Shown here in pieces: positions 1 to 64,000 of a stretch of DNA of 64,000 bases. How positions within the stretch are numbered: the stretch's first letter is position 1; each line of letters starts with the position of its first letter. The DNA comes from Patescibacteria group bacterium (GTDB lineage Bacteria > Patescibacteriota > Microgenomatia > UBA1406 > GWC2-37-13): the NCBI GenBank assembly GCA_026004415.1, contig BPJC01000001.1:124001-188000 (forward strand), in the 5' to 3' direction. Below the pieces are notes generated by a model. It was not told the origin of the DNA. It ran no database searches and worked only from the letters and a program-made list of their open reading frames with translations. The position numbers and the translations under genes are program-made.

Positions 1-828
1 GAGTTTTTGGAGTTAATGAGATCATCTCAAAAGAAGAATCCTACTTTTGCAGGTTTGCAAGATTGTCTTTTTTATCATTTTGTTCATGGAGAATTGGGTG
101 TTCCTGTGCCTTCGCATACAATATCGGATTTTTATTTTGATACATTTGTTTTCTTAAATGGTGGTTATGATTGGATGAAAGAAAACTGGTTTGATGTTGT
201 AAATTTATCCCGAGAGGTTCAAGGAAAACTAGATGTACAATATTGTAGAGTGCCTGAAGTAACAGAAGCTCCTTTTTTTGTTATTTTGAACCAACCAGGT
301 GCCCCTCGAGGGGTATTATATCACGACGGGGAATTTTCTAATTTTACTTTGCAATTAGGAAGAAAAACAGAATTTACATTTTCAGAAAAAGATCTTTTAA
401 ATGCGCTTTTAAATAGAAAATGTTTTATTTCTTTGCGTGCAATTCCAAGAGCTTGGTTTTTAGCTTGTATTTTTGATGGGCATATTTCTGGAGGAGGCGC
501 GCTTTATAACATTGTAGTTAAACCACCTTTTGAACGATTAACAAAGTGTTCTTATTGGCCTATTGGATTTTTACTTCCTTATGATAAAGAAGGAAATGGA
601 ATAGTGCAATATAAAAGTGCAGCCCTTCGTAAAACCACTGCGCCTTATTTAGAGCAAGCTCAGGAAGCCGTAAGAAGAAATACAGTATCTTTATTAGATC
701 TTTTTTTGAGTATTAATCCTGAATTAGCAGCTCAAGAAGTGGCAAGTTTTATAAGTTGTTATAATAATATTGGATTGCCTTTTGATGCACGATTAAAATT
801 ACCTGAGGAATGTTATATTCATCGTTAA
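1..828 (+). CDS. Hypothetical protein, 5' end outside window
   Basis: The reading frame is open from the first base of the window to TAA at 828, so the true start may lie upstream; the first internal candidates are TTG at 7 and ATG at 16. I do not recognise the family. The visible 270-odd residues are soluble-looking, rich in aromatic residues, with no signal peptide, transmembrane segment or catalytic motif I can name. The gene is followed after 22 bp by a PIG-L deacetylase and then a glycosyltransferase/phosphatase pair on the same strand, so it may belong to the same carbohydrate-related cluster. That is only context; no function is proposed. Confidence 0.7.
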   Translation, partial: EFLELMRSSQKKNPTFAGLQDCLFYHFVHGELGVPVPSHTISDFYFDTFVFLNGGYDWMKENWFDVVNLSREVQGKLDVQYCRVPEVTEAPFFVILNQPGAPRGVLYHDGEFSNFTLQLGRKTEFTFSEKDLLNALLNRKCFISLRAIPRAWFLACIFDGHISGGGALYNIVVKPPFERLTKCSYWPIGFLLPYDKEGNGIVQYKSAALRKTTAPYLEQAQEAVRRNTVSLLDLFLSINPELAAQEVASFISCYNNIGLPFDARLKLPEECYIHR

Positions 829-850
829 AAGTTGTTAATTTAAAATTAAT

Positions 851-1609
851 ATGAAAAAATCACAAAAAATAAATGTTTTAGCAGTAGGAGCTCACCCTGA
901 TGATGTTGAAGCCTGTGCTGCTGGATTCTTAATTAAAGCAAAGAAAAAAGGACTAACTACTGGAATAATTGATATGACCTTAGGGGAAAGTTCTAATTTT
1001 GGCACAGTCGCAGAGAGAAAAAAGGAGGCAAAAGAAGCAGCCAAAATTTTAAATTTAGATACAAGAGTTAATCAAAGAATACCAGATGGACATGTTTTGG
1101 TTTCAGAAGAAAATATATTTAGCATGGTTAAAGCGATAAGAAAATTGCGCCCAGATATAATTTTAGCTCCTTATTATAATGATTTGCACCCTGATCATGC
1201 AAATACAGGGTTAATAGTTAAAAAAGCAACTTTCTTTGCAAAAATCCAAAAGTATAGCCCAATAAATAATTTAGAACCTCATCAGCCCGGTATGTTGCTT
1301 TTTTATATGTTGCATACAGAATTTACTCCTAGTTTTATTTTAGATATAAGTGAAGAATATCAAACTAAACTTAGAAGTATTTATGCACATAAATCTCAGT
1401 TCTTTAAAAAGGGTAAAACTGGTTATACTAAAGAGTTTCATAATCCAGATTTCATGGAGTTTTTTAACTCAAGATCGAGGGTTTATGGCTACAAGATTGG
1501 GGCAGAATATGGGGAGCCGTATTTGTTAGAAGGATATCTTGGATTGAAAGGTTTTGAAGATTTGATGAGTGGTAGTTTAAGAAGTTTAGCTTCATGGAGA
1601 AAATATTAG
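851..1609 (+). CDS. PIG-L/LmbE-family deacetylase
   Basis: This 252-aa protein has the two zinc-binding signatures of the PIG-L (LmbE) family: AHPDD at residues 14-18 and HPDH at 113-116. Family members are zinc-dependent N-deacetylases acting on GlcNAc conjugates, such as BshB in bacillithiol and MshB in mycothiol synthesis, and on antibiotic precursors. The length matches the bacterial family. There is no signal peptide, so it should be cytoplasmic. It lies just upstream of a GpgS-like glycosyltransferase and a histidine phosphatase, suggesting a small-molecule glycoside or glycolipid pathway. The actual substrate cannot be read from sequence. The fold assignment is secure; the pathway is open. 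Confidence 0.85.
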   Translation: MKKSQKINVLAVGAHPDDVEACAAGFLIKAKKKGLTTGIIDMTLGESSNFGTVAERKKEAKEAAKILNLDTRVNQRIPDGHVLVSEENIFSMVKAIRKLRPDIILAPYYNDLHPDHANTGLIVKKATFFAKIQKYSPINNLEPHQPGMLLFYMLHTEFTPSFILDISEEYQTKLRSIYAHKSQFFKKGKTGYTKEFHNPDFMEFFNSRSRVYGYKIGAEYGEPYLLEGYLGLKGFEDLMSGSLRSLASWRKY

Positions 1610-1657
1610 GTTAATTAGGATTAATTTAATTTATTAATTTTAAAAACTTTTATATCA

Positions 1658-2626
1658 ATGTTACGCTTTTATAATTTATTAACAGAGAAAAATAATAAAG
1701 GAATAAGTAAAAGAAGAGACGAATATTTAGAACAGATTTTTGAAAGGAAAAGAAAATTAGGTTTATCAATTGGAATAATTGTCCCTACTTTAAATGTGGA
1801 AAGCACTGTTGGAGAATTGTTAGATATGATTAAAGAATATTTTATGAAGAAGGATTTAGTTTTAGTTGATGAGGTTATAGTGGTAGATAGTGGTTCTATT
1901 GATAATACTAAAGAAGAAGTTATCTCGAGGGGTTTTCCTTTTTATAGAGATATTGATATAGGACCTAAATTAAGTAAAGAAAATGTTGTTCATGGAAAAG
2001 GAGAAAATATGTGGAGAGGGTTGCATGTCTTAAAAAGCGATATAGTAATTTTTATGGATTCTGACCCCATTGATCCTAATCCGGAAATGTTATGGCCACT
2101 TATATATCCGCTTATAATAGATGATAATATTGTTTTTGTTAAATCAGTTTTTAATAGATTAACAAATGGAGATGGCAACTTTGTTCAAACAGGAGGTCGT
2201 GTTACTGAGATCTCGGTTAGACCTTTATTAAATATTATTTTCCCTGAATTAAAATATATAATTCAACCTCTTAATGGAAATGTGGCAGGTTGGAAAGATA
2301 TTTTTTTATCTTTAGAATTTCCTACAGGTTATGGAGTAGAAACTTCATTGCTTATTGATATAGCAATGAAATATGGTGTTAATAGAATTGCACAAGTATT
2401 CTGCGGGGTGTTTTATCAACAAGGCAATGATTTATATAATTTAGCTAAGATGTCTTTTAGATGTCAGAATGTAATTTTAAAAAAAGCCATGCAATATGGG
2501 CGTTTATCTTTTAATAAGGTTTCTTCCAAATTTTATCAACCATTATTTGTGAATAAGTGTATAGAATGGTCAATTTCTGATTTAGAAGAAATTGTTAGAC
2601 CTCCTATTATACATTTCAATAAGTGA
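1658..2626 (+). CDS. Glucosyl-3-phosphoglycerate synthase-like GT2/GT81 glycosyltransferase
   Basis: A GT-A glycosyltransferase of 322 aa. It carries an N-terminal nucleotide-sugar fold (IIVPTLNVESTVGELLDMI), a GKGENMWRGL segment, an acidic DSD metal site in IFMDSDPIDPNPEM and a C-terminal GYGVETSLLIDIA motif. These match glucosyl-3-phosphoglycerate synthase (GpgS), which transfers glucose from a nucleotide sugar to 3-phosphoglycerate. The next gene, starting 2 bp after this stop codon, is a histidine phosphatase, the partner type (GpgP) that would dephosphorylate the product to glucosylglycerate. Mannosyl-3-phosphoglycerate synthase is a related alternative. The GpgS family call is fairly strong; the donor sugar is inferred. 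Confidence 0.75.
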   Translation: MLRFYNLLTEKNNKGISKRRDEYLEQIFERKRKLGLSIGIIVPTLNVESTVGELLDMIKEYFMKKDLVLVDEVIVVDSGSIDNTKEEVISRGFPFYRDIDIGPKLSKENVVHGKGENMWRGLHVLKSDIVIFMDSDPIDPNPEMLWPLIYPLIIDDNIVFVKSVFNRLTNGDGNFVQTGGRVTEISVRPLLNIIFPELKYIIQPLNGNVAGWKDIFLSLEFPTGYGVETSLLIDIAMKYGVNRIAQVFCGVFYQQGNDLYNLAKMSFRCQNVILKKAMQYGRLSFNKVSSKFYQPLFVNKCIEWSISDLEEIVRPPIIHFNK

Positions 2627-2627
2627 T

Positions 2628-3248
2628 ATGAAGAAGTATTGTACTTTTTATATTGTTCGTCATGGTGTTACTGAGTGGAATAAATTAAAAAAAATTCAAG
2701 GTCAGACAGATGTTCCTTTAACTAAAGAGGGTGAAGAACAGGCTAAAAAAGCTGCAATAGAGTATTTTAATAATATACACTTTTCTTCTGTTTTTTCTTC
2801 AGATTTAATTAGAGCAAAGAGAACAGCTGAAATTATTGCTTTAGAAAAAGGGCTCGCTGTTAGTGCATCAAAACTTTTACGAGAAAGAAGCTTCGGGTCT
2901 TTTGAGGGTAAAGTTGAACCTGATATTGAGAAAGAGATGCGGATCAGCATAGCAGAATTAAAGGCGTTAACAGATAAAGAACGAGAAAAAATGAATATTG
3001 AAACAGATAAGAATCTTTGGTTAAGATTTGTAAATTTTATAAGAGAAGTTGCTAGCGTTTATTTAAATAAGAATGTTTTGATTGTTACTCACGGTTCTTT
3101 AATGAGTGTAGTTTTACAAAAGCTAGCATATATTACAAAAGATCAGATAAACAGATTACATATTGGTAATTTAGCTTATATTATTTTATTGTCAGATGGC
3201 GTAGAATTCGAGATTAGAGAAACCTTTGGCATATTTTTGGATAACTGA
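2628..3248 (+). CDS. Histidine phosphatase superfamily protein, possible glucosyl-3-phosphoglycerate phosphatase
   Basis: A 206-aa phosphoglycerate-mutase-like phosphatase. The catalytic RHG sits near the N terminus (YIVRHGVTEWNK), followed by the usual QGQTDVPLTKEGEEQA segment; the second active-site histidine is in IVTHGSLMS. ATG at 2628 directly follows the preceding TGA and gives the normal N terminus; an earlier in-frame start at 2592 would add only an atypical extension overlapping the previous gene. Coupling to a GpgS-like transferase makes GpgP the best guess, although the superfamily also includes cobalamin and sugar phosphatases. A degraded copy of its 3' end lies about 430 bp downstream. 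Confidence 0.75.
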   Translation: MKKYCTFYIVRHGVTEWNKLKKIQGQTDVPLTKEGEEQAKKAAIEYFNNIHFSSVFSSDLIRAKRTAEIIALEKGLAVSASKLLRERSFGSFEGKVEPDIEKEMRISIAELKALTDKEREKMNIETDKNLWLRFVNFIREVASVYLNKNVLIVTHGSLMSVVLQKLAYITKDQINRLHIGNLAYIILLSDGVEFEIRETFGIFLDN

Positions 3249-3346
3249 TAGTTTGTAATTTTTTGCATAAATAATAATTTTTTAACGGAGTTTAGATAGA
3301 AATATTTTAGTAAATTTTGTGTTTATTATTTTAAATTTTTGTTTAA

Positions 3347-3707
3347 GTGATAAACCAACAAATACTTAATTTGACAGAGCGGTTGATTAAGATTGGATCA
3401 GTTAATAAATCTCTTAAGGAGTTAAAAGAGGTTATTGAAGAAGCCAAAAAAGATTTGTCCGATTTTCAGATTGAGGTTTTTTCGAAAGATAATATTCCAA
3501 GCCTTTTAGCTTACAATTCTTCTAAGCGACCGAGAGATTTAAGGTTATTCTCAATGCTCATTTGGATGTTGTTCCGGGAAAGCCTGAGCAGTTTAATCCA
3601 AAGATAAAGGAGGGGAAGCTTTATGGAAGAGGAGCTTATGATATGAAAGCTACTGCGATTGCTTATCTGAGAAAAAATTTTTTGTTGTTGCCCACAGCGC
3701 TTTAATG
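3347..3707 (+). pseudogene. Remnant of an M20-family peptidase (ArgE/DapE-like), N-terminal part only
   Basis: A GTG-started frame gives a plausible M20 N terminus (ILNLTERLIKIGSVN) up to about base 3540. The reading then continues in another frame with the hallmark metal-site region NAHLDVVPGKPEQFNP, then GKLYGRGAYDMKA, where the H and D residues are metal ligands of M20 amidohydrolases. So there is one frameshift, and the rest of the roughly 350-residue enzyme, including the dimerisation domain and remaining metal ligands, is missing. The homology breaks off near 3672, where a fragment resembling the upstream phosphatase gene begins. It cannot encode a working peptidase. Confidence 0.8.
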
Positions 3708-3838
3708 AGCAAAAACTTATCTGCTTTGCAGAAGAAATTAAGAATTTATCTATTGGTAATTTAGTTTATATTGTATTGTTGTCAGACGGTGTAGAGCTTG
3801 AGGTTAAAGAAACAGTGGTTATATCTGTAAAAAATTAG
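3672..3838 (+). pseudogene. Duplicated, decayed 3' end of the histidine phosphatase gene
   Basis: Translation of this stretch in two frames gives VVAHSALMS and then IGNLVYIVLLSDGVELEVKE before TAG at 3836. These closely match IVTHGSLMS and IGNLAYIILLSDGVEFEIRE at the C terminus of the intact phosphatase ending at 3248. A short internal deletion and frameshift separate the two parts. This is a truncated paralogue or duplication remnant fused to the M20 remnant, not an expressed gene. Confidence 0.8.
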
Positions 3839-3929
3839 TTTTTTAATTAAGTTTTGGAAGAATAATTGTTAAATTTCTTTTATTGTTTAAAATCCTTAAA
3901 TTAAGGAGAGAAAAATAATTATATTATTT

Positions 3930-3935
3930 TATAAT
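3930..3935 (+). promoter_or_regulatory. -10 box (TATAAT) for the Nudix gene
   Basis: A perfect TATAAT lies 11 nt before the ATG at 3947, after the pseudogenic stretch. No convincing -35 box is visible at 16-18 bp spacing. The predicted transcript would have a leader of about five bases. Confidence 0.5.
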
Positions 3936-3946
3936 TTATAAGAAAA

Positions 3947-4390
3947 ATGCAGAAAAAAAAGTCAGGAAAATATATTCAGGTTGTAGTTTTAGGAGTTATT
4001 TTTGAAGGTAAAAAACTGCTTCTTACAAAAAGGGTGTCTAAAAATAAAGCTCATAATGGTTGTTGGCAGTTGCCAGGAGGTGGTTTAGAGTTTGGTGAGA
4101 GTCCAGATCAAACTATTGTCAGAGAGATAAAAGAAGAGTTGGGTTTAGATGTAAATGTTGTTCGTTTTTTGCCGTGGGTATCTACTAAAATACAAGGAGA
4201 TTGGCAAGGCGTTTTTTTGGTTTATCTGTGCAAAGTTAAAAGAAAAGGTGAAAGAATTGTTTTAAATGAAGAGTCATCCGATTACGGTTGGTTTGATTTA
4301 AGTTCTGCAGAGGAGTTGCCTCTATTGCCTGGATTAAATGTTTTTTTTAAGTTTTTAGAAAAACATCTTAAAGATTATGAAAACAAATAA
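3947..4390 (+). CDS. Nudix hydrolase
   Basis: A 147-aa single-domain Nudix protein with a complete Nudix box at residues 45-67 (G45, E51, R59-E60, E63-E64, G66). Nudix enzymes hydrolyse nucleoside diphosphates linked to another group, using Mg2+ bound by the REXXEE glutamates. The surroundings (GVIFEGKKLLLTKR before, WQLPGGGLEFG leading in) resemble MutT/ADP-sugar-type members, but substrate cannot be assigned. The 3' end overlaps the next gene by 14 nt, so the two are probably co-transcribed from the -10 box at 3930. Confidence 0.9.
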   Translation: MQKKKSGKYIQVVVLGVIFEGKKLLLTKRVSKNKAHNGCWQLPGGGLEFGESPDQTIVREIKEELGLDVNVVRFLPWVSTKIQGDWQGVFLVYLCKVKRKGERIVLNEESSDYGWFDLSSAEELPLLPGLNVFFKFLEKHLKDYENK

Positions 4391-5189
4391 GATAAACTGG
4401 TCTAATCTATTTTCTAAAAGAGATCAGCTTCAGTTTGTACCGCCAAACTGTGTTGATGGCAGAGCTTGGTCTAATAAATATGATCTTGCGCCTCAGTTTT
4501 TAGGTGGTTCTTTTCATTTTGTTGTTGTTGCCTCAATCTTGTGGCAAAAGGCTTTAGATTGGTTTATGATTGAGTCTGTCTTTAAACAGCTGAATTCTTT
4601 TAATTATAAAATCGGTCTGCATAGAGGTTCTCACAAGAATGCTGAACTTAAAGTTTCTGATTGCGGATTTGTCGACAACATAGCAGTTATTTTAAAAGTC
4701 TTAAAAGACAACTCTGATTATATTTTAAAGTCATTGCCAAACAGAAAGATTAAATCTGTTTTGAAATCATTTGGAGCAGGTTTTTCTGATTATGAGATTG
4801 ATCAGATAAGAGAAAAAAACAAAAAAGCATTGGCTTTTGTTTTAAACAAAGGTGTTTTGTCTGGAGATAAAATAATAGCAAAAACGCAGGATGTGTTTGG
4901 GAATCAAGCAGTAATTTATGAGCTTGAAGGTGAACATCGTGAGCAGGCAGTGCTGTTGAATCTATCAGAGCTTAAAACTTTTGATACCTTAAAAGCAAAT
5001 CAGTTGGGTTGTCAGGCATTTAATCTTGATTTAAAAATGTTTTATAAAATTTTAAAAAACTTCAAATTAACCAATGAACAGCTTTTAAGATCTGTTGTCT
5101 TAAGCCTTGTGCTGTACCAAGCTACAGAAAAGGTTTTGGTTGAAGACAAAGGGAAAAAAGCATTGCCAATGTTTGTATTTAAGGGTTGA
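4377..5189 (+). CDS. Conserved protein with a Cys-His-Cys pattern resembling cadmium-type carbonic anhydrase
   Basis: A 270-aa soluble protein whose ATG lies inside the 3' end of the Nudix gene. Residues 25-29 read CVDGR; further on come GLHRGSH with H86 and SDCGF with C96. The Cys...His-(10)-Cys arrangement recalls the metal site of cadmium-containing carbonic anhydrases (CDCA, a beta-CA-like fold), where the second Cys also follows the His by ten residues. The C-terminal 140 residues match nothing I know. Carbonic anhydrase activity is therefore a hypothesis from motif spacing alone, and a metal-binding protein of unknown function is the safe call. Confidence 0.45.
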   Translation: MKTNKINWSNLFSKRDQLQFVPPNCVDGRAWSNKYDLAPQFLGGSFHFVVVASILWQKALDWFMIESVFKQLNSFNYKIGLHRGSHKNAELKVSDCGFVDNIAVILKVLKDNSDYILKSLPNRKIKSVLKSFGAGFSDYEIDQIREKNKKALAFVLNKGVLSGDKIIAKTQDVFGNQAVIYELEGEHREQAVLLNLSELKTFDTLKANQLGCQAFNLDLKMFYKILKNFKLTNEQLLRSVVLSLVLYQATEKVLVEDKGKKALPMFVFKG

Positions 5190-5200
5190 TCTTTTGGGTC

Positions 5201-5229
5201 TTGACATTTTTGTTTTTAGTTAGTAAACT
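5201..5229 (+). promoter_or_regulatory. Candidate sigma70-type promoter upstream of rpoB (distal)
   Basis: TTGACA at 5201-5206 is a perfect -35 box, followed after 17 nt by TAAACT at 5224-5229. It sits immediately after the preceding gene and about 170 bp ahead of rpoB. Confidence 0.55.
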
Positions 5230-5294
5230 AACTTCTAAATCTTTAAGTTTTATGAAGGCTTTCTGGTTAATGAGCCAAATATTAAATTTTGCAC

Positions 5295-5322
5295 TTGATT
5301 TTTTCAAAAGTAAAGGTATAAT
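5295..5322 (+). promoter_or_regulatory. Candidate promoter upstream of rpoB (proximal)
   Basis: TTGATT at 5295-5300, a 16-nt spacer, and a perfect TATAAT at 5317-5322. Transcription would start near 5329 and give a leader of about 70 nt containing the hairpin at 5360. Confidence 0.6.
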
Positions 5323-5359
5323 TTTTTTCATTAAGTTATTTAAAGTTAAAAAACCAACA

Positions 5360-5388
5360 ACCCTTGTTTAAGGGTGAAATTTTTTTTT
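5360..5388 (+). terminator. Terminator-like hairpin in the rpoB leader
   Basis: ACCCTT (5360-5365) and AAGGGT (5370-5375) form a perfect 6-bp stem with a GTTT loop, followed after GAAA by a run of nine T (5380-5388). It lies between both candidate promoters and the rpoB start codon, so it could act as an attenuator. A stem of six pairs with only three G-C pairs is modest, so read-through is likely. Confidence 0.4.
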
Positions 5389-5400
5389 AGATAAAAGCGA

Positions 5401-8400
5401 ATGAGTAATTCTTTGTCCTCTTTGTTAAAAACCGATTCTCTAGCAGAGGATATTTTTTTGGGTAAAAAGACTGATCGTTTAGATGAGTTGGATCTTATCT
5501 CTGTGCAGAAAGATTCTTGGAAGAAGTTTTTAGAGGAAGAGTTGTTTGAGATCTTAAAAGAGTTTTTTCCCATTGAGGATTATACTGGTAAAAGATTTGT
5601 GTTGAACCTTGAATCAATTCGTTTTGGAGAGGTTAGGTATCCTCTGAATCTATGCATTAGAAAAAAATTAACCTATGACTTTCCTGTTTACGGCACCTTT
5701 ACTTTATTAAATAAGCAGTCAGGCAAAGTTAGGACTCAAGAGGTTTATTTGTTTAGCCTGCCTAAAATGACTGAGAAAGGGACTTTTTTTATAAACGGTA
5801 TAGAAAGAGCTGTTATCAACCAATTAGTAAGAGCTCCAGGTGTTTACTTTACAGCTGAAATAGATAGAAATACTGGAGCCACTGTTTATAATGCAGAGAT
5901 AAGGCCTTATGTTGGCGCTTGGATTGATGTGACTATAGGCAAAAAAGATTTTATAGAGATGAAGGTTAATAGAAGAAGAAAGTTTTTTGCCACAGCATTT
6001 TTGAAGTTGTTTGATGGTGAGTCTGATAGAGAAATTGTCTCTAGGTATTTTTCAGATATTGATAGATCTTTGGTTGAAAAGTATCTGCTTCCTACTTTAA
6101 AAAAAGATAGGGTGTTTGATAAGGATTCTGCTTATTTAGAGTTGTTTAAAAAGATAAAACCAGGAGAGACTCCTGTTTTAGAAAATGCTGTTGAGGTTAT
6201 AAATAATATGTTTTTTGACCCAAGAAGATATTCTTTATCTGCTGTTGGAAGATATAAATTGAACAAAAAACTTAATCTTTCTGGTGTTGTTGCAGACGAT
6301 GTTTACACAGTAACTAAAGAAGATTTTGTTGCTGTGTTAAAGTATTTGATGAGGTTGACTGTTGGTCAAGGCAGTTTTGATGATATTGACCATCTTTCCA
6401 ATAGAAGATTGAGAAGGGTTGGTGAGTTGGTTGGCATGTACGGTATTAGAGTAGGTATGTTAAGAGCTGAAAGGGAGATTAAAGAGAGAATGAGTTTGGT
6501 TTCCAATGAAGATAAAGCAACTCCTTCTTTGATAGTTAATCCTAAATCTTTAAGTTTGGGAATTAACTCTTTCTTTAGAAGCAGTCAGTTGTCAACAATC
6601 GTTGACCAGACTAATGTGTTGTCAGAGCTTGATAATCTCCGCCGTGTTACTGTAAGCGGTCCTGGAGGTATTCAAAAAGAGCGAGCCGCTTTTTCAATTA
6701 GAGATGTTTCATCGTCTCAGTATAGTAGAATCTGTCCTATAAGAACTCCTGAAGGTATTAATATTGGTATTGTCACTTATCTTGCCCTTTATGCTAAGGT
6801 GAATGATTATGGCTTTTTGGAAGCTCCGTATTATAAGGTCGTTAGAGAAGAGGTTGGCGGTAAAGTTAGGGCTAAAGTTAGTGATGAGGTTGTCTATATG
6901 CAGGCTGATGATGAAGAAGGTTTCTATATAGCTCCTGGTGATGTTGAGGTTGATGAAAAAGGGTATATAACTTCAGATACAGTTGTTTGCAGATATAAAG
7001 GCGATGTTGTGGAGGTTTCTGTTGATAAAGTTGATTATATAGATATGTCGCCAAGGCAGTTGGTCGGCATCTCTGCGGCATTGTTGCCATTTTTGGCAAA
7101 CAATGATGCTGGTAGAGCTCTTATGGGTTCGCATATGCAGTGTCAGGCTGTTCCTCTAATTAAGCCAAGGGCGCCTTATGTTGGCACAGGTATGGAGAGT
7201 TTGGTGTCAAAAGCTACTGGAAGAGTTGTTTCTGCTGTAGAGGATGGCGTTGTTGAGTATGTTGATGCTAGAAAGGTTGTTGTAAGAGGTAAAAGCGGCA
7301 AAGTTTACAGCTATGAACTTGAGAGGTTTAAAAGAACTAATAAGGATGTAATTTTTGATCAAAAACCAGTAGTTAGTTTGGGCCAAAAGGTTAAAAAGAA
7401 TGATTTGTTGGTTGAGGGTCCAGGAACAGAGAATGGAAATGTAGCTTTAGGACAAAATGTTGTTGTTGCCTTTACTTCTTTGTATGGTTATGGTTATGAG
7501 GATGGTTTTGTTATATCAGAAAGGCTGATTAAAGACGATGTTTTAACTTCTATTTCTTCAGAAGAGTTTGTTGCTGATGTTGTTGACACGAAATTGGGTC
7601 CTGAGGAGTTGACTAGCGATATTCCTCATGTAAGAGAAGAGTCTTTAAAGAATTTAGATAAAGATGGTTTGGTTTTAATAGGTAGTGAGGTAAAAGAAGG
7701 AGATATTTTGGTTGGTAAAGTTGCTCCGAAAGGTGAAAAAGAACTGACTGCTGAGGAAAGGCTTTTAAGAGCTATATTTGGAGAGAAAGCTAAAGATGTT
7801 AAAGATACATCTTTGCGTGTACCTTATGGTAAAAGGGGAACTGTCATAGATGTTGAGGTTATTGATTCTAAAAAAGATCCTAATGAACTTGATCCAAATG
7901 TTTTAAAGAGAGTTGTTGTGCATACAGCGCAGTTGAGAAAAATTACAATTGGAGATAAATTAGCTGGTAGATACGGAAACAAAGGTGTGATTACTAAGAT
8001 ATTGCCAGAGGCAGATATGCCTTATCTTGAAGATGGAACACCAGTAGATGTTATTTTATCTCCAGCCTCTATTATTGGAAGAATGAATTTAGGTCAGATT
8101 TTGGAGGCAATGCTTGGTGTGGTTGCTCAGTATGAGGGTAAGAGATTGTCTATACCTGTTTTTGATAGATTAAGCGAGGATTTCATTAAAGAAGGTTTGA
8201 AAAAAGCAGGTTGGCCTGTTGACGGCAGAGTTGTTTTATACGATGGCAGAACTGGCAAGCCTTATGAAAAAAGAGTTTTAGTTGGAATTGGTTATATAAT
8301 GAAGTTGATTCATATGGTTGAGGATAAGTTCCATGCCAGATCAATTGGTCCTTATTCTTTAATCACTCAACAACCATTGGCAGGAAAAGCTCAGATGGGA

Positions 8401-8628
8401 GGTCAGAGATTTGGAGAGATGGAGGTTTGGGCTCTTGAGGCTCACAGAGTTCCTTATACTTTACAAGAAATGTTGACTATCAAGAGCGATGATGTAGTAG
8501 GTAGAATGAAGACCTTTGAAGCAATTTTAAAGGGTTTGGAGATACCAAAGTCCAATGTGCCAGAGTCATTTAAGGTATTGCTGAAAGAGTTGAATTCTTT
8601 AGGGTTAGCAATTGATCCAGTAGAGTAA
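5401..8628 (+). CDS. rpoB: DNA-directed RNA polymerase subunit beta
   Basis: The beta subunit of RNA polymerase, 1,075 aa, near the short end for bacteria because several lineage-specific insertions of larger beta subunits are absent. Conserved blocks are in the usual order: NGIERAVINQLVRAPG, the GPGGIQKERA fork region, CPIRTPEGINIG, GQNVVVAF, GRYGNKGVI, and the C-terminal GGQRFGEMEVWALEAH. There is no Shine-Dalgarno sequence before ATG 5401. It is followed after 1 nt by rpoC and heads the rpoBC-rpsL-rpsG-fusA operon. The rifampicin-binding region carries several non-consensus residues (T399, N412, T417, S419), described in the findings. Confidence 0.98.
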   Translation: MSNSLSSLLKTDSLAEDIFLGKKTDRLDELDLISVQKDSWKKFLEEELFEILKEFFPIEDYTGKRFVLNLESIRFGEVRYPLNLCIRKKLTYDFPVYGTFTLLNKQSGKVRTQEVYLFSLPKMTEKGTFFINGIERAVINQLVRAPGVYFTAEIDRNTGATVYNAEIRPYVGAWIDVTIGKKDFIEMKVNRRRKFFATAFLKLFDGESDREIVSRYFSDIDRSLVEKYLLPTLKKDRVFDKDSAYLELFKKIKPGETPVLENAVEVINNMFFDPRRYSLSAVGRYKLNKKLNLSGVVADDVYTVTKEDFVAVLKYLMRLTVGQGSFDDIDHLSNRRLRRVGELVGMYGIRVGMLRAEREIKERMSLVSNEDKATPSLIVNPKSLSLGINSFFRSSQLSTIVDQTNVLSELDNLRRVTVSGPGGIQKERAAFSIRDVSSSQYSRICPIRTPEGINIGIVTYLALYAKVNDYGFLEAPYYKVVREEVGGKVRAKVSDEVVYMQADDEEGFYIAPGDVEVDEKGYITSDTVVCRYKGDVVEVSVDKVDYIDMSPRQLVGISAALLPFLANNDAGRALMGSHMQCQAVPLIKPRAPYVGTGMESLVSKATGRVVSAVEDGVVEYVDARKVVVRGKSGKVYSYELERFKRTNKDVIFDQKPVVSLGQKVKKNDLLVEGPGTENGNVALGQNVVVAFTSLYGYGYEDGFVISERLIKDDVLTSISSEEFVADVVDTKLGPEELTSDIPHVREESLKNLDKDGLVLIGSEVKEGDILVGKVAPKGEKELTAEERLLRAIFGEKAKDVKDTSLRVPYGKRGTVIDVEVIDSKKDPNELDPNVLKRVVVHTAQLRKITIGDKLAGRYGNKGVITKILPEADMPYLEDGTPVDVILSPASIIGRMNLGQILEAMLGVVAQYEGKRLSIPVFDRLSEDFIKEGLKKAGWPVDGRVVLYDGRTGKPYEKRVLVGIGYIMKLIHMVEDKFHARSIGPYSLITQQPLAGKAQMGGQRFGEMEVWALEAHRVPYTLQEMLTIKSDDVVGRMKTFEAILKGLEIPKSNVPESFKVLLKELNSLGLAIDPVE

Positions 8629-8629
8629 T

Positions 8630-11600
8630 ATGAAAGATTTTGATATTATGAAAATATCTGGTTTAAAGATCTCTCTTGCATCTCCAGATACCATTTTAAA
8701 ATGGTCTTATGGAGAGGTCACCAGACCAGAGACTATAAATTACAGAACTTACAGACCTGAAAAAGAAGGGTTGTTTGATGAGAGAATCTTTGGACCGACA
8801 AAAGATTATGAATGTTACTGCGGCAAGTACAAAAGAATAAAGTACCAGGGGATTATCTGTGACAGATGTGGCGTTGAGGTGACTACATCTGCTGTAAGAA
8901 GAGAAAGAATGGGGCATATCAAGTTGGCGGCTCCTGTTGTTCATATTTGGTACTTTAAAGGAGTTTCATCTCCACTGAGTTTAATTCTTGATGTTTCCTC
9001 GCAGGTTATTGAGCGTGTTATTTACTTTGCTTTGTATCTGGTTACTGAAGTAGATGAAGCTAAGAAGAAAGAAACGGTTGCAAAACTTGAGGAGATGAAA
9101 AAGGTTGAGATTGAAAAATTGGATCAAGAGAAAAAAGAGGTTGAGAAGAAACAGCTTGCTAAGATGGAAAAAGAAAAAGAGGAGATTAAAGCTCGAATTA
9201 AAAACAAAGATCAACAGATGATTGCCTTAAATGAGGTTGAGTTTGAGTACAGAAAAAAGATTAAAAAAGCTATTGACTCTATTGCTAATAGAATTGCTGA
9301 GATGAATGCTTTTTTTGATAGGTTGGTTAAAGTTGTTAAATCAAGTAAAAGATTAACCAGCATTGAAGAGGAAGATTATCTTTATTTAAGAGATAACAAT
9401 CTTGTAGATTTTGCCAAAGTCGGAATGGGTGGTGATGTTATCTATGATATTTTAAAAAGCATTGATCTTAACAAATTGTATGATGATGTTTTAAAACTTC
9501 ATGCGAAGGCAAAAGGTGATAAAAGACAAAAGATTGCCAAAAGATTAAGAGTCATTGAGGGTTTGATAAAGGCAAATATTAAGCCAGAGTGGATGGTGTT
9601 GACTGTTTTGCCTGTTTTACCACCTGGTTTAAGACCAGTGGTTCAATTGCCTGGAGGTAAATTTGCTACTTCAGACTTAAACGATTTCTACAGAAGAGTA
9701 ATTAACAGAAATAATAGATTAAAACAATTGATTGAATTAGGAGCACCTGAGATTATTTTAAGAAACGAGAAAAGAATGTTGCAGGAGTCAGTGGATCAGT
9801 TGATAGACTTAACTAAGGCTCAAGGCAGGCAGACGACTAGAAGAGCTGGCATCAAAGTGCTTAAATCGTTGTCAGATAATTTAAGAGGCAAACGAGGCAG
9901 ATTCAGACAAAATCTTTTGGGTAAAAGAGTCGATTACTCTGGTCGTTCTACAATTATTGGTGGTCCTGAGTTGAAGTTGTATGAATGCGGTATTCCTAAA
10001 GAAATGGCCATAGAGCTTTTTAAACCAAACCTTACTCATGAAATTATAGTTAGGGGTTTGGCCGCAAATATAAAGAGCGCAAAGGCATTTATAGAAGAAA
10101 GACATCCAGAGGTATATGATATTTTGGAGGAGGTTATAAAAGATAGGCCGGTATTGTTAAACAGAGCTCCAACTTTGCATAAACTTTCAATTTTGGCCTT
10201 TTATCCTAAATTAGTTGATCATTTTGCCATAGAGATTCATCCTGCGGTTTGTGCAGGTTATAATGCTGACTTTGATGGCGATGCAATGGGTGTGTTTTTG
10301 CCGTTGTCTGATGAAGCAATAAAAGAGGTTAAAGACAGAATGTTTGTTTATAAGAATCTGCTTAAGCCGTCTGATGGTTCACCAATTGTTGTGCCAAACA
10401 AAGAAATGGCTCTGGGAATTTACTTTATAACATCAATTAGAGTTGAAGATGAGAATAAGCAAGATCAAGATTTGAGAGTTTTTTATTCGATAGATGATCT
10501 TCTTAAAGCCTATGAATTTGACAAAATAGATTTAAGAGAGTTGGTCTTGGTTTTTGTTTCAAAAGATTCCGGCTGGATGAAAACAACTGTTGGTAGAGTG
10601 TTGTTTAACTATATAATTCCATCGGATCTTGGTTTTATAAACAGTGATGTTAAAGCCGCTGATCTAAAAGATTTGGTCAAAAAAGCTATTAAGGTTTTAA
10701 AAGATGAAAAGCGAGTTGTTCAGTTAATCGATGATTTAAAGGTAATTGGTTTTTGGGGTGCTACACAAGCCGCAGGTTTGTCTTTCTCTGTCTTTGATTG
10801 TGTTATTATTCCAGAAAAAGATAGGATAGTTAAAGAAACAGAGCAAAAGGTTAATGAGATTCGAGAAAAATATGAACAAGGTTTGTTGACAGATGAAGAA
10901 AAACAGAGATACTCAAATAATCTCTGGATTCAGACTACAGAGGTTTTGGCAGATAAAACTTGGGATGCATTGGCTGAAGAGAATCCGGTTAAGATGATTA
11001 TTAAGTCAGGAGGAGCTAGAGGTTCTAAAGAACAATTAAAACAGCTGTCTGCAATTAAGGGAATGGTTTATGATCCTTTAGGTAAGATTATTGAAGTGCC
11101 CACAAAATCAAATTATAGGCAAGGTTTGTCTATGATTGAGTATGTTATTGCCGCAAGAGGTGGAAGAAAGGGATTAATTGATACTGCTTTAAAAACAGCT
11201 GACGCTGGTTACTTAACTAGAAGATTGGTTGATGTAGCTCATGATGTTTTAATAAGAGAAGAAGACTGTGGTGTTTCAGAGGGTTTGGTTATTAGGGTAG
11301 ATGATGAAAGATCAGACAGTTTTTACAGAAGAATTCACGGAAGATTTTTATTGAAGCCAGTCGTTGATAAAAACAACAAAACTATTATTTCTGAACATAC
11401 TTTAATCGAGGAAGAAGAACTTGAATTGATCAAAAAACATAACATTAAGCAAGTCGAGGTAAGAAGTCCTTTGTACTGCGCTTCTCAGTATGGTGTTTGT
11501 CAAAAGTGTTATGGTTTGGATATAGCCACAAACGAGTTGGTTGAGATTGGAACACCTGTTGGAGTATTAGCCGCTCAGTCAGTAGGAGAGCCTGGTACTC

Positions 11601-12430
11601 AACTTACAATGAGGGTTAAGCATTTTGGAGGTATTGTTATCTCAGATGTAACTCAAGGTCTGCCAAGAGTTGAAGAGTTATTTGAGATGAGAACGCCAAA
11701 GGTTTTGTCTCCGATTGCAGAGATTGATGGTAAGGTCATAATTCATGAAGATCTTGAAAACAATGTTTATAAAATAAATATTGTTGGTCAAAGAGATGGC
11801 AAAGAAGAGGTTCAGGAAGTTATAATCTCAACAACGCAAAAACTTAAGGTTAAAGATGGTCAGTTGGTAACAGCTGGAACTTCTTTGTCTGAAGGTTATC
11901 TGAGGGTTCAAGATATCTTAAGTATTAGAGGGTTAAGAGCGGCTCAGGTTTATTTGCTTGATGAGGTTCAAAAAGTTTATGAATCCCAAGGTATTTTAAT
12001 TCATGATAAGTATTTTGAGGTTATTATAAGAAAGATGAGTGATAAGATCATTATTGAAGACGAAGGTGACACTAGCTTTATAAAGGGCGAGGTTGTTTCT
12101 AGGGTCAGGTTTGAAGAAGAGAATAAACGAATATTAGTTCAGGGTGGTAAGCCAGCCAGTGGTAAAATCTCAATTTTAGGAGTAACCAGAGCGTCTATTG
12201 TTACAGATTCTTGGCTATCTGCCGCATCATTCCAGGAGACAACCAATGTCTTGAGCGATTCTGCCTTAAAAGGCAAGATTGATTACTTGCTTGGACTTAA
12301 AGAGAATGTTATAATAGGAAGACCTGTTCCTGTAACAAAGGAGTTAGTTAATAATTACTATAAAAGATTTTTAACAAAATATGCCGACAATAAATCAGCT
12401 AATCAGACACGGGAGAGAGAAGAAAATTAA
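8630..12430 (+). CDS. rpoC: DNA-directed RNA polymerase subunit beta'
   Basis: The catalytic beta' subunit, 1,266 aa. Zinc site 1 is C62, C64, C77, C80; the second zinc site is formed by the cysteines of EDCGV and [12 protein letters not shown]. The Mg2+-binding loop is present at residues 545-551 (NADFDGD), the trigger loop carries TQLTMRVKH, and the bridge helix reads [20 protein letters not shown]. After the zinc ribbon, residues of roughly 140-215 form a very charged Lys/Glu-rich coiled coil. The residues right after NADFDGD (AMGVF rather than QMAVH) are unusual. Its 3' end overlaps rpsL by 50 nt. Confidence 0.98.
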
Positions 12431-12794
12431 AAAATCAAGAGCCGCCGCACTTAAAGTGAAGTTTAATGGAATAAAACGAAGATATGTTAATCTGGAGTCT
12501 CCTTTCAAAAGGGGTGTTTGTTTAGTTGTTCGTACTATGACGCCTAAAAAGCCAAACTCAGCTTTGAGAAAGGTTGCCAGAGTAAAGTTGTCAAACGGCA
12601 TTGAGGTTACTGCCTATATTCCAGGTATTGGACATAATTTAGCAGAACACTCAGTTGTATTGGTAAGAGGCGGTAGAGTTAAAGATTTGCCTGGTGTAAA
12701 GTATCATATTGTAAGGGGTGTTTATGATACAGCAGGTGTTGAAGGTAGAAAAACTTCAAGATCAAAGTATGGAACTAAAAGTTCAAAACAATAA
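12381..12794 (+). CDS. rpsL: 30S ribosomal protein S12
   Basis: Ribosomal protein S12, 137 aa, of the decoding centre. The canonical N terminus [14 protein letters not shown] fixes the start at 12381, which places the first 50 nt inside the 3' end of rpoC in another frame. The streptomycin-region motif [17 protein letters not shown] is intact, as is the [14 protein letters not shown] loop. A moderately longer basic middle segment precedes the conserved core. The strong S12 N terminus makes the overlap real rather than a start-calling artefact. Confidence 0.97.
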
Positions 12795-12809
12795 TAATTA
12801 AAATCACTT

Positions 12810-13283
12810 ATGCCAAGAAGGTCTTATAAAAGAATAGAGATTAAACCTGACCCAGTTTATAACAGCAAAACTGTTGCTAAATTAATTAATTATATAATGA
12901 GAGATGGCAAGAAGTCTGTAGCTGAAAAAATAGTCTATACTGCTTTTGAAGAGATTAAGACAAAGAAACTAGATCCTATTGAGATCTTGGAAAAGGCCAT
13001 TGAGAATACAGCTCCAGAAATGGAGGTGAGAGCCAGAAGATTAGGTGGTGCTTCTTATCTTGTTCCTGTGCCTGTGAGACCAACTCGTAAGATATTTTTG
13101 TCTTTAAACTGGATTATTGATTCTGCAAGCAAAAAATCTAACAAACAGTTCAAGACTTTTACAGAAAAATTAGTAGATGAATTATTGCTAGCGGCTAAAG
13201 GTGAAGGTGGTGCAGTGGAAAAAAGACAGGAAGTAGAGAAATTAGTTGAGGCTAATAAAGCTTTTGCTCATCTTCGTTGGTAA
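12810..13283 (+). CDS. rpsG: 30S ribosomal protein S7
   Basis: Ribosomal protein S7, 157 aa, the primary binder of the 3' major domain of 16S rRNA. It starts MPRRSYKRIEIKPDPVYNS and carries the typical AIENTAPEMEVRARRLGGA and PVPVRPTRK segments, and ends with HLRW. It lies 15 bp after rpsL and 20 bp before fusA, the standard str-operon order. No Shine-Dalgarno sequence is evident. The elongation factor gene tuf, often next in this operon, is not in the window. Confidence 0.97.
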   Translation: MPRRSYKRIEIKPDPVYNSKTVAKLINYIMRDGKKSVAEKIVYTAFEEIKTKKLDPIEILEKAIENTAPEMEVRARRLGGASYLVPVPVRPTRKIFLSLNWIIDSASKKSNKQFKTFTEKLVDELLLAAKGEGGAVEKRQEVEKLVEANKAFAHLRW

Positions 13284-13303
13284 TTTTTAATTTATAAAAA
13301 TAT

Positions 13304-15412
13304 ATGAAAAACACAGTAACAACTAAAAATCGTAAGGTTGATTTAGACAAAATCCGAAATATCGGTATTATTGCTCATATTGACGCAGGAAAGACTACAA
13401 CAACAGAAAGAATTTTGTTTTATACAGGCAAGACCTACAAAATTGGTGATATAGACGAGGGTAATACACAAATGGACTGGATGGATCAGGAAAGAGAAAG
13501 AGGTATTACTATTGTTTCAGCTGCTACCACTACCTTTTGGAAGGATGTTCGAATCAATATAATTGATACTCCAGGACATGTAGATTTTACAGCAGAGGTT
13601 GAAAGATCTTTAAGAGTTTTAGACGGCGGCGTAGTTGTTTTTGACGCTGAGGAAGGTGTTCAAAGCCAATCTGAGACAGTTTGGAGACAAGCTGATAAAT
13701 ACAGAGTGCCTAGAGTCTGTTTTATAAATAAAATGGACAAATTAGGAGCTAATTTTGAAGCTACTGTTGAAGAGATTAGGTCAAGATTGGGAGCTAATCC
13801 AGCAGTTATGGTATACCCAATAGGTAAAGAAGATTCTTTTGTTGGTGTTGTTGATTTGCTTGAAAGAAAGGCTTTAATTTGGGATCAAGATGAAAGTGGT
13901 ATTAAATACACAGTTTCAGATGATATTCCAGATGATCTGGAATCTAAAGTTGAAGAGTATAGAGCAAAACTTGTTGAACAGATTGCTGAGACAGACGATG
14001 CATTGCTTGAGAAGTATCTTGAAGGACAGGAGTTAAGTGTAGATGAGTTAAAAAGATCATTAAGACAAGCTGTAATTGATTATAAACTTGTTCCTATCTA
14101 CTGCGGAACTTCACTGAGAAACAAAGGTGTACAACCATTGCTTGATGCAATAGTTGATTATTTGCCATCGCCAGCTGATCTAAAATTTGTTGAAGGAGTT
14201 AATCCTAAAACAGGTGAAAAAGAAAAAAGAGTTTTTTCAGATGAGGAGTCTTTTTCTGCTTTAGCTTTCAAGATTCAGTTAGATCCTCATGTTGGAAAGA
14301 TAACTTTCGTAAGAATTTATTCAGGCACTATTAAATCAGGCAGTTATATCTACAATGTTAATCAAAACATTAAAGAAAGAGTATCAAGATTGCTGTTGAT
14401 GCATGCAAACCAGAGAGAAGAAATTGAGGAGGCTTATGCAGGTGAAATTGTTGTTTTAGTAGGTCCTAAAGACACAAAAACAGGAGATACTTTAGCAGAT
14501 GAGAACAAGCCAATTTTACTTGAGGAGATAACTTTTCCAGATCCTGTAATATCATTGGCAATTGAGCCGGCAACTAAAAGCGATCAGGAGAAACTGTCTT
14601 TAGCTTTGCAGAGACTAGCTGAAGAAGATCCTACTTTCAAGGTTAAAATGGATCATGACACAGGCCAGACAATTATTTCAGGCATGGGTGAGCTTCATCT
14701 TGAAGTATTGGCAGAAAGAATGAGAAGAGAGATGAAGTTGAATGTAAAAACAGGAAAACCTCAAGTAGCTTATAAAGAAACTTTTATTAAAGAATCTGAA
14801 GGTGAAGGCAAATATATTAAACAAACAGGTGGTAGAGGTCAGTATGGGCATTGTTTAATAAGAGTAAGACCACTGGAGCGAGGAGAAGGCTTTAAGTTTG
14901 TAAATGCAATAAAAGGTGGTGTTATTCCAGCTGAGTTTATACCCTCTGTTGAAAAAGGAGTAAAAGAAGCTATGGATAAGGGTATTCTGCTAGGTTATCC
15001 GATAACAGATATTGAGGTTACTTTATATGATGGTTCTTATCATGAGGTTGATTCATCAGATATCGCGTTTAAAATAGCTGGTTCTATGGCTTTGGCAGAA
15101 GCCGCAAAAAAATCTGGCCTTGTTCTTCTAGAACCAATAATGTTAGTTGAGGTAACTGTTCCTGAAGAGTATATGGGTACTGTGATTGGCGATCTTTCCA
15201 GCAAAAGAGGTAAGATTTTAGGTTCAGAAAAAAGAGGCAATGCTGTAATGATTAAGGCGCATGCTCCTTTATCTGAGCTTTCAGGATATGCTACAACCTT
15301 AAGATCATTAACGCAAGGTAGAGGGTTTTTCTACCCAATGTTTTCTCATTACGAGGAAGTTCCTGCCAATATTATTCAGGAAATGAAAAAGCAGAGGGGT
15401 CTAGAAGGTTAG
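13304..15412 (+). CDS. fusA: Elongation factor G
   Basis: The translocation GTPase EF-G, 702 aa, full length. G motifs are present: [13 protein letters not shown] (G1), the RGITI switch I, DTPGH (G3) and NKMDK (G4). Domain II to V landmarks include [14 protein letters not shown] and the C-terminal [21 protein letters not shown]. It ends the str operon. Its last 41 nt overlap the 3' end of truB on the opposite strand, so no dedicated intergenic terminator can exist between them. Confidence 0.98.
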
Positions 15413-16052
15413 ATCTCCAGTTATCTGAGTTTAGATCTTCAAGACTTAAAGCAGATTTTAGACTAAAAGGACCTATCTGTGTTCTTGTCAGATAATATAC
15501 AAAACAGTCATTGTCTAATGATTGCAAAATATCTACACACAATTGTCTGATATAGGTTCCACTGGAGACTTGAAACTGAAAAAATATTAGTGGATGCAGA
15601 TAATTTAGTAGTTTAATATTAAAAACATTAATTTGATTTGTTATAGAAATTGTCTTACCTTCTTGGCCGTATTTATAAAGTCTCTTGCCTTTGTATCTTT
15701 TAGCTGAAAAAATTGGAACGGTTTGAGTAATTTGTCCAATGAAGTTATTAAGTTGTTTTATTATTTCATCTTTGTTTAGTTGTTTTTCTATTCCTTTTGT
15801 GATTTTGCCTTCAATGTCTAATGTTGCTGTTTTATAACCTAATCTGCAACCTGCAATATAAGTTTTGCTAAATGTTTGAAACTGTTTGAATAGTTTAGTA
15901 GAGCTATCAAGCAACAAAATCAGTAGACCGTTGGCAAAAGGGTCAAGAGTTCCGGCATGCCCAACTTTGCCTTTAAATTGAGTCTTTCTTTTAAAAACTC
16001 TAATTACATCGTACGATGACAACCCTGGTGGTTTATTTATAAGCAAGAGCAT
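15372..16052 (-). CDS. truB: tRNA pseudouridine(55) synthase
   Basis: TruB makes pseudouridine 55 in the T-loop of tRNAs. The catalytic aspartate is D37 in [14 protein letters not shown], with the N-terminal [12 protein letters not shown] motif and [11 protein letters not shown] near the C-terminal side of the fold. At 226 aa it is much shorter than the usual roughly 300 aa and lacks the C-terminal PUA-type RNA-binding extension, a reduction common in compact genomes. It converges on and overlaps fusA by 41 nt. The start ATG at 16052 gives the expected N terminus. Confidence 0.95.
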
Positions 16053-16257
16053 ATTGTTGAAATAATAAAAATTTATATATAGTTAATTTGTTGCAAATTT
16101 TACACTGTATAGTTTAAAAAGGAAAGTTTTTTGTTACTAAAAGTTTTATTTTTATAGAAAACATTACCTTTAATTAAGATTTTTATAAAAAAAAAGTTAT
16201 ATTTTTAATTGTTTGATTTTTTTTTATAATATAATATATTTGGTTTTGATAAAGATT

Positions 16258-18342
16258 ATGTTTCTTGAAAATCGTCATAAAATATACAGACCGCCTATAG
16301 AAGTTTTGATGGGCATTATTAATGATAAAGACAATGAGAGTTTTTTATCGTCATTACTACCAGGTGTTGATATTTCAAGGATATTAGATCTTCTAAGGTC
16401 TCATAAATTCGGTGATTGGTTGGTAGATTTAAATGATACAGAAAATAGTGACATTTCGGCATTGAAAAATGATATTTTTGGCTTTTTGAATTCTCAAAAT
16501 ACTGAAAATTTAAGTAGTACTACCACCATTTTAGAAAGACTTAAAAAATTGACAGGCTCTGAATTGGACAATTTATTATCTTATATTATTGAATCTTTAA
16601 AGCCTGAAATACCTAAAGCAGAAGATGCTTTTGATATTGTTTATTTAGTTGATGGGAATGTGGTACCTCGCAATGTTTTGATTGAAAATTCATATGACAA
16701 TTTACAGGTTTCAATAAGTAATGTTAAAGAAATTGAAGATAAAGAAGGTAAAGTCAAAGAAGGCCGATTAGAAGTTGAAATTCAAGGACAAAAAAAATCG
16801 ATTGATATTAATTTTTTAGGAGACGATTTCATTTTTAGAAGAGTTGTTAAATTAAAAGACTCTACAATTAAAAGAGAAGATTTAGAGAATCGATATATAC
16901 AATTTCGTAGATTAAAGAATATTTTAAGAAATTTATTTAAAAATCTTAAAAAAGAGTTATTAAATTATAGAGATATTTTGGCTGAGTTAGCAAAAGATGA
17001 AAATGAGAATTTAGATGAATCTCAGATATCTGAGGAGACAAAAAATAAAGTTTTGGATATTATAAGGAAACTATATATAGTAAAGTTAGCAATGATTATA
17101 ATTAACGAGTCTATAATAAATCTTTACGATTATCTTTTTAGAATAGAATATTTTTCAGACCAAAATCAGTTGTTCGGTGATACAGCTTCAGATCAAACTA
17201 GTAAAGGAGTTTTTGAAGAAAGTCTAGAAATATACTCTGAAAGATTTAGTAAACCGAGTTCTTTGAGAAGAATTGAAAGAGTTAATTATGGAGCAGTAGT
17301 AAATGAAAAAGGAAAGGTTGATCCCATAAGTGATACCTTGAGAAAGTATTATGAAAATTTGTTATCATCATTAGATAGACAGGAAAATTATGATAAACCA
17401 GAAGGTTTAGAGCTTCAAGATTCAGATAAAGTAAAAGTGGGACCTGATATGGTTAAGGAAATAATTGCTAAAGTTTTAGGATTACATGAAGTACCTCTGT
17501 TTGAGCAAGATTCGGAACATGGTTGGAATATAGTTATAGATCCAAATAAAAAATCAAATAGCATAACGGTTTCTTATAAGCCCTATTTAAGTGAAAAAAA
17601 CTTGAGGCGTTGTGTTTATATACCTTCAACTTATTCAGGGGAGTTATGGCGTGTTTTTAGGATAATTTGTCATGAGGTTGCCCATGTTTTAAGGTACCGA
17701 AATTTAGATAATTTTATTAAACAGCTTCCTAATCTATTTATTAAGTTTATTCCTGGTCGAAATTCTGACTTTTCTGAAGCAAATTCATTGTTAGCTGAAG
17801 AAAGATTTAATGAAACAGTATTTGGTAGTGATTTAAGGAGAAATCCTACTCCAGCATATATGAAGGCATATGAAAGACTAATCAATGGCCGTGGTACATT
17901 CATTGATGCTGTGTTGGATTATTTTAATATACAGTTAAGATTTGAGCTTAATCAAAGAGGTGTAAGTTCAGAAGAGGATTTTAAAGACTTGGTTAAAAAG
18001 GTCTGGAAAACATCATTTGATAGAGTAGAAAGGTTTTTTCGTTTTTTTAGTTTTGATAGTAATTATAGGTTTACATTTGAAGATCATGTAAGAATAAATT
18101 CTGGTGTATTTTCTTATATTAGATCTGGTTGTTTAACCGAAATAATGAGAAGAAATCCTGGAATTTACGATAGTAGGCTAGGATTGTTTTTTCGTTTACC
18201 TTTGAATCCTGATATATATCATATAACTGAAGCCTTATTAAATTTGGATACAATGGGAGACTTGTCTCAATTAGATTATGATCTTATTGCAAAACTTTAC
18301 CAAGAGTACAGAAACTCTTTGTCAGATTCGGATGCTTCATAG
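16258..18342 (+). CDS. Putative zinc metallopeptidase, DUF1704/MATCAP-like
   Basis: A 694-aa protein starting at ATG 16258; a TTG further upstream would add an implausible extension overlapping the AT-rich promoter, which contains TATAAT at 16225-16230. Residues 472-476 are HEVAH in the context CHEVAHVLRYRN. About 38 residues later comes AEERFNE (E514, E515). This resembles the HEXXXH...EEGLA layout of DUF1704 (tyrosine carboxypeptidase MATCAP) proteins, including the downstream RV-RF...FTFEDHVRINSG region that parallels RVxRG...FTKDxxYLxG. It differs by having HEXXH, one residue shorter. The N-terminal 400 residues are charged, helical and unrecognised. No signal peptide is seen. Substrate is unknown. 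Confidence 0.55.
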   Translation: MFLENRHKIYRPPIEVLMGIINDKDNESFLSSLLPGVDISRILDLLRSHKFGDWLVDLNDTENSDISALKNDIFGFLNSQNTENLSSTTTILERLKKLTGSELDNLLSYIIESLKPEIPKAEDAFDIVYLVDGNVVPRNVLIENSYDNLQVSISNVKEIEDKEGKVKEGRLEVEIQGQKKSIDINFLGDDFIFRRVVKLKDSTIKREDLENRYIQFRRLKNILRNLFKNLKKELLNYRDILAELAKDENENLDESQISEETKNKVLDIIRKLYIVKLAMIIINESIINLYDYLFRIEYFSDQNQLFGDTASDQTSKGVFEESLEIYSERFSKPSSLRRIERVNYGAVVNEKGKVDPISDTLRKYYENLLSSLDRQENYDKPEGLELQDSDKVKVGPDMVKEIIAKVLGLHEVPLFEQDSEHGWNIVIDPNKKSNSITVSYKPYLSEKNLRRCVYIPSTYSGELWRVFRIICHEVAHVLRYRNLDNFIKQLPNLFIKFIPGRNSDFSEANSLLAEERFNETVFGSDLRRNPTPAYMKAYERLINGRGTFIDAVLDYFNIQLRFELNQRGVSSEEDFKDLVKKVWKTSFDRVERFFRFFSFDSNYRFTFEDHVRINSGVFSYIRSGCLTEIMRRNPGIYDSRLGLFFRLPLNPDIYHITEALLNLDTMGDLSQLDYDLIAKLYQEYRNSLSDSDAS

Positions 18343-18440
18343 TTTATTTGAGTATGAAATTTAATTTTATATATAGATTTTAAATATTTATTGTTGAGCT
18401 TAAATGACTTATAACTATATATCTGTTTTTGTAGTTTTTG

Positions 18441-18513
18441 TGCGCCTGGATGGATTCGAACCATCGACTTCCATCTTATAAGGATGGCGCTCTAACCGCT
18501 GAGCTACAGGCGC
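18441..18513 (-). tRNA. tRNA-Ile (anticodon UAU)
   Basis: Read on the minus strand this is a complete 73-nt cloverleaf: acceptor stem GCGCCTG/CAGGCGC with discriminator A, D stem GCTC/GAGC, anticodon stem CCATC/GATGG with loop CTTATAA, and T arm GATGG-TTCGAAT-CCATC. The anticodon is TAT, which reads AUA isoleucine codons. The CCA end is not encoded. Confidence 0.93.
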
Positions 18514-18559
18514 TTTTTAATGTTAATATTATAACAAAATTTAGTTTAATATTTAGATT

Positions 18560-19447
18560 ATGAATTATCAAATAGTTTTTGAAGCGTTAAGGTTAATTCC
18601 TAAAGGTAAAGTTGTTAGTTATAAACATTTGGCTCATATTTTGGGGTTAAAATCTGCAAGATTAGTTTCTTTTTATTTAAGAAAGAATAGGTTTGAGGAT
18701 AGATTTGTTTTTCCTTGCTATAAAGTGGTTAAATCAGATGGAACTTTAGCAGATGGATACTTATTTTTTGGTAAGCAAAGACAAAAAGAATATTTATTCA
18801 AAGATGGTGTTGTTTTTTCAAATAATAAAGTTGCTACAGAGTGTTTTTATAAATTTAATTCAATTAATAGACTTTATTTTGTATTGCTTAAAAGGTATGG
18901 GTTTCCGGGGCCTTGGCCTTGGTTTGGCAAAGACAGATATAGTTTTGATGAGATAATTATCTCATCTGTATTAACTCAAAATACATCTTGGCAAAATGTT
19001 GAAAAATCTATTGCTCTGCTTAGGTTAAAAGATGCCTGTAATCTTAGAAAGATTATAAGCCTTTCTGAAGCATCTCTTTCTGTTTTAATTCGGCCATCTG
19101 GTTTTTATACAAGAAAAGTTAAGACATTAAAAGCTCTTGCTTATTTTATTTTGAAAAACAAGATGTCTTATTTTAAAGAATCTGATATTCGTTTAGTTCG
19201 TAAAGATTTGTTAAGTATTTGGGGTGTGGGCCCTGAGACAGCAGATACTATACTTTTGTATGGATTTGACAGATTAATCTTTCCAATTGATTCTTATACC
19301 AAGAGGTTTGTTCAAACTTTTTTGGTTAGGTATGCCACAGATTCATATACTAATCTGCAGTCTTTGTTTCATACTAAATTAGCCTTTGATCTGGATGTTT
19401 ATAAAAATATGCATGCTTTGATTACTGCGTGGGGAAAAGAGAGTTAA
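18560..19447 (+). CDS. Fusion of an MGMT-type alkyltransferase domain with an HhH-GPD DNA glycosylase domain
   Basis: A single 295-aa frame holding two DNA-repair domains. Residues 1 to about 90 are the DNA-binding/active-site domain of O6-alkylguanine-DNA alkyltransferases (GKVVSYKHLA, then FPCYKVVKSDG); the acceptor cysteine is kept but the usual PCHRV histidine is tyrosine. From about residue 105 it is an HhH-GPD glycosylase: SVLTQNTSWQNVEKSI, the hairpin IWGVGPETADTILLYG and the catalytic Asp in PIDSYTKRF. The hairpin Lys of endonuclease III is Glu, and the protein stops at AWGKES before any Fe-S cysteine cluster. It most resembles MagIII-like 3-methyladenine glycosylases. It overlaps the convergent Nudix gene by 4 nt. 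Confidence 0.85.
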   Translation: MNYQIVFEALRLIPKGKVVSYKHLAHILGLKSARLVSFYLRKNRFEDRFVFPCYKVVKSDGTLADGYLFFGKQRQKEYLFKDGVVFSNNKVATECFYKFNSINRLYFVLLKRYGFPGPWPWFGKDRYSFDEIIISSVLTQNTSWQNVEKSIALLRLKDACNLRKIISLSEASLSVLIRPSGFYTRKVKTLKALAYFILKNKMSYFKESDIRLVRKDLLSIWGVGPETADTILLYGFDRLIFPIDSYTKRFVQTFLVRYATDSYTNLQSLFHTKLAFDLDVYKNMHALITAWGKES

Positions 19448-19884
19448 GATTTGCGGTTTTTGTATTTTTTATAAAATGCGATAAATATGTTTTTGTCATT
19501 TTCATAGGTTAATTTCTTTAAAACTTCATCATAATTTAGGAACTCTGCTTGTTCTATTTCACTGTCATGGTTTTTGGTGTCTCCAGAAACATACTCCATT
19601 GGAAAATAAAACACAGTTTTTTTTATTAGATAATCATTATGTTTAAATTGGTACTTTGATGTTTTTGGCACAAACTCAATAATTTTGGCTTTAATACCGC
19701 CTTCTTCTTGTACTTCTCTTAAAGCGGCTGTATAGATGTCTTCATCTTTGTCTTTATCTCCGATATGACCTTTAGGAAATGACCAGTGTTTTTCTTTGCT
19801 ATGTTTTACTATTAAAGTTAAGATCTTTCCTTTTTCGTTTTTAAAGACAACTCCTCCAGCTGATTGTTCATATTTAATTTTCAT
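19444..19884 (-). CDS. Nudix hydrolase, diadenosine-polyphosphate type
   Basis: A 146-aa Nudix protein starting MKIKYEQSAGGVVF, with HWSFPKGHI ahead of the Nudix box at residues 42-64 (G42, E48, R56-E57, E60-E61, G63). The SAGGVV start and the FPKGH segment are typical of Ap4A hydrolase-like (NUDT2/MutT-like) members, which clear alarmone dinucleotides. It runs divergently from rsmI and converges on the MGMT-glycosylase fusion. The substrate call is by family resemblance only. Confidence 0.85.
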   Translation of the reverse strand: MKIKYEQSAGGVVFKNEKGKILTLIVKHSKEKHWSFPKGHIGDKDKDEDIYTAALREVQEEGGIKAKIIEFVPKTSKYQFKHNDYLIKKTVFYFPMEYVSGDTKNHDSEIEQAEFLNYDEVLKKLTYENDKNIFIAFYKKYKNRKS

Positions 19885-19922
19885 AGAATAATTTTATAAA
19901 ATATTTTAAGGTTATAAAGTTG

Positions 19923-19928
19923 TACAAT
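19923..19928 (+). promoter_or_regulatory. -10 box (TACAAT) for rsmI
   Basis: TACAAT lies 11 nt before ATG 19940 in the 55-bp divergent gap between the Nudix gene and rsmI. The predicted transcript start leaves a leader of only four or five bases. Confidence 0.45.
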
Positions 19929-19939
19929 ATTTGCCATAG

Positions 19940-20629
19940 ATGCTTTATATTACTGCAACTCCAATTGGAAATTTAAAGGATATGAGTTTGTCTACAGCTG
20001 AGGTAATTGCTAATGCAGATATAATTTTGGCAGAGGATACAAGATCTTATTTGAAGTTAAAACATGCTGTTAGTAATTTGTTTGGTTTAACTATAAACCA
20101 TTTACAAAAAGTTGTTGCATATTATAAAGATGTTGAGTTTGCAAAATTAGATTTGGTATTAAAGTATTTATTGGAAAATAAAAATGTTGTTTTATTATCA
20201 GATGCAGGATTGCCTTTAATTAATGACCCTGGTCATTTGCTTTTACAAAAGGTTAAGGAGCTAAACCTTCCGTATACTGTTATTCCTGGACCTTCTGCTT
20301 TTGCTACAGCAGTAGTTTTTTCAGGTTTTTCATATAAAGAGATAGTTTTTTTAGGTTATTTTCCTAAAAAAATAAAAGACGCTTATTATCAAAAACTTAA
20401 ACAGGTAAACAGCAGTTGCGATTCAGCTGTGTTTGTTGCTTATGAATCGCCTAAAAGAGTTGTTAGGACGCTAAATCAACTATTAGATAATCTTAATATT
20501 TTAGTTTGCGTTTGTCAGGAGATGACCAAACTTCATCAACAGATACTGTTTATTGAAAATTCAGATCAGTTAGATAAAATTACTCCTAAAGGTGAGTTTA
20601 CTTTGGTTTTTAAGTTTCTGCGGGATTAG
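19940..20629 (+). CDS. rsmI: 16S rRNA (cytidine(1402)-2'-O)-methyltransferase
   Basis: RsmI methylates the ribose of C1402 in the decoding centre of 16S rRNA. The 229-aa protein has the SAM-dependent tetrapyrrole-methylase fold with the family signatures YITATPIGNLKDMS, AEDTR, LLSDAGLPLINDPG, VIPGPSAF and FLGYFPKK. It is shorter than E. coli RsmI (286 aa), lacking most of the C-terminal extension. Its last three codons and stop form the 5' acceptor strand of the following tRNA-Gly (10-nt overlap). Confidence 0.95.
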   Translation: MLYITATPIGNLKDMSLSTAEVIANADIILAEDTRSYLKLKHAVSNLFGLTINHLQKVVAYYKDVEFAKLDLVLKYLLENKNVVLLSDAGLPLINDPGHLLLQKVKELNLPYTVIPGPSAFATAVVFSGFSYKEIVFLGYFPKKIKDAYYQKLKQVNSSCDSAVFVAYESPKRVVRTLNQLLDNLNILVCVCQEMTKLHQQILFIENSDQLDKITPKGEFTLVFKFLRD

Positions 20630-20690
20630 TTGAGCGGCTCAACATCACCTTCCCAAGGTGAAGAGACGGGTTCGACTCCCGTATCCCGCT
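20620..20690 (+). tRNA. tRNA-Gly (anticodon CCC)
   Basis: A 71-nt cloverleaf: acceptor GCGGGAT/ATCCCGC with discriminator T (normal for bacterial glycine tRNAs), D arm GTTG...CAAC, anticodon stem TCACC/GGTGA with loop TTCCCAA, and T arm ACGGG-TTCGACT-CCCGT. CCA is not encoded. The first 10 nt overlap the end of rsmI. The 219 bp after it, up to recF, hold nothing I can recognise. Confidence 0.93.
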
Positions 20691-20909
20691 CTGATACTGA
20701 GTTTTGAGTTATGAAAACAAATAAACCTTAGTTTTTGATAGAAAAAATTGCGTTGCTCATTAGTCTTTTATTTGCTAACAATTGATCGGTTGAGTTTCAA
20801 TTAAGACTTAATAAAGCTGTACTTGACTCTTCTTAAAGTTAGTAATTTAAAAGTATTTTTGCTGGTTCAGTTTTTAAACTAGAGATAAAACCTTAAGTTT
20901 AGTCTAGGT

Positions 20910-21941
20910 TTATAGTTTAATTATATGTTTTGGAAACTCAATTAAGTTTGGCGTTAGCTCAGAGCTTGAGGTTAGAATTGTTTGGTTATTTAGCAGGAAT
21001 TTGCTGATTCTTACTCTGTTTTCTGTGTCAAGCTCTGAAAAAAGGTCGTCTATAAGCAGTATTGGCTGAAAATGGTTTTTTAGAAACTCAATCTCAATTT
21101 TTTTTAGCCACAAAACTGCAATGCGTTGTTCTGATCTTGAGCCAAAGTTTTTTACAGATAGCCAGTTGTCATCTTTTTTCAATAGAACTGAAAAATCATC
21201 TTTTTGTGGTCCGCAGAGTGTAAAACCCCGTTTTAGTTCTAACTCCAAAAGTTGTTTGGCTTTATCTAAACTAAACTCGTTTTTATGGTACTTAAGTCTA
21301 AAATTGTAATCATAGAACTCAGAGATTGAGTTTGCTGTTTTTGTAAGCAGTTGTCTGTATCCTGTTATAATCTTTGCTTGTTGATTTAGATAGCTATTCC
21401 AAAAGTTAAGCTGTGTAGTAAAGTCTGTAGTAATTTTAGCATTCTGGAGCAGTTTGTTTCTTTTTCTTAAAGCATTTTCGTAATTTGTTATGGCTGTTTT
21501 ATAATCTAAGTGTTTGGCGCTTATTAGTCTGTTTATGTATTTCCTTCTTTGGTCTGGAGTGTTGGTTAATACTTCAATATCTGTTGGAGTAAAAAGAACT
21601 GCTCTTGGCATCTTATTTTTTACTTCATTGAATGTTGCTGAGTTTTTGTTAAAAATGAATTTTTTGCTTTGATTTCTGCTTATTATTAGTTTGAGTCTCT
21701 CTTTTTCTTGTTCTTCTGAAAGTACAAGGTTTATCTCTGCTGATTGATTGTTGAAGTTTATAAGTTCGTCGTCTTGTTCATGCCGAATACCTATATTATT
21801 AAGCGCCAGGTAAATGCTTTCTAAGATACTGGTTTTTCCCATACTATTTTTGGCTATGATTATGTTTAAAAGAGGGTGGAAAAAAAGTTTTAAGGTTTTA
21901 AATCTGCGAAAATTTTTTAGTTCAATCTGGTTTATATACAT
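20910..21941 (-). CDS. recF: DNA replication and repair protein RecF
   Basis: RecF loads RecA at single-strand gaps with RecO and RecR. This 343-aa version starts at ATG 21941 (MYINQIELKNFRRF), 4 nt after the stop of the upstream gene; an in-frame TTG four codons earlier would overlap it. The SMC-like ABC ATPase head is present: Walker A AKNSMGKTS, signature region SRSEQRIAVLWLKK and Walker B ILLIDDLFSELD. The first glycine of the P-loop is alanine, a minor deviation. It lies downstream of the UMP-kinase/methyltransferase fusion rather than next to dnaA-dnaN-gyrB. Confidence 0.92.
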   Translation of the reverse strand: MYINQIELKNFRRFKTLKLFFHPLLNIIIAKNSMGKTSILESIYLALNNIGIRHEQDDELINFNNQSAEINLVLSEEQEKERLKLIISRNQSKKFIFNKNSATFNEVKNKMPRAVLFTPTDIEVLTNTPDQRRKYINRLISAKHLDYKTAITNYENALRKRNKLLQNAKITTDFTTQLNFWNSYLNQQAKIITGYRQLLTKTANSISEFYDYNFRLKYHKNEFSLDKAKQLLELELKRGFTLCGPQKDDFSVLLKKDDNWLSVKNFGSRSEQRIAVLWLKKIEIEFLKNHFQPILLIDDLFSELDTENRVRISKFLLNNQTILTSSSELTPNLIEFPKHIIKL

Positions 21942-21945
21942 AAGC

Positions 21946-23289
21946 TCAATCAAGGTTTTGTTTCTTTTTCAGCAAAAATATTGATTCAAAGATTGCTGGT
22001 AGTTTAAAAAAACCCTTTTTTGTAAGCACAATATTATCAAACTGTCTGAATAAGTTTCTCCAGTCTTTAGCTGGCATTATTGATAAATGAGAAGGATCAT
22101 AACCGTGAAATAGAGTGATCCAGAGATTATCGGTTGTGTAGATTTTATGCAGTATGTTTTTGCTACTGACTCTTATTGTTTCTTTTACAGCCAGCTTAAG
22201 TTGATTCCTTTCTATATGTTCTAAAACATCAAAGCTAATTACTGTATCAAAACTATTATCCTCAAACGGTATTTTAGTAATACTGCCTTTGATTAAAAAT
22301 GGTTTAATATCATCATCTGCTGATTGTAGGGCATAGTCTGATATTTCAAGGCCGTATGCGTCAATGCCTAATTTTCTTAGTTTTTTTACTAAAGATCCTG
22401 TGCCACAACCAACATCAAGTAGTTTCTTTGGTTTTAAGGTTAGTTTAATTAACCAAGCTCTGTAGGTCTCTGCCAGATGTGATATAAAACTTCTTATAGT
22501 TGGTGTTAGGTATCTTTTGTATTCTCCTTTAGAACCAAAATAATACTCTTTGTCATAAAAGCCAGGATTTATATCAAATGGTATTATGACAGTGCCTTTG
22601 AATCTGTCTCCTGTGAGAATCTTGTCTAAATTGTTGAAGTTGTGTCCATTGGCAATTATGACAGTTAGTTTAAGTTTTTTTGCATATTGAACAGCCACAG
22701 GATCAAAAGGAGCGTTAATTCCTGGTTTCCATTCTGTGCCAACAATTTTTTCCATTTCTTCCCAGGTTAGTTTTTCAATTTTTTTGGCTGTCTTATATTT
22801 TTTAGGATCTTTGGAGTAGACATAATCTATATTAGTTAGATTAATTATCAGTTTGCCATTGTAATCATCAGCTATTTTTACAGCATTGTAGTCAGTTGAC
22901 CAGCCAGGTTTCCATCCTGCTCCTATTATTACAGGTTTTGTGAAATCTGTTACTTTTTTATCGTAGTTTTCTATTATGCGTGGATGGGCTATATCTTTAA
23001 AGATTGTTCTTAACAGATGAGCATTTAGGCGCGTTGAGTGAATACCTAGCCAATCAAGGTCTTCATCTGTAACATTGCCTATTACTTCTTCTCCAGCTTT
23101 TGAGTAGTGTCGAGCAGTTTTTCCGCCTCCAGCTACTAGAAAGAATCTTTTACCTCTTGCTGTGTGTTTTCTTACAAAATTGTTTAGATTTTTCAGAAAT
23201 TTAGTGTCTATACCTCCATTAGGAACAATCAAACTGCCTCCTATTGATAGTATGATCGGGGGGTTTTTGAGATTGTCGAAAAATTTCAT
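21946..23289 (-). CDS. Fusion of a UMP-kinase-like amino-acid-kinase domain with a SAM-dependent methyltransferase
   Basis: A 447-aa protein of two domains. Residues 8-240 form an amino-acid-kinase fold like archaeal-type UMP kinase: LSIGGSLIVPNGGID, VAGGGKTARHYS, DEDLDWLGIHSTRLNAHLL and NLTNIDYVYSKDP. After a linker, residues 285-447 are a class I methyltransferase with motif I LLDVGCGTGSLVKKL (289-303), an acidic residue after AYGLE, and SFDTVISFDVLEHIE. The kinase half could make UDP in pyrimidine synthesis; the methyl acceptor is unknown. The domains share one uninterrupted frame. A TATAAT lies about 20 bp upstream. The protein probably shares a transcript with recF. Confidence 0.85.
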   Translation of the reverse strand: MKFFDNLKNPPIILSIGGSLIVPNGGIDTKFLKNLNNFVRKHTARGKRFFLVAGGGKTARHYSKAGEEVIGNVTDEDLDWLGIHSTRLNAHLLRTIFKDIAHPRIIENYDKKVTDFTKPVIIGAGWKPGWSTDYNAVKIADDYNGKLIINLTNIDYVYSKDPKKYKTAKKIEKLTWEEMEKIVGTEWKPGINAPFDPVAVQYAKKLKLTVIIANGHNFNNLDKILTGDRFKGTVIIPFDINPGFYDKEYYFGSKGEYKRYLTPTIRSFISHLAETYRAWLIKLTLKPKKLLDVGCGTGSLVKKLRKLGIDAYGLEISDYALQSADDDIKPFLIKGSITKIPFEDNSFDTVISFDVLEHIERNQLKLAVKETIRVSSKNILHKIYTTDNLWITLFHGYDPSHLSIMPAKDWRNLFRQFDNIVLTKKGFFKLPAIFESIFLLKKKQNLD

Positions 23290-23336
23290 CGCAGGATTTT
23301 TTCTTTATTACAATTATACTATTTAAGTTTAAAACT

Positions 23337-25583
23337 TCAATTTTCTATTTTATAAACTCTTCCTAATCCATCTGTGGTAACAAATTCCAGCTTGCCTATT
23401 TTTTGGAATTTTTCTTCATTTAATTCTGGATATTTTTCTCTTTCTAATTGATTGACTATAACATACTCAATTTGATACTTTTTTAGCAATGATCTGGTGA
23501 GATTTAGGTCATCTGTTGTATATATAATTTTTACTTCATTAACTTTTTGACTTATTTTTTGATAATCGTCTCTCCAGAGCCATTCGTGAACTAGCCAGCC
23601 TGCTAAAGTAGGCAGACCTGTGTAGGCTGAAATTCTTTCATACTCAGTATAGGAGTCACCACTGGCCTCAAGTATATGGGGTTGGTTTGGCAGTTTGTTT
23701 AAAAAATCTATTATTTCCAGATCACCTCTCAAATTTTTTTCCGATTGATCGTTTTTCATCCAAGCTCTGCCGTCTAAATCAGGTTCTTTATTCATATTGC
23801 CATAGATAGAAGGAAACCCAATTACGCTGTAAAGTAAAACGATAAATATTGTTATAAAACCAACTGCTTTAATTATCTTTTCTATTATGCTTGTTTTGGT
23901 TTTATAGAATAGATAATAAAAACCAACAGAACTTATTAGAGACAACATTATATATGCTTGGTAGCCTAATTTAAATAGGGTATTGGCTCTAAAATGCGTA
24001 GGATAGATATCTTTAAAATAAAAAAACTCTGCAAAAAGGATCAGTAAAATGTTGTAGGGAATCAGAATTAAAATATATCTTATTAGATCTTTGTTTTTTA
24101 TCTTAGATAAGTAAAAAATAGTTATTGCTGAATATGTTATAAGATGTCCCCAGATTATTATAAACATCCAAAACAGTGTTCTTTGACAGTTTTTGGGTTC
24201 TATAATAAAAGGGCCTACTTTGTAAATTTCTATATTAAACTGTTGTGTAATGTTTTTGGCAAGATTGACTGTTAAATTATTAGGACAGTTGATGCCAATG
24301 CCTTTTACAAAGGAAATAAAGTAAACATTGAAAGGTAAACTTATGATAGAAAATACCATTAGTATTAAAAGAAAAAAAATTACTTTCTCTATTAGCCTGT
24401 TTGTTTTTAATAAGAATAATGTCAAGAAAAATAGCAAGCCTAGGTAAACCAAAGTGTCTGAAGCATTAGTCATATGGCCAACAGCGATTAAAAACCCAAA
24501 GGGTATTGTCATTAAGTATTTAAGTTTCTGTTGTTGACTTTTGTTGTAATAGAGAAAAAAACTAATAGATAAACCTAGTATCAGCAAAACATTAGGCAGG
24601 TTTAGTAGATGACCATGTAAATCAGATACAATATAAGAGTAAGAAGGAAACTCATGAATTGTAAAAGGTATAAACCTTGTTGCTGTCGCAAACCAGTAAC
24701 CTGAGTTTTTGATAATCTGTGTAAGTACTAAAATAGGATTATAAGAGTTTTGCTCAATTAAGGTTTTAATCTCTCCTAGAGAATAATTTATGTCTTTGTC
24801 CCAGATAGGAGGTGGTGGCTCATCAAGGTTATATCCTTTGGTAAAAATGTAAAAAAGTTGATAATTGCCACCCAGATTTACTAAAGCAGAGGTTAAGATT
24901 CCGATTGTTATTAGTTTATTAACTGACAAACTGGCGTTGCTCTTATAAACTAAATTGATTGCAATGGAAATACAGGAGATGAAACTTAAAGCAAATATTG
25001 TGGCTATCATTAAATTGTAGGAAATGTATGAAGGAAGTCCTGAGAGTTTAGTAAGCACAGCAGTTGTAAGATGTCCAAAGTAATAGTAGTTTATGTAGTA
25101 TGGTTTATCAAAGTTATCTGATATTATCCAAATATCTTTAGGAGGAAAGTACTTTGATCTTAAAATTGAGTTTACAAAACCAAAATCCATAAATTTTTCA
25201 AGATCTAAAATGCTTGGGTTTTGACTTCTTATGAAGGCCATAAATAATAAACAAGAGAAGAATACAAATTCATAGAATAAAATAAATTTTAAAGATTTTT
25301 GGCTAAAAGTTTCTTTTAATTGTTTTTTAAAGTTATACCAGATAATGGTTGTGTAAAAAATTAGCAAAACTATAATTGTAGTTTTTGTGAAAGGTAATAG
25401 TTTGGAAAATGCTGTTGCAAAAACCAAGTAAGATAATAAAATTATAGAAAGCGTACGGGCAAAGGCATAGCCGTTGTCGTATAGTTTTTTTCCGAATAAA
25501 AAAGAGCATAAAGGAAGAAACGCAAAACTGATAATTAAGGTTAGAAAATACCAGTAGGTAGTTTCCAGTAAAAACTTTATCAT
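23337..25583 (-). CDS. DUF2298 (Chlor_Arch_YYY) polytopic membrane protein
   Basis: A 748-aa integral membrane protein with many hydrophobic helices. Residues 165-171 are NYYYFGH, the signature that named the YYY family (DUF2298), preceded by DLEKFMDFGFVNSI and KYFPPKDIW, also characteristic. These proteins look like GT-C glycosyltransferases and occur in Chloroflexi, archaea and Microgenomates. The soluble C-terminal part (LEASGDSYTEYERISAYTGLPT, shortened here) resembles the exposed tail of such enzymes. ATG 25583 is preferred over an in-frame TTG three codons earlier. It is divergent from valS with only 20 bp between start codons. Confidence 0.85.
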   Translation of the reverse strand: MIKFLLETTYWYFLTLIISFAFLPLCSFLFGKKLYDNGYAFARTLSIILLSYLVFATAFSKLLPFTKTTIIVLLIFYTTIIWYNFKKQLKETFSQKSLKFILFYEFVFFSCLLFMAFIRSQNPSILDLEKFMDFGFVNSILRSKYFPPKDIWIISDNFDKPYYINYYYFGHLTTAVLTKLSGLPSYISYNLMIATIFALSFISCISIAINLVYKSNASLSVNKLITIGILTSALVNLGGNYQLFYIFTKGYNLDEPPPPIWDKDINYSLGEIKTLIEQNSYNPILVLTQIIKNSGYWFATATRFIPFTIHEFPSYSYIVSDLHGHLLNLPNVLLILGLSISFFLYYNKSQQQKLKYLMTIPFGFLIAVGHMTNASDTLVYLGLLFFLTLFLLKTNRLIEKVIFFLLILMVFSIISLPFNVYFISFVKGIGINCPNNLTVNLAKNITQQFNIEIYKVGPFIIEPKNCQRTLFWMFIIIWGHLITYSAITIFYLSKIKNKDLIRYILILIPYNILLILFAEFFYFKDIYPTHFRANTLFKLGYQAYIMLSLISSVGFYYLFYKTKTSIIEKIIKAVGFITIFIVLLYSVIGFPSIYGNMNKEPDLDGRAWMKNDQSEKNLRGDLEIIDFLNKLPNQPHILEASGDSYTEYERISAYTGLPTLAGWLVHEWLWRDDYQKISQKVNEVKIIYTTDDLNLTRSLLKKYQIEYVIVNQLEREKYPELNEEKFQKIGKLEFVTTDGLGRVYKIEN

Positions 25584-25591
25584 AATTGTCA

Positions 25592-25599
25592 ATTATAAT
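25592..25599. promoter_or_regulatory. Palindromic divergent -10 element shared by the DUF2298 gene and valS
   Basis: ATTATAAT is its own reverse complement, so a perfect TATAAT hexamer reads on both strands: 25594-25599 toward valS (ATG 25604) and the complement of 25592-25597 toward the DUF2298 gene (ATG at 25583). The two start codons are only 20 bp apart. Confidence 0.5.
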
Positions 25600-25603
25600 A
25601 AAA

Positions 25604-27766
25604 ATGGATAAAAAATTTAAACCAAAGGATTGGGAAGACAAAATAATAAAACTTTGGGAAGAAAAAAAATATTTTCAAGCAAAGGTTAATAAAGATAAAG
25701 AGCCTTTTGTAATAATTCTTCCGCCACCTAATGCCAATGGCAGTCTGCATGTAGGGCATGCAATGTATGTTTACGAAGATATCTTAATCCGTTATAACAA
25801 GTTTAATGGTAGAGAGGTTCTTTGGTTGCCAGGAGAGGATCATGCGGGATTTGAAACCTGGTATGTTTTTGAAAAAGAGTTAAAAAAGCAAGGCAAAAGC
25901 AAACTTGATTTTGATAGAGATGTGCTTTACCAGATGGTTTACGATTTTGTAAATGAAAAAAGAGGTATAATGCGCAATCAGTTAAAAAGATTGGGATTTG
26001 CTTTGGACTGGAGCAAATCTAAATTTACTTTAGATGAAGATATTGTTCATATAGTTTATTTGACATTTAAAAAATTATTTGATCAAGGTCTTGTTTATAG
26101 AGGTTTAAGAGTTGTTAATTTTTGTGTCTCGTGTCAGACTTCGTTTTCAGATCTTGAGGTTGAGTATCAGGAGGAAAAAAGCAAACTTTGGACTATTAAG
26201 TATTTGTTGTCAGACAAATCAGGTTATATTGCTGTTGCCACAACGCGACCAGAGACTATGATTGGTGATACAGCTGTTGCTGTAAATCCTGATGATAGCA
26301 GATATAAAAAACTTATAGGCAAAACAGTAAAACTTCCTTTAGTGGGTAGAGAAATACCTATTATTGCAGATTCTGCTGTTGATCCCAATTTTGGCACAGG
26401 CGCTGTTAAGGTTACTCCAGCACATAGCGATGTTGATTGGCAGATAGCTCAAAGACACAAACTGCCTTTGGTTCAGATTATAGATTTTGATGGCAGAGCA
26501 AATGAAAATGCTTTGTCTTACAAAGGACTTAGTGTGTCTGAGTTTAGAACTGCTGTTGTTTCAGATCTTAAAAAAAAAGGTTATTTAATTTCTGAAAAAG
26601 ATTATACTCATAGAGTTGGAAAATGTTATAAATGCAAAACAACGATAGAACCATTAGCTAAAGAGCAATGGTTTGTAAAGATAAAGCCATTAGTTGATAG
26701 AGTGAAACCATTATTGGAAAAAGACAAGGTAAAGATCTATCCAAAGAGATTTAAGACCCAGTTGTTAAACTGGCTTGATAAACTTTATGATTGGAATATT
26801 TCAAGACAGATTGTCTGGGGAATAAGAATACCTGCTTATCAGTGTCAGGTTAAAGGCAATCAAGAATGTCAGCAAAAAGATGGTTGGTTTGTATCAATTG
26901 AAACTCCGAGTCAATGTCCTTACTGTTCTTCTTCAGATTTTAGTCAAGATGAAGATACTTTTGATACTTGGTTTTCTTCTGGTCAATGGCCTTATGCAAC
27001 TTTAATGTCTTTAGCCTCTGAAGGTAAAAACTTGCAATCGTTGGACGAGTATAAAAGGTTGAGTTTTTTTCAATATTTTTATCCAACTACAGTTATGGAA
27101 ACAGGTTTTGATATTTTATCAAGATGGGTCTCCAGAATGCTGATGTTAGGCTTGTTTTCAGTTGGTAAAACGCCTTTTTATAATGTTTTATTGCATGGTT
27201 TGGTTAGGGATCAGTATGGCCAGAAGATGTCAAAGAGCAAGGGAAATGTTATTGATCCTTTGGAATTGGTAGATAAGTATGGCGCCGATGCCTTAAGGGC
27301 GGCTTTAATCTTTAATACTAAAGTTGGCTCTGATGTTAATATGTCAGAGGATAAGGTAGTTGCGATGAGAAATTTTGCCAATAAAGTTTGGAATATTGGT
27401 AGGTTTATCTATCTTGGCTTAAACAATGACAAAGAGGCAGACAGCTTTGAAACAGATTCTTTAGATGATATTGTTGAAAATCTGCACAAAGAGTTTCAAG
27501 ATTTAAAAAAGAAGTATTCTGACAGTTTAAAAAAGTATAATCTGACTATGGCTTTTGATCTGTTGTACGATTTTACTTGGCATAGGCTTGCAGATTATTA
27601 CTTGGAAAAATTAAAAGACGCTGTTTGGCAAGGCGATGAAAAGGTTTTAGCTAGTTTAAAGACAGTCTATTTATCATTATTGCAGATGTTGAATCCTTAT
27701 ATGCCTTTTGTTACAGAGGCGGTTTGTTTAAGTATTGAAAATAGGAGTCTTTATGACATTGACTAA
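25604..27766 (+). CDS. valS: Valine--tRNA ligase, C-terminally short
   Basis: ValS charges tRNA-Val. Class I motifs are present: PPPNANGSLHVGHAM (HIGH) and GQKMSKSKGNVIDP (KMSKS), plus an editing domain with TTRPETMIGDTAVAVNP and a zinc-like cysteine cluster (CYKCKT; CQ...C; CPYC). NFCVSCQTSFSDLEVEY and GEDHAGFETW fit ValS rather than IleS. ATG 25604 gives 720 aa; an in-frame TTG at 25586 would run into the divergent promoter. The protein ends soon after MLNPYMPFVTEAV, so the end of the anticodon-binding region and the C-terminal coiled coil of typical 850-950 aa ValS are absent. Confidence 0.93.
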   Translation: MDKKFKPKDWEDKIIKLWEEKKYFQAKVNKDKEPFVIILPPPNANGSLHVGHAMYVYEDILIRYNKFNGREVLWLPGEDHAGFETWYVFEKELKKQGKSKLDFDRDVLYQMVYDFVNEKRGIMRNQLKRLGFALDWSKSKFTLDEDIVHIVYLTFKKLFDQGLVYRGLRVVNFCVSCQTSFSDLEVEYQEEKSKLWTIKYLLSDKSGYIAVATTRPETMIGDTAVAVNPDDSRYKKLIGKTVKLPLVGREIPIIADSAVDPNFGTGAVKVTPAHSDVDWQIAQRHKLPLVQIIDFDGRANENALSYKGLSVSEFRTAVVSDLKKKGYLISEKDYTHRVGKCYKCKTTIEPLAKEQWFVKIKPLVDRVKPLLEKDKVKIYPKRFKTQLLNWLDKLYDWNISRQIVWGIRIPAYQCQVKGNQECQQKDGWFVSIETPSQCPYCSSSDFSQDEDTFDTWFSSGQWPYATLMSLASEGKNLQSLDEYKRLSFFQYFYPTTVMETGFDILSRWVSRMLMLGLFSVGKTPFYNVLLHGLVRDQYGQKMSKSKGNVIDPLELVDKYGADALRAALIFNTKVGSDVNMSEDKVVAMRNFANKVWNIGRFIYLGLNNDKEADSFETDSLDDIVENLHKEFQDLKKKYSDSLKKYNLTMAFDLLYDFTWHRLADYYLEKLKDAVWQGDEKVLASLKTVYLSLLQMLNPYMPFVTEAVCLSIENRSLYDID

Positions 27767-27826
27767 ATTGCAAAATCTATCATGATGCAGTAAAATAGTA
27801 GAGTTGTAATTTGTTTTAATAAGATT

Positions 27827-27970
27827 ATGAAAAGAACTTATCAGCCTAAAAAACTAAAAAGAGCTAGAAAGTTTGGTTTCAGAGCTAGGCTTAAAACCAA
27901 GTCCGGAAGAGCTGTGTTAAAAAGAAGACAGTTAAAGGGAAGAAAATATCTTGCCGCTCAATTAAATTAA
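27827..27970 (+). CDS. rpmH: 50S ribosomal protein L34
   Basis: A 47-aa protein of the expected L34 length. It starts [19 protein letters not shown], and the conserved arginine/lysine-rich tail [18 protein letters not shown] is present. yidC begins 4 bp after its stop codon. The gene normally found between rpmH and yidC, rnpA (protein of RNase P), is missing here. It is 60 bp after valS. Confidence 0.96.
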
Positions 27971-27974
27971 TCAT

Positions 27975-28799
27975 ATGGGTTTGTATGAGTTGCTAAAAAT
28001 TATTTTTGTTTATCCCCTACTTAATTTATTGATTCTTATATATTATGCTTTTTCTGGTTTAGGTATCCCTGGAGCATTAGGTTGGTCGATATTAGTTCTG
28101 ACTTTTCTTTTTAAAATAGCTACCCAACCCTTGTTTATAAAACAAATAAAGCAGGCAAAAGTGATGCAAGAGCTTGCTCCTAAGATAAAAAAACTTCAGA
28201 ATAAATATAAAAACAACCCTGCTCAGTTACAGAAAGAACAGATGAAACTTTATACGCAGGCAGGTGTTAATCCAGCCGGAGGCTGTTTAATTTTATTAAT
28301 ACAGGTACCATTTATATATGCTTTATACAATGCCTTTTTAATATTTTTAAATGTTGAAAACAATGGAGGTTTTCAAAGTCTGCAGAAGATCATTTATTTT
28401 TCGTTTATTAATCTTGACAAAATAGAGACAATGTTTTTGGGTTTTGATCTAACTATATCTCCTTCTGTGGCTCTGTCAAGATTTGGCGGGTCAGCTTGGC
28501 ATTATCTTTTAATACCTTTTATTACTGGATTTTTGCAGTATTATTTTTCCAAGACTTCTTTTGCAAATGTTTCACAGACTTCAGAAAATAAAGAAGAAGT
28601 TGCTAAAAAAAATAAATCTGGTTCAGACTCTGATCCTGCTGAAGACTTTTCTAGAATAATGCAGTTTCAAACAAAGTATTTATTTCCTGTTTTAATAGGT
28701 TGGGTTTCTATGTCTTTTCCTGTTGGTTTAGCTTTATATTGGAATGCCTTTTCCTTTTTTTCAATTCTTCAATCAAGAATGGTCTCTGCTAAATCTTAA
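27975..28799 (+). CDS. yidC: Membrane protein insertase YidC/Oxa1
   Basis: A 274-aa Oxa1/YidC-family insertase without the large periplasmic domain of proteobacterial YidC. It has an N-terminal hydrophobic stretch, the family core GWSILVLTFLFKIATQPLFI with the charged cytoplasmic hairpin QELAPKIKKLQNKYKNNP, and further membrane helices around PFIYALYNAF, YLLIPFITGFLQYYF and GLALYWNAFSFFSI. It inserts membrane proteins alone or with SecYEG. It lies 4 bp after rpmH. The cytoplasmic loop between the later helices is Lys/Glu/Ser-rich. Confidence 0.93.
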   Translation: MGLYELLKIIFVYPLLNLLILIYYAFSGLGIPGALGWSILVLTFLFKIATQPLFIKQIKQAKVMQELAPKIKKLQNKYKNNPAQLQKEQMKLYTQAGVNPAGGCLILLIQVPFIYALYNAFLIFLNVENNGGFQSLQKIIYFSFINLDKIETMFLGFDLTISPSVALSRFGGSAWHYLLIPFITGFLQYYFSKTSFANVSQTSENKEEVAKKNKSGSDSDPAEDFSRIMQFQTKYLFPVLIGWVSMSFPVGLALYWNAFSFFSILQSRMVSAKS

Positions 28800-28828
28800 A
28801 GTCAGACTTTACATCAATAAGGTATAAT
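28797..28828 (+). promoter_or_regulatory. Inverted repeat and -10 box before the 1,208-aa gene
   Basis: TAAAGTCAGACTTTA (28797-28811) is a perfect 7-bp inverted repeat with a one-base centre; it overlaps the yidC stop codon and sits where a -35 box would be for the perfect TATAAT at 28823-28828. The start codon follows the -10 box after 6 nt. The repeat could be an operator; as a hairpin its loop would be too tight unless the inner pairs open. Confidence 0.4.
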
Positions 28829-28834
28829 TTTAAT

Positions 28835-31800
28835 ATGCCAAATACTGAGATATTGCCACAAGAATTCGTTGATAGACTTGCGCAAACCAATTATGCTGAT
28901 TTGTCAAAAATTATTACTGAAATTAAAGTTTCCGGAGTTCCAGAAACTGTAAAAGATGATAAATCCAATGAGCAGTTTGAGAAAGTCTATCAGTATGATG
29001 ATCAACAAGGAACTGCAACTGAGAACAAGAGTTTTACAAATAAGTCTGATGATGAAAAAAAGCAGACCTTAGAGAACATCAACTTTTTATTGTCTCAGAT
29101 ATACACCAACAAAAAAGAAAGAGATCTTTCTGCCTTTTATAAGACAATTATTGTTTTGGTAAGAAACTTAGATAGTAGCACCAAACCTAGTTATGTTTTA
29201 GAAGATATAGTCTTATTTTTAAAAGAGGTGTATGTTTTAAAGCGCAAAAGTAAGCTGAAGTTTTTGATAAGTGCTGATTTAGGCAAAATAAATGAGGACT
29301 TCTTTAATCTATTTAAAAAATCACAGTTTAAAAATTTATCTAAAGACTTTCTTAAAATCTTTTCTCATATTTTTTTGCAAGACATATTGGGAGAGACTCC
29401 TGATTTTACAGGTATGTATTATCTTGACTACTCAGCAAATTATATGAAGGGTTTGCAAAATATGCTTGAGTATTTAAAAAATCTTAAAGATGAGCAAGAT
29501 ATTGATCTGGTATTTTCCAAAGAAGAGTTGGTTGAGATTTTAAAAGAGATTGATTCTAATATAGTTTACAATGAGATACAAAAACTTATTTCAAGGTTTT
29601 CTACAACTTGGGGAGCCAATCATGCTTTAGCTGATGAGTTTTTTCAAAATCTTTTGCGGGAGGCATCCAAAGAGTTTAGTATTAAAAATTTGCTTGAGGG
29701 TCAAAACCCTGTAATTGTTGAGGAAAAAAATCATAACGGACAAGTTATTGGCTATAGATTAGATCGCCGAAAACTGTTTAAGTTAACTACGAAACATATT
29801 TACAGAGCAATAGAGATTATTCATAAAAACGCATCAGAGGTTTTTGAAAAAGCCCCAGAAAGGGCTGTTGTTCAACAGTATATAGGCATACTTTCAGAGT
29901 GGGTGGCAAACCATTTAGGTAGAGTAGCTGAGTTTGTTTTTGATAATGACACTGAAATTAAAAAGTTTTTCAATTATATTTCAGGCGATTATCCAAGAGA
30001 ACTTCTTAATTTAGCTGGAACTTTTCATAATGTTCCGATTTGGGCAAACTCTGATGAGGCTTTAAGACAGATTGTCAGTTTAACAAAGTCAATTCCTGCA
30101 TCAAAACTTAGGTTATTTTATAACGATCTGTTTCCTGTTATGGATAAAGCTAGAAAAATAATACCTCTTTATTTGCGTAGAAAATTGTTTGAGTCTGATT
30201 TTAAACTTCCGGCAGATTTGTTTGTTGGCAAATTTTCAGCAGAAAAACTGTTGTATTCAATGCCTGATACTGAAAATATTAAACAGGAATTAAGAGATGT
30301 TGTAAGAAAACTTGCTGGCGGTGATTACGAGGACTGGGAGATTGAGATGGCAGTGACTTATGGTCTGGCTTATGGAACCATGACCTTACAAGATGAATCT
30401 ATAATAGCCACAGCCAAACCTCGAGATGATGAGAAAGGAGTTAGGACTTTAACAACACAGATTAGATTAGAACATAACCCGGATATTCAGTTTATGCTAT
30501 CTGATTTTGCGCCTTTAGATTATATGGTTGTTCCTACTCATTTTAGAAAAAGAAAATCTCCATTGCTTGGATTGCTGTTTCCTACTGGTATTTCTCCAGA
30601 TACTTATAAGGAAATGTTAAACAAAAAAAGAATTTTATACTCAAAACTTACAAAGAGCAAATTAGGCAGATTTTTTGAAAAAATTTTCAAACCTCTTGGC
30701 AAGATCAAACCTATAGGTTGGTTATACAATAAGTTCTTAAAAGGATTTATTAATTATCTTATAAGGCCAGACCGTAGATGGGAGAGGTTTGCAACATTTA
30801 GAGATCTTTTGAATATGATTGATATACCTGCTGATTATGCTTCAAGAGGCGGTTGGGTTGTTCAGGATCATCTTAAGATGGTTAAAGATATTATAAAAAA
30901 CGATCCTAACAGATACAGCATTTTTTTTGATAATGGCAACTTTATTCCAGACTCAAAATGGACTGCTGAACAATGGGAGGCTTTTTTTGCAATATCTGTT
31001 AAAGAGCTGGGCACTGCTTCTTTATGGTGGTGGTTTTCTGAAAAAGATAATGAAAGAGTAGAACATTCAATTAGATCTATTTTCAGCCTTGATGGTTTCA
31101 AGATCGAAAGATTAGAGAAATACTTGAAAGGAAAAATAGGCAAAAAACATCCATTGGAAGAGCTGTTTAAGGTTAAAAAAGATGGTGTAAATCAGGCTAC
31201 AAGTTTTTTTATGGCTAAAGAGTATGCCAGGTGGGCAGGTAAAGGAAGAATATTTTTTGAGTATCTTCATAGAAATCCAGGAGACTTTGTAATATTGCTA
31301 AATCAAATGGTTCCTCAACTTTTGTCAGATCCAGAAATATTTTATGACAACTCTCAATTGTCAAATCTGTCTTCCCAGAAACGAAATGAGATTCAGGAAA
31401 AAAGAGAAGATCTTATTGCTTTATGGGGCGAGTCAAATTACATTATTCTTAAAAATTTTTATAACTGGATTCAGACTAAATTAGTACCAATTTATGGAGG
31501 AGATACAAAAAAAGCTATAAGCGAGTTTTCCAAAGATATGAATCTTGTTTATGTCAATGCTTTTGAAAGAATAAAAAACTCTAATCCTAGATCTATGCAT
31601 GATATTAGGATTACAAGAGATGATTTCTCTGTTTTAGATGATTCACGCAAAGATAAAGTAATTGATGCAGTTTTTGGCAGAGGAGGTTTGTTTTATGTCA
31701 TACCTCAAGATGAGTTTGCCAATATCTTTGATATTGGAGATGCTAATGGTTTTTTTATTCAAATGGCTTATGAGTGGGAAAAGACTAAGGGTGGCATAAA

Positions 31801-32461
31801 TCCTTTTTCAGCAGATATGGATACCACTAATGTTGTTTCCAAGTTTGGAGAAGCAGGCGAAAATGCATTGACAAGGTTGGTAAATGAACAATATGAAAAA
31901 TATACTAAATTGGTAGAGACATTGAAAGGCTTTGCCGGTGTAATAAAAAAATACGCTGTAGATGGAGATATTTCAAGCGTTTTGGATTTTCACGATAAAG
32001 TCAAAGGCTTTGTTAAATCAGCAATAGATTCAGCAACTGCAAAAAAGATTAATTTTCATCTGGCGGCAATGTTTATAGTCTTTTTTTTAGATAACTCAAA
32101 CTTAAGGAGACCCTTGGGTCTGTTGAACGATTTTCTATTAAAACCAATATTTAGAAGTTTTTCTTTAGGCAATAATGTGTCAATGGCAAATAAAATTATG
32201 GATCAACTAGGAGCTCCAGCTAAAATGAAGTCTATGGATATACTTGATTTGAATAGATATATAGAAGGTTTAGGCATTAGAGGTTTGTTAGATTACTATG
32301 GAGATTATTCTTTAGACAGTCTGCGGGAGATGTTTGATTTGACTTATATGCAAAAAAATGTCCATATGGGAGTGACAATAGCTCAGTTAGGACTTGTTGC
32401 TTATCCTATTGCTTATGGTGTTATGGAGTTTTTTAAACCATTTTTGGGACAGCAGAAATAA
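28835..32461 (+). CDS. Large protein of unknown function (1,208 aa)
   Basis: I do not recognise this protein. It is predominantly helical and charged, with no N-terminal signal peptide and no nucleotide-binding motif. Features: an acidic, polar linker at about residues 45-85; basic hydrophobic patches around residues 575-645 (PLLGLLFPTG, RFFEKIFKPLGKIKPIGWLYNKFLKGF) that could bind membrane; a Trp cluster SLWWWFSEKDNERVEHS; and near the C terminus two hydrophobic stretches (FHLAAMFIVFFLD and VTIAQLGLVAYPIAYGVMEFF). It opens a same-strand run with VirB2-like tailed proteins, so a cytoplasmic or membrane-peripheral partner of that apparatus is a reasonable guess. It has its own -10 box 6 nt ahead. 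Confidence 0.75.
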   Translation: MPNTEILPQEFVDRLAQTNYADLSKIITEIKVSGVPETVKDDKSNEQFEKVYQYDDQQGTATENKSFTNKSDDEKKQTLENINFLLSQIYTNKKERDLSAFYKTIIVLVRNLDSSTKPSYVLEDIVLFLKEVYVLKRKSKLKFLISADLGKINEDFFNLFKKSQFKNLSKDFLKIFSHIFLQDILGETPDFTGMYYLDYSANYMKGLQNMLEYLKNLKDEQDIDLVFSKEELVEILKEIDSNIVYNEIQKLISRFSTTWGANHALADEFFQNLLREASKEFSIKNLLEGQNPVIVEEKNHNGQVIGYRLDRRKLFKLTTKHIYRAIEIIHKNASEVFEKAPERAVVQQYIGILSEWVANHLGRVAEFVFDNDTEIKKFFNYISGDYPRELLNLAGTFHNVPIWANSDEALRQIVSLTKSIPASKLRLFYNDLFPVMDKARKIIPLYLRRKLFESDFKLPADLFVGKFSAEKLLYSMPDTENIKQELRDVVRKLAGGDYEDWEIEMAVTYGLAYGTMTLQDESIIATAKPRDDEKGVRTLTTQIRLEHNPDIQFMLSDFAPLDYMVVPTHFRKRKSPLLGLLFPTGISPDTYKEMLNKKRILYSKLTKSKLGRFFEKIFKPLGKIKPIGWLYNKFLKGFINYLIRPDRRWERFATFRDLLNMIDIPADYASRGGWVVQDHLKMVKDIIKNDPNRYSIFFDNGNFIPDSKWTAEQWEAFFAISVKELGTASLWWWFSEKDNERVEHSIRSIFSLDGFKIERLEKYLKGKIGKKHPLEELFKVKKDGVNQATSFFMAKEYARWAGKGRIFFEYLHRNPGDFVILLNQMVPQLLSDPEIFYDNSQLSNLSSQKRNEIQEKREDLIALWGESNYIILKNFYNWIQTKLVPIYGGDTKKAISEFSKDMNLVYVNAFERIKNSNPRSMHDIRITRDDFSVLDDSRKDKVIDAVFGRGGLFYVIPQDEFANIFDIGDANGFFIQMAYEWEKTKGGINPFSADMDTTNVVSKFGEAGENALTRLVNEQYEKYTKLVETLKGFAGVIKKYAVDGDISSVLDFHDKVKGFVKSAIDSATAKKINFHLAAMFIVFFLDNSNLRRPLGLLNDFLLKPIFRSFSLGNNVSMANKIMDQLGAPAKMKSMDILDLNRYIEGLGIRGLLDYYGDYSLDSLREMFDLTYMQKNVHMGVTIAQLGLVAYPIAYGVMEFFKPFLGQQK

Positions 32462-32462
32462 A

Positions 32463-34004
32463 TTGTTGGTGTTAATCTTAGTTGTTTTTACTTTTTTGTT
32501 TACAGAAACTGGTTTTGGCTATTGAAAACTCAACAATGAACTCAATTTATAAATATGTTGAAGGAAAAAAAGACTCTAATGAAGAGTCAGAAAAAATCTC
32601 AGGCAGTCAGGGATTATATGAGACAAACTTAACTAGTCAGAACTCAACTGAAGATGTCTGCGTTTTTGCTAATATTAAATCTCCGTATGATGAAGATAAA
32701 TATCCTAAGAAATTTTATTATATTAATAAGTACTATGATTTTCAACCTTATGTTATATATTGGAATGATTGTAATAATGAAAAATATTTGTGTTCTTCTT
32801 TTGATTTTGTGTATTTTTTAAATATTTCACAATTGAATCAACCTGAAGGAGTATATTCAGACAAAGATGTGTTTCAACTTACTTTTTCTTTAGGTGAAGA
32901 GATAATATTAGGAGGAAAAATGGTTTGGCCAAAATCAGATGGATCAATTTTAAATGAAAGTCAGCATATTATGGAAGGGATAAGAATTAATGACAAATTA
33001 AAGCTTATTAAGTTTCTAACTTTAATTAGAGGAGTCAACAAGAGGCAAACAGTACATTTTCGCATCTGATACTGACTATTTAGGAAAATAATAATCAAAT
33101 AGCTTATATTAAGCTTAAATGTGGTGAAAAGGGAAGATTGTCTGTTGTCGAGGGTCCATTAATAAAAAGTAAAGATGAAATTGCTCGTGCTCAAGAGAAC
33201 ATGAATTATAAATTTGAAGTAACAAATTATGAAATTTTAGCACCAGATTTAAACTGTGGTAAGGAAGGAATGTCTTGTTGTCCGCCCAAGGAGATTAAAA
33301 GATACTTAGTCGAGAAATTTAGTTTAACTAATACTATTAGAAAAATTCCATTGATAGGACAACCAATAGCTGATCAGATTGAGAAGTCTGTCAATTATCT
33401 CATCAGGGAAACCTCAACTGATAATCAGTCATTGCCATCTAGTCAAATTAGTAAAGAAAATTTTTGTCTGCAGGGTTTTCCTGTCATTTATGAGTATGAT
33501 GATAAAGGTAATAGAGTTGCTAGATACTTAAAACCTCGTGATTTCAATGGAGATTTAATTGATTTGTTGAAAAATAAAGCCTGTACTTGTCTTACATCTT
33601 TTGATGAAACAGATACAGTCTACCTAAAGGATTCTTATACTTATTGCCAGAATTTGGGTACAGATTCTCAATTAGCTAGCATTTGTGCAGAAAATGTTAA
33701 GACTTGCAATAGCAATAATGGTATTTATACTGCACTTGGTTGTATTGATCCAAGCTTAGAGGGAGTATTATCATTAATCTCTACTGTTTTTATGGGACTC
33801 TCAGGTATATTTGCATTGTTTTGTCTTATTTTTTCTGCTTTTTTAATTCAAATCTCTGCTGGAAATGAAAACAAGGTAGCAGAATCAAAAACTAAAATAA
33901 GAAAATGTATTACCGGATTAATTGTTATAATATTTTCAATGTTTGTGTTTGATCAGATTTTTAGACTCATTTTTGGTAGTTCAGTTTTTAATTATCTTAT
34001 TTAA
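32463..34004 (+). pseudogene. Broken secreted protein with a C-terminal VirB2-like membrane hairpin
   Basis: A frame starting TTG 32463 encodes a signal-peptide-like stretch (LVLILVVFTFLFTETGFG) but stops. The mature sequence continues in another frame to a stop near 33067, then RGKQYIFASDTDYLGK in a third, and finally CGEKGRLSVVEGPL in the frame that runs to 34004. So at least three frameshifts separate parts of one protein. The last part ends in ALGCIDPSLEGVLSLIS, a hydrophobic helix, the loop SAGNENKVAESKTKIRKC and a second helix, just like the intact paralogue downstream. The C-terminal 288-aa piece could still be translated but would lack a signal peptide. Confidence 0.75.
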
Positions 34005-34023
34005 TAAAGTGAAAGTTTTAAAA

Positions 34024-36456
34024 ATGGGTTTTTTTAAAAAAAAATTGTTTATAACATTTTTTTTGTTAATATTACTAGATTCAGCGGTCTCAATCACTGT
34101 TTTTTCTCAGACTTCTGATATGGTATCTTCAAATGTCTTGAGAGAATCTAAAGTTTGTATTCTTCACAATAGTTTATATAGTTTTAATAAATCAGATACT
34201 TACAATGATCCAACCTCACCAGTGTACAGGTTTTATCCTTCTTATTCAGATAAAGTTTATCAGGATAAGGAAGAAGATAGATTGATTTTGGTTGGTAATT
34301 GTAGAAAAGATAAAAAAGGCCTTTTTATTAATGTGAATAATCTTATAGTTTGTGATACTTTTAATTTCATTCCTACTGATATTTCACAAGAAAATCGTTT
34401 GGGTGGAAATAAAATGGATCTTATTTTTCGACCAGGTGAAAAAATTACACTATTTAAGTCACATGAGTTAACTTTTTACAAAAAAGGAAGAGATAAAGAT
34501 ATTGATGAAAAAGATTTTATTAATTATTTGTATGAATTTAGCTCAGATGGTTTAAAAAAAGTTATGAGAAATGGAAACTATGATTTGACTCTAGAAAAAT
34601 TATTTCCAAATGCTAATGAAAAAAAAATTTATGCTATTAAATTTTCAGATATCGAAAATTCATATTCAAAGACCCCTAATTATAAGTTTGAAAGCTCAAT
34701 GCTACAGGAGGTTTCTTTGGCTGGAGACTCGGTTTTGTTTTCTGATCTTAATGAAAACGAAGACACAGTTGAACTTTCTTGCGGTAGTTCAGGTTATTGG
34801 TCTTTAGAAAAAATCACTGACTCCATAGATTATGAGGATGTAATCGGTAAGGTTGAGGAGCCACTAAAAAACTCACAGCCTAGACCAGAGTATTCAAATA
34901 TTTCGAATAATGCCGGAGTCTGCCTTCTTCATAATAACTTATATGCAGTTGATGAAAATACTGCTAAAGAAGATCCAAAACAGAGTCAAGTAGATACCCG
35001 TTATAGATTTTTTCCTTCTTCTCCAGATAACCGAGAAGACAGATTAATTTTAGTTAGTAATTGTAATGTTGTTAACTCCGGTGATAAAGCCAGCGTAGTT
35101 TGTGATACTTTTAATTCTATTCCCAACTTTGAAGCTATTTCTAATTTAGAAAATCGTTTTTGGAATGAAAATAATGATGCGATTGGAAGCAAAATGAAAC
35201 TCCTTTTTCAACCAGATCAAAAGATGTTTCTTTTTAAGTCTCATAAATTAACTTTCCACCAAGATGGAGATTTTAATGAGCAAAATTTCATTTCATATTT
35301 ATATGAACTTAGTTCGAATGGTTTAAAAAGGGTGCTAAGAGAAGGAGAAGTGAATCCAACCTTAAAAGAATTATTTTCAAATATCAACAGAAAAATTTAT
35401 GCTCTTAAATTTTCAGAGATCAAAAATTTAACTTCAACTAACAATGAGTCAACAGATTATTGGTTTGATAGCTTAATGCTAGATGAGTTTTCTTCAGCGT
35501 TAGATATTGGTTTTATTCAGACTATCGAAAATAACAATTCTATAGAATTTGTTGAGCTTTCTTGCAGTGGTTTAGGTTATTGGTCTGCGGATAAAAAGAC
35601 AACCATAATTAATCCTATAGATTCTCAAGATCTAGATAATATACTTAAAAAGGCTGACAAGCAATTACTGAATGCCGAATCTATAGGTCCGCTTGATGAT
35701 CAAATGCCTAAGGAAAGATGTGGCTCTATAAATCAACCTTGCTGTCATCCTGATGCCCTAAAAAAGTTTATAGAAGATGAGAATAAAATTGTCGGATTAG
35801 GTATAATCAAAAAAATCCCTTTTATAGGTGAAGATATCTATAATTATCTGGAACAGGTAAATGAATATACAGGGGAGATTATTAATAAAAAATATGGCCC
35901 CAACAGCGAGTTTTCCGCTGAAAAGTACTGTCTTCAAGGTGTGCCTATGCTTGAATATGATGGAGTTAGACGAATGTTGTCAAAAGATGATGTCGAGTCT
36001 AACAGCATTGAATATTTGAATAAGTATCTCGGGTGTAGGTGTTCCGATAAAATCGATTCTGAAGAACGGGTCTTGAATACTGCCAGTTTTAATTATTGCA
36101 ATAATCTTAATAATATATCTTTAACGAATAAGTGTTATATCAATATTGATCAATGCTCAAAGGTCGGTGGATTTTACTCTGCTCTAGGTTGTATTAGTCC
36201 TTCTTTAGAGGGTCTGTTTGGTTTAATTTCAGGAATTTTGTTGTCACTGGTTGGCACCTTTTCAGTCTTATGTTTGGTTTATGCGGGTTTTTTGGTTCAA
36301 ACATCTTCCGGAAATACAGACCAGGTTTCTAAGGCCAGGCAAATCGCAGTAAGGTGTCTGACTGGTTTGCTTGTTATAATCTTTGTCAGTTTTATTTTAG
36401 ATACTCTTTTTAGAGTATTATTTGGAGACACGATTTTTAAGTTTCTGTTATTTTAG
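34024..36456 (+). CDS. Large secreted protein with tandem repeats and a C-terminal VirB2/TrbC-like membrane hairpin
   Basis: An 810-aa protein. ATG 34024 gives a clear signal peptide (MGFFKKKLFITFFLLILLD); the frame is open further upstream but overlaps the previous gene. Two tandem copies of a roughly 220-residue domain follow, at about 43-262 and 298-523, each running from VCxLHNxLYxx through RLILVxNC, VCDTFN, KSHxLTF and ending VELSCxxxGYWS. Then come a cysteine-rich part (RCGSINQPCCHPDAL from about 565) and ALGCISPSLEG leading into two membrane helices separated by TSSGNTDQVSKARQIA, the layout of VirB2/TrbC pilins. Likely an outward-facing surface protein anchored through a pilin-like hairpin. 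No function is known to me. Confidence 0.75.
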   Translation: MGFFKKKLFITFFLLILLDSAVSITVFSQTSDMVSSNVLRESKVCILHNSLYSFNKSDTYNDPTSPVYRFYPSYSDKVYQDKEEDRLILVGNCRKDKKGLFINVNNLIVCDTFNFIPTDISQENRLGGNKMDLIFRPGEKITLFKSHELTFYKKGRDKDIDEKDFINYLYEFSSDGLKKVMRNGNYDLTLEKLFPNANEKKIYAIKFSDIENSYSKTPNYKFESSMLQEVSLAGDSVLFSDLNENEDTVELSCGSSGYWSLEKITDSIDYEDVIGKVEEPLKNSQPRPEYSNISNNAGVCLLHNNLYAVDENTAKEDPKQSQVDTRYRFFPSSPDNREDRLILVSNCNVVNSGDKASVVCDTFNSIPNFEAISNLENRFWNENNDAIGSKMKLLFQPDQKMFLFKSHKLTFHQDGDFNEQNFISYLYELSSNGLKRVLREGEVNPTLKELFSNINRKIYALKFSEIKNLTSTNNESTDYWFDSLMLDEFSSALDIGFIQTIENNNSIEFVELSCSGLGYWSADKKTTIINPIDSQDLDNILKKADKQLLNAESIGPLDDQMPKERCGSINQPCCHPDALKKFIEDENKIVGLGIIKKIPFIGEDIYNYLEQVNEYTGEIINKKYGPNSEFSAEKYCLQGVPMLEYDGVRRMLSKDDVESNSIEYLNKYLGCRCSDKIDSEERVLNTASFNYCNNLNNISLTNKCYINIDQCSKVGGFYSALGCISPSLEGLFGLISGILLSLVGTFSVLCLVYAGFLVQTSSGNTDQVSKARQIAVRCLTGLLVIIFVSFILDTLFRVLFGDTIFKFLLF

Positions 36457-36460
36457 TTGT

Positions 36461-38272
36461 TTACTTATTGTTGCCTTCGATTATCTCGCTTGTTCTTCTT
36501 GCTATTGTTTGTTGTCTTTGCTGTTGAATATAATCATTTATTGCATCCAATACCTCATTGTGTTTGATCAATCCAGTTTTTTCACCAATTTTTTCTAATA
36601 ATGGATTAGTTTGCAAGTATCGTTTTGCTACGTCTTTAAATCCAATCAAAGCTGGAACACTCTTAAGAGGAGCAAAAATATTAAATTCAGAGACTCCGGT
36701 ATCCTGAAGTCCAAGCATTGATCTTAGTTTAGTTGCTATTTTAGGAATCGAAAAGATAAGGGCAAATCCTATTAATATAGGCAGGGTAAATGTTTCTATC
36801 TGAATTCCCAATGGGCTAAGGAAAAAGCCTCCTCTGGAGGGCAGATCAGTCATAATATAATTTGCCACCATTAATATGGATACTGTAACAGGAAAAATAA
36901 TTAGTGTTGCAATTATTTTTTTAATCCAAGAGCTAAAGGCATTATTGCCTGGTATAACATTCGGTAGTATCAGAATTGGAGCAAACATTGTATAAAAAAT
37001 AAGCAAAAGGTAATTATAGATAATAAATCCAGATATAGCAAAACTTAAAAATAAGATTGAAATAGTTGCAATAAGAAAGATTGCTAGAGGTAATAGTCCT
37101 ATAGTTATAATAGAGTTAAATATAACCTTCCAAAAACCAGAAATTCCATCTTTTCCGATAAGTTTTGCTACTGCGTCTATCAAATTAAACGCAATGTTAG
37201 TTGATCCTGCAATTAATGTGTATACAACTAATCCCGATGCGGCAACTAATATTGCTTCAACATATTTTCTAATCTCTAAAGGCAGTAGGTTTATATAAGA
37301 TTCAGTTAGTAAATAAGCTGGTCCAGGTTGATTTATTATTTTAAAAACATCCCAAACTCCCGCATTGAGCACTTCTCTAATTTTGCTTCTTTTAACCTCT
37401 GGCAGATACTGTTGTATAAGAGTTTCTGTTTCCTTTATACAGTCTTCTTGGTTGGTTGATTCAAAACATCCATGTAGATACTTTAGGGCTTCGTCTCTTA
37501 AGTTTTCATCTTGGAAAACATTGTTTATTAGTTGTTGATTATTGTTGATGTAATCAGTTATAGATGGTTTGTAAAAAATGCTTATACTTAATCCTGTGGT
37601 GATGTACATTACGTCTATTAGAAAACCAACTATAGGAAAGGATAAATAAATTAGAATTATTGTTATTACAATACGAGGTAGGATTGTTTGCAAAGTTATC
37701 TCTGTTTGTGTACCTATAGGAACGCCGAATAAAATAATAAATCCTATAAACATACTTGCCAGGATAAGTACAAAAAATGCTAAGTTTCTGAACTTGGCCC
37801 AGATATCATAAATTGGCAGAATTGCTGTTAATCCTGTTCCGGTTATAATGCCTTGTAGGTTTGTTTGAGCATATGTTTTAGGTATTAGGTTAACTTCTTT
37901 TAGTTTTGCCAGCGTCCAAGCTGTTCCTGATGGAGGTAGATTAGAAAAAGCCAGTTCTATTGGTTTTGATAAATAGTAGGTCAAAGGTTTGTTATTTGTT
38001 GATTCACAGAAGTATCCTGTTAAGGTACAGTAAACTTGTTCTATTGAAATTGCTGTGTTTGGTCCTAATTTGTCGGCAACATTTTTAATAGCTTTTTGGG
38101 CTAATTCAAGATTATAGTCTCTTTGCCTAACTGCAGTTTTATTTAGCATTTGTTCCTTATTTGCGGCTTTGTAGAATAAGGTTACTATTATAATTAGTAC
38201 AGCCAAATATAACAGTATTTTGTAGAAAATCTTTGTTAAGTTTAGTAATTGTTTATAAAATAGCAACAACAT
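36461..38272 (-). CDS. VirB6/TrbL-like polytopic membrane protein
   Basis: A 603-aa membrane protein with an N-terminal helix, an exposed region of about 120 residues, and then several strongly hydrophobic segments grouped as in VirB6/TrbL inner-membrane channel components of type IV secretion systems: LAFFVLILASMFIGFIILFG, RIVITIILIYLSFPIVGFLI, and a cluster around LLPLAIFLIATISILFLSF. The C-terminal tail is soluble and Gln/Arg-rich. There is no enzyme motif. It converges on the repeat/VirB2-like protein gene with a 4-bp gap and is co-oriented, 1 bp apart, with the lytic-transglycosylase-like gene. The call rests on topology and context. Confidence 0.6.
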   Translation of the reverse strand: MLLLFYKQLLNLTKIFYKILLYLAVLIIIVTLFYKAANKEQMLNKTAVRQRDYNLELAQKAIKNVADKLGPNTAISIEQVYCTLTGYFCESTNNKPLTYYLSKPIELAFSNLPPSGTAWTLAKLKEVNLIPKTYAQTNLQGIITGTGLTAILPIYDIWAKFRNLAFFVLILASMFIGFIILFGVPIGTQTEITLQTILPRIVITIILIYLSFPIVGFLIDVMYITTGLSISIFYKPSITDYINNNQQLINNVFQDENLRDEALKYLHGCFESTNQEDCIKETETLIQQYLPEVKRSKIREVLNAGVWDVFKIINQPGPAYLLTESYINLLPLEIRKYVEAILVAASGLVVYTLIAGSTNIAFNLIDAVAKLIGKDGISGFWKVIFNSIITIGLLPLAIFLIATISILFLSFAISGFIIYNYLLLIFYTMFAPILILPNVIPGNNAFSSWIKKIIATLIIFPVTVSILMVANYIMTDLPSRGGFFLSPLGIQIETFTLPILIGFALIFSIPKIATKLRSMLGLQDTGVSEFNIFAPLKSVPALIGFKDVAKRYLQTNPLLEKIGEKTGLIKHNEVLDAINDYIQQQRQQTIARRTSEIIEGNNK

Positions 38273-38273
38273 A

Positions 38274-39680
38274 TTAATCTCCTAAACTTTGATAAATATC
38301 ATACACAAACTCACAGTATGTTTTATTGTTTAATCTTGCGTAAGTTGCTGTACAGTTGCCATAATATCTTACTGCTGCTCGGAAAACTTCATCTTTTGTC
38401 CAGTTGGTATTTTTGGATTTTGTAGCGCTGTCTGTTTTTATTTTTTCTGCCGCGGCATAAAGGTTGTCTAGCAAGTTGCAGACATTTGGATCTCTTTTTT
38501 CAGCCTCATATTTGTTTACTGCATCGCCGTATGTAAGCCAGGCATTTGGACAGCCTCCTTTTGTGTTAAGACACTCCCCGTTCCAACAGCACTGTGAGCA
38601 GCTATAATCACCTTTGTTGTCATAACCTATTGTCATCTGCATTGGTCCTGCCGCTGAACAGATATTAGGACCACATCCTGGAATGACATAGTTTGGTTTG
38701 ATATAAGTCTCGATTTCATAAGATGATAGATTTAGATAATTAGGGCCTTCTATTATTAATATTGCTTTAAAAACTCCAAAGGGAACACCTACTTTTTGGC
38801 TTATGTATGATAATAATGTGTCGAGTGTTGGGTTTTTAGGCAGGTTTGAGATTTGTTTTTGAATACTGTTTTGAACTAAGTTTTGAAGTCTATTAAGATC
38901 GTCTACTGAACTTTGGTTTGGATTTTGCAGATCCTCCAATAGTTCTTCTCTGTTAATATCTATGTTTTGGAAAGCAGTTATGGCTTTTTCAATTTGATCA
39001 GTGATTGATCCTTCATTTATTTTTCTGTTTCTGCTGAAAAAAATCTCATTTCTCTCTTGCATTAATAGTTTTGGGTCTTGGTCAATGTATAATGAGTTAA
39101 ACTGCTTCATTAGTTTTATCTTGCCTTCGTTGTTTATAACTGTTTTTACAGAGTCAATATCAGTTACAATTATCTCGCCTAAAGCATTATTAACTACTAT
39201 GTTGTTTGGTATTGGAACTGCTGTTGGTGTAAGAGTTCCAATTGTTTGGGTTTGGTTTTGTTTAGAATTATTAGTGATGATTGTTAAGTCAGGTTGATAC
39301 GAAAAATTTATAAAAGCGTTTTTTATCTCTTCCGCAGCTGATTCTTTAAATGGTAAGGCGTATAATGTCTGCAGTTTAGTTTTAACAATTTGTTCTTTTT
39401 CTTCAGTTTTTGTCGTATTATCGATCTGTTCTTTAAAGTTTAGTTCCAATATTTTTTTTTGAACATCTGATAATTTATTTGTTTCAGTTCTTGATACTTG
39501 ATTATCGTTTTCATTTGGTAGGGTATTTTCTCCCATATTGTTTTCAACATTTCCTGTTAAATCAGTACTTTGATCGATATTCTTTCGGCTTAAAATAAAG
39601 TATAACGCAATTGCCAAAATTAAAACTATTATTATTGCAACAATTAAAAATTTTTTTATTAGTTCAATTTTATTATCCAC
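38274..39680 (-). CDS. Membrane-anchored lytic-transglycosylase-like (VirB1-like) protein
   Basis: A 468-aa protein from a GTG start, with one N-terminal membrane helix (residues 10-31) and a long polar stalk. From about residue 300 it has a lysozyme-fold-like domain: PFGVFKAILIIEGPNYLNL with a candidate catalytic Glu, then CSAAGPMQMTIG, matching the G-x-MQ motif of transglycosylases. Inserted after it is a cysteine-rich loop (GDYSCSQCCWNGECLNTKGGC). VirB1-type enzymes open the peptidoglycan for secretion machines, which fits the neighbouring VirB6-like gene, 1 bp downstream. The cysteines imply disulfides outside the membrane. Confidence 0.6.
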   Translation of the reverse strand: MDNKIELIKKFLIVAIIIVLILAIALYFILSRKNIDQSTDLTGNVENNMGENTLPNENDNQVSRTETNKLSDVQKKILELNFKEQIDNTTKTEEKEQIVKTKLQTLYALPFKESAAEEIKNAFINFSYQPDLTIITNNSKQNQTQTIGTLTPTAVPIPNNIVVNNALGEIIVTDIDSVKTVINNEGKIKLMKQFNSLYIDQDPKLLMQERNEIFFSRNRKINEGSITDQIEKAITAFQNIDINREELLEDLQNPNQSSVDDLNRLQNLVQNSIQKQISNLPKNPTLDTLLSYISQKVGVPFGVFKAILIIEGPNYLNLSSYEIETYIKPNYVIPGCGPNICSAAGPMQMTIGYDNKGDYSCSQCCWNGECLNTKGGCPNAWLTYGDAVNKYEAEKRDPNVCNLLDNLYAAAEKIKTDSATKSKNTNWTKDEVFRAAVRYYGNCTATYARLNNKTYCEFVYDIYQSLGD

Positions 39681-39683
39681 TGA

Positions 39684-39712
39684 TTGACAAGAGTGTAAAT
39701 TTTTATCATAAT
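39684..39712 (+). promoter_or_regulatory. Strong promoter for the Clp-like gene
   Basis: TTGACA at 39684-39689, 17-nt spacer, CATAAT at 39707-39712. The ATG at 39721 is 8 nt past the -10 box, so the transcript should begin at or within about two bases of the start codon. The gap to the divergent gene is only 40 bp. Confidence 0.65.
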
Positions 39713-39720
39713 AAGATTAT

Positions 39721-42700
39721 ATGTTAAATTTTATTAAAAAGATATCGTCAAATTCAAGTCAAAATAATAATCAGAATAAAAATGATGACAATTCCAATAC
39801 TGTAGTTGACCAGACAAAAGTAACAGTTACTAATCAAACAACTCAAACAACTCCAGCAAATGTGACTCAAGGTGATCAAACTGTTATTGATGCTCAAACG
39901 CAAAATATTGGCAAAAACACAGCAGATGTTAGCGCAGATGTTGGATCTAGTGATCAGGTTGTGCAGAGATTAGTTCAAGGTCAGCAAGTGGTTGAAACAG
40001 TTGGACAACCTGCTGTATCTTTAGGTCAGGCACAAACTCAGTCAGAAGAAAAGATTGATCAGCAGGTTTCCAGCTCTGTGCCGTCTGAGAGCAATGATTT
40101 AGATCTCAAAGCAGATGTGGGCGCTAATCAACCTGCAGATAATACAGCAAAACAGTCTGATCTTTCTGCGGTTTCTGGTTCTCAGAGTTCTGATCAAGAA
40201 CAGAAAAAAGTTGATTCTGTAAACCAATCACAGAACAAAAATGACGAGATGTCAAAAACAGAAAAGATTGATTTTTTAACTCACTTGACCCAAAGATCCA
40301 ACAAGGTTATGTTTACAGCTCAACAAAAGGCTAAAGAATTAGGAGATGAAAATGTAGATACTCAGCATTTGTTGTTTGGTTTAATTAAAGACCCTGGCAT
40401 TTACTCTTTACTTACAGAAGTTGGTGTCCAGGTTCAAATAGTAGAGGCTGAATTAGCCAGATTTTTAACTGCAAAAAACAAACCAGTAAAGACTACAGCT
40501 ATACAACCAACTCCTCGAGTTAAAAAGGTGTTGTCAGATTCACTTGTAATAGCTAGGAAACAAGGGTATGAGTTTATTTCTCCTGAGCATATATTGATCG
40601 CTGTTTATAAAGAAGGTGATGGAGTGGGCGCCAGAGTTTTGCAAAAAGTAGGTTTGGATATAAACAAACTAGAGAAAAAAGTTTTAGGTCAGAACAAGAT
40701 TGAACAAAAAGATAATCAAGATAAGTCGTCGGGTGGCTTTGATCTATCGCAGTACACAATAGATCTTACAGAAAAAGCCGCTCAGGGTTTGCTTGATCCT
40801 GTTGTTGAGAGATCAGATATTATTGAGAGAATAATTCATATATTATCAAGAAGAAGAAAAAACAACCCTGTTTTAACAGGCGAGGCTGGTGTCGGTAAAA
40901 CAGCTATTGTTGAAGGCCTAGCTCAAAGAATTGTTAAAAAAGAGGTTCCAGATAATCTTTTGGATAAAAAGATTTTGCAACTTGATCTGATGAGTGTTAT
41001 AGCAGGAGCAAGTCATAGAGGAGAGTTTGAGGAAAGAATGAAACAGATTATAGAGCAAGTGTCTGGCAGTCAGGGACAGATTATACTGTTTATAGATGAA
41101 ATACATAATATAGTAGGAGCAGGAGCCGCAGGTGATAGCGGTTTAGATGCATCAAACTTTTTAAAACCTGCTTTAGCTAGAGGAGAGATACAAGTATTGG
41201 GAGCAACGACTATAGATGAATATAGAAAATATATAGAAAAAGATGCGGCATTAGAAAGACGTTTTCAACCAGTGTTTGTCCCGGAGCCTACTGTTGAACA
41301 AGCAGTTAATATGCTTAAGGCTTTAAAGGATAAATATGAGGCTTATCATAAAGTAAAGATTCCAGATTCAGCGCTTGAGACTGCTGTTGTTTTGTCCAAA
41401 AGATATGTAGGCGGTAGATTTTTGCCCGACAAGGCAGTTGATCTTATAGACGAGGCGGCCGCAGCTGTAAGGCTACCTTTAATATCTTTGCCAGAAGAGA
41501 TTAAAACATTAGAACAAAAACTGTCTTTATTGAATCAAGAACTTGATGAAGCTAAAAAATCTAAAAATAAGGTTACAGCTAAGAACTTAATGAAAAAAAT
41601 CCAAGATACTCAGGATTTGTTAAAACAAAAACAGGAAGAGTATGCTATGGCAAAAGCTAATTCTAATATTGAAGTTACAGATGAGATTATAAAGAGAGTA
41701 ATCTCCTCTTGGACAGGTATTCCTTTATCTAAAATATCTGCCTCTGAAACTGAAAAATTATTAAATCTTGAGCAGATAATTCATGAGAGACTGATTGACC
41801 AGGAAGGCGCTGTTAAATCAGTATCAGAGGCGATTAGAAGGTCTCGCGCTGGTTTAAAGTCGGAAAAAAGACCTATTGGAAGTTTTGTGTTTTTAGGACC
41901 CACAGGTGTTGGAAAAACAGAGCTGGCTAAGACTTTGGCAGAGGTTCTTTTTGGCGATGAGCTGTCTTTAATTAGATTTGATATGACTGAGTATATGCAA
42001 AAACATGAGGTTGCCAAACTTTTGGGAGCTCCACCGGGATATGTAGGTTATGAAGAAGGAGGCAAACTTACAGAAGCTGTCAGAACTAAACCTTACTCTG
42101 TTGTTTTGTTCGATGAGATAGAGAAGGCACATCCTGATATTTTTAATATCTTGCTTCAGATCTTAGATGATGGCAGACTTACTGATAATAAGGGCAGGGT
42201 TATTTCATTTAAAAACACAATAGTTATCTGTACTTCAAATATAGGCACTAAAACTATTCAAAAGGAGCTTCTTAAAGAAGGCTTAAGCGAAGTGGAACCA
42301 GAAAGAATTATAGATGTACTGCAACAGGATGGCGACAGCTATAAAGTTTTTAAAGCAAACAAAATTTATATTAAAATCAAAGACTCCAGTTGGCAAAAAC
42401 AGTCTTTGTCAGATTTTTTCTCAGATAAAAAAATAACAGACTCTCAACTTATAAGTTTTCCTCACAAAATAGATACTTTAACTTATACAGCAGATAAAGA
42501 GGTTATCTCATCAGGAGATTTATTATACACAAGAGATCTTAAATCAAAAGAGTATACAACCTCAAGTTTAAAAGATTACTTTAAAGGTTTTAGCATTGTG
42601 TCAAAAACAGAACATGAGCCTGATTTTCCAGTTGAAAGATGGAAAACCCATTACTTTGATCAGACAAAAGAGGTAATTACATTAAGAGATATGGTTTGGG

Positions 42701-43827
42701 TTCGTAAACTTAAAGAGAAGACTTGGACATTAATGAGTCTAAAAGATTACTTTGCCAATGAAACAGTTGTAAACTCCCAAGACAAACTGCCAACAGATTA
42801 TCTTGATCTGCATACTCGAATTAACAATAAAGAGGCTGTAATAGTAAAAGAAAAGGTTTGGTTAAAAGAAGAAGATGGATGGAAGTCTTATTTATTATCA
42901 GAGTTTTTAGGAGAGTATCCTTGGCAAAAAGATAAAAATGAGTTGAGTAAAGTTGAAGAAGATGTTTACAAGAGAATTAAGGCTAAAGTAATGGATGAGT
43001 TAGGTCAATTTTTCAGACCTGAGTTAATTAATAGATTTGATGAAGTTATTGTTTTCGAACCTTTAAAGTATGAACATATGAAAGAGATTGTTAAACTGCA
43101 GTTAAAGGATTTGGAAAAGAGATTATCAGAACAAGGTTTTGGTTTTAGTTATACACAAAGAGCAATTTTGGCAATAGTTAAACTTGGATTTGACCCAGTC
43201 TTTGGAGCAAGACCATTAAGAAGAGCCATACAGATAAACATTGAAAATGTGTTATCTACCCAGATTATCTCTGGAAGTCTAAAACCTGGAGATTTTATAG
43301 AGTTAGATTATGAAAATAACAAATTTGTTTTCAACAGGATAGATCCAGCGTTAATTGAGTTGGAGCAAACAGATTACAATATCAGCAGGCAAAGTTTTGT
43401 CTGTAAAAACTGCGGACACAGTTTTGAAACTGAAGTAGTTGAGAATGCCACTATAATCTGTTCTAAATGTTTGGCATATGGAGATAAACTTGAGCCAGTT
43501 AGTCAATCAAAAGAGAATACAAGCAAAGACTCATCTGTTAAAACTCAAAAAGAAGAAAGTATTGAAAATTCAGATCAGCAAAAGACAAAATTATCAAACA
43601 ATGAAACAGGTTTAATTGATAATGACCAAGATCAGTCTGAAACTCAAAAACAGGTTAATCAAAACAATAAAACACAACCTGATAATAATAAAGCAACTAA
43701 TCAGATGTCTGCCAATGGAACTGCTGATATTGACACAGGCAGTTTATCTGTTGAAGACAAATTGCAGAACCAAGAACAGACCTCAGAAAATGCAGAGTCC
43801 AATCAAACAGTAGCAGTTAGTAAATAA
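39721..43827 (+). CDS. ClpC/ClpB-type AAA+ unfoldase with repeat insertion in the second ATPase domain and a C-terminal zinc ribbon
   Basis: A 1,368-aa protein, far larger than usual ClpC (about 820). Residues 1-180 are low-complexity Gln/Asn/Thr/Ser. Residues 185-325 are a Clp N domain. AAA-1 has Walker [14 protein letters not shown] (387-399) and Walker [13 protein letters not shown]; a short middle region follows. AAA-2 has [13 protein letters not shown] (726-738), [13 protein letters not shown] and sensor TSNIGT. At about 862-1078 a roughly 215-residue insertion with four repeats intervenes before the arginine-finger region [13 protein letters not shown]. The D2 small domain is followed by a zinc ribbon (C1228, C1231, C1247, C1250) and a 110-residue polar tail. 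No clpP is nearby. Both ATPase sites look intact. Confidence 0.9.
42337..42930 (+). repeat. Four imperfect protein repeats inside the Clp AAA-2 domain
   Basis: Translated units begin near residues 873, 926, 983 and 1037. Each has the pattern V-x(4-6)-hydrophobic-Y/W-x-(R/K)-x-L-K-x(2-4)-W/Y-x(3)-SL-x-D/E-Y/F-F. Examples: [40 protein letters not shown]. The period is about 53-57 residues and the last unit is shorter. Confidence 0.75.
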
Positions 43828-44157
43828 ATGTATATGTTGTTTTATACTCTGTTGGCGCAAAGAATAGTAATAAATGGCAAAGAGATAAAGGGTCCTTTAA
43901 GGGGAGATATTACAACTGTTTGGGATTTGCTTTCATTATTGTTTAATTTTGGTTTAGGTTTTGTAGGTATTATATTGGTAATTACTTTTATTATGGCTGG
44001 TTATGATCTTATTAACTCTCAGGGTAATCCAGATAAGTTTTCTGAAGCTAGGAAAAAATTAACAGGAGCAATTATTGGTTTAGTTCTTTTAAGTTTTTCT
44101 TTTGTTATTGTAAGAATTGTTGCTTATATCTTTAATCTTCAAGGTCCAGGTTTTTAA
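43828..44157 (+). CDS. Small VirB2/TrbC-like pilin-type membrane protein
   Basis: A 109-aa protein whose ATG directly follows the Clp stop codon with no gap; a second ATG two codons later is equally possible. It has an N-terminal hydrophobic start, then helix 1 (FGLGFVGIILVITFIMAGYD), the polar loop NSQGNPDKFSEARKKL and helix 2 (AIIGLVLLSFSFVIVRIVAY). This is the two-helix layout with a G-N-P-x-K loop seen in CPR VirB2/TrbC-like proteins and in the C-terminal hairpins of the two large proteins at 32.5-36.5 kb. Tight coupling to the Clp gene suggests co-expression. Its 3' end overlaps the convergent nucleotidyltransferase gene by 26 nt. Confidence 0.7.
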   Translation: MYMLFYTLLAQRIVINGKEIKGPLRGDITTVWDLLSLLFNFGLGFVGIILVITFIMAGYDLINSQGNPDKFSEARKKLTGAIIGLVLLSFSFVIVRIVAYIFNLQGPGF

Positions 44158-44947
44158 TATATTCGTCAATGTTATTATTATTGCCTAAATCAAGCCAGGT
44201 GCTGTTGGTTATATATCCTATGATATTTTTGTTGGGAATCAGTTTTTTAAGTATTGCATCTAGTTCAAATCTATCCTGATTAGGAAAGTATCTAAATATT
44301 TCTGAATCTAAAATATAGATACCAGTATTTACAATCACACTTTTTTGTTGATGTTGTTTGCCGTAAAACTTTAATAAGTTTATGCCTTCAAGAGTTATCT
44401 GACCATAGAGATCTGGTTTATTGCTTGGACTTACCACAACTGTAGCTAAAGGTTTATAAGTTGCGTGAAAGTTTAATAATTTGCCAATATCAAGATTGGT
44501 TAAAATATCTGCATAATAAACTAAAAAAGGAAACAAAAGTTTTGTTCTCAACTGTTTAATTGCCCCTCCTGTGTCTAATCTTTTACTCTCTAAAACAAAG
44601 TTAAGTTTTAAACTATTAAACTCTCTAGGTTTAATAGCAGTTTTAAGTTCAGTTGTGTTTTTATCTATGCAGATGAAAACCTCTTGAATTCCTGATTTCT
44701 CTAATTTTTTCAAGATATAATAAATTGCTGGTTTGTTTTTTATTTTCAAAAGCGACTTAACTGGTTGATTAGCTGTTTTGTTGGGATCTCCAGCCAGTAC
44801 TACTGCTGTTTTTATATTAGTTTGAAAATACTCTGATAAGTACTTTTCTATAATACTTGATCTGTTTTCTCCTTGAGTGCTGGAGGCAAGGTTGTCAATT
44901 TTATTTAATAAACTGCTGTCTAAGGTTATAGTAATTCTTTTTTTCAT
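44132..44947 (-). CDS. Ribbon-helix-helix DNA-binding domain fused to a sugar nucleotidyltransferase-like domain
   Basis: A 271-aa fusion. Residues 1-44 (ITITLDSSLLNKIDNLAS, then NRSSIIEKYLSEYF) form a CopG/MetJ-type ribbon-helix-helix domain. From residue 47 on it resembles NTP-transferase sugar pyrophosphorylases: AVVLAGDP, VKSLLKIKNKPAIYYILKKL, the FLVYYADILTNLD acidic site and NTGIYILDSEIF. The glycine-rich nucleotide loop GGxGTR is replaced by GDPNKT, so catalysis may be impaired, although the downstream Lys and Asp are kept. It sits at the edge of the polysaccharide region, so it may sense a nucleotide sugar and act on DNA. A TATAAT lies 6 nt before the start. Confidence 0.8.
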   Translation of the reverse strand: MKKRITITLDSSLLNKIDNLASSTQGENRSSIIEKYLSEYFQTNIKTAVVLAGDPNKTANQPVKSLLKIKNKPAIYYILKKLEKSGIQEVFICIDKNTTELKTAIKPREFNSLKLNFVLESKRLDTGGAIKQLRTKLLFPFLVYYADILTNLDIGKLLNFHATYKPLATVVVSPSNKPDLYGQITLEGINLLKFYGKQHQQKSVIVNTGIYILDSEIFRYFPNQDRFELDAILKKLIPNKNIIGYITNSTWLDLGNNNNIDEYIKNLDLED

Positions 44948-44953
44948 AGCTTT

Positions 44954-44959
44954 ATTATA
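44954..44959 (-). promoter_or_regulatory. -10 box (TATAAT) for the RHH-nucleotidyltransferase gene
   Basis: On the minus strand a perfect TATAAT ends 6 nt before the ATG at 44947, again predicting a leaderless mRNA. No clear -35 box is seen. Confidence 0.5.
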
Positions 44960-44964
44960 CTAGA

Positions 44965-46125
44965 TTACTTGCTAAACCATAAAAAACTCCAGTCTGCTAT
45001 GCCTGCTTGGTTGTTTAGAATAAAGTTAACTGTGAAAAAATAAATCGCGGGCAAGGTAAGTATAAAGGCTAATCTAAATTCTTTTTTGTCAAAAAGTTTT
45101 GCGAATGCTAAATATACAAAAGGTATAATGCTTGCTGAGAATCTGATTATGTCATTGTGAGGTAATGTTGTCAAAAAGGTTGTATAGATTAAAATAGCAG
45201 AAGCATACAGATAATTTTTTTGTTTTATTAAAATTATTCCTGCAAGAAAGAAAATCAAATAGTAAAAAATAATTTCTTCAAGCCAGATGTTTCCTACCCA
45301 GACTGCAGTTTTATCAAACTGAGAAAAAGGCAGACTCATCTGGAGATTATTAAGTCTTTGGACTCTAAAGTAAATAAAAAAATCTCCTGTTTTAAGATAG
45401 TAAAAGTAAAAAAGTAAAACCACAGTTGCTGAAGGAATAAATAGAAAGGAATATTTTATGATATTCTGTTTTTTAAATCTGTGGGTAAGATCATTTGTAA
45501 CATAATAAAGAAAAAAAGCAGGTAATAATACTATGTTCTGCAACTTTGTTAAAACAGACAAACTAAAGACAATTGCTGACTTAAACAATCTTTTGTTTTC
45601 TGAAAGTATAAAACTTAGTAAGGTTAAAAACATAAGTATAGGTTCAGGAGCTATGATATTTCTGGTTACAAAAATCCTTGCTGGAAAAAGAGTAAAAACA
45701 AAAACAGCAAAATATGGATGATTTGTTTTTGACTTTATAAACTCAAAAAAAAGCAGATTCAATAGAAAAGAAAACACAAAATTGACAAACAAACCAGCTA
45801 TAGGTAGTATAGGAATCACTACCCCTGCAATCTTTATTAAAAAAGGATATAAAGGTAGGTGAGCAGTAAAATAAGCCTCTGGAGTATTGGTTATCAACAT
45901 ATACCTGATTTTTTCCAGATCATAATTAGTTTTTGCAACAATAAGATAGTTAGGTCCGTCCCAGTTCTGATAGATGTTTATTAAGCCTTTGTTATTTAGT
46001 TTTAAAAACAATAATTGGTCTAATTTTAGATAAAAAGGCAATAAAACAAAAACAATAGGTAGAAAGGTTATCAAAAATATAATTAAAAGATGTCGCAAAT
46101 TAAGATTGATTGATTTTATTGTCAT
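44965..46125 (-). CDS. GT-C type membrane glycosyltransferase, PIG-V-like
   Basis: A 386-aa polytopic membrane protein. The first extracytoplasmic loop carries YQNWDGPNYLIVAKTNY, close to the WDGxxYxxIA motif of PIG-V-type mannosyltransferases, with HLPLYPFLIK after it and FTLFPARIFVTRN in a later loop. Such enzymes use a polyprenyl-phosphate sugar on the outer face of the membrane. It overlaps the flippase gene by 26 nt and belongs to the surface-polysaccharide block. The sugar and acceptor are not deducible. Confidence 0.7.
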   Translation of the reverse strand: MTIKSINLNLRHLLIIFLITFLPIVFVLLPFYLKLDQLLFLKLNNKGLINIYQNWDGPNYLIVAKTNYDLEKIRYMLITNTPEAYFTAHLPLYPFLIKIAGVVIPILPIAGLFVNFVFSFLLNLLFFEFIKSKTNHPYFAVFVFTLFPARIFVTRNIIAPEPILMFLTLLSFILSENKRLFKSAIVFSLSVLTKLQNIVLLPAFFLYYVTNDLTHRFKKQNIIKYSFLFIPSATVVLLFYFYYLKTGDFFIYFRVQRLNNLQMSLPFSQFDKTAVWVGNIWLEEIIFYYLIFFLAGIILIKQKNYLYASAILIYTTFLTTLPHNDIIRFSASIIPFVYLAFAKLFDKKEFRLAFILTLPAIYFFTVNFILNNQAGIADWSFLWFSK

Positions 46126-47584
46126 TTTTAAGCAAACTTAAAAATCTAGTAATAATCTCTTGTGTTTCCAAAACTAAGACTGTTGCTAAATAACTTGAGG
46201 CTGAAACTACTGCAAGCACCACGGCAACTGTTAATTGATTTAAGCTCATATAGTTTAATAAAGTTTTTGTGATAAAAAATGTGGCAATCATAATTAAGCT
46301 AGCTTGCAGGGCTGTCTTTATTGATTTTATGATATCGATCTTAACTATTTTTTTAACTACATAGATAACAAAAACAGATGTTATGCCTATTATTACAAAA
46401 ATAATAGGCAGGTATATATAGTTTTCTGTGCCTTGCGACAATAAAAATAAAGTGCCTGACCACATTATAACAGTCCAGATGAACATAAACCTTAAACTAA
46501 TATTAACTTTTCCAATACCATTTAAAAAATTTATAAAAGGAGATGTGAAGATAACTAGAATTGATGAGATGGAAAACAAATAAAACATTGGTAGAGCTGT
46601 ATGCCATTTGTTGTAGTATTTAGGAAAGATAAGCAAAAAATCCTTAAAGATTAGCATGGCACCTATTATTAGAGGAAAAGTTATTAAGGTAGCATATTTT
46701 AAGTAGGTAGTAAGATAATACTTAAGTTTTTCTTTGTCTGTCTGGTTTCTAGAAAATAAAGGGAAAAACACCCTGTTTAAATTATCTATAACAATTCTTA
46801 TAAATATTTCTGCATATTTTTTTGCAAAACTTAAGTAACCTAAATTATTAAGTCCAATGCTTCTGCTTAAATAAATTGTCCAGAAATCATCTTTAATTAA
46901 GGCTAAAAATGAAGTGCCTTGAAACATTAGTCCAAATCTTAATAGTGCTTTAAGTCGTTTAAAAGAAAACAGTAGTTTTGGCTTCCAAGGTTGAAATAAA
47001 TATAAAAGAGTTGCTCCAATTGTTGACCTTAACAAGACACCTGCAACAATACCCCATAAAGGATTATTGTAAAGAGTAAAGATAATAACAGTTAAATAAA
47101 ATACTGTGTTTTCAATTCCTTGAACTAAAACATTTTTATAAATCTGAATATTTTTTTCTAAAATTACAGAGATTGGTGTTTTTAAAGCAAAAAATAAGAA
47201 TGAGAGCAGAACTGCCAAATAAATATATTTAGTTTCAGCCGGAAGTTGGTTTATATTTGGAAAGATTTTTTTCATAAACACAATACCTAAGACAATAGCA
47301 ATGCTTGTAACAAAGGTCTGAAAATAAAAAACCGAGTTAAGGTCTTTGTCATCTACCTTTTGTTTAGTTATCAAAGCCGCAGGCAAGCCTAAATTGGTTA
47401 TATAGTTTAGAAATGAAAGACTAGCCAAAACAGTGTTGTATATTCCCAATACTTCAGCTGATGATTTATAGCTGATTAGAAAAAAACTGACAAACCCCAA
47501 CAGAGCAGTGTATCCACTATGTGTAAACAGAGCTAAGCTACTTAAAAAGCCTCGTTTTTTTTCAGTTGAAAATGAGTCATCCAT
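46100..47584 (-). CDS. Wzx-like oligosaccharide flippase (MOP superfamily)
   Basis: A 494-aa protein with about 12-14 hydrophobic helices. It starts with a short charged tail followed by SLALFTHSGYTALLGFVSFFLIS; the segments GIYNTVLASLSFLNYITNLGLPAALI and LSRSIGLNNLGYLSFAKKYAEIFIRI are typical of polysaccharide-biosynthesis flippases (RfbX/Wzx), which move lipid-linked oligosaccharides across the membrane. It is the central transport gene of the glycosyltransferase block and overlaps the next GT-C gene. Confidence 0.85.
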   Translation of the reverse strand: MDDSFSTEKKRGFLSSLALFTHSGYTALLGFVSFFLISYKSSAEVLGIYNTVLASLSFLNYITNLGLPAALITKQKVDDKDLNSVFYFQTFVTSIAIVLGIVFMKKIFPNINQLPAETKYIYLAVLLSFLFFALKTPISVILEKNIQIYKNVLVQGIENTVFYLTVIIFTLYNNPLWGIVAGVLLRSTIGATLLYLFQPWKPKLLFSFKRLKALLRFGLMFQGTSFLALIKDDFWTIYLSRSIGLNNLGYLSFAKKYAEIFIRIVIDNLNRVFFPLFSRNQTDKEKLKYYLTTYLKYATLITFPLIIGAMLIFKDFLLIFPKYYNKWHTALPMFYLFSISSILVIFTSPFINFLNGIGKVNISLRFMFIWTVIMWSGTLFLLSQGTENYIYLPIIFVIIGITSVFVIYVVKKIVKIDIIKSIKTALQASLIMIATFFITKTLLNYMSLNQLTVAVVLAVVSASSYLATVLVLETQEIITRFLSLLKNDNKINQS

Positions 47585-47687
47585 TTATTGTTTTAAATAA
47601 TCCGATGTATATTTTAACAATTATTTTAAAAATATCTGATTGTTTATAAACATCATTATAAAGCATTCTGGCTAATTTTATTAGTTG

Positions 47688-48948
47688 TTATTCTTTATAG
47701 AGCGTAACTGTTTTGTTAGACCAAACTGGATTCTTTTTACTACACTGGTCATAACAGATTTCAAATCTGTTCATAGAGCTTTCATCTTCTTTGAATTTAT
47801 GAACAAACTTTAGCAGATACAAAACACCGTTTCTGTATTCATAATGAGGCGTTGACCGCAAGCTAAAGGTTCTGTCGGTTGAAGTTTTTGCTATAATTTC
47901 AGCTAATTTGACTTGATTTGATATAGATCCTGAAGATAAACTAAATACTCTGTTTTCAATTAAAGTAATTATTAGGCAGAAAACTACACTAGATAAAAAT
48001 AGTTTATTTTTGATAATTTTAAAGTTTAGTTTCTGTGCTATTAGCAAATAAAAAAATGGCAAGAATAAAGCCAAGTAATAATTAAAGTCTCTTTTGAAGA
48101 TAATAAAACTGAAAAAAAATGATATAAGCATAATTTTATTTTTTAAGTCTGATTTTTTTAGCAAGTACATTAGGATTAAAAGAAAAAGAATTAAGTGAAG
48201 CAGTTGGTTTTTAAAAATAAAGGAAAATAAAACTTTCCAGCATCAGATAAAACTTCTATTATCTTCAGAGAGGAATCTTTAGTAAATGAGCCTTTTTTAG
48301 CTATTTCTATTGAGTTTATTAGCAAAACATTATCGTGTCTAATATTAAAGATTATAAAAGGAGCAACTGCCAAGAAAAAACCTAGAATAAAGTTGATTAA
48401 TTGCTTTGGTTTTTGAATAAAGCAGTAAAAACAGTAAAGGCATAAAAAGAACAAACCATAATGGATCTGGAAATAGCAGAAAGCAAAAATCCGAATAAAA
48501 TTGTTAAATACGAGTTGTTAGTTATTTGTTTGAATAATTTGTTAAATATTAAGTAATAACTAAAACCTAAAAGCAAAGCTAGATTAAGATTCCAAATATA
48601 AGTTGTATGTACCAGACTAGAGCTAGAAAAACTAAAGACGAGTAGAAAAAACAACTTTTGGTATTTGTTTAATTCTTTTAAGTTAACTACTATTACGCAG
48701 ATTGACGAGTAAAGCAATATAAACAACATTGTTATCGTATATGGGTGTTTTGAAACTAGACCAAAGATTAGCAATATCTTTTTATTCTCAATCATACTTT
48801 GCAGAGCTATTAAGTCTCTGCCTTGATCTCCTCAGAATACAGCAAAATTTAATCCATAAATAAGCCTTAATATGAACCCAGATGAGATAATTAAAAAAAA
48901 GAAATATGTTATAGTTTGCTTTTTAAATAAGTTCTTTTTTGCCAACAT
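47688..48948 (-). pseudogene. Broken ArnT/GT39-like membrane glycosyltransferase
   Basis: ATG 48948 starts MLAKKNLFKKQTITYFFFL but runs into TGA after NFAVF near 48834; the protein resumes in another frame with GDQGRDLIALQSM, the Asp-containing loop typical of GT39-like CPR enzymes. Further shifts occur near 48425 (TVFTALF to QKPKQLINFILG) and near 48240 (before FSFIFKNQLLHLILF). The last piece ends at 47688. With at least three lesions this gene is inactive unless the assembly is faulty. Its start overlaps the end of the next upstream gene by 40 nt. Confidence 0.8.
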
Positions 48949-50018
48949 ACCTTAATTGCATAGATTAAGTAGATTGCGGTTCCAAATAGTATAATGCTGT
49001 GTTTTATCGCAATATTTTCAGGGTCACTCCATTGAGAGTATCTAATATACGGGTAGTAGGATAAAAGCAAACTAAAGTTTAAGATATTTAAACTCAAAAT
49101 AGACTGGTATATAAAAGGAAGCAAGGTAAAGTAGTTTAGAAAATACCAGGGTTGTATTTCTTTGTAGATTGCAATATACAGCATCAGCAAATGAAATAAA
49201 CCTAATGTTATATAGGACAAGGTTTTGGAGTTTTTATATAAGAAAAGAATTGGAAAATTTAGATACTTTATAAGCACTGATAAAAGGTAGGCAGTATATG
49301 TTTTTACAACTTGTTTGTTTTTGATTAAATAAAAGACGCCTATAAACGAAAAGGCTAGGGCAATTAGATCGTTGTGAAGGTTAATTAAGCCTTCAACTAT
49401 AACTAAAGGATTGGTTGCGAAAAATACTGCGGATCTGTTATCGGTTTTTTTCAGCAAAAACACAGATAAAAGATAAGCTAAATAAAACATAGATTTGGTA
49501 GCAAAATAACTAATTATAAATTTACCGAATGATATAAAACTTGTAATTGATGTAAGGACTAAAAATATAGGTCCGTACGGGTAGGTTCTATGTGTCCAGT
49601 GCATAAATCTTAGCCATGGGTCATTGGGAAAGTCCAACGCTTTTGTTGTGTAGGGATTTTGGTGATAATAAGTTAAGATCTTTGCATCAAATAAGTAATT
49701 AAAAAAATCATGAGATAGAAAATTGTAAGAAAAAAATAGAGTCAAGGCAATTACAATGCTTAACCTAAAAGCTGATACTGCTTTACTCTGTTTTATAAAA
49801 TAATAATGAAAATAGAAGAGACCTATTATAAAAAAAACATAAATATAACTTGATAGTTCTCTGTTGAAATAACCAAGTTGAATAATCCAGTTTCTGAAGT
49901 TCTCCCAAAAGGTTGAGTTTATAAGCGTAAAGTTGAGATCAACTAAAGCATAGCTGTAGATAGAAAAACATATTAAAAATAGGCCATATAATATTAAATT
50001 TATTTTAATTCTCATCAT
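48909..50018 (-). CDS. GT-C membrane glycosyltransferase, MptA/MptB or DUF2029-like
   Basis: A 369-aa polytopic protein. The segment SHDFFNYLFDAKILTYYHQNPY, here in parts (SHDFFNYLFDAK; YYHQNPY), followed by THRTYPYGPIF, matches the pattern of polyprenyl-phosphomannose-dependent mannosyltransferases (acidic residue in the first loop, NPY, PYGP). NPLVIVEGLINLHND is also typical. It probably adds sugars to the envelope polysaccharide outside the membrane. It is divergent from the GT2 gene at 50071 across a 52-bp AT-rich gap. Confidence 0.7.
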   Translation of the reverse strand: MMRIKINLILYGLFLICFSIYSYALVDLNFTLINSTFWENFRNWIIQLGYFNRELSSYIYVFFIIGLFYFHYYFIKQSKAVSAFRLSIVIALTLFFSYNFLSHDFFNYLFDAKILTYYHQNPYTTKALDFPNDPWLRFMHWTHRTYPYGPIFLVLTSITSFISFGKFIISYFATKSMFYLAYLLSVFLLKKTDNRSAVFFATNPLVIVEGLINLHNDLIALAFSFIGVFYLIKNKQVVKTYTAYLLSVLIKYLNFPILFLYKNSKTLSYITLGLFHLLMLYIAIYKEIQPWYFLNYFTLLPFIYQSILSLNILNFSLLLSYYPYIRYSQWSDPENIAIKHSIILFGTAIYLIYAIKVCWQKRTYLKSKL

Positions 50019-50057
50019 TTATATATTTATAATCGTAAATAATTATAAAAAATTTGC

Positions 50058-50063
50058 GATAAT
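50058..50063 (+). promoter_or_regulatory. -10 box (GATAAT) for the glycosyltransferase operon
   Basis: GATAAT ends 7 nt before ATG 50071, predicting a leaderless transcript covering the four glycosyltransferase genes to 53604. Confidence 0.4.
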
Positions 50064-50070
50064 ATAGTTT

Positions 50071-50877
50071 ATGAAACTTGGTTTAATAACTATTAATTAT
50101 AACAATCAAAAAGACACTCAGGAGCTTGTAAAAGGATTGAACAAACAAACAGACAAAAACTTCATTCTTTTTATAGCAGATCATTCAGATAAACAGCCTT
50201 TGAAACTTAGTGTTGAAGATAATGTGATAATCAAATGCTTTGAAAATAATGGTTATTCTGCAGGCGTAAATAAAGGACTTGCTTATTTTGCTTCAAAAGG
50301 TATAAAGCAGTATGTTGTCATCAACAATGACATTAGGGTTACTAAAGACTTTACTGCTAGAATTAAAGAATCTTTTAAATGGTTTAAAGTCTTTGGAGCC
50401 AAGATATATTATGAAAAAGGTTTTGAGTATCATAAAAAATATAGCAAAGATCAGCTTGGCAAGGTTTTATGGTATGCTGGAGGCTGGTTTGACTGGAAGA
50501 ATGCTTATGTTAACCACAGGGGTGTAGATCGGGTAGAGTCTGATGAGTTTAATGTTGTTGAAGAAACAGAGTTTATTACAGGTTGTTTTTTTGCATTTGA
50601 TAAAGATGTCTTTTCTCAAGTAGGTTTTTGGGACGAAAGATATTTTTTGTATTATGAAGATGCTGACTATTCTTTAAGAGTGAAAAAAGCAAACTTTTAT
50701 CTTATTTATAATCCAGAAGTATTTTTGTATCATAAAAATGCTCAATCTACTGATGGTTCTGGCTCTCTTTTTCATCAAAAAATCCAAAGAGAAAGCAGGT
50801 TTAGGTTTGCTTTAAAGTATGCTCCATTGAAAACCAAACTTCATATAATTAAAAATTATTATCTTTATAGAAAATGA
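50071..50877 (+). CDS. Family 2 glycosyltransferase
   Basis: A 268-aa GT-A enzyme of the rhamnosyltransferase-like GT2 type: LGLITINYNNQKDTQELV at the N terminus, NGYSAGVNKGLAY, the metal site in YVVINNDIRVT, ITGCFFAFDKDVF and the FLYYEDADYSLRVKKA motif with the catalytic-base acidic residues. It is cytoplasmic and would add one sugar to a lipid-linked or protein acceptor. It heads a four-gene operon and overlaps the next gene by 4 nt. Confidence 0.88.
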   Translation: MKLGLITINYNNQKDTQELVKGLNKQTDKNFILFIADHSDKQPLKLSVEDNVIIKCFENNGYSAGVNKGLAYFASKGIKQYVVINNDIRVTKDFTARIKESFKWFKVFGAKIYYEKGFEYHKKYSKDQLGKVLWYAGGWFDWKNAYVNHRGVDRVESDEFNVVEETEFITGCFFAFDKDVFSQVGFWDERYFLYYEDADYSLRVKKANFYLIYNPEVFLYHKNAQSTDGSGSLFHQKIQRESRFRFALKYAPLKTKLHIIKNYYLYRK

Positions 50878-51629
50878 TCTGTTCTGTTGTTATACATACA
50901 TATAATGAGGAAAAAAATATCAAAGAGGCAGTAGAGTCTGCGAAACTGTTAACAGATGATATCGTGATTATTGATATGCATAGTAAAGATAATACAGTAG
51001 CGATTGCCAAATCTTTAGGCGCAAGAATAAGGTTTTTTAAGTTTTCTTATTATGTTGAGCCTGCTAGAAACTTTGGTATTAACTCTGCTAAATATAATTG
51101 GGTTTTTATTCTGGATGCTGATGAGAGGATTACTCAACCATTAGCTAAAGAGATAAAAAATAGAGTTGGTAAAGAAAGATACACCCATTATAAACTGCCA
51201 AGAAAAAACCTGTTTCTTAAAAAACATTTTTTAAAGCATGGCGGTTGGTGGCCTGATTATCAATTGAGACTTATTGAAAAACAAAGTTTTGTAAACTGGC
51301 CTAAAGCTATTCACTCAACACCTGAGATTAAGGGAGAGGTTGGGTTTTTAAAAAACCCAATTTTACATTATTTTCATCAGGACTTTAGATCTATGGTTAC
51401 CAAAACAGCATTGTACGAAGAAATCGAGGCAGGTCTTTTATTTGAATACAAAAGACAGGTTTCTGTACCTACTTTTTTTCGCAAGTTTGGCGGTGAGTTA
51501 TATAGAAGGTTGATTAAAAAAAAAGGCTATAAAGATGGCATTTGGGGTGTTTTGGAATCGTTTTATCAGGCATACTCTAAAACTACAACTTGGCTTTATT
51601 TATATGAAAAATACAAGCAGAATACCTAA
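50874..51629 (+). CDS. Family 2 glycosyltransferase (WaaE/KdtX-like)
   Basis: A 251-aa GT2 enzyme with VVIHTYNEEKNIKEAV, IIDMHSKDNTVAIAKSLGA, the DADER metal site in FILDADERI, and GGWWPDYQLRLIEK in the acceptor half. The layout matches LPS-core beta-glucosyltransferases of the WaaE/KdtX type. It overlaps the previous gene by 4 nt and the next by 26 nt, so translation is probably coupled. Donor and acceptor are unknown. Confidence 0.87.
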   Translation: MICSVVIHTYNEEKNIKEAVESAKLLTDDIVIIDMHSKDNTVAIAKSLGARIRFFKFSYYVEPARNFGINSAKYNWVFILDADERITQPLAKEIKNRVGKERYTHYKLPRKNLFLKKHFLKHGGWWPDYQLRLIEKQSFVNWPKAIHSTPEIKGEVGFLKNPILHYFHQDFRSMVTKTALYEEIEAGLLFEYKRQVSVPTFFRKFGGELYRRLIKKKGYKDGIWGVLESFYQAYSKTTTWLYLYEKYKQNT

Positions 51630-52698
51630 AAAGATTGGACTCTATAATCCATATTTAGATGTCCTTGGAGGAGGCGAGCTTCATATTTTATCTATTCTCA
51701 AAGTATTGGAAGATCAGGGTTATAGTATAGATGTGTTTTGGGATCAGGATTTGTCTGAGAAAATACAGACTAACTTTAAACTCAATTTCTCCAGTTTAAG
51801 ATTTAGAAAAAACATTTTCAGACAAAAAAACTTTATAAACACTGTCTTGACTCTAAAAGATTACGATGTTTTTTTTTATGTAAGCGATGGCAGTTATTTT
51901 TTTTCTACTGCAAAAAAAAACTTTGTTTTTTATATGGTTCCTGAACAGAAGCTATTTAATTTTAATCTTTTAACCAAATTAAAACTTTTAAACTGGAGGT
52001 TTATAGCAAACTCAAACTACACCGCCAGCTTAATAAGCAAATGGACTGGAAAAAAAATATCAGTAATTTATCCTTACATTGACAGTCGATTCTACAACTT
52101 TGACTCGGATAAGAAAAAAATAATTCTATCAGTAGGCCGGTTTTTTAAAGGTTTGCATTCTAAAAGACAGGATCTCATTATAAAAACCTTTATAAAACTT
52201 AAACTACAGATTAAACTTCTTAAAGAGTTTAAATTGGTTCTTATTGGCAGAGTGAAAGAAGAAGACTTAGATTATTTTCAGTATATAAAAAAATTAGCAG
52301 GAGACAGAAATGATATTTTAATCTTAAATGATTTATCTGCTGACGATGTTCTCAGTTTTTATAAACAAGCAATGTTTTATTGGCATTTTACAGGTTGGGG
52401 ATTAAGAGAAACCAACAGTTTTGAGAAAGCTGAGCATTTTGGTATTAGCATTGCTGAGGCTATGGCTAGCAAATCAGTTGTTTTTGCCTATGATTTTGGA
52501 GGTCCTGTAGAGATAATAACTCATCGAAAAACAGGTTTTTTAATTCAGAATGAAAAAGATTTGCAGGATTATTTGACGCAGGTTCTCAAAAACAGCAACC
52601 TTAGAAAATCTATTGCAGACAATGCTAGAGCTCATATAATTAAAAATTTTAGTTATTCTGCTTTTTCCAAAAAAGTAGCAGAAGTTGTTTTAAAATAA
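51604..52698 (+). CDS. GT-B glycosyltransferase (family 4-like)
   Basis: A 364-aa GT-B enzyme. ATG 51604 (MKNTSRIPKKIGLYNPYLD) is chosen over an upstream in-frame ATG at 51535 that would lie deep in the preceding gene. N-terminal GGGELHILSILKVLE resembles the acceptor domain; the donor half has ISVIYPYID, ILSVGRFF and HFGISIAEAMASKSVVFAY followed by GGPVEI, equivalent to the E-x7-E nucleotide-sugar site. It belongs to the polysaccharide operon. Confidence 0.87.
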   Translation: MKNTSRIPKKIGLYNPYLDVLGGGELHILSILKVLEDQGYSIDVFWDQDLSEKIQTNFKLNFSSLRFRKNIFRQKNFINTVLTLKDYDVFFYVSDGSYFFSTAKKNFVFYMVPEQKLFNFNLLTKLKLLNWRFIANSNYTASLISKWTGKKISVIYPYIDSRFYNFDSDKKKIILSVGRFFKGLHSKRQDLIIKTFIKLKLQIKLLKEFKLVLIGRVKEEDLDYFQYIKKLAGDRNDILILNDLSADDVLSFYKQAMFYWHFTGWGLRETNSFEKAEHFGISIAEAMASKSVVFAYDFGGPVEIITHRKTGFLIQNEKDLQDYLTQVLKNSNLRKSIADNARAHIIKNFSYSAFSKKVAEVVLK

Positions 52699-52701
52699 AT
52701 T

Positions 52702-53604
52702 ATGAATGATTTGACAGTTGTAATTCCTGTTTATAAAAACGAAGAAAAATTTTTAGAGTTTTTCAATCATAATTTTAAGTATTTTAAAGACATACCGGTT
52801 GTCATAACAGATGATTATCCTTTGTCTCAATTAGGGAAAAAATTACCAAAACTTCCTAATATTTTATACACGCTTAATAAAAAGAACTTGGGTTTTAGCT
52901 TAAATGTCAACAAAGGTGTAAAACTTGCCAAAACCAAGTATGTATTGATTTTAAACAGTGATGTTAAGTTGGTTAATGATAAGTTTAAAGAAGTTTTAAA
53001 AAGATTTAAGCCAAATATTTTTGCTTTTTCTTTAAAGCAAAAGGAAAAGAACAATCAATTTGTAGGCAGGAATATTTTGTTTTTCAAAAGAGGTTTGTTT
53101 GTTCATTCAGCTGTTAAGTCGTTTTCTAATGATTATAATGCTTGGGCTGATGGAGGAGCAATGTTGGTTTCTCGCAGAAAGTTTCTAAGGTTGGGTGGCT
53201 TTTCCAGCCTTTATAAACCTTTTTACTGGGAAGATATAGATCTTTCTTATCAGGCATGGAAGATGGGTTGGCGGATTTATTTTGTAAATGATTTTTATGT
53301 TGAACATCATCATGAAACCACAATTGGCAAGTACTTTAAAAAGAAGTATGTAACAACAATTGCCTATCGCAATCAATTATATTTTTGTTGGAGAAATATA
53401 ACAGATCTGGATTTGTTGATAAAACACATTCTATTTTTGCCGGTGAATTTAATTCTTATTGGATTTAAAGATCCTTTGTTTTTAATTGGTTTTTTTTGGG
53501 CTTTGTTGACAATCTTTAAGCCTTTGAAAGAAAGGATTAAGTTTTCAAAATTTAAATTAAGCGACAAAACTGTTTTGAGAGTATTTAAAGATAGAATAAA
53601 GTAA
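52702..53604 (+). CDS. Family 2 glycosyltransferase with C-terminal membrane segment
   Basis: A 300-aa GT2 enzyme: TVVIPVYKNEEKFLEFF, NLGFSLNVNKGVKLA, the metal site NSDVKL, DGGAMLVSRRKFLRLGGF and the FYWEDIDLSYQAWKMGW motif. A hydrophobic stretch near residues 240-275 may anchor it to the membrane. It ends the operon and its last 20 nt overlap the convergent membrane-protein gene. Confidence 0.87.
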   Translation: MNDLTVVIPVYKNEEKFLEFFNHNFKYFKDIPVVITDDYPLSQLGKKLPKLPNILYTLNKKNLGFSLNVNKGVKLAKTKYVLILNSDVKLVNDKFKEVLKRFKPNIFAFSLKQKEKNNQFVGRNILFFKRGLFVHSAVKSFSNDYNAWADGGAMLVSRRKFLRLGGFSSLYKPFYWEDIDLSYQAWKMGWRIYFVNDFYVEHHHETTIGKYFKKKYVTTIAYRNQLYFCWRNITDLDLLIKHILFLPVNLILIGFKDPLFLIGFFWALLTIFKPLKERIKFSKFKLSDKTVLRVFKDRIK

Positions 53605-54202
53605 TTATATTAAGGTAAATAAAGTGCAACCAGACTGCATAATGCAGATTTTTCATTTTGTAAAAAACCAAGGTTGTAGTCAGAAAAAGGAAAAAACTTG
53701 ATATTAATGTGTAGACAAATATACTGCCAAAAAACTCAGTATTAAGGTAAAGACTAGGTAGTCTTAGAAAAAGGTATAAAATCGCTGTTTTTAAAACAGC
53801 TTTTATAACGCTACGACTTGATTCTATCTTTGGCAAAAACACCAATGATAGCATAAAAATCTGTTCTGACAACGATGTGGCAAGGTTAATGCCAATAATT
53901 TTTCCTGTGTCTGCGTGGTTTAAGAAAGCTAAATAGAACCCTAAGATTATTACTGCATAGATTGAAAAAATATAGATTTTCTTATAAAGATGATTATCTT
54001 TAAATTTTAGAAAAGACCAAAACTCTTGATTTAGATATTTGGTTAAAAAAAAGTAGGATACTGTCAAGAATAAGGCAGGTTTTATAACAAACTCCGACAG
54101 GTAGATATCTGGTTTTAGGTAGAACTTGATGAGTACCCATAGCATAACGACAACTCCCCAATACCCATCTGCCTTTTCTGATATTGCTTTGTTTTTTTTC
54201 AT
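53585..54202 (-). CDS. Membrane protein, weakly CPBP-protease-like
   Basis: A 205-aa polytopic membrane protein. ATG 54202 (MKKNKAISEKADGYW) is the start; an upstream in-frame extension is just the adjacent tRNA-Met read as protein. The pattern LSEQIFMLSLVF and the C-terminal YAVWLHFIYLNI faintly resemble the first and last motifs of CPBP (CAAX-type) intramembrane proteases, but the second glutamate and the arginine of EExxxR are not present. An uncharacterised membrane protein is the safe call. Confidence 0.65.
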   Translation of the reverse strand: MKKNKAISEKADGYWGVVVMLWVLIKFYLKPDIYLSEFVIKPALFLTVSYFFLTKYLNQEFWSFLKFKDNHLYKKIYIFSIYAVIILGFYLAFLNHADTGKIIGINLATSLSEQIFMLSLVFLPKIESSRSVIKAVLKTAILYLFLRLPSLYLNTEFFGSIFVYTLISSFFLFLTTTLVFYKMKNLHYAVWLHFIYLNIITLFYL

Positions 54203-54207
54203 TGAGG

Positions 54208-54279
54208 TGCTAGGGGAGGGATTCGAACCCACGACCCGTCGCTTATGAAACGACTGCTCTGCCACTGAGCTACCCTAGC
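54208..54279 (-). tRNA. tRNA with anticodon CAU (Met elongator or Ile2)
   Basis: Minus-strand cloverleaf of 72 nt: acceptor GCTAGGG/CCCTAGC with discriminator A, D stem GCTC/GAGC, anticodon stem GTCGT/GCGAC with loop TTCATAA, T arm GTGGG-TTCGAAT-CCCTC with one T-T mismatch. It lacks the C1-A72 mismatch and GGG/CCC anticodon stem of initiators. Met elongator is likelier than lysidine-type tRNA-Ile because an Ile(UAU) tRNA also exists. Confidence 0.9.
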
Positions 54280-54320
54280 TTGATAGTTATAAACTAAATT
54301 TTACCAAATTTTATTAGTAA

Positions 54321-54566
54321 TTATTTTTTAACATCAGTTGGAAGTTTTTCGCTGAGGTGTTGAATAAGATTTTTTACTGATGATGTATTGTCTTGTTGAT
54401 TTTTTATAAATTTTTTTATCTCTTCTTCTAAATCGTATTCATCAATGGTTTGCAAAAACTCGGTTAGGAGTTGTCTGCCTTTTTTAGTTCCTAGGAAATA
54501 TAGCATAGCAGAGCCTAATCCTGCTCCTAAAAAAAATGCTTGCCAAAAAGAACTTTGTTTTGACAT
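54321..54566 (-). CDS. YtxH-like small membrane protein
   Basis: An 81-aa protein with one N-terminal glycine-rich helix (FFLGAGLGSAMLYFLGTKKGR) followed by an amphipathic acidic/basic tail, the layout of YtxH-domain proteins, often linked to envelope stress. Its ATG shares one base with the stop codon (TGATG) of the gene upstream, so the two are translationally coupled. Confidence 0.75.
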   Translation of the reverse strand: MSKQSSFWQAFFLGAGLGSAMLYFLGTKKGRQLLTEFLQTIDEYDLEEEIKKFIKNQQDNTSSVKNLIQHLSEKLPTDVKK

Positions 54567-54817
54567 CAGTTATTTTTAATTTTAGAAACTAATTTAATGA
54601 TTGTTTTTATGCCGGAGATAAATCCTGTAATCTCTGTAAATCCTTCTTTGGCGCTTATTCCTGCGTTTTCCAATGATTCAATGATATCTCGGCTTTTGCT
54701 TAAAACCTTTCTTAATTCTCTTAGAACCAATATAAGTTGAATACCTATGATAATTATTAAAATAGTAGTTACTGAAAGGGCTAAGTTTATTAAAAGTATC
54801 TGTATATCTGTGTTCAT
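54566..54817 (-). CDS. DUF948-like small membrane protein
   Basis: An 83-aa protein with a single long N-terminal helix (LALSVTTILIIIIGIQLILV) and a helical tail containing REL and a glycine-rich FTEITGFISGI segment. DUF948 and YtxH proteins commonly occur as neighbours; here they overlap by one base. Function of the pair is not established. Confidence 0.65.
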   Translation of the reverse strand: MNTDIQILLINLALSVTTILIIIIGIQLILVLRELRKVLSKSRDIIESLENAGISAKEGFTEITGFISGIKTIIKLVSKIKNN

Positions 54818-54818
54818 A

Positions 54819-55583
54819 TTAATCTAATTCTACTATTTTTTTTATCTCTTGTAAAATAGATGGGTTGTTTTTTACAGCCCAGTATAAATTGGCAAAAAAC
54901 AAAGTGTCAAAAGTGCCTGCATCAAGCCAGTAGCCTTTTAATTCACTCCATTTAAGTTTTCCTTCTTTTATATAAAAATTATTTACATCTGTAATTTCAA
55001 GTTCTCCTCTCCATGAAGGTTTGCATTGTCTTATATAATCAAAGACATTTTTATCGTAGATATACACTCCTGTTACAGCATATTTTGAAGGAGGATCTTC
55101 TGGTTTTTCAATAATCTCTATTATTTTTTTAGGATCTTTTGGGTCAAACTTTGGCACGCCAAACCTTTTGGGATCTGGAACTTCTTTTAAGAAAACAACA
55201 GCTCCATCAGAAAAATCTTTTACAGCTGTACTAATATCAGCATCTGTTGTGTTGTCGCCTAAAATCACAGTAATGGGTCCTCCGTCAGCAAAGTCCTCTG
55301 CTAAGGCTAAAGCGTCTGCAATGCCTCCATTTGGTTTCTCTTGAAAGGCATACTCTAAATGTTTTACCCCAAACTCTTTTCCATTTTTTAAAACATTTAT
55401 AAAATCTCCGGAATGAGGTCCTGATACAACAACCATAATCTCTGTTATGCCTGCTTTAACTAATGTTTGGATTGGGTAGAAAACCATTGGTTTGTTGTAA
55501 ACTGGAAGCAAATGTTTGTTCGTGGCAAAGGTAAGAGGATATAGTCTTGTTCCTAATCCTCCTGCCAAAATTACGCCTTTCAT
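54819..55583 (-). CDS. Glucose-1-phosphate thymidylyltransferase-like nucleotidyltransferase
   Basis: A 254-aa nucleotidyltransferase with the full pyrophosphorylase signature: GVILAGGLGTRLYPLT, NKHLLPVYNKPMVFYP, the metal-binding LGDNTTDADI, EKPEDPPSKYAVTGVYIYD and ELEITDVNNFYI. RmlA enzymes make dTDP-glucose for rhamnose and other sugars; rmlBCD are not in the window. It supplies an activated sugar for the glycosyltransferase block. Unlike the RHH-fused paralogue at 44.1 kb it keeps the GGxGTR loop. It lies 1 bp upstream of the DUF948-like gene. Confidence 0.88.
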   Translation of the reverse strand: MKGVILAGGLGTRLYPLTFATNKHLLPVYNKPMVFYPIQTLVKAGITEIMVVVSGPHSGDFINVLKNGKEFGVKHLEYAFQEKPNGGIADALALAEDFADGGPITVILGDNTTDADISTAVKDFSDGAVVFLKEVPDPKRFGVPKFDPKDPKKIIEIIEKPEDPPSKYAVTGVYIYDKNVFDYIRQCKPSWRGELEITDVNNFYIKEGKLKWSELKGYWLDAGTFDTLFFANLYWAVKNNPSILQEIKKIVELD

Positions 55584-55590
55584 ATTAGCT

Positions 55591-55851
55591 TTAATTAATT
55601 AATAATAATTTTATCATATAAAATAAGATAAATCCTATTAAAACATATTCTATAGTTTTTTTCAAAGTTAAATCCTTATTGGCAATATGGTAATAGACTC
55701 CGTATAGAATGTAGATTAAGATATAGATGGAAAAAAGACCAAAAATCAAGATTTTATTTTCTAAGAAAAGAGCAGTGGTGATTAAAAACACTGCAGATAA
55801 AGCAGAGAAAAAGATCGTCTTCCAGTCAATTATTTCTTTTCTGGGACTCAT
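55591..55851 (-). CDS. Small membrane protein of unknown function
   Basis: An 86-aa protein with about three short hydrophobic helices (TIFFSALSAVFLITTALFL, a central ILIFGLFSIYILIYILYG and a C-terminal VLIGFILFYMIKLLL). No family recognised. It overlaps the upstream CAP gene by 4 nt and is probably co-transcribed with it. Confidence 0.65.
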   Translation of the reverse strand: MSPRKEIIDWKTIFFSALSAVFLITTALFLENKILIFGLFSIYILIYILYGVYYHIANKDLTLKKTIEYVLIGFILFYMIKLLLIN

Positions 55852-56693
55852 AAAATTTTACCTTTAACTGCCATTATAATGCCTATCAAAATTGTTAATG
55901 AAAATATAAATGAGATCATATTGTGGCTGGTGTTGCGGATTAGGTTTGTTTTTACTGCGGCTATATAATCAATTACCAATACTACAGATAGCATTATTAA
56001 GTAAATTAAGGTTGTCTCAAAGGTTATAAATTTTAGATTAATTGCAGGCTTGTTTTCTACAGATAAAACCTTTTGATTTGTTGTTTGCTCTTGCGGTATT
56101 GCTTGATTAGGTTGGTAATCTTGTTGGTTTGTTGCAAGTATTGGTTTGGCAAACATCTGTACAACTAAAGTTGTAGGTTCTCCTTGTAAAACACCTTCTT
56201 TAACAGCAAAACCAACTTCTGTATACTCTTTTTTTAATATATTGGCTCTGTGGCTTTCAGAGTTCATCCAAGCTGAAACAACATCTTTGGCAAAATAAAA
56301 ACTTCTGGCCAAATTTTCTCCAGCGTATTCATACTGGTAGCCAGTTTTTAAGATAAAATCCCATGGGCTTTTGCCATCTGGAGCGTAATGTGACCAGTAG
56401 TTTTTTTGAAACATATCATCTGCTTTCAGTTGAGCGGCTTGTGAAAGTTGATCGTTTAATTTAAGTGGTGGCAGATTATTTTCCTGTCTTGCTTTGTTGG
56501 TATAGTATAAAAGTTGCTCTACCGTTATCTGATTTTTGAAAGCATAGATTACATTGGTGTTTTGAAGCTTGATTAAAGTAAAGTTTAAGACAACTAAAAT
56601 AAAAAGCATTATGGCCATAAAATCAATATGAAGAATTTTTGCTCTATAATTATTGTTTTTGTGTGGAATAAAAAGATACTTTAATAGATTCAT
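55848..56693 (-). CDS. CAP/SCP-domain membrane protein
   Basis: A 281-aa protein with an N-terminal membrane helix (residues 26-43), an extracytoplasmic CAP domain at about 65-190 and two C-terminal helices. CAP motifs: YTNKARQENNLPPLKLN, HYAPDGKSPWDF, YAGENLARSF and SAWMNSESHRANIL, with the usual HxxP...H/E cavity residues. Bacterial CAP proteins of the YkwD type occur on cell surfaces, but their activity is generally unknown. Polar Gln/Thr-rich linker after the domain. Confidence 0.87.
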   Translation of the reverse strand: MNLLKYLFIPHKNNNYRAKILHIDFMAIMLFILVVLNFTLIKLQNTNVIYAFKNQITVEQLLYYTNKARQENNLPPLKLNDQLSQAAQLKADDMFQKNYWSHYAPDGKSPWDFILKTGYQYEYAGENLARSFYFAKDVVSAWMNSESHRANILKKEYTEVGFAVKEGVLQGEPTTLVVQMFAKPILATNQQDYQPNQAIPQEQTTNQKVLSVENKPAINLKFITFETTLIYLIMLSVVLVIDYIAAVKTNLIRNTSHNMISFIFSLTILIGIIMAVKGKIL

Positions 56694-56704
56694 ATAAATC
56701 TATT

Positions 56705-58051
56705 CTAAACAGATTTTTTGGTTTTTGTCCAGAGATAAAAGATATAAATTGCCAAAAGATTAAGGCTGTTTATAACTGTTGGTTTGGAAAAATCTATTAT
56801 AAAGTTATTAACCCTTGTTTGTATGCCTAAAATGTTCTGATTGTTTTCTGGTTGCCTCGGAAATGAGGTCTTTATTATTGGTTTTGTGTTTCCGGTTATT
56901 TTAATTGTGTTTTTTGCGGTTGCAGTCGGTGTTGTTGGTGGTTTAGTTTCTGTTTTTAGGATTATTGTTGTTGGTTTGAGGTTGTTGTTTTCAGTTTGTT
57001 TATCTTCTTTATCTTCAGGGCAGAGAGGGTTGTCTTTGGCTTTGGTAGGATCTGCCAAACAGATTTTTTGGTTTTTGTCTCTAATCCAGCTTTGTCCCTT
57101 TACAGTACTTGAGTAAGATAACTCTGATATTGGGTTTTGATTGAAATCAAGCAGTCTTGCTGTATCTTGACTATTGTTTAAAATATTTTTGGGAAGCTCA
57201 ACCACAAAATAGGATCTTGATGGGATTTTTACACTAAACTCAATTGGTTGCGATCCTTGTGGAATATCGTCTATGTAATAATTTAGCAGTTCAACCTCGT
57301 GATCATAAGGATTGTAGATCTCAACCCATTCTGTTTCGCCTGTGTTTGGAGCTGGATAAACCTCAGTAATTATAAGATCTTTGTATATCTTTGGAGAAGA
57401 ATCTGCAGATGGAGTAGGTATTTCAACAGTTGTGTTGGTTGGAGTTGGAGTCTCGGTAGGATCTGCGTTTTGCAGATTACTTTCTTCTGTTGAGCTATTT
57501 GGGTTGTCATTTTGACAATTGTTTGCGGTTCCTGCGCTGGGCGTGGCTAATCTAAACTCATAATAAATGTCTTGCGTTTGACATAAACTGTATGAAAGAT
57601 CATCGAAACTTTTGTCAAAACTCAAACTATCCAAAATTATTAAATCGTTTGACAAAAGATATGCGAAATCTCCTGTGTCATTTAGAAAACTGCTTCCTAA
57701 ACAGATAATTAGGAATCCTTTGGCCGCAATTGTTTTATTAAGTATAGTTTTGGCCGATGAGCCATTGGTTTTATTATTGGCAAAATCATCTAAAAGATCA
57801 TCTATTAAAAAATTATCCAGATTAATCTCATCGTCTGAGTTGTTATAAAGTTCGATCCATTCTTCATTGGGGCAGTAACTATTATTGGGGTCTTTTTTGG
57901 GCATAACTTCATTGATTATCAGCGTCTTGTTTGTTGATTCAGATTCTTGCGTTTGTGCTTTTGCTTGTAAAAGGCTATATATAATTGAAACGATAATAAT
58001 AATTATGGTAAAAAGTACCTTTTTGGTCTTCATAAATTGTTTAGTTATCAT
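56705..58051 (-). CDS. Surface protein with two lamin-tail domains
   Basis: A 448-aa secreted protein; starts at ATG 58051 or more typically ATG 58033, where the signal peptide (KVLFTIIIIIVSIIYSLLQA) follows at once. Two lamin-tail (LTD) beta-sandwich domains are evident: residues about 43-180 (LIINEVMP...NEEWIELYNNSD) and about 225-340 (DLIITEVYPAPN...TEWVEIYNP). They are joined by a Thr/Pro/Ser-rich linker. A further Thr-rich stretch and one helix near residues 430-443 anchor the C terminus. LTD proteins in bacteria are often attached to nucleases or used in adhesion; no enzyme motif is seen. Confidence 0.8.
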   Translation of the reverse strand: MITKQFMKTKKVLFTIIIIIVSIIYSLLQAKAQTQESESTNKTLIINEVMPKKDPNNSYCPNEEWIELYNNSDDEINLDNFLIDDLLDDFANNKTNGSSAKTILNKTIAAKGFLIICLGSSFLNDTGDFAYLLSNDLIILDSLSFDKSFDDLSYSLCQTQDIYYEFRLATPSAGTANNCQNDNPNSSTEESNLQNADPTETPTPTNTTVEIPTPSADSSPKIYKDLIITEVYPAPNTGETEWVEIYNPYDHEVELLNYYIDDIPQGSQPIEFSVKIPSRSYFVVELPKNILNNSQDTARLLDFNQNPISELSYSSTVKGQSWIRDKNQKICLADPTKAKDNPLCPEDKEDKQTENNNLKPTTIILKTETKPPTTPTATAKNTIKITGNTKPIIKTSFPRQPENNQNILGIQTRVNNFIIDFSKPTVINSLNLLAIYIFYLWTKTKKSV

Positions 58052-58053
58052 TG

Positions 58054-59271
58054 CTACTCAATTGCCACAGCTGTGAATATGCTAGCTTTTGAGTACTTGC
58101 TTGAAAATTTTAAATCAGGGCCATAATAAGGATCATACATTATATAATCATTTCCATCTAATTTTGCCAAAACAACATAATGGGTTCCGTATTTTCCTGC
58201 ATATACTCCAACAATTACTTTTTTGCCTTCTGAAAGTTTTTGGTCAATCTCTGTTTTTGAGATTGGGTTAAAGATTTTTCCAGCCGGAAGTTTCCATGGT
58301 CTTAACATATAGGCAGTATTAGAGAAAAATCTTTCTGATTCTGATGCTATATCTAAAGGAGTTATGTTATAGCCTTCACTTTTGTAGATCATTGCAATAT
58401 CTGTAATTAGGCAACCAACCTCTATAATATTCATATCAGAGTTTGAGATAAGGTAGTTTGCCCATCTTTCATCTCTTTGCGAGTAATACCAGCCAAGTTC
58501 TCCTTTGCCTAATCCATCGGCAGGAATTACAGAAGGACCGACACTCTGGATAAAACTTCTAAAAGAAGCAAGTTCTTGTTTGGCTTTGTCAAGCAGAGTT
58601 TGATATGTTTTTTCATCATTTTTAGTTATCTCTAATAGTTGTTGTTTTGATTTTTGTTGATCTTGCAGTGAAGTTTCCTGTTGTTTTAGTAATTGCTCTA
58701 ATTTGTTAAGTTCTTCTTGTTTTTTTTCTCTTAATTCAACCTGATCTTGGTAGTTTAGTTTGGTTCTTTGAATATTGATCATTAATTGATGATTTTGGTC
58801 AATTTTGGTTTTTAAATATTTATATTGTCTTAATAGATCGCTAAAGTCATCTGCTGTTGTAAGTTTTACGAATAATGGTTTTGATTGGATTTTGTAGATC
58901 TCTTGAGTAAGTAAAAGGAATTCTTTTGACAGATTAGTAAGGTTGTAATCCATATCTTTTATCTTGGTTTCCAAAATATTGATCTCTTCTTTTGTTTTTT
59001 GAATATCTTCTTGTGTTTGGTTAATTTTAAGTTTGGTGATATAAATTTGAGTATTCATGAAATTGATCTGCGATGATAGAGTGCTGATCTGGTTTTTTAT
59101 TGTCTTAAGTTTTTGTTGACAAGATTCAATGATTTCGGTTAGCTCTGTTTTAGATCTATTTTTAACATCAAGATCTGGAGTACATTCTTGAGATATTACA
59201 GCAGTTGTTCCTGATAAGATAATTGCCAGAACCACTATGCTGTTCTTTAGCCACTTTATGTTTTTGAACAT
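58054..59271 (-). CDS. Secreted coiled-coil protein with a C39-like peptidase domain
   Basis: A 405-aa protein with a signal peptide, a long coiled coil at about 40-240 broken by a short KLTTADDFSDLL stretch, and a C-terminal C39-like papain-fold domain. The domain reads YYSQRDERWAN, GCLITDIAM with the catalytic Cys, THYVVLA with the His and YMYDPYYG (D/N position). It is directly downstream of ftsX (6 bp), like PcsB or EnvC-type partners that FtsEX controls during division. Most partners carry CHAP, NlpC/P60 or LytM domains, so a C39-like end is unusual. It likely cleaves or regulates cleavage of peptidoglycan. Confidence 0.8.
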   Translation of the reverse strand: MFKNIKWLKNSIVVLAIILSGTTAVISQECTPDLDVKNRSKTELTEIIESCQQKLKTIKNQISTLSSQINFMNTQIYITKLKINQTQEDIQKTKEEINILETKIKDMDYNLTNLSKEFLLLTQEIYKIQSKPLFVKLTTADDFSDLLRQYKYLKTKIDQNHQLMINIQRTKLNYQDQVELREKKQEELNKLEQLLKQQETSLQDQQKSKQQLLEITKNDEKTYQTLLDKAKQELASFRSFIQSVGPSVIPADGLGKGELGWYYSQRDERWANYLISNSDMNIIEVGCLITDIAMIYKSEGYNITPLDIASESERFFSNTAYMLRPWKLPAGKIFNPISKTEIDQKLSEGKKVIVGVYAGKYGTHYVVLAKLDGNDYIMYDPYYGPDLKFSSKYSKASIFTAVAIE

Positions 59272-59277
59272 TGTTAT

Positions 59278-60171
59278 TTATTTTATATATTTTTTAGCAG
59301 AAATAAAAGTTGCCAATGTTGATGATAGTATAGTAAAGACTAATCCCAAACTTAATATGGTTAAAGAACTTGTTGTGTTAATAGGCCAGATACTTATAGT
59401 ATAGTTGTATATTGTCAGTTCTAGAGTTTTTAAGGTTGCAAAGTAATTGTTTAAAAAGGGTTTAATATATAAAATAATGCCGATAAAGACTGAGAAAGAT
59501 AAGATAGAGCTTAATATTGATATTAATATATTTTCTATTAACAACGGCTTTATAACAAATAAATCGCTTGCTCCCAGAAGTTTTAGTGTTTCTATTTGGT
59601 CTTTTTTTGTAGATACTTTAAAGGTGATTATAGATATTAGTATAATTAAGGTGGTAACAAATATGAGTATTGCAGAGATTAAGGTAAATTTTTTAAGTGT
59701 TGTGGTAAAACTAATCAGGGTATCTACAATGTTTTTTTGGAAATCAACCTCATCAACGCCAGGTTTGGTTTTGGCAAACTCTGCTATTTGATAAAGGTTA
59801 TCAGGGTTGTCTGTTTTAATCTCAAGTGAAGGCGGTAGCATATTTTCTGTAACTAATGAAGTAAAACTTTCTTGTCCTTCAAAAATTTGTTTATAGATTT
59901 CCAGCGCTTGAGACTGTGTAATAAAGTTTATCTCTGATACTTGAAAGTTATTGGCAATATCTTCTTTTAACTTGGCTATAGTTTCTGTGGGAGTATCTGG
60001 TTTAAAGTAGATGGTAACCTGAGGTAATGTTTCAACTTTTTTAAGTAGAGCTGTAAAAAACATCAGCACAAAGACAAAACTAACTATAAAAAAAGATGAT
60101 AAAAACAAAACAAGTACACTGGCTAAGTTTTGGTAAGGATTTCTTCTAAGAGATAGAAATATTTCTTTCAT
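59278..60171 (-). CDS. ftsX: Cell division ABC-type permease FtsX
   Basis: A 297-aa FtsX with an N-terminal cytoplasmic tail (LSLRRNPYQNLASVLVLFLSS), helix 1, a large extracytoplasmic domain (about 45-165, including VTIYFKPDTP and PPSLEIKTDNPDN), and three C-terminal helices with the coupling segment QIETLKLLGAS. FtsX relays ATP hydrolysis by FtsE to an external hydrolase. It lies 5 bp after the broken ftsE and 6 bp before the coiled-coil hydrolase gene. Confidence 0.93.
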   Translation of the reverse strand: MKEIFLSLRRNPYQNLASVLVLFLSSFFIVSFVFVLMFFTALLKKVETLPQVTIYFKPDTPTETIAKLKEDIANNFQVSEINFITQSQALEIYKQIFEGQESFTSLVTENMLPPSLEIKTDNPDNLYQIAEFAKTKPGVDEVDFQKNIVDTLISFTTTLKKFTLISAILIFVTTLIILISIITFKVSTKKDQIETLKLLGASDLFVIKPLLIENILISILSSILSFSVFIGIILYIKPFLNNYFATLKTLELTIYNYTISIWPINTTSSLTILSLGLVFTILSSTLATFISAKKYIK

Positions 60172-60176
60172 AAGTG

Positions 60177-60852
60177 TTATAAACTATAACTGCCTCCGAT
60201 TTTGTCTGAAATTATTTTACCTTTATCTAGTTTTATAACTCTTTGTTGAAAACTATTGACGATATCTGTGTTATGTGTTGCAATGACTATTGTTCTTTTG
60301 TCTTTAAGTTTAGAAAATATCTGCATAATTTTCCAGCTGTTTTCAGGATCAAGGTTTCCTGTGGGTTCATCGGCTAAGATTATTGACCTATTGCCAGCAA
60401 CAGCTCTGGCTATTGCCGCGCGTTGTTGTTCTCCTGCTGATAATTGGTTGGGAAAGTAAAATTCTTTACCTTCAAGATCAACTATTTTTAGGATTTTTTT
60501 TATTTCGTAATCAAAGTCAGATCGGCTAAACTTTAATATTTGCAAAGAGATAGCGATATTTTCGTAGATATTTTTTGCTGGTAATAGTTTAAAGTCTTGA
60601 AAAACAAAACCAATTTTTTGTCTTAACTTGGTTTTTTTTGTTGAAGCGTTTATCTACCTTGAGATCGTCTACAATTATATGGCCATCATCTACTTTTATT
60701 TTGTTAATTATCAAATTAAGCAGAGTTGTTTTGCCAGCTCCAGATTTGCCTATGATAAACACAAACTCGTTATCTTTGATTTCAAGATTTAAGTTTTCAA
60801 ATAAGGGCTCTGATTGATTAAAGGTTTTGTAGACATTTACAAATTTAATCAT
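60177..60852 (-). pseudogene. ftsE: Cell division ATPase FtsE, interrupted by one frameshift
   Basis: All ABC-ATPase motifs are present but in two frames. First part: MIKFVNVYKTF, Walker A GKSGAGKTT. Second part: IGFVFQDFKLLPAKN, signature LSAGEQQRAAIARA, Walker B IILADEPTGNLD and ATHNTD. They meet at a run of eight A (minus strand; T at 60632-60639). With seven A the frame would continue as KKTKLRQKIGFVFQ, giving a normal 224-aa FtsE. A homopolymer sequencing error, slippage-dependent expression or a true mutation are all possible. It overlaps the upstream gene by 4 nt. Confidence 0.9.
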
Positions 60853-61295
60853 TCTATTATTTTAATATATCCTACATCCATTAACCAACCTGCTTTTTCT
60901 CCTTTGTAGGTTGCTCCCCATACTTCTACCTTTTTGTTTATAAACTGAGTTAGATCGACTGTTGAAGAGGTTAAATAAACATTTTGAGATTCACCTCCTG
61001 GTCTTTGTAAGTGAAAACTGCCTTCGCCGTCAATGCCTCCTTCTTTTAATACTCCTTCAGCTTTATCAGGAAATTTTTTTTCATCCATAACGCCAGCTTC
61101 TGTAATAGTTTTTTCATTGGTGTTTGTAAATTGCTGGTCTGTTTGTGGTTTTGGAGTATATATGTAACCCACAAACAATCCAATTAATAATCCTCCTATT
61201 AACAATGATACAATAATTTTTTTGTTTATCAAACTAAAAGAGTTTTCAGCGTTGTTGTCTGATTCATCAAAAGATTTAACTAGACTTTGATTCAT
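60849..61295 (-). CDS. Single-pass membrane protein upstream of ftsE
   Basis: A 148-aa protein from ATG 61295 (MNQSLVKSFDESDN); earlier in-frame starts give an atypical N terminus. One membrane helix (IIVSLLIGGLLIGLFVGYIY, residues 28-47) is followed by a polar linker and a small extracytoplasmic beta domain with GSFHLQRPGGESQNVYLTSS and FINKKVEVWG, which may be an OB- or SH3-like barrel. It overlaps ftsE by 4 nt, suggesting a role with FtsEX. The family is not recognised. Confidence 0.75.
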   Translation of the reverse strand: MNQSLVKSFDESDNNAENSFSLINKKIIVSLLIGGLLIGLFVGYIYTPKPQTDQQFTNTNEKTITEAGVMDEKKFPDKAEGVLKEGGIDGEGSFHLQRPGGESQNVYLTSSTVDLTQFINKKVEVWGATYKGEKAGWLMDVGYIKIIE

Positions 61296-61367
61296 AAAAT
61301 AAAGCATAACATCTAAAGAATAAAAAATCAAAAGAAATTTGAAACAAAATATTTTATTATTTTTTTT

Positions 61368-62213
61368 ATGTTAGATTCAATGAATAGATCATCAGAGCAT
61401 AATGGATCAGGTCAAAGGTTTGGATCTTTAAAACATTTTTTTTCAAATAAAAGTTTAAGGCTTGCGTTATTTAACTTTTTTATTGTTGTTTTTGGAGTTT
61501 TGGGCTATTGGCTTGGTTCTTTGTTTATTTCATCAAAATTATCAAAAACAAGCGATTTTATATATTGGGGGTACTGATTTTTTTTACAATGATTCGTCTG
61601 AGAACTCTAGTTTTTACAATAATGTTGTTGAATCCGATTTTAGACAGTCGCCTATGGCAAGTTAGGAAGCAGTTGAGTCAAGTATCTCGCCTGATGTTGT
61701 GCAAGAGCGTAGTTCTGATTCTAATTTGTTAGACTCAGTATTCCAAGCAGTTGGTTGTAGTATGATGCCAGTTTTGGCAAAGTAAGGTTTTTTTAGATAC
61801 CCTTCAAAGTACAGTATAAGTGATAGTGATTCAGCCAGCGGAGAGCTGTTTATTGTTGATGCAAAAACCAAAAGAATCTATGTTGGCATTAACACAGCCG
61901 GACATGCCATTTTTTCTTTAAAATTCGATCCTTATGTTTCAGGATCAAGAAGAGTTTGGCTAAAAAACAATCTTGAAAAGATTAATCCATACAGCGATTG
62001 ATCTAATTTAAGATTTAGGGAAGTTAATTTTGATAATGGCAAACGATTTCTTTATGTAGATAACATTGCTGATGACTGGTCTTGGGATAGCTTTTACTTT
62101 GGAGTCCAGAACAATACTGTTGTCTTTGTTTTTCTTTATAAAAAAATCAGATTCCTGCATCTGAATTAGAGAAAATTATTTCAAGTCTTGAGGCAAAAAA
62201 AAACTATAGTTAA
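61368..62213 (+). pseudogene. Decayed membrane-anchored protein gene
   Basis: The ATG at 61368 begins MLDSMNRSSEHNGSG with a membrane helix (LALFNFFIVVFGVLGYWLGS). After SKLSKTSDFIY the coherent reading shifts frame near 61560 to IGGTDFFYNDSSENSSFYNN and then crosses in-frame stops TAG (61663), TAA (near 61783) and TGA (near 62000), with protein-like sequence between (ELFIVDAKTKRIYVGINTAG; WDSFYFGVQNNTVVFVF). All three stop types occur, so stop-codon recoding cannot explain it. No family recognised. Confidence 0.75.
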
Positions 62214-63230
62214 TTATTTATTTTTTTTATTCCAGATTAGATATTCTTTAATGAAGTTGTCAAGATTTCCGTCTAAAACTTTGGCGGCATCTTTTTCTTC
62301 ATAATTAGTTCTTAGGTCTTTTACGAGCTGGTATGGATGCAGAACATAAGATCTTATCTGAGTTCCCCAACTTGCTGGTGTTTTTGTTTTAAATTTTGAT
62401 AATTTTTTTTCTTCTTCCTCTTGTTGTTTTTGCCAGAGTTTGCCCATTAAGATTTCTAAAGCTATTTTTCGGTTTGCGTTTTGATATCTTTCAGTTTGGC
62501 AAACTACAACTATGCCTGTTGGTTTGTGTGTCAATCTTACGGCTGTAGAGACCTTGTTTACATTTTGTCCTCCATGTCCTCCGCTTCTGAAAAATTGCCA
62601 GTCTAATTCGTCTTCATTTATATTTATGCTTTTTTCTGTAATTATAGGAACTACTTCCACTAGAGCAAAGGATGTATGTCTGTTTTTGTCAGCGTCAAAC
62701 GGTGAAATTCTCACTAACCTGTGAGTGCCAGCTTCTCCTTTTAGGTAGCCGAAGGCATATTTGCCTTCTACTTTAAGGGAGACTGTCTGGATGCCAGCCT
62801 CTTCTCCAGGTATAAAATTTATTGTGTCATATCTGAATCCTTTTTTGTCAAAAAATCTAGTGTACATTCTAAATAAAATATCTGCCCAGTCCATAGCTTC
62901 TGTACCACCTGATCCTGCATGAATTGAAAAAAACGCTGAGTTTTTATCATAAGGTTCATCAAGCAACAGCAATAAATAATATTTGTTTATAATTTCTTCT
63001 GCTTTGTTCAGATCATCTTCTTCTAAAGCAATCTCTGCTGTAATGATATCTTCAAGTTGGTTTTGCAGAGTCGACATCTCTTTCATCTTGTTTTGGGCTG
63101 TAATGTTGTCATTCCAAAAATCAGGCTTTGCAGACTCTTGTTGGAGTAGCTTTATCTTTTTATCAATTTCTTCAGGTTTTACAATTGATTTTATTTCTTT
63201 AAGTTTTTGTTCTAACTCTGTTTTATCCAT
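62214..63230 (-). CDS. prfB: Peptide chain release factor 2
   Basis: RF2, 338 aa, terminates translation at UGA and UAA. The codon-reading tripeptide SPF is present in [16 protein letters not shown], and the peptidyl-transferase GGQ in [17 protein letters not shown]. The N terminus [14 protein letters not shown] is in one frame, so the autoregulatory UGA frameshift found in many prfB genes is absent. Its presence supports UGA as a stop codon in this organism. It lies 25 bp after the LytR_C gene. Confidence 0.95.
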
Positions 63231-63255
63231 AAGCAGTGAAGAAATTTATCTTTTT

Positions 63256-64000
63256 TTAATCTAATGTGAGATCTGATCCGATGATTATTACTATATCAGC
63301 ATTGGAGTCGTCGTTTAGTAATTTTAAGGTTGGGTTGGAGACAAGATCTTTTAGGTCTTCTTTTACTGCATTCATCAGGTTCTCAGATTTGTACTGTATC
63401 TCAGTTTGGGTATAATCAAAATTATCTGCATTGCCAGTGATAATCTGTGAATAACCTTTTTCTTCAAGGTAGTTTTGTAGTTTGCCTGCTTGACCTCTTA
63501 CTCCTGATCCGTTTAATATTTTTATGTTTATCTCCTCTTTGTTAATAACTGGTGTTGGCGTTGGTGTCGGTTGAGGTGCTTTAGTTGGCATTGGTGTTGC
63601 TGTAGGCTCTTGTCTTGTTAACAATCTGCTTGGCAAGCTTATATTAAGCTGTCCTGTTTTGCCTTGTATTGTAGAGTAACCATAAATAATTGCAAAAGCC
63701 AACAAAAAAGATACTATAAAGTAGAACACAAATCCTCCTGGTTTAAATTGATTTAACATACTTTTTTCTTCTGTGTTTATTATGCCAGATTTGTATGAAG
63801 ATTCAAGGTTTTTGTTGATTTTTATAGTTGGCGAGTTGGAGTTTATTAGATAAGCAAGATGCGGTAAGAAATCCCAGAATTTTTCATTAGTATGATCATA
63901 ATTTACAAATTTTTTAAGATTGTCTGTATGGTATTCTTCTATTATTTTGTACAGAGGGTTTACCCAGATGCCTAACTCTTTAGTAAGAATGTCTTGTCTG
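63256..64000 (-). CDS. LytR_C-domain membrane protein, 5' end outside window
   Basis: The frame is open from the window edge to TAA at 63256. The ATG at 63759 is internal: upstream sequence continues in frame without stops (about 80 residues, including IEEYHTDNLKKFVNYD), so the real start is likely beyond 64,000. Visible order: a soluble N-terminal part, one membrane helix (GFVFYFIVSFLLAFAIIYGY), a Thr/Pro-rich linker, and a LytR C-terminal domain (INIKILNGSGVRGQAGKL). Envelope-associated; the exact role is unknown. Confidence 0.8.
   Translation of the reverse strand, partial: RQDILTKELGIWVNPLYKIIEEYHTDNLKKFVNYDHTNEKFWDFLPHLAYLINSNSPTIKINKNLESSYKSGIINTEEKSMLNQFKPGGFVFYFIVSFLLAFAIIYGYSTIQGKTGQLNISLPSRLLTRQEPTATPMPTKAPQPTPTPTPVINKEEINIKILNGSGVRGQAGKLQNYLEEKGYSQIITGNADNFDYTQTEIQYKSENLMNAVKEDLKDLVSNPTLKLLNDDSNADIVIIIGSDLTLD

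Follow-up and report, generated by a model that had tools for sequence, protein, structure and literature searches.

A ClpC-like protein with a predicted four-bladed propeller at the ClpP-docking loop, encoded in a T4SS locus of Patescibacteria

Results

Gene content of the locus

The window, that is, the whole stretch of 64,000 nucleotides analyzed, belongs to a Patescibacteria bacterium with a tiny genome (99.6% complete). An open reading frame on its plus strand (39721-43827) encodes a ClpC-like double-ring unfoldase of 1368 aa, in which the Pfam domains Clp_N, AAA, AAA_lid_9, AAA_2 and ClpB_D2-small were identified. As the original prediction had stated, a VirB2-like gene follows directly: it starts one base past the stop codon, encodes a T4SS pilin (43828-44157, plus strand; PF18895, E = 3.7e-7) and is a conserved neighbor. 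On the other side, a divergent gene (38274-39680, minus strand) encodes a protein of 468 aa with no Pfam match, similar to lytic transglycosylases by eye only, and next to it lies the gene of a polytopic membrane protein of 603 aa (36461-38272, minus strand), a conserved neighbor that is VirB6-like by topology only. Beyond these, the plus strand (33138-36456) encodes two secreted proteins whose C-terminal segments are T4SS pilin-like, one matching PF18895 (33138-34004) and the other joined to it by profile (33943-36456).

Two further features were recorded in the window. A valyl-tRNA synthetase of 726 aa (25586-27766) extends to about position 686-701 of models with approximately 860 positions, and its usual C-terminal part seems to be missing. 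On the minus strand (47688-48795), three short membrane-protein ORFs, consecutive or overlapping, look like a single broken gene.

Architecture of the Clp protein

The N-terminal region (39721-40275) consists of a short hydrophobic-basic motif, MLNFIKK (MAGFFDFIKKP in most relatives), and a polar linker with an omega of 0.54. It is followed by the Clp N-terminal domain with two Clp_N repeats (40276-40755; PF02861), a first AAA+ module (40756-41466; Walker A at 40879, Walker B at 41083, arginine finger at 41251) and a middle domain (41467-41670) of the short ClpC type, with 68 residues vs. 131 in the ClpB of the same genome. The second AAA+ module (D2) is divided into a part that reaches to sensor-1 (41671-42249; Walker A at 41896, pore loop GYVGY at 42037, Walker B at 42100, sensor-1 at 42232) and a remainder with a long helix and the small domain (42937-43365; arginine finger NRFDE at 43030, sensor-2 GARPLRR at 43204). 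A zinc-ribbon-like motif of four cysteines (CxxC-x15-CxxC, residues 1228-1250; 43402-43470) and a polar C-terminal tail (43471-43824) complete the protein, all on the plus strand; these elements, like the polar N-terminal tail, had been noticed in the original prediction and are present. The zinc ribbon is conserved in most relatives, whether the insert described below is present or not. Both rings have intact Walker, sensor, pore-loop and arginine-finger motifs, and the best PDB sequence match of the protein was ClpC of B. subtilis.

The N-terminus of the Clp (39721-39741 of the window) and those of VirB4 proteins (loci L102-L132) are alike, with a short stretch of hydrophobic and aromatic character, then KK and a polar linker, as if the two had a localization signal in common.

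Other AAA+ proteins were also observed. A second, divergent and membrane-anchored Clp-like ATPase, 725-801 aa long and with N-terminal hydrophobic segments, is encoded in the same genome (contig C2, L003:1234-3411) and at L130:13461-15866. Only a few genes separate the main Clp from a homologue detected with the Clp profile in Levyibacteriota and in two other genomes. The same genome also encodes (contig C1, L004:1189-2244) a 351-aa ORF with a Lon-type AAA+ domain and no protease domain in that ORF, to which a 339-aa ORF (L173:4306-5325) is similar.

Fold of the insert

The AAA_2 profile match is split by an insert, with profile positions 1-135 before it and 136-166 after it. The spacing from sensor-1 (TSNIGT, residues 838-843) to the arginine-finger region (FFRPELINR, from residue 1097) is 260 residues, vs. 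41-57 in most insert-free relatives (41-115 across ten of the same family), which establishes that the insertion proposed between these two motifs is real. It comprises approximately 215 residues (42292-42936, plus strand), of which residues 866-1065, approximately, would form the folded part. For internal self-matches of 20 residues, the best score was 57 (offset of 57 residues), and 200 shuffles gave at most 44. Based on an alignment of 47 insert sequences taken from loci of public genomes, AlphaFold2 predicted one compact domain (pLDDT 94.5, pTM 0.89), a propeller of four blades with four strands each, every blade closed by a short helix. In this model the blades correspond to positions 42316-42429, 42472-42591, 42643-42756 and 42805-42915, all on the plus strand. 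The four repeats that had been described thus exist as repeats, but as blades of one domain and not as separate units.

A Foldseek search of the predicted structure against the PDB returned hemopexin-like domains as the first 19 matches (E values from 1e-7 to 7e-6, TM scores of up to 0.73 on the target), including MMP-9, MMP-2, hemopexin, MMP-13 and vitronectin, with sequence identities of 8-16%. Given these low identities, the absence of a Pfam hemopexin match in 26 insert members and the absence of any cysteine from the propeller of the window, a shared hemopexin-like fold is indicated rather than membership of the family. Sequence searches with the insert (PDB profile, Pfam on the 26 members, PHROGs) returned only the Clp flank and chance matches, and matches to SLA1 (E values of 0.3-0.5) were taken as chance as well. 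When the whole second module was modeled with its insert, the AAA+ fold was kept, the D2 part matched ClpC and ClpB, and the propeller was flanked by a short helix and by the long arginine-finger helix, its orientation being uncertain at this level of confidence (pLDDT 81, pTM 0.62).

Other origins of the extra sequence were considered. An intein or spliced element is at odds with a propeller fold, a conserved domain and the lack of an intein match in Pfam; no Pfam or PDB sequence match pointed to an adaptor domain known from ClpC; and the occurrence of the insert in dozens of independent genomes argues against misassembly. Tandem-repeat expansion was rejected, every complete copy being four-bladed with length variation in the linkers; in relatives, long low-complexity loops stand between the blades.

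The ClpP-docking loop

In the alignment with B. subtilis ClpC, the match breaks at residue 667 and restarts at 680, so that the insert stands at residues 668-679. The VGF motif of that protein falls in this gap, as aligned with an insert-free query composed of the L063 loop and the flank from the window. In S. aureus ClpC, the loop 660-680 (AGF at 671-673) is the anchor for ClpP, which is no longer bound once the loop is mutated (PMC12521514). The PhiGF motif was found in none of 72 insert-bearing ClpC-like rows, some of which represent the same record in two collections, when the linkers beside the insert were inspected. At the corresponding position, all five cyanobacterial ClpC controls carried LGF or IGF. 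No canonical PhiGF was found in the insert-free Microgenomatia relatives examined, one of which had VGY.

The genome that contains the window gave no match to ClpP (PF00574), a search that was positive in 12 of 14 control genomes. Among the 72 genomes of the family, ClpP was clearly present in two, one insert-bearing and one insert-free, and five more matches were weak and partial. Of the traits that mark ClpC and ClpA as partners of a protease, the protein has the N domain, the two AAA+ modules and the short middle domain, and lacks the PhiGF loop, as its genome lacks ClpP: it is an unfoldase of ClpC architecture without the ClpP-docking trait. The position of the insert and a genome without ClpP support the suggestion that the insert replaces ClpP docking.

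The same position could also suit a regulatory or assembly module, which would tune the ATPase from the site between sensor-1 and the arginine finger or cap the ring against a peptidase. The insert does join the long helix to the arginine finger, a helix described as allosteric in S. aureus ClpC (PMC12521514), and it has been lost without loss of the Clp gene. A cap, however, would be superfluous in genomes without ClpP, and PhiGF is missing from the insert-free relatives anyway; a regulatory or assembly role is considered quite unlikely.

Distribution and selection

A contig scan with the single insert sequence gave no match, while a scan based on the alignment detected 65 loci, most of them insert-bearing. 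Within the family (Roizmanbacteria), matches reaching into the propeller were obtained in 37 of 72 genomes, and matches to the flanks only in 25. Across the class, 47 of 373 genomes matched, belonging to the same family and to families f2, f3, f25, f4 and f21, with weaker partial matches in f6 and f44; named records were from Roizmanbacteria, Gottesmanbacteria and some genomes labelled Woesebacteria. The closest relatives of the window outside its own genus are without the insert. In a phylogeny built from the Clp core, presence of the insert requires 8 changes, at least 5 of them on well-supported branches, a history explained most simply by one old gain and several losses; exchange between lineages may be an alternative.

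Comparison with a congener yielded omega values, approximate because dS is near saturation, of around 0.10 for the insert, 0.015 for the ATPase modules and 0.54-0.69 for the polar tails and linkers, by which measure the insert is under purifying selection. These results bear on whether the propeller could be a lineage-specific decoration of little function, tolerated because the docking loop was already free to vary. Such a reading would accommodate the multiple losses of the insert, the low-complexity loops between blades in relatives, and the loss from the lineage of the window of several positions conserved family-wide; it is nevertheless very improbable, as the four blades, the key residues and the fold are kept over several families and the insert evolves under far lower omega than the linkers.

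Repeats related to the Clp propeller were also observed in predicted secreted dockerin proteins (L178:3-2375; L179:3632-5992, minus strand; L180:265-3228), which are of DUF2961, GH42-like and pectate-lyase-like types. Judging from these sequences, the propeller module is common to an intracellular ATPase and to extracellular proteins. Its relatives in predicted secreted enzymes suggest a general binding domain, which makes a substrate-binding role possible. The propeller might accordingly be a receptor for substrates or adaptors, which would bind its clients next to the ring, whether pilins, effectors or misfolded proteins, and deliver them to the pore. Binding is the usual role in dockerin and polysaccharide-enzyme proteins, and the flexibility of Clp docking loops could let the domain swing; against this, the domain is attached where ClpP would bind, across the ring from the entry pore, and Clp_N, the usual adaptor site, is retained. 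A receptor appears rather unlikely.

A 352-aa ORF (L173:9667-10725) from another family of the order contains a degenerate D2 that still carries the propeller, with a damaged Walker A and neither pore loop nor arginine finger; it is either a decaying gene or a propeller retained without its motor.

Conservation of the T4SS neighborhood

All 33 family loci whose contig was long enough for the test had a T4SS pilin gene no more than five ORFs from the Clp, usually downstream and on the same strand, and the VirB6-like polytopic protein was usual on the opposite side. In Gottesmanbacteria, PrgI and VirB4 are instead encoded divergently from the Clp, and a pilin near the Clp was also found in Levyibacteriota and in genomes G086, G106 and G121. 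In families f4 and f21 of the class, which carry the insert, a T4SS neighbor was not found with the profiles used. VirB4 of the same genome as the window lies on the same contig as the Clp, approximately 110 kb away. That the linkage to the T4SS recurs with the genes differently arranged speaks for a functional tie. Within the family loci, neighbors were alike for insert-bearing and insert-free Clps, and the association with the T4SS is independent of the insert, since the latter was repeatedly lost from Clps that retain the neighborhood. A T4SS-specific role of the insert itself is thus unsupported.

In many relatives, an integral membrane protein of approximately 225 aa with the motif LPGTxLHExxHF is encoded between the Clp and the pilin (L037:11718-12410; L116:11973-12683). 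There were 61 related ORFs in the loci examined, and the gene adjoins the Clp in Roizmanbacteria and Gottesmanbacteria. This recurrence would fit a propeller that docks the ring on an HExxH integral membrane protease, a membrane-bound replacement of ClpP. The protein was not found, however, in the genome of the window, its presence does not track that of the insert, and Pfam assigns it no family; it was rejected as an obligate partner, and a docking role of this kind is judged improbable.

Discussion

A Clp ring takes in its substrate at D1 and releases it from D2, the side on which the peptidase is held by the docking loops; a domain grafted at the D2 docking loop would lie at the exit mouth of the ring. 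As ClpP is gone, the insert is most simply read as a module that docks some new partner, for which the linkage to the T4SS points first to a membrane or secretion component. Recruitment of a partner by the insert, as originally proposed, is plausible, while a grip on a secretion substrate, also proposed there, would be speculative. The explanation we favor, with about an even chance of being right, is that the protein is an active, ClpP-independent unfoldase of ClpC type belonging to the T4SS locus, whose propellers dock a non-protease partner at the exit face.

By this mechanism, the flexible loop that plugs ClpA and ClpC into ClpP would have been exchanged in this lineage for a hemopexin-like four-bladed propeller, and a putative hexamer would bear six of them around the exit mouth of the second ring. 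Proteins would most likely be unfolded and threaded from the N-domain side to D2, as in other Clps. The propellers would seat the exit face on a partner other than a protease, a membrane or T4SS component being the most plausible one, and the emerging chain would be passed to, or pulled from, the secretion machine instead of a protease.

It is established that protein substrates have to unfold, at least in part, for T4SS passage (PMC12857230; see also PMC5826034). A dedicated Clp-type unfoldase for a T4SS was not described in the open-licence papers searched, and the same kind of literature search found no description of a Clp/Hsp100 protein with a propeller in the ClpP-docking loop. A Clp gene that is freed from ClpP, and that different families of a large patescibacterial class retain in the T4SS locus, constitutes a concrete candidate for a T4SS unfoldase. 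Moreover, the exchange of a docking loop for a folded propeller provides a clean test case, set up by nature, for the re-docking of an unfoldase ring to another partner.

Among known systems, the protein resembles the ClpC proteins of B. subtilis and S. aureus and ClpC1 in its two Clp_N repeats, two AAA+ modules, 68-residue middle domain and catalytic motifs, and differs from them in having a propeller for a docking loop, long polar tails, a zinc ribbon and a T4SS locus, with no PhiGF and no genomic ClpP. ClpIb of Actinomycetota (PMC10149685) is likewise a ClpC-like double ring without LGF and is thought to be an independent unfoldase, but its loop has approximately 5 residues, vs. a folded domain of 215 residues here. 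Identity with the ClpB disaggregase was rejected, based on a score of 929 bits vs. an equivalog cut-off of 1232 and on the 68-residue middle domain. ClpV/TssH of type VI secretion is a Clp ATPase that serves a secretion system without ClpP, as is proposed here; the protein is not ClpV/TssH, however, as it scored 696 bits vs. a TssH equivalog cut-off of 885, lies with a different secretion system and carries a propeller that ClpV/TssH lacks. The predicted insert has four blades, each with a short terminal helix, as do the hemopexin-like domains of hemopexin, vitronectin and the MMP C-termini; unlike these, it has no cysteine for the usual disulphide between blades 1 and 4, and it is intracellular and nested in an ATPase.

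The neighboring genes agree with the T4SS described for Patescibacteria (PMC12102498), with its VirB2 pilin arrays, PrgI/VirB3 and VirB4; a word search for Clp gave no mention in that paper or in a 2025 T4SS review. The closest functional model would be HSP101 of the Plasmodium PTEX, a peptidase-free double-ring Hsp100 that sits on a membrane pore and threads exported proteins (PMC7355975), docking of the bacterial ring being proposed by analogy. HSP101 differs in being eukaryotic, in its ClpB-type middle domain and in docking through its C-terminal domains by beta-strand addition. A full bacterial counterpart of the PTEX motor, in which six propellers would seat the exit face on the T4SS channel and proteins would be unfolded and fed into, or extracted from, an epibiotic T4SS, is a tentative and somewhat doubtful extension of this comparison.
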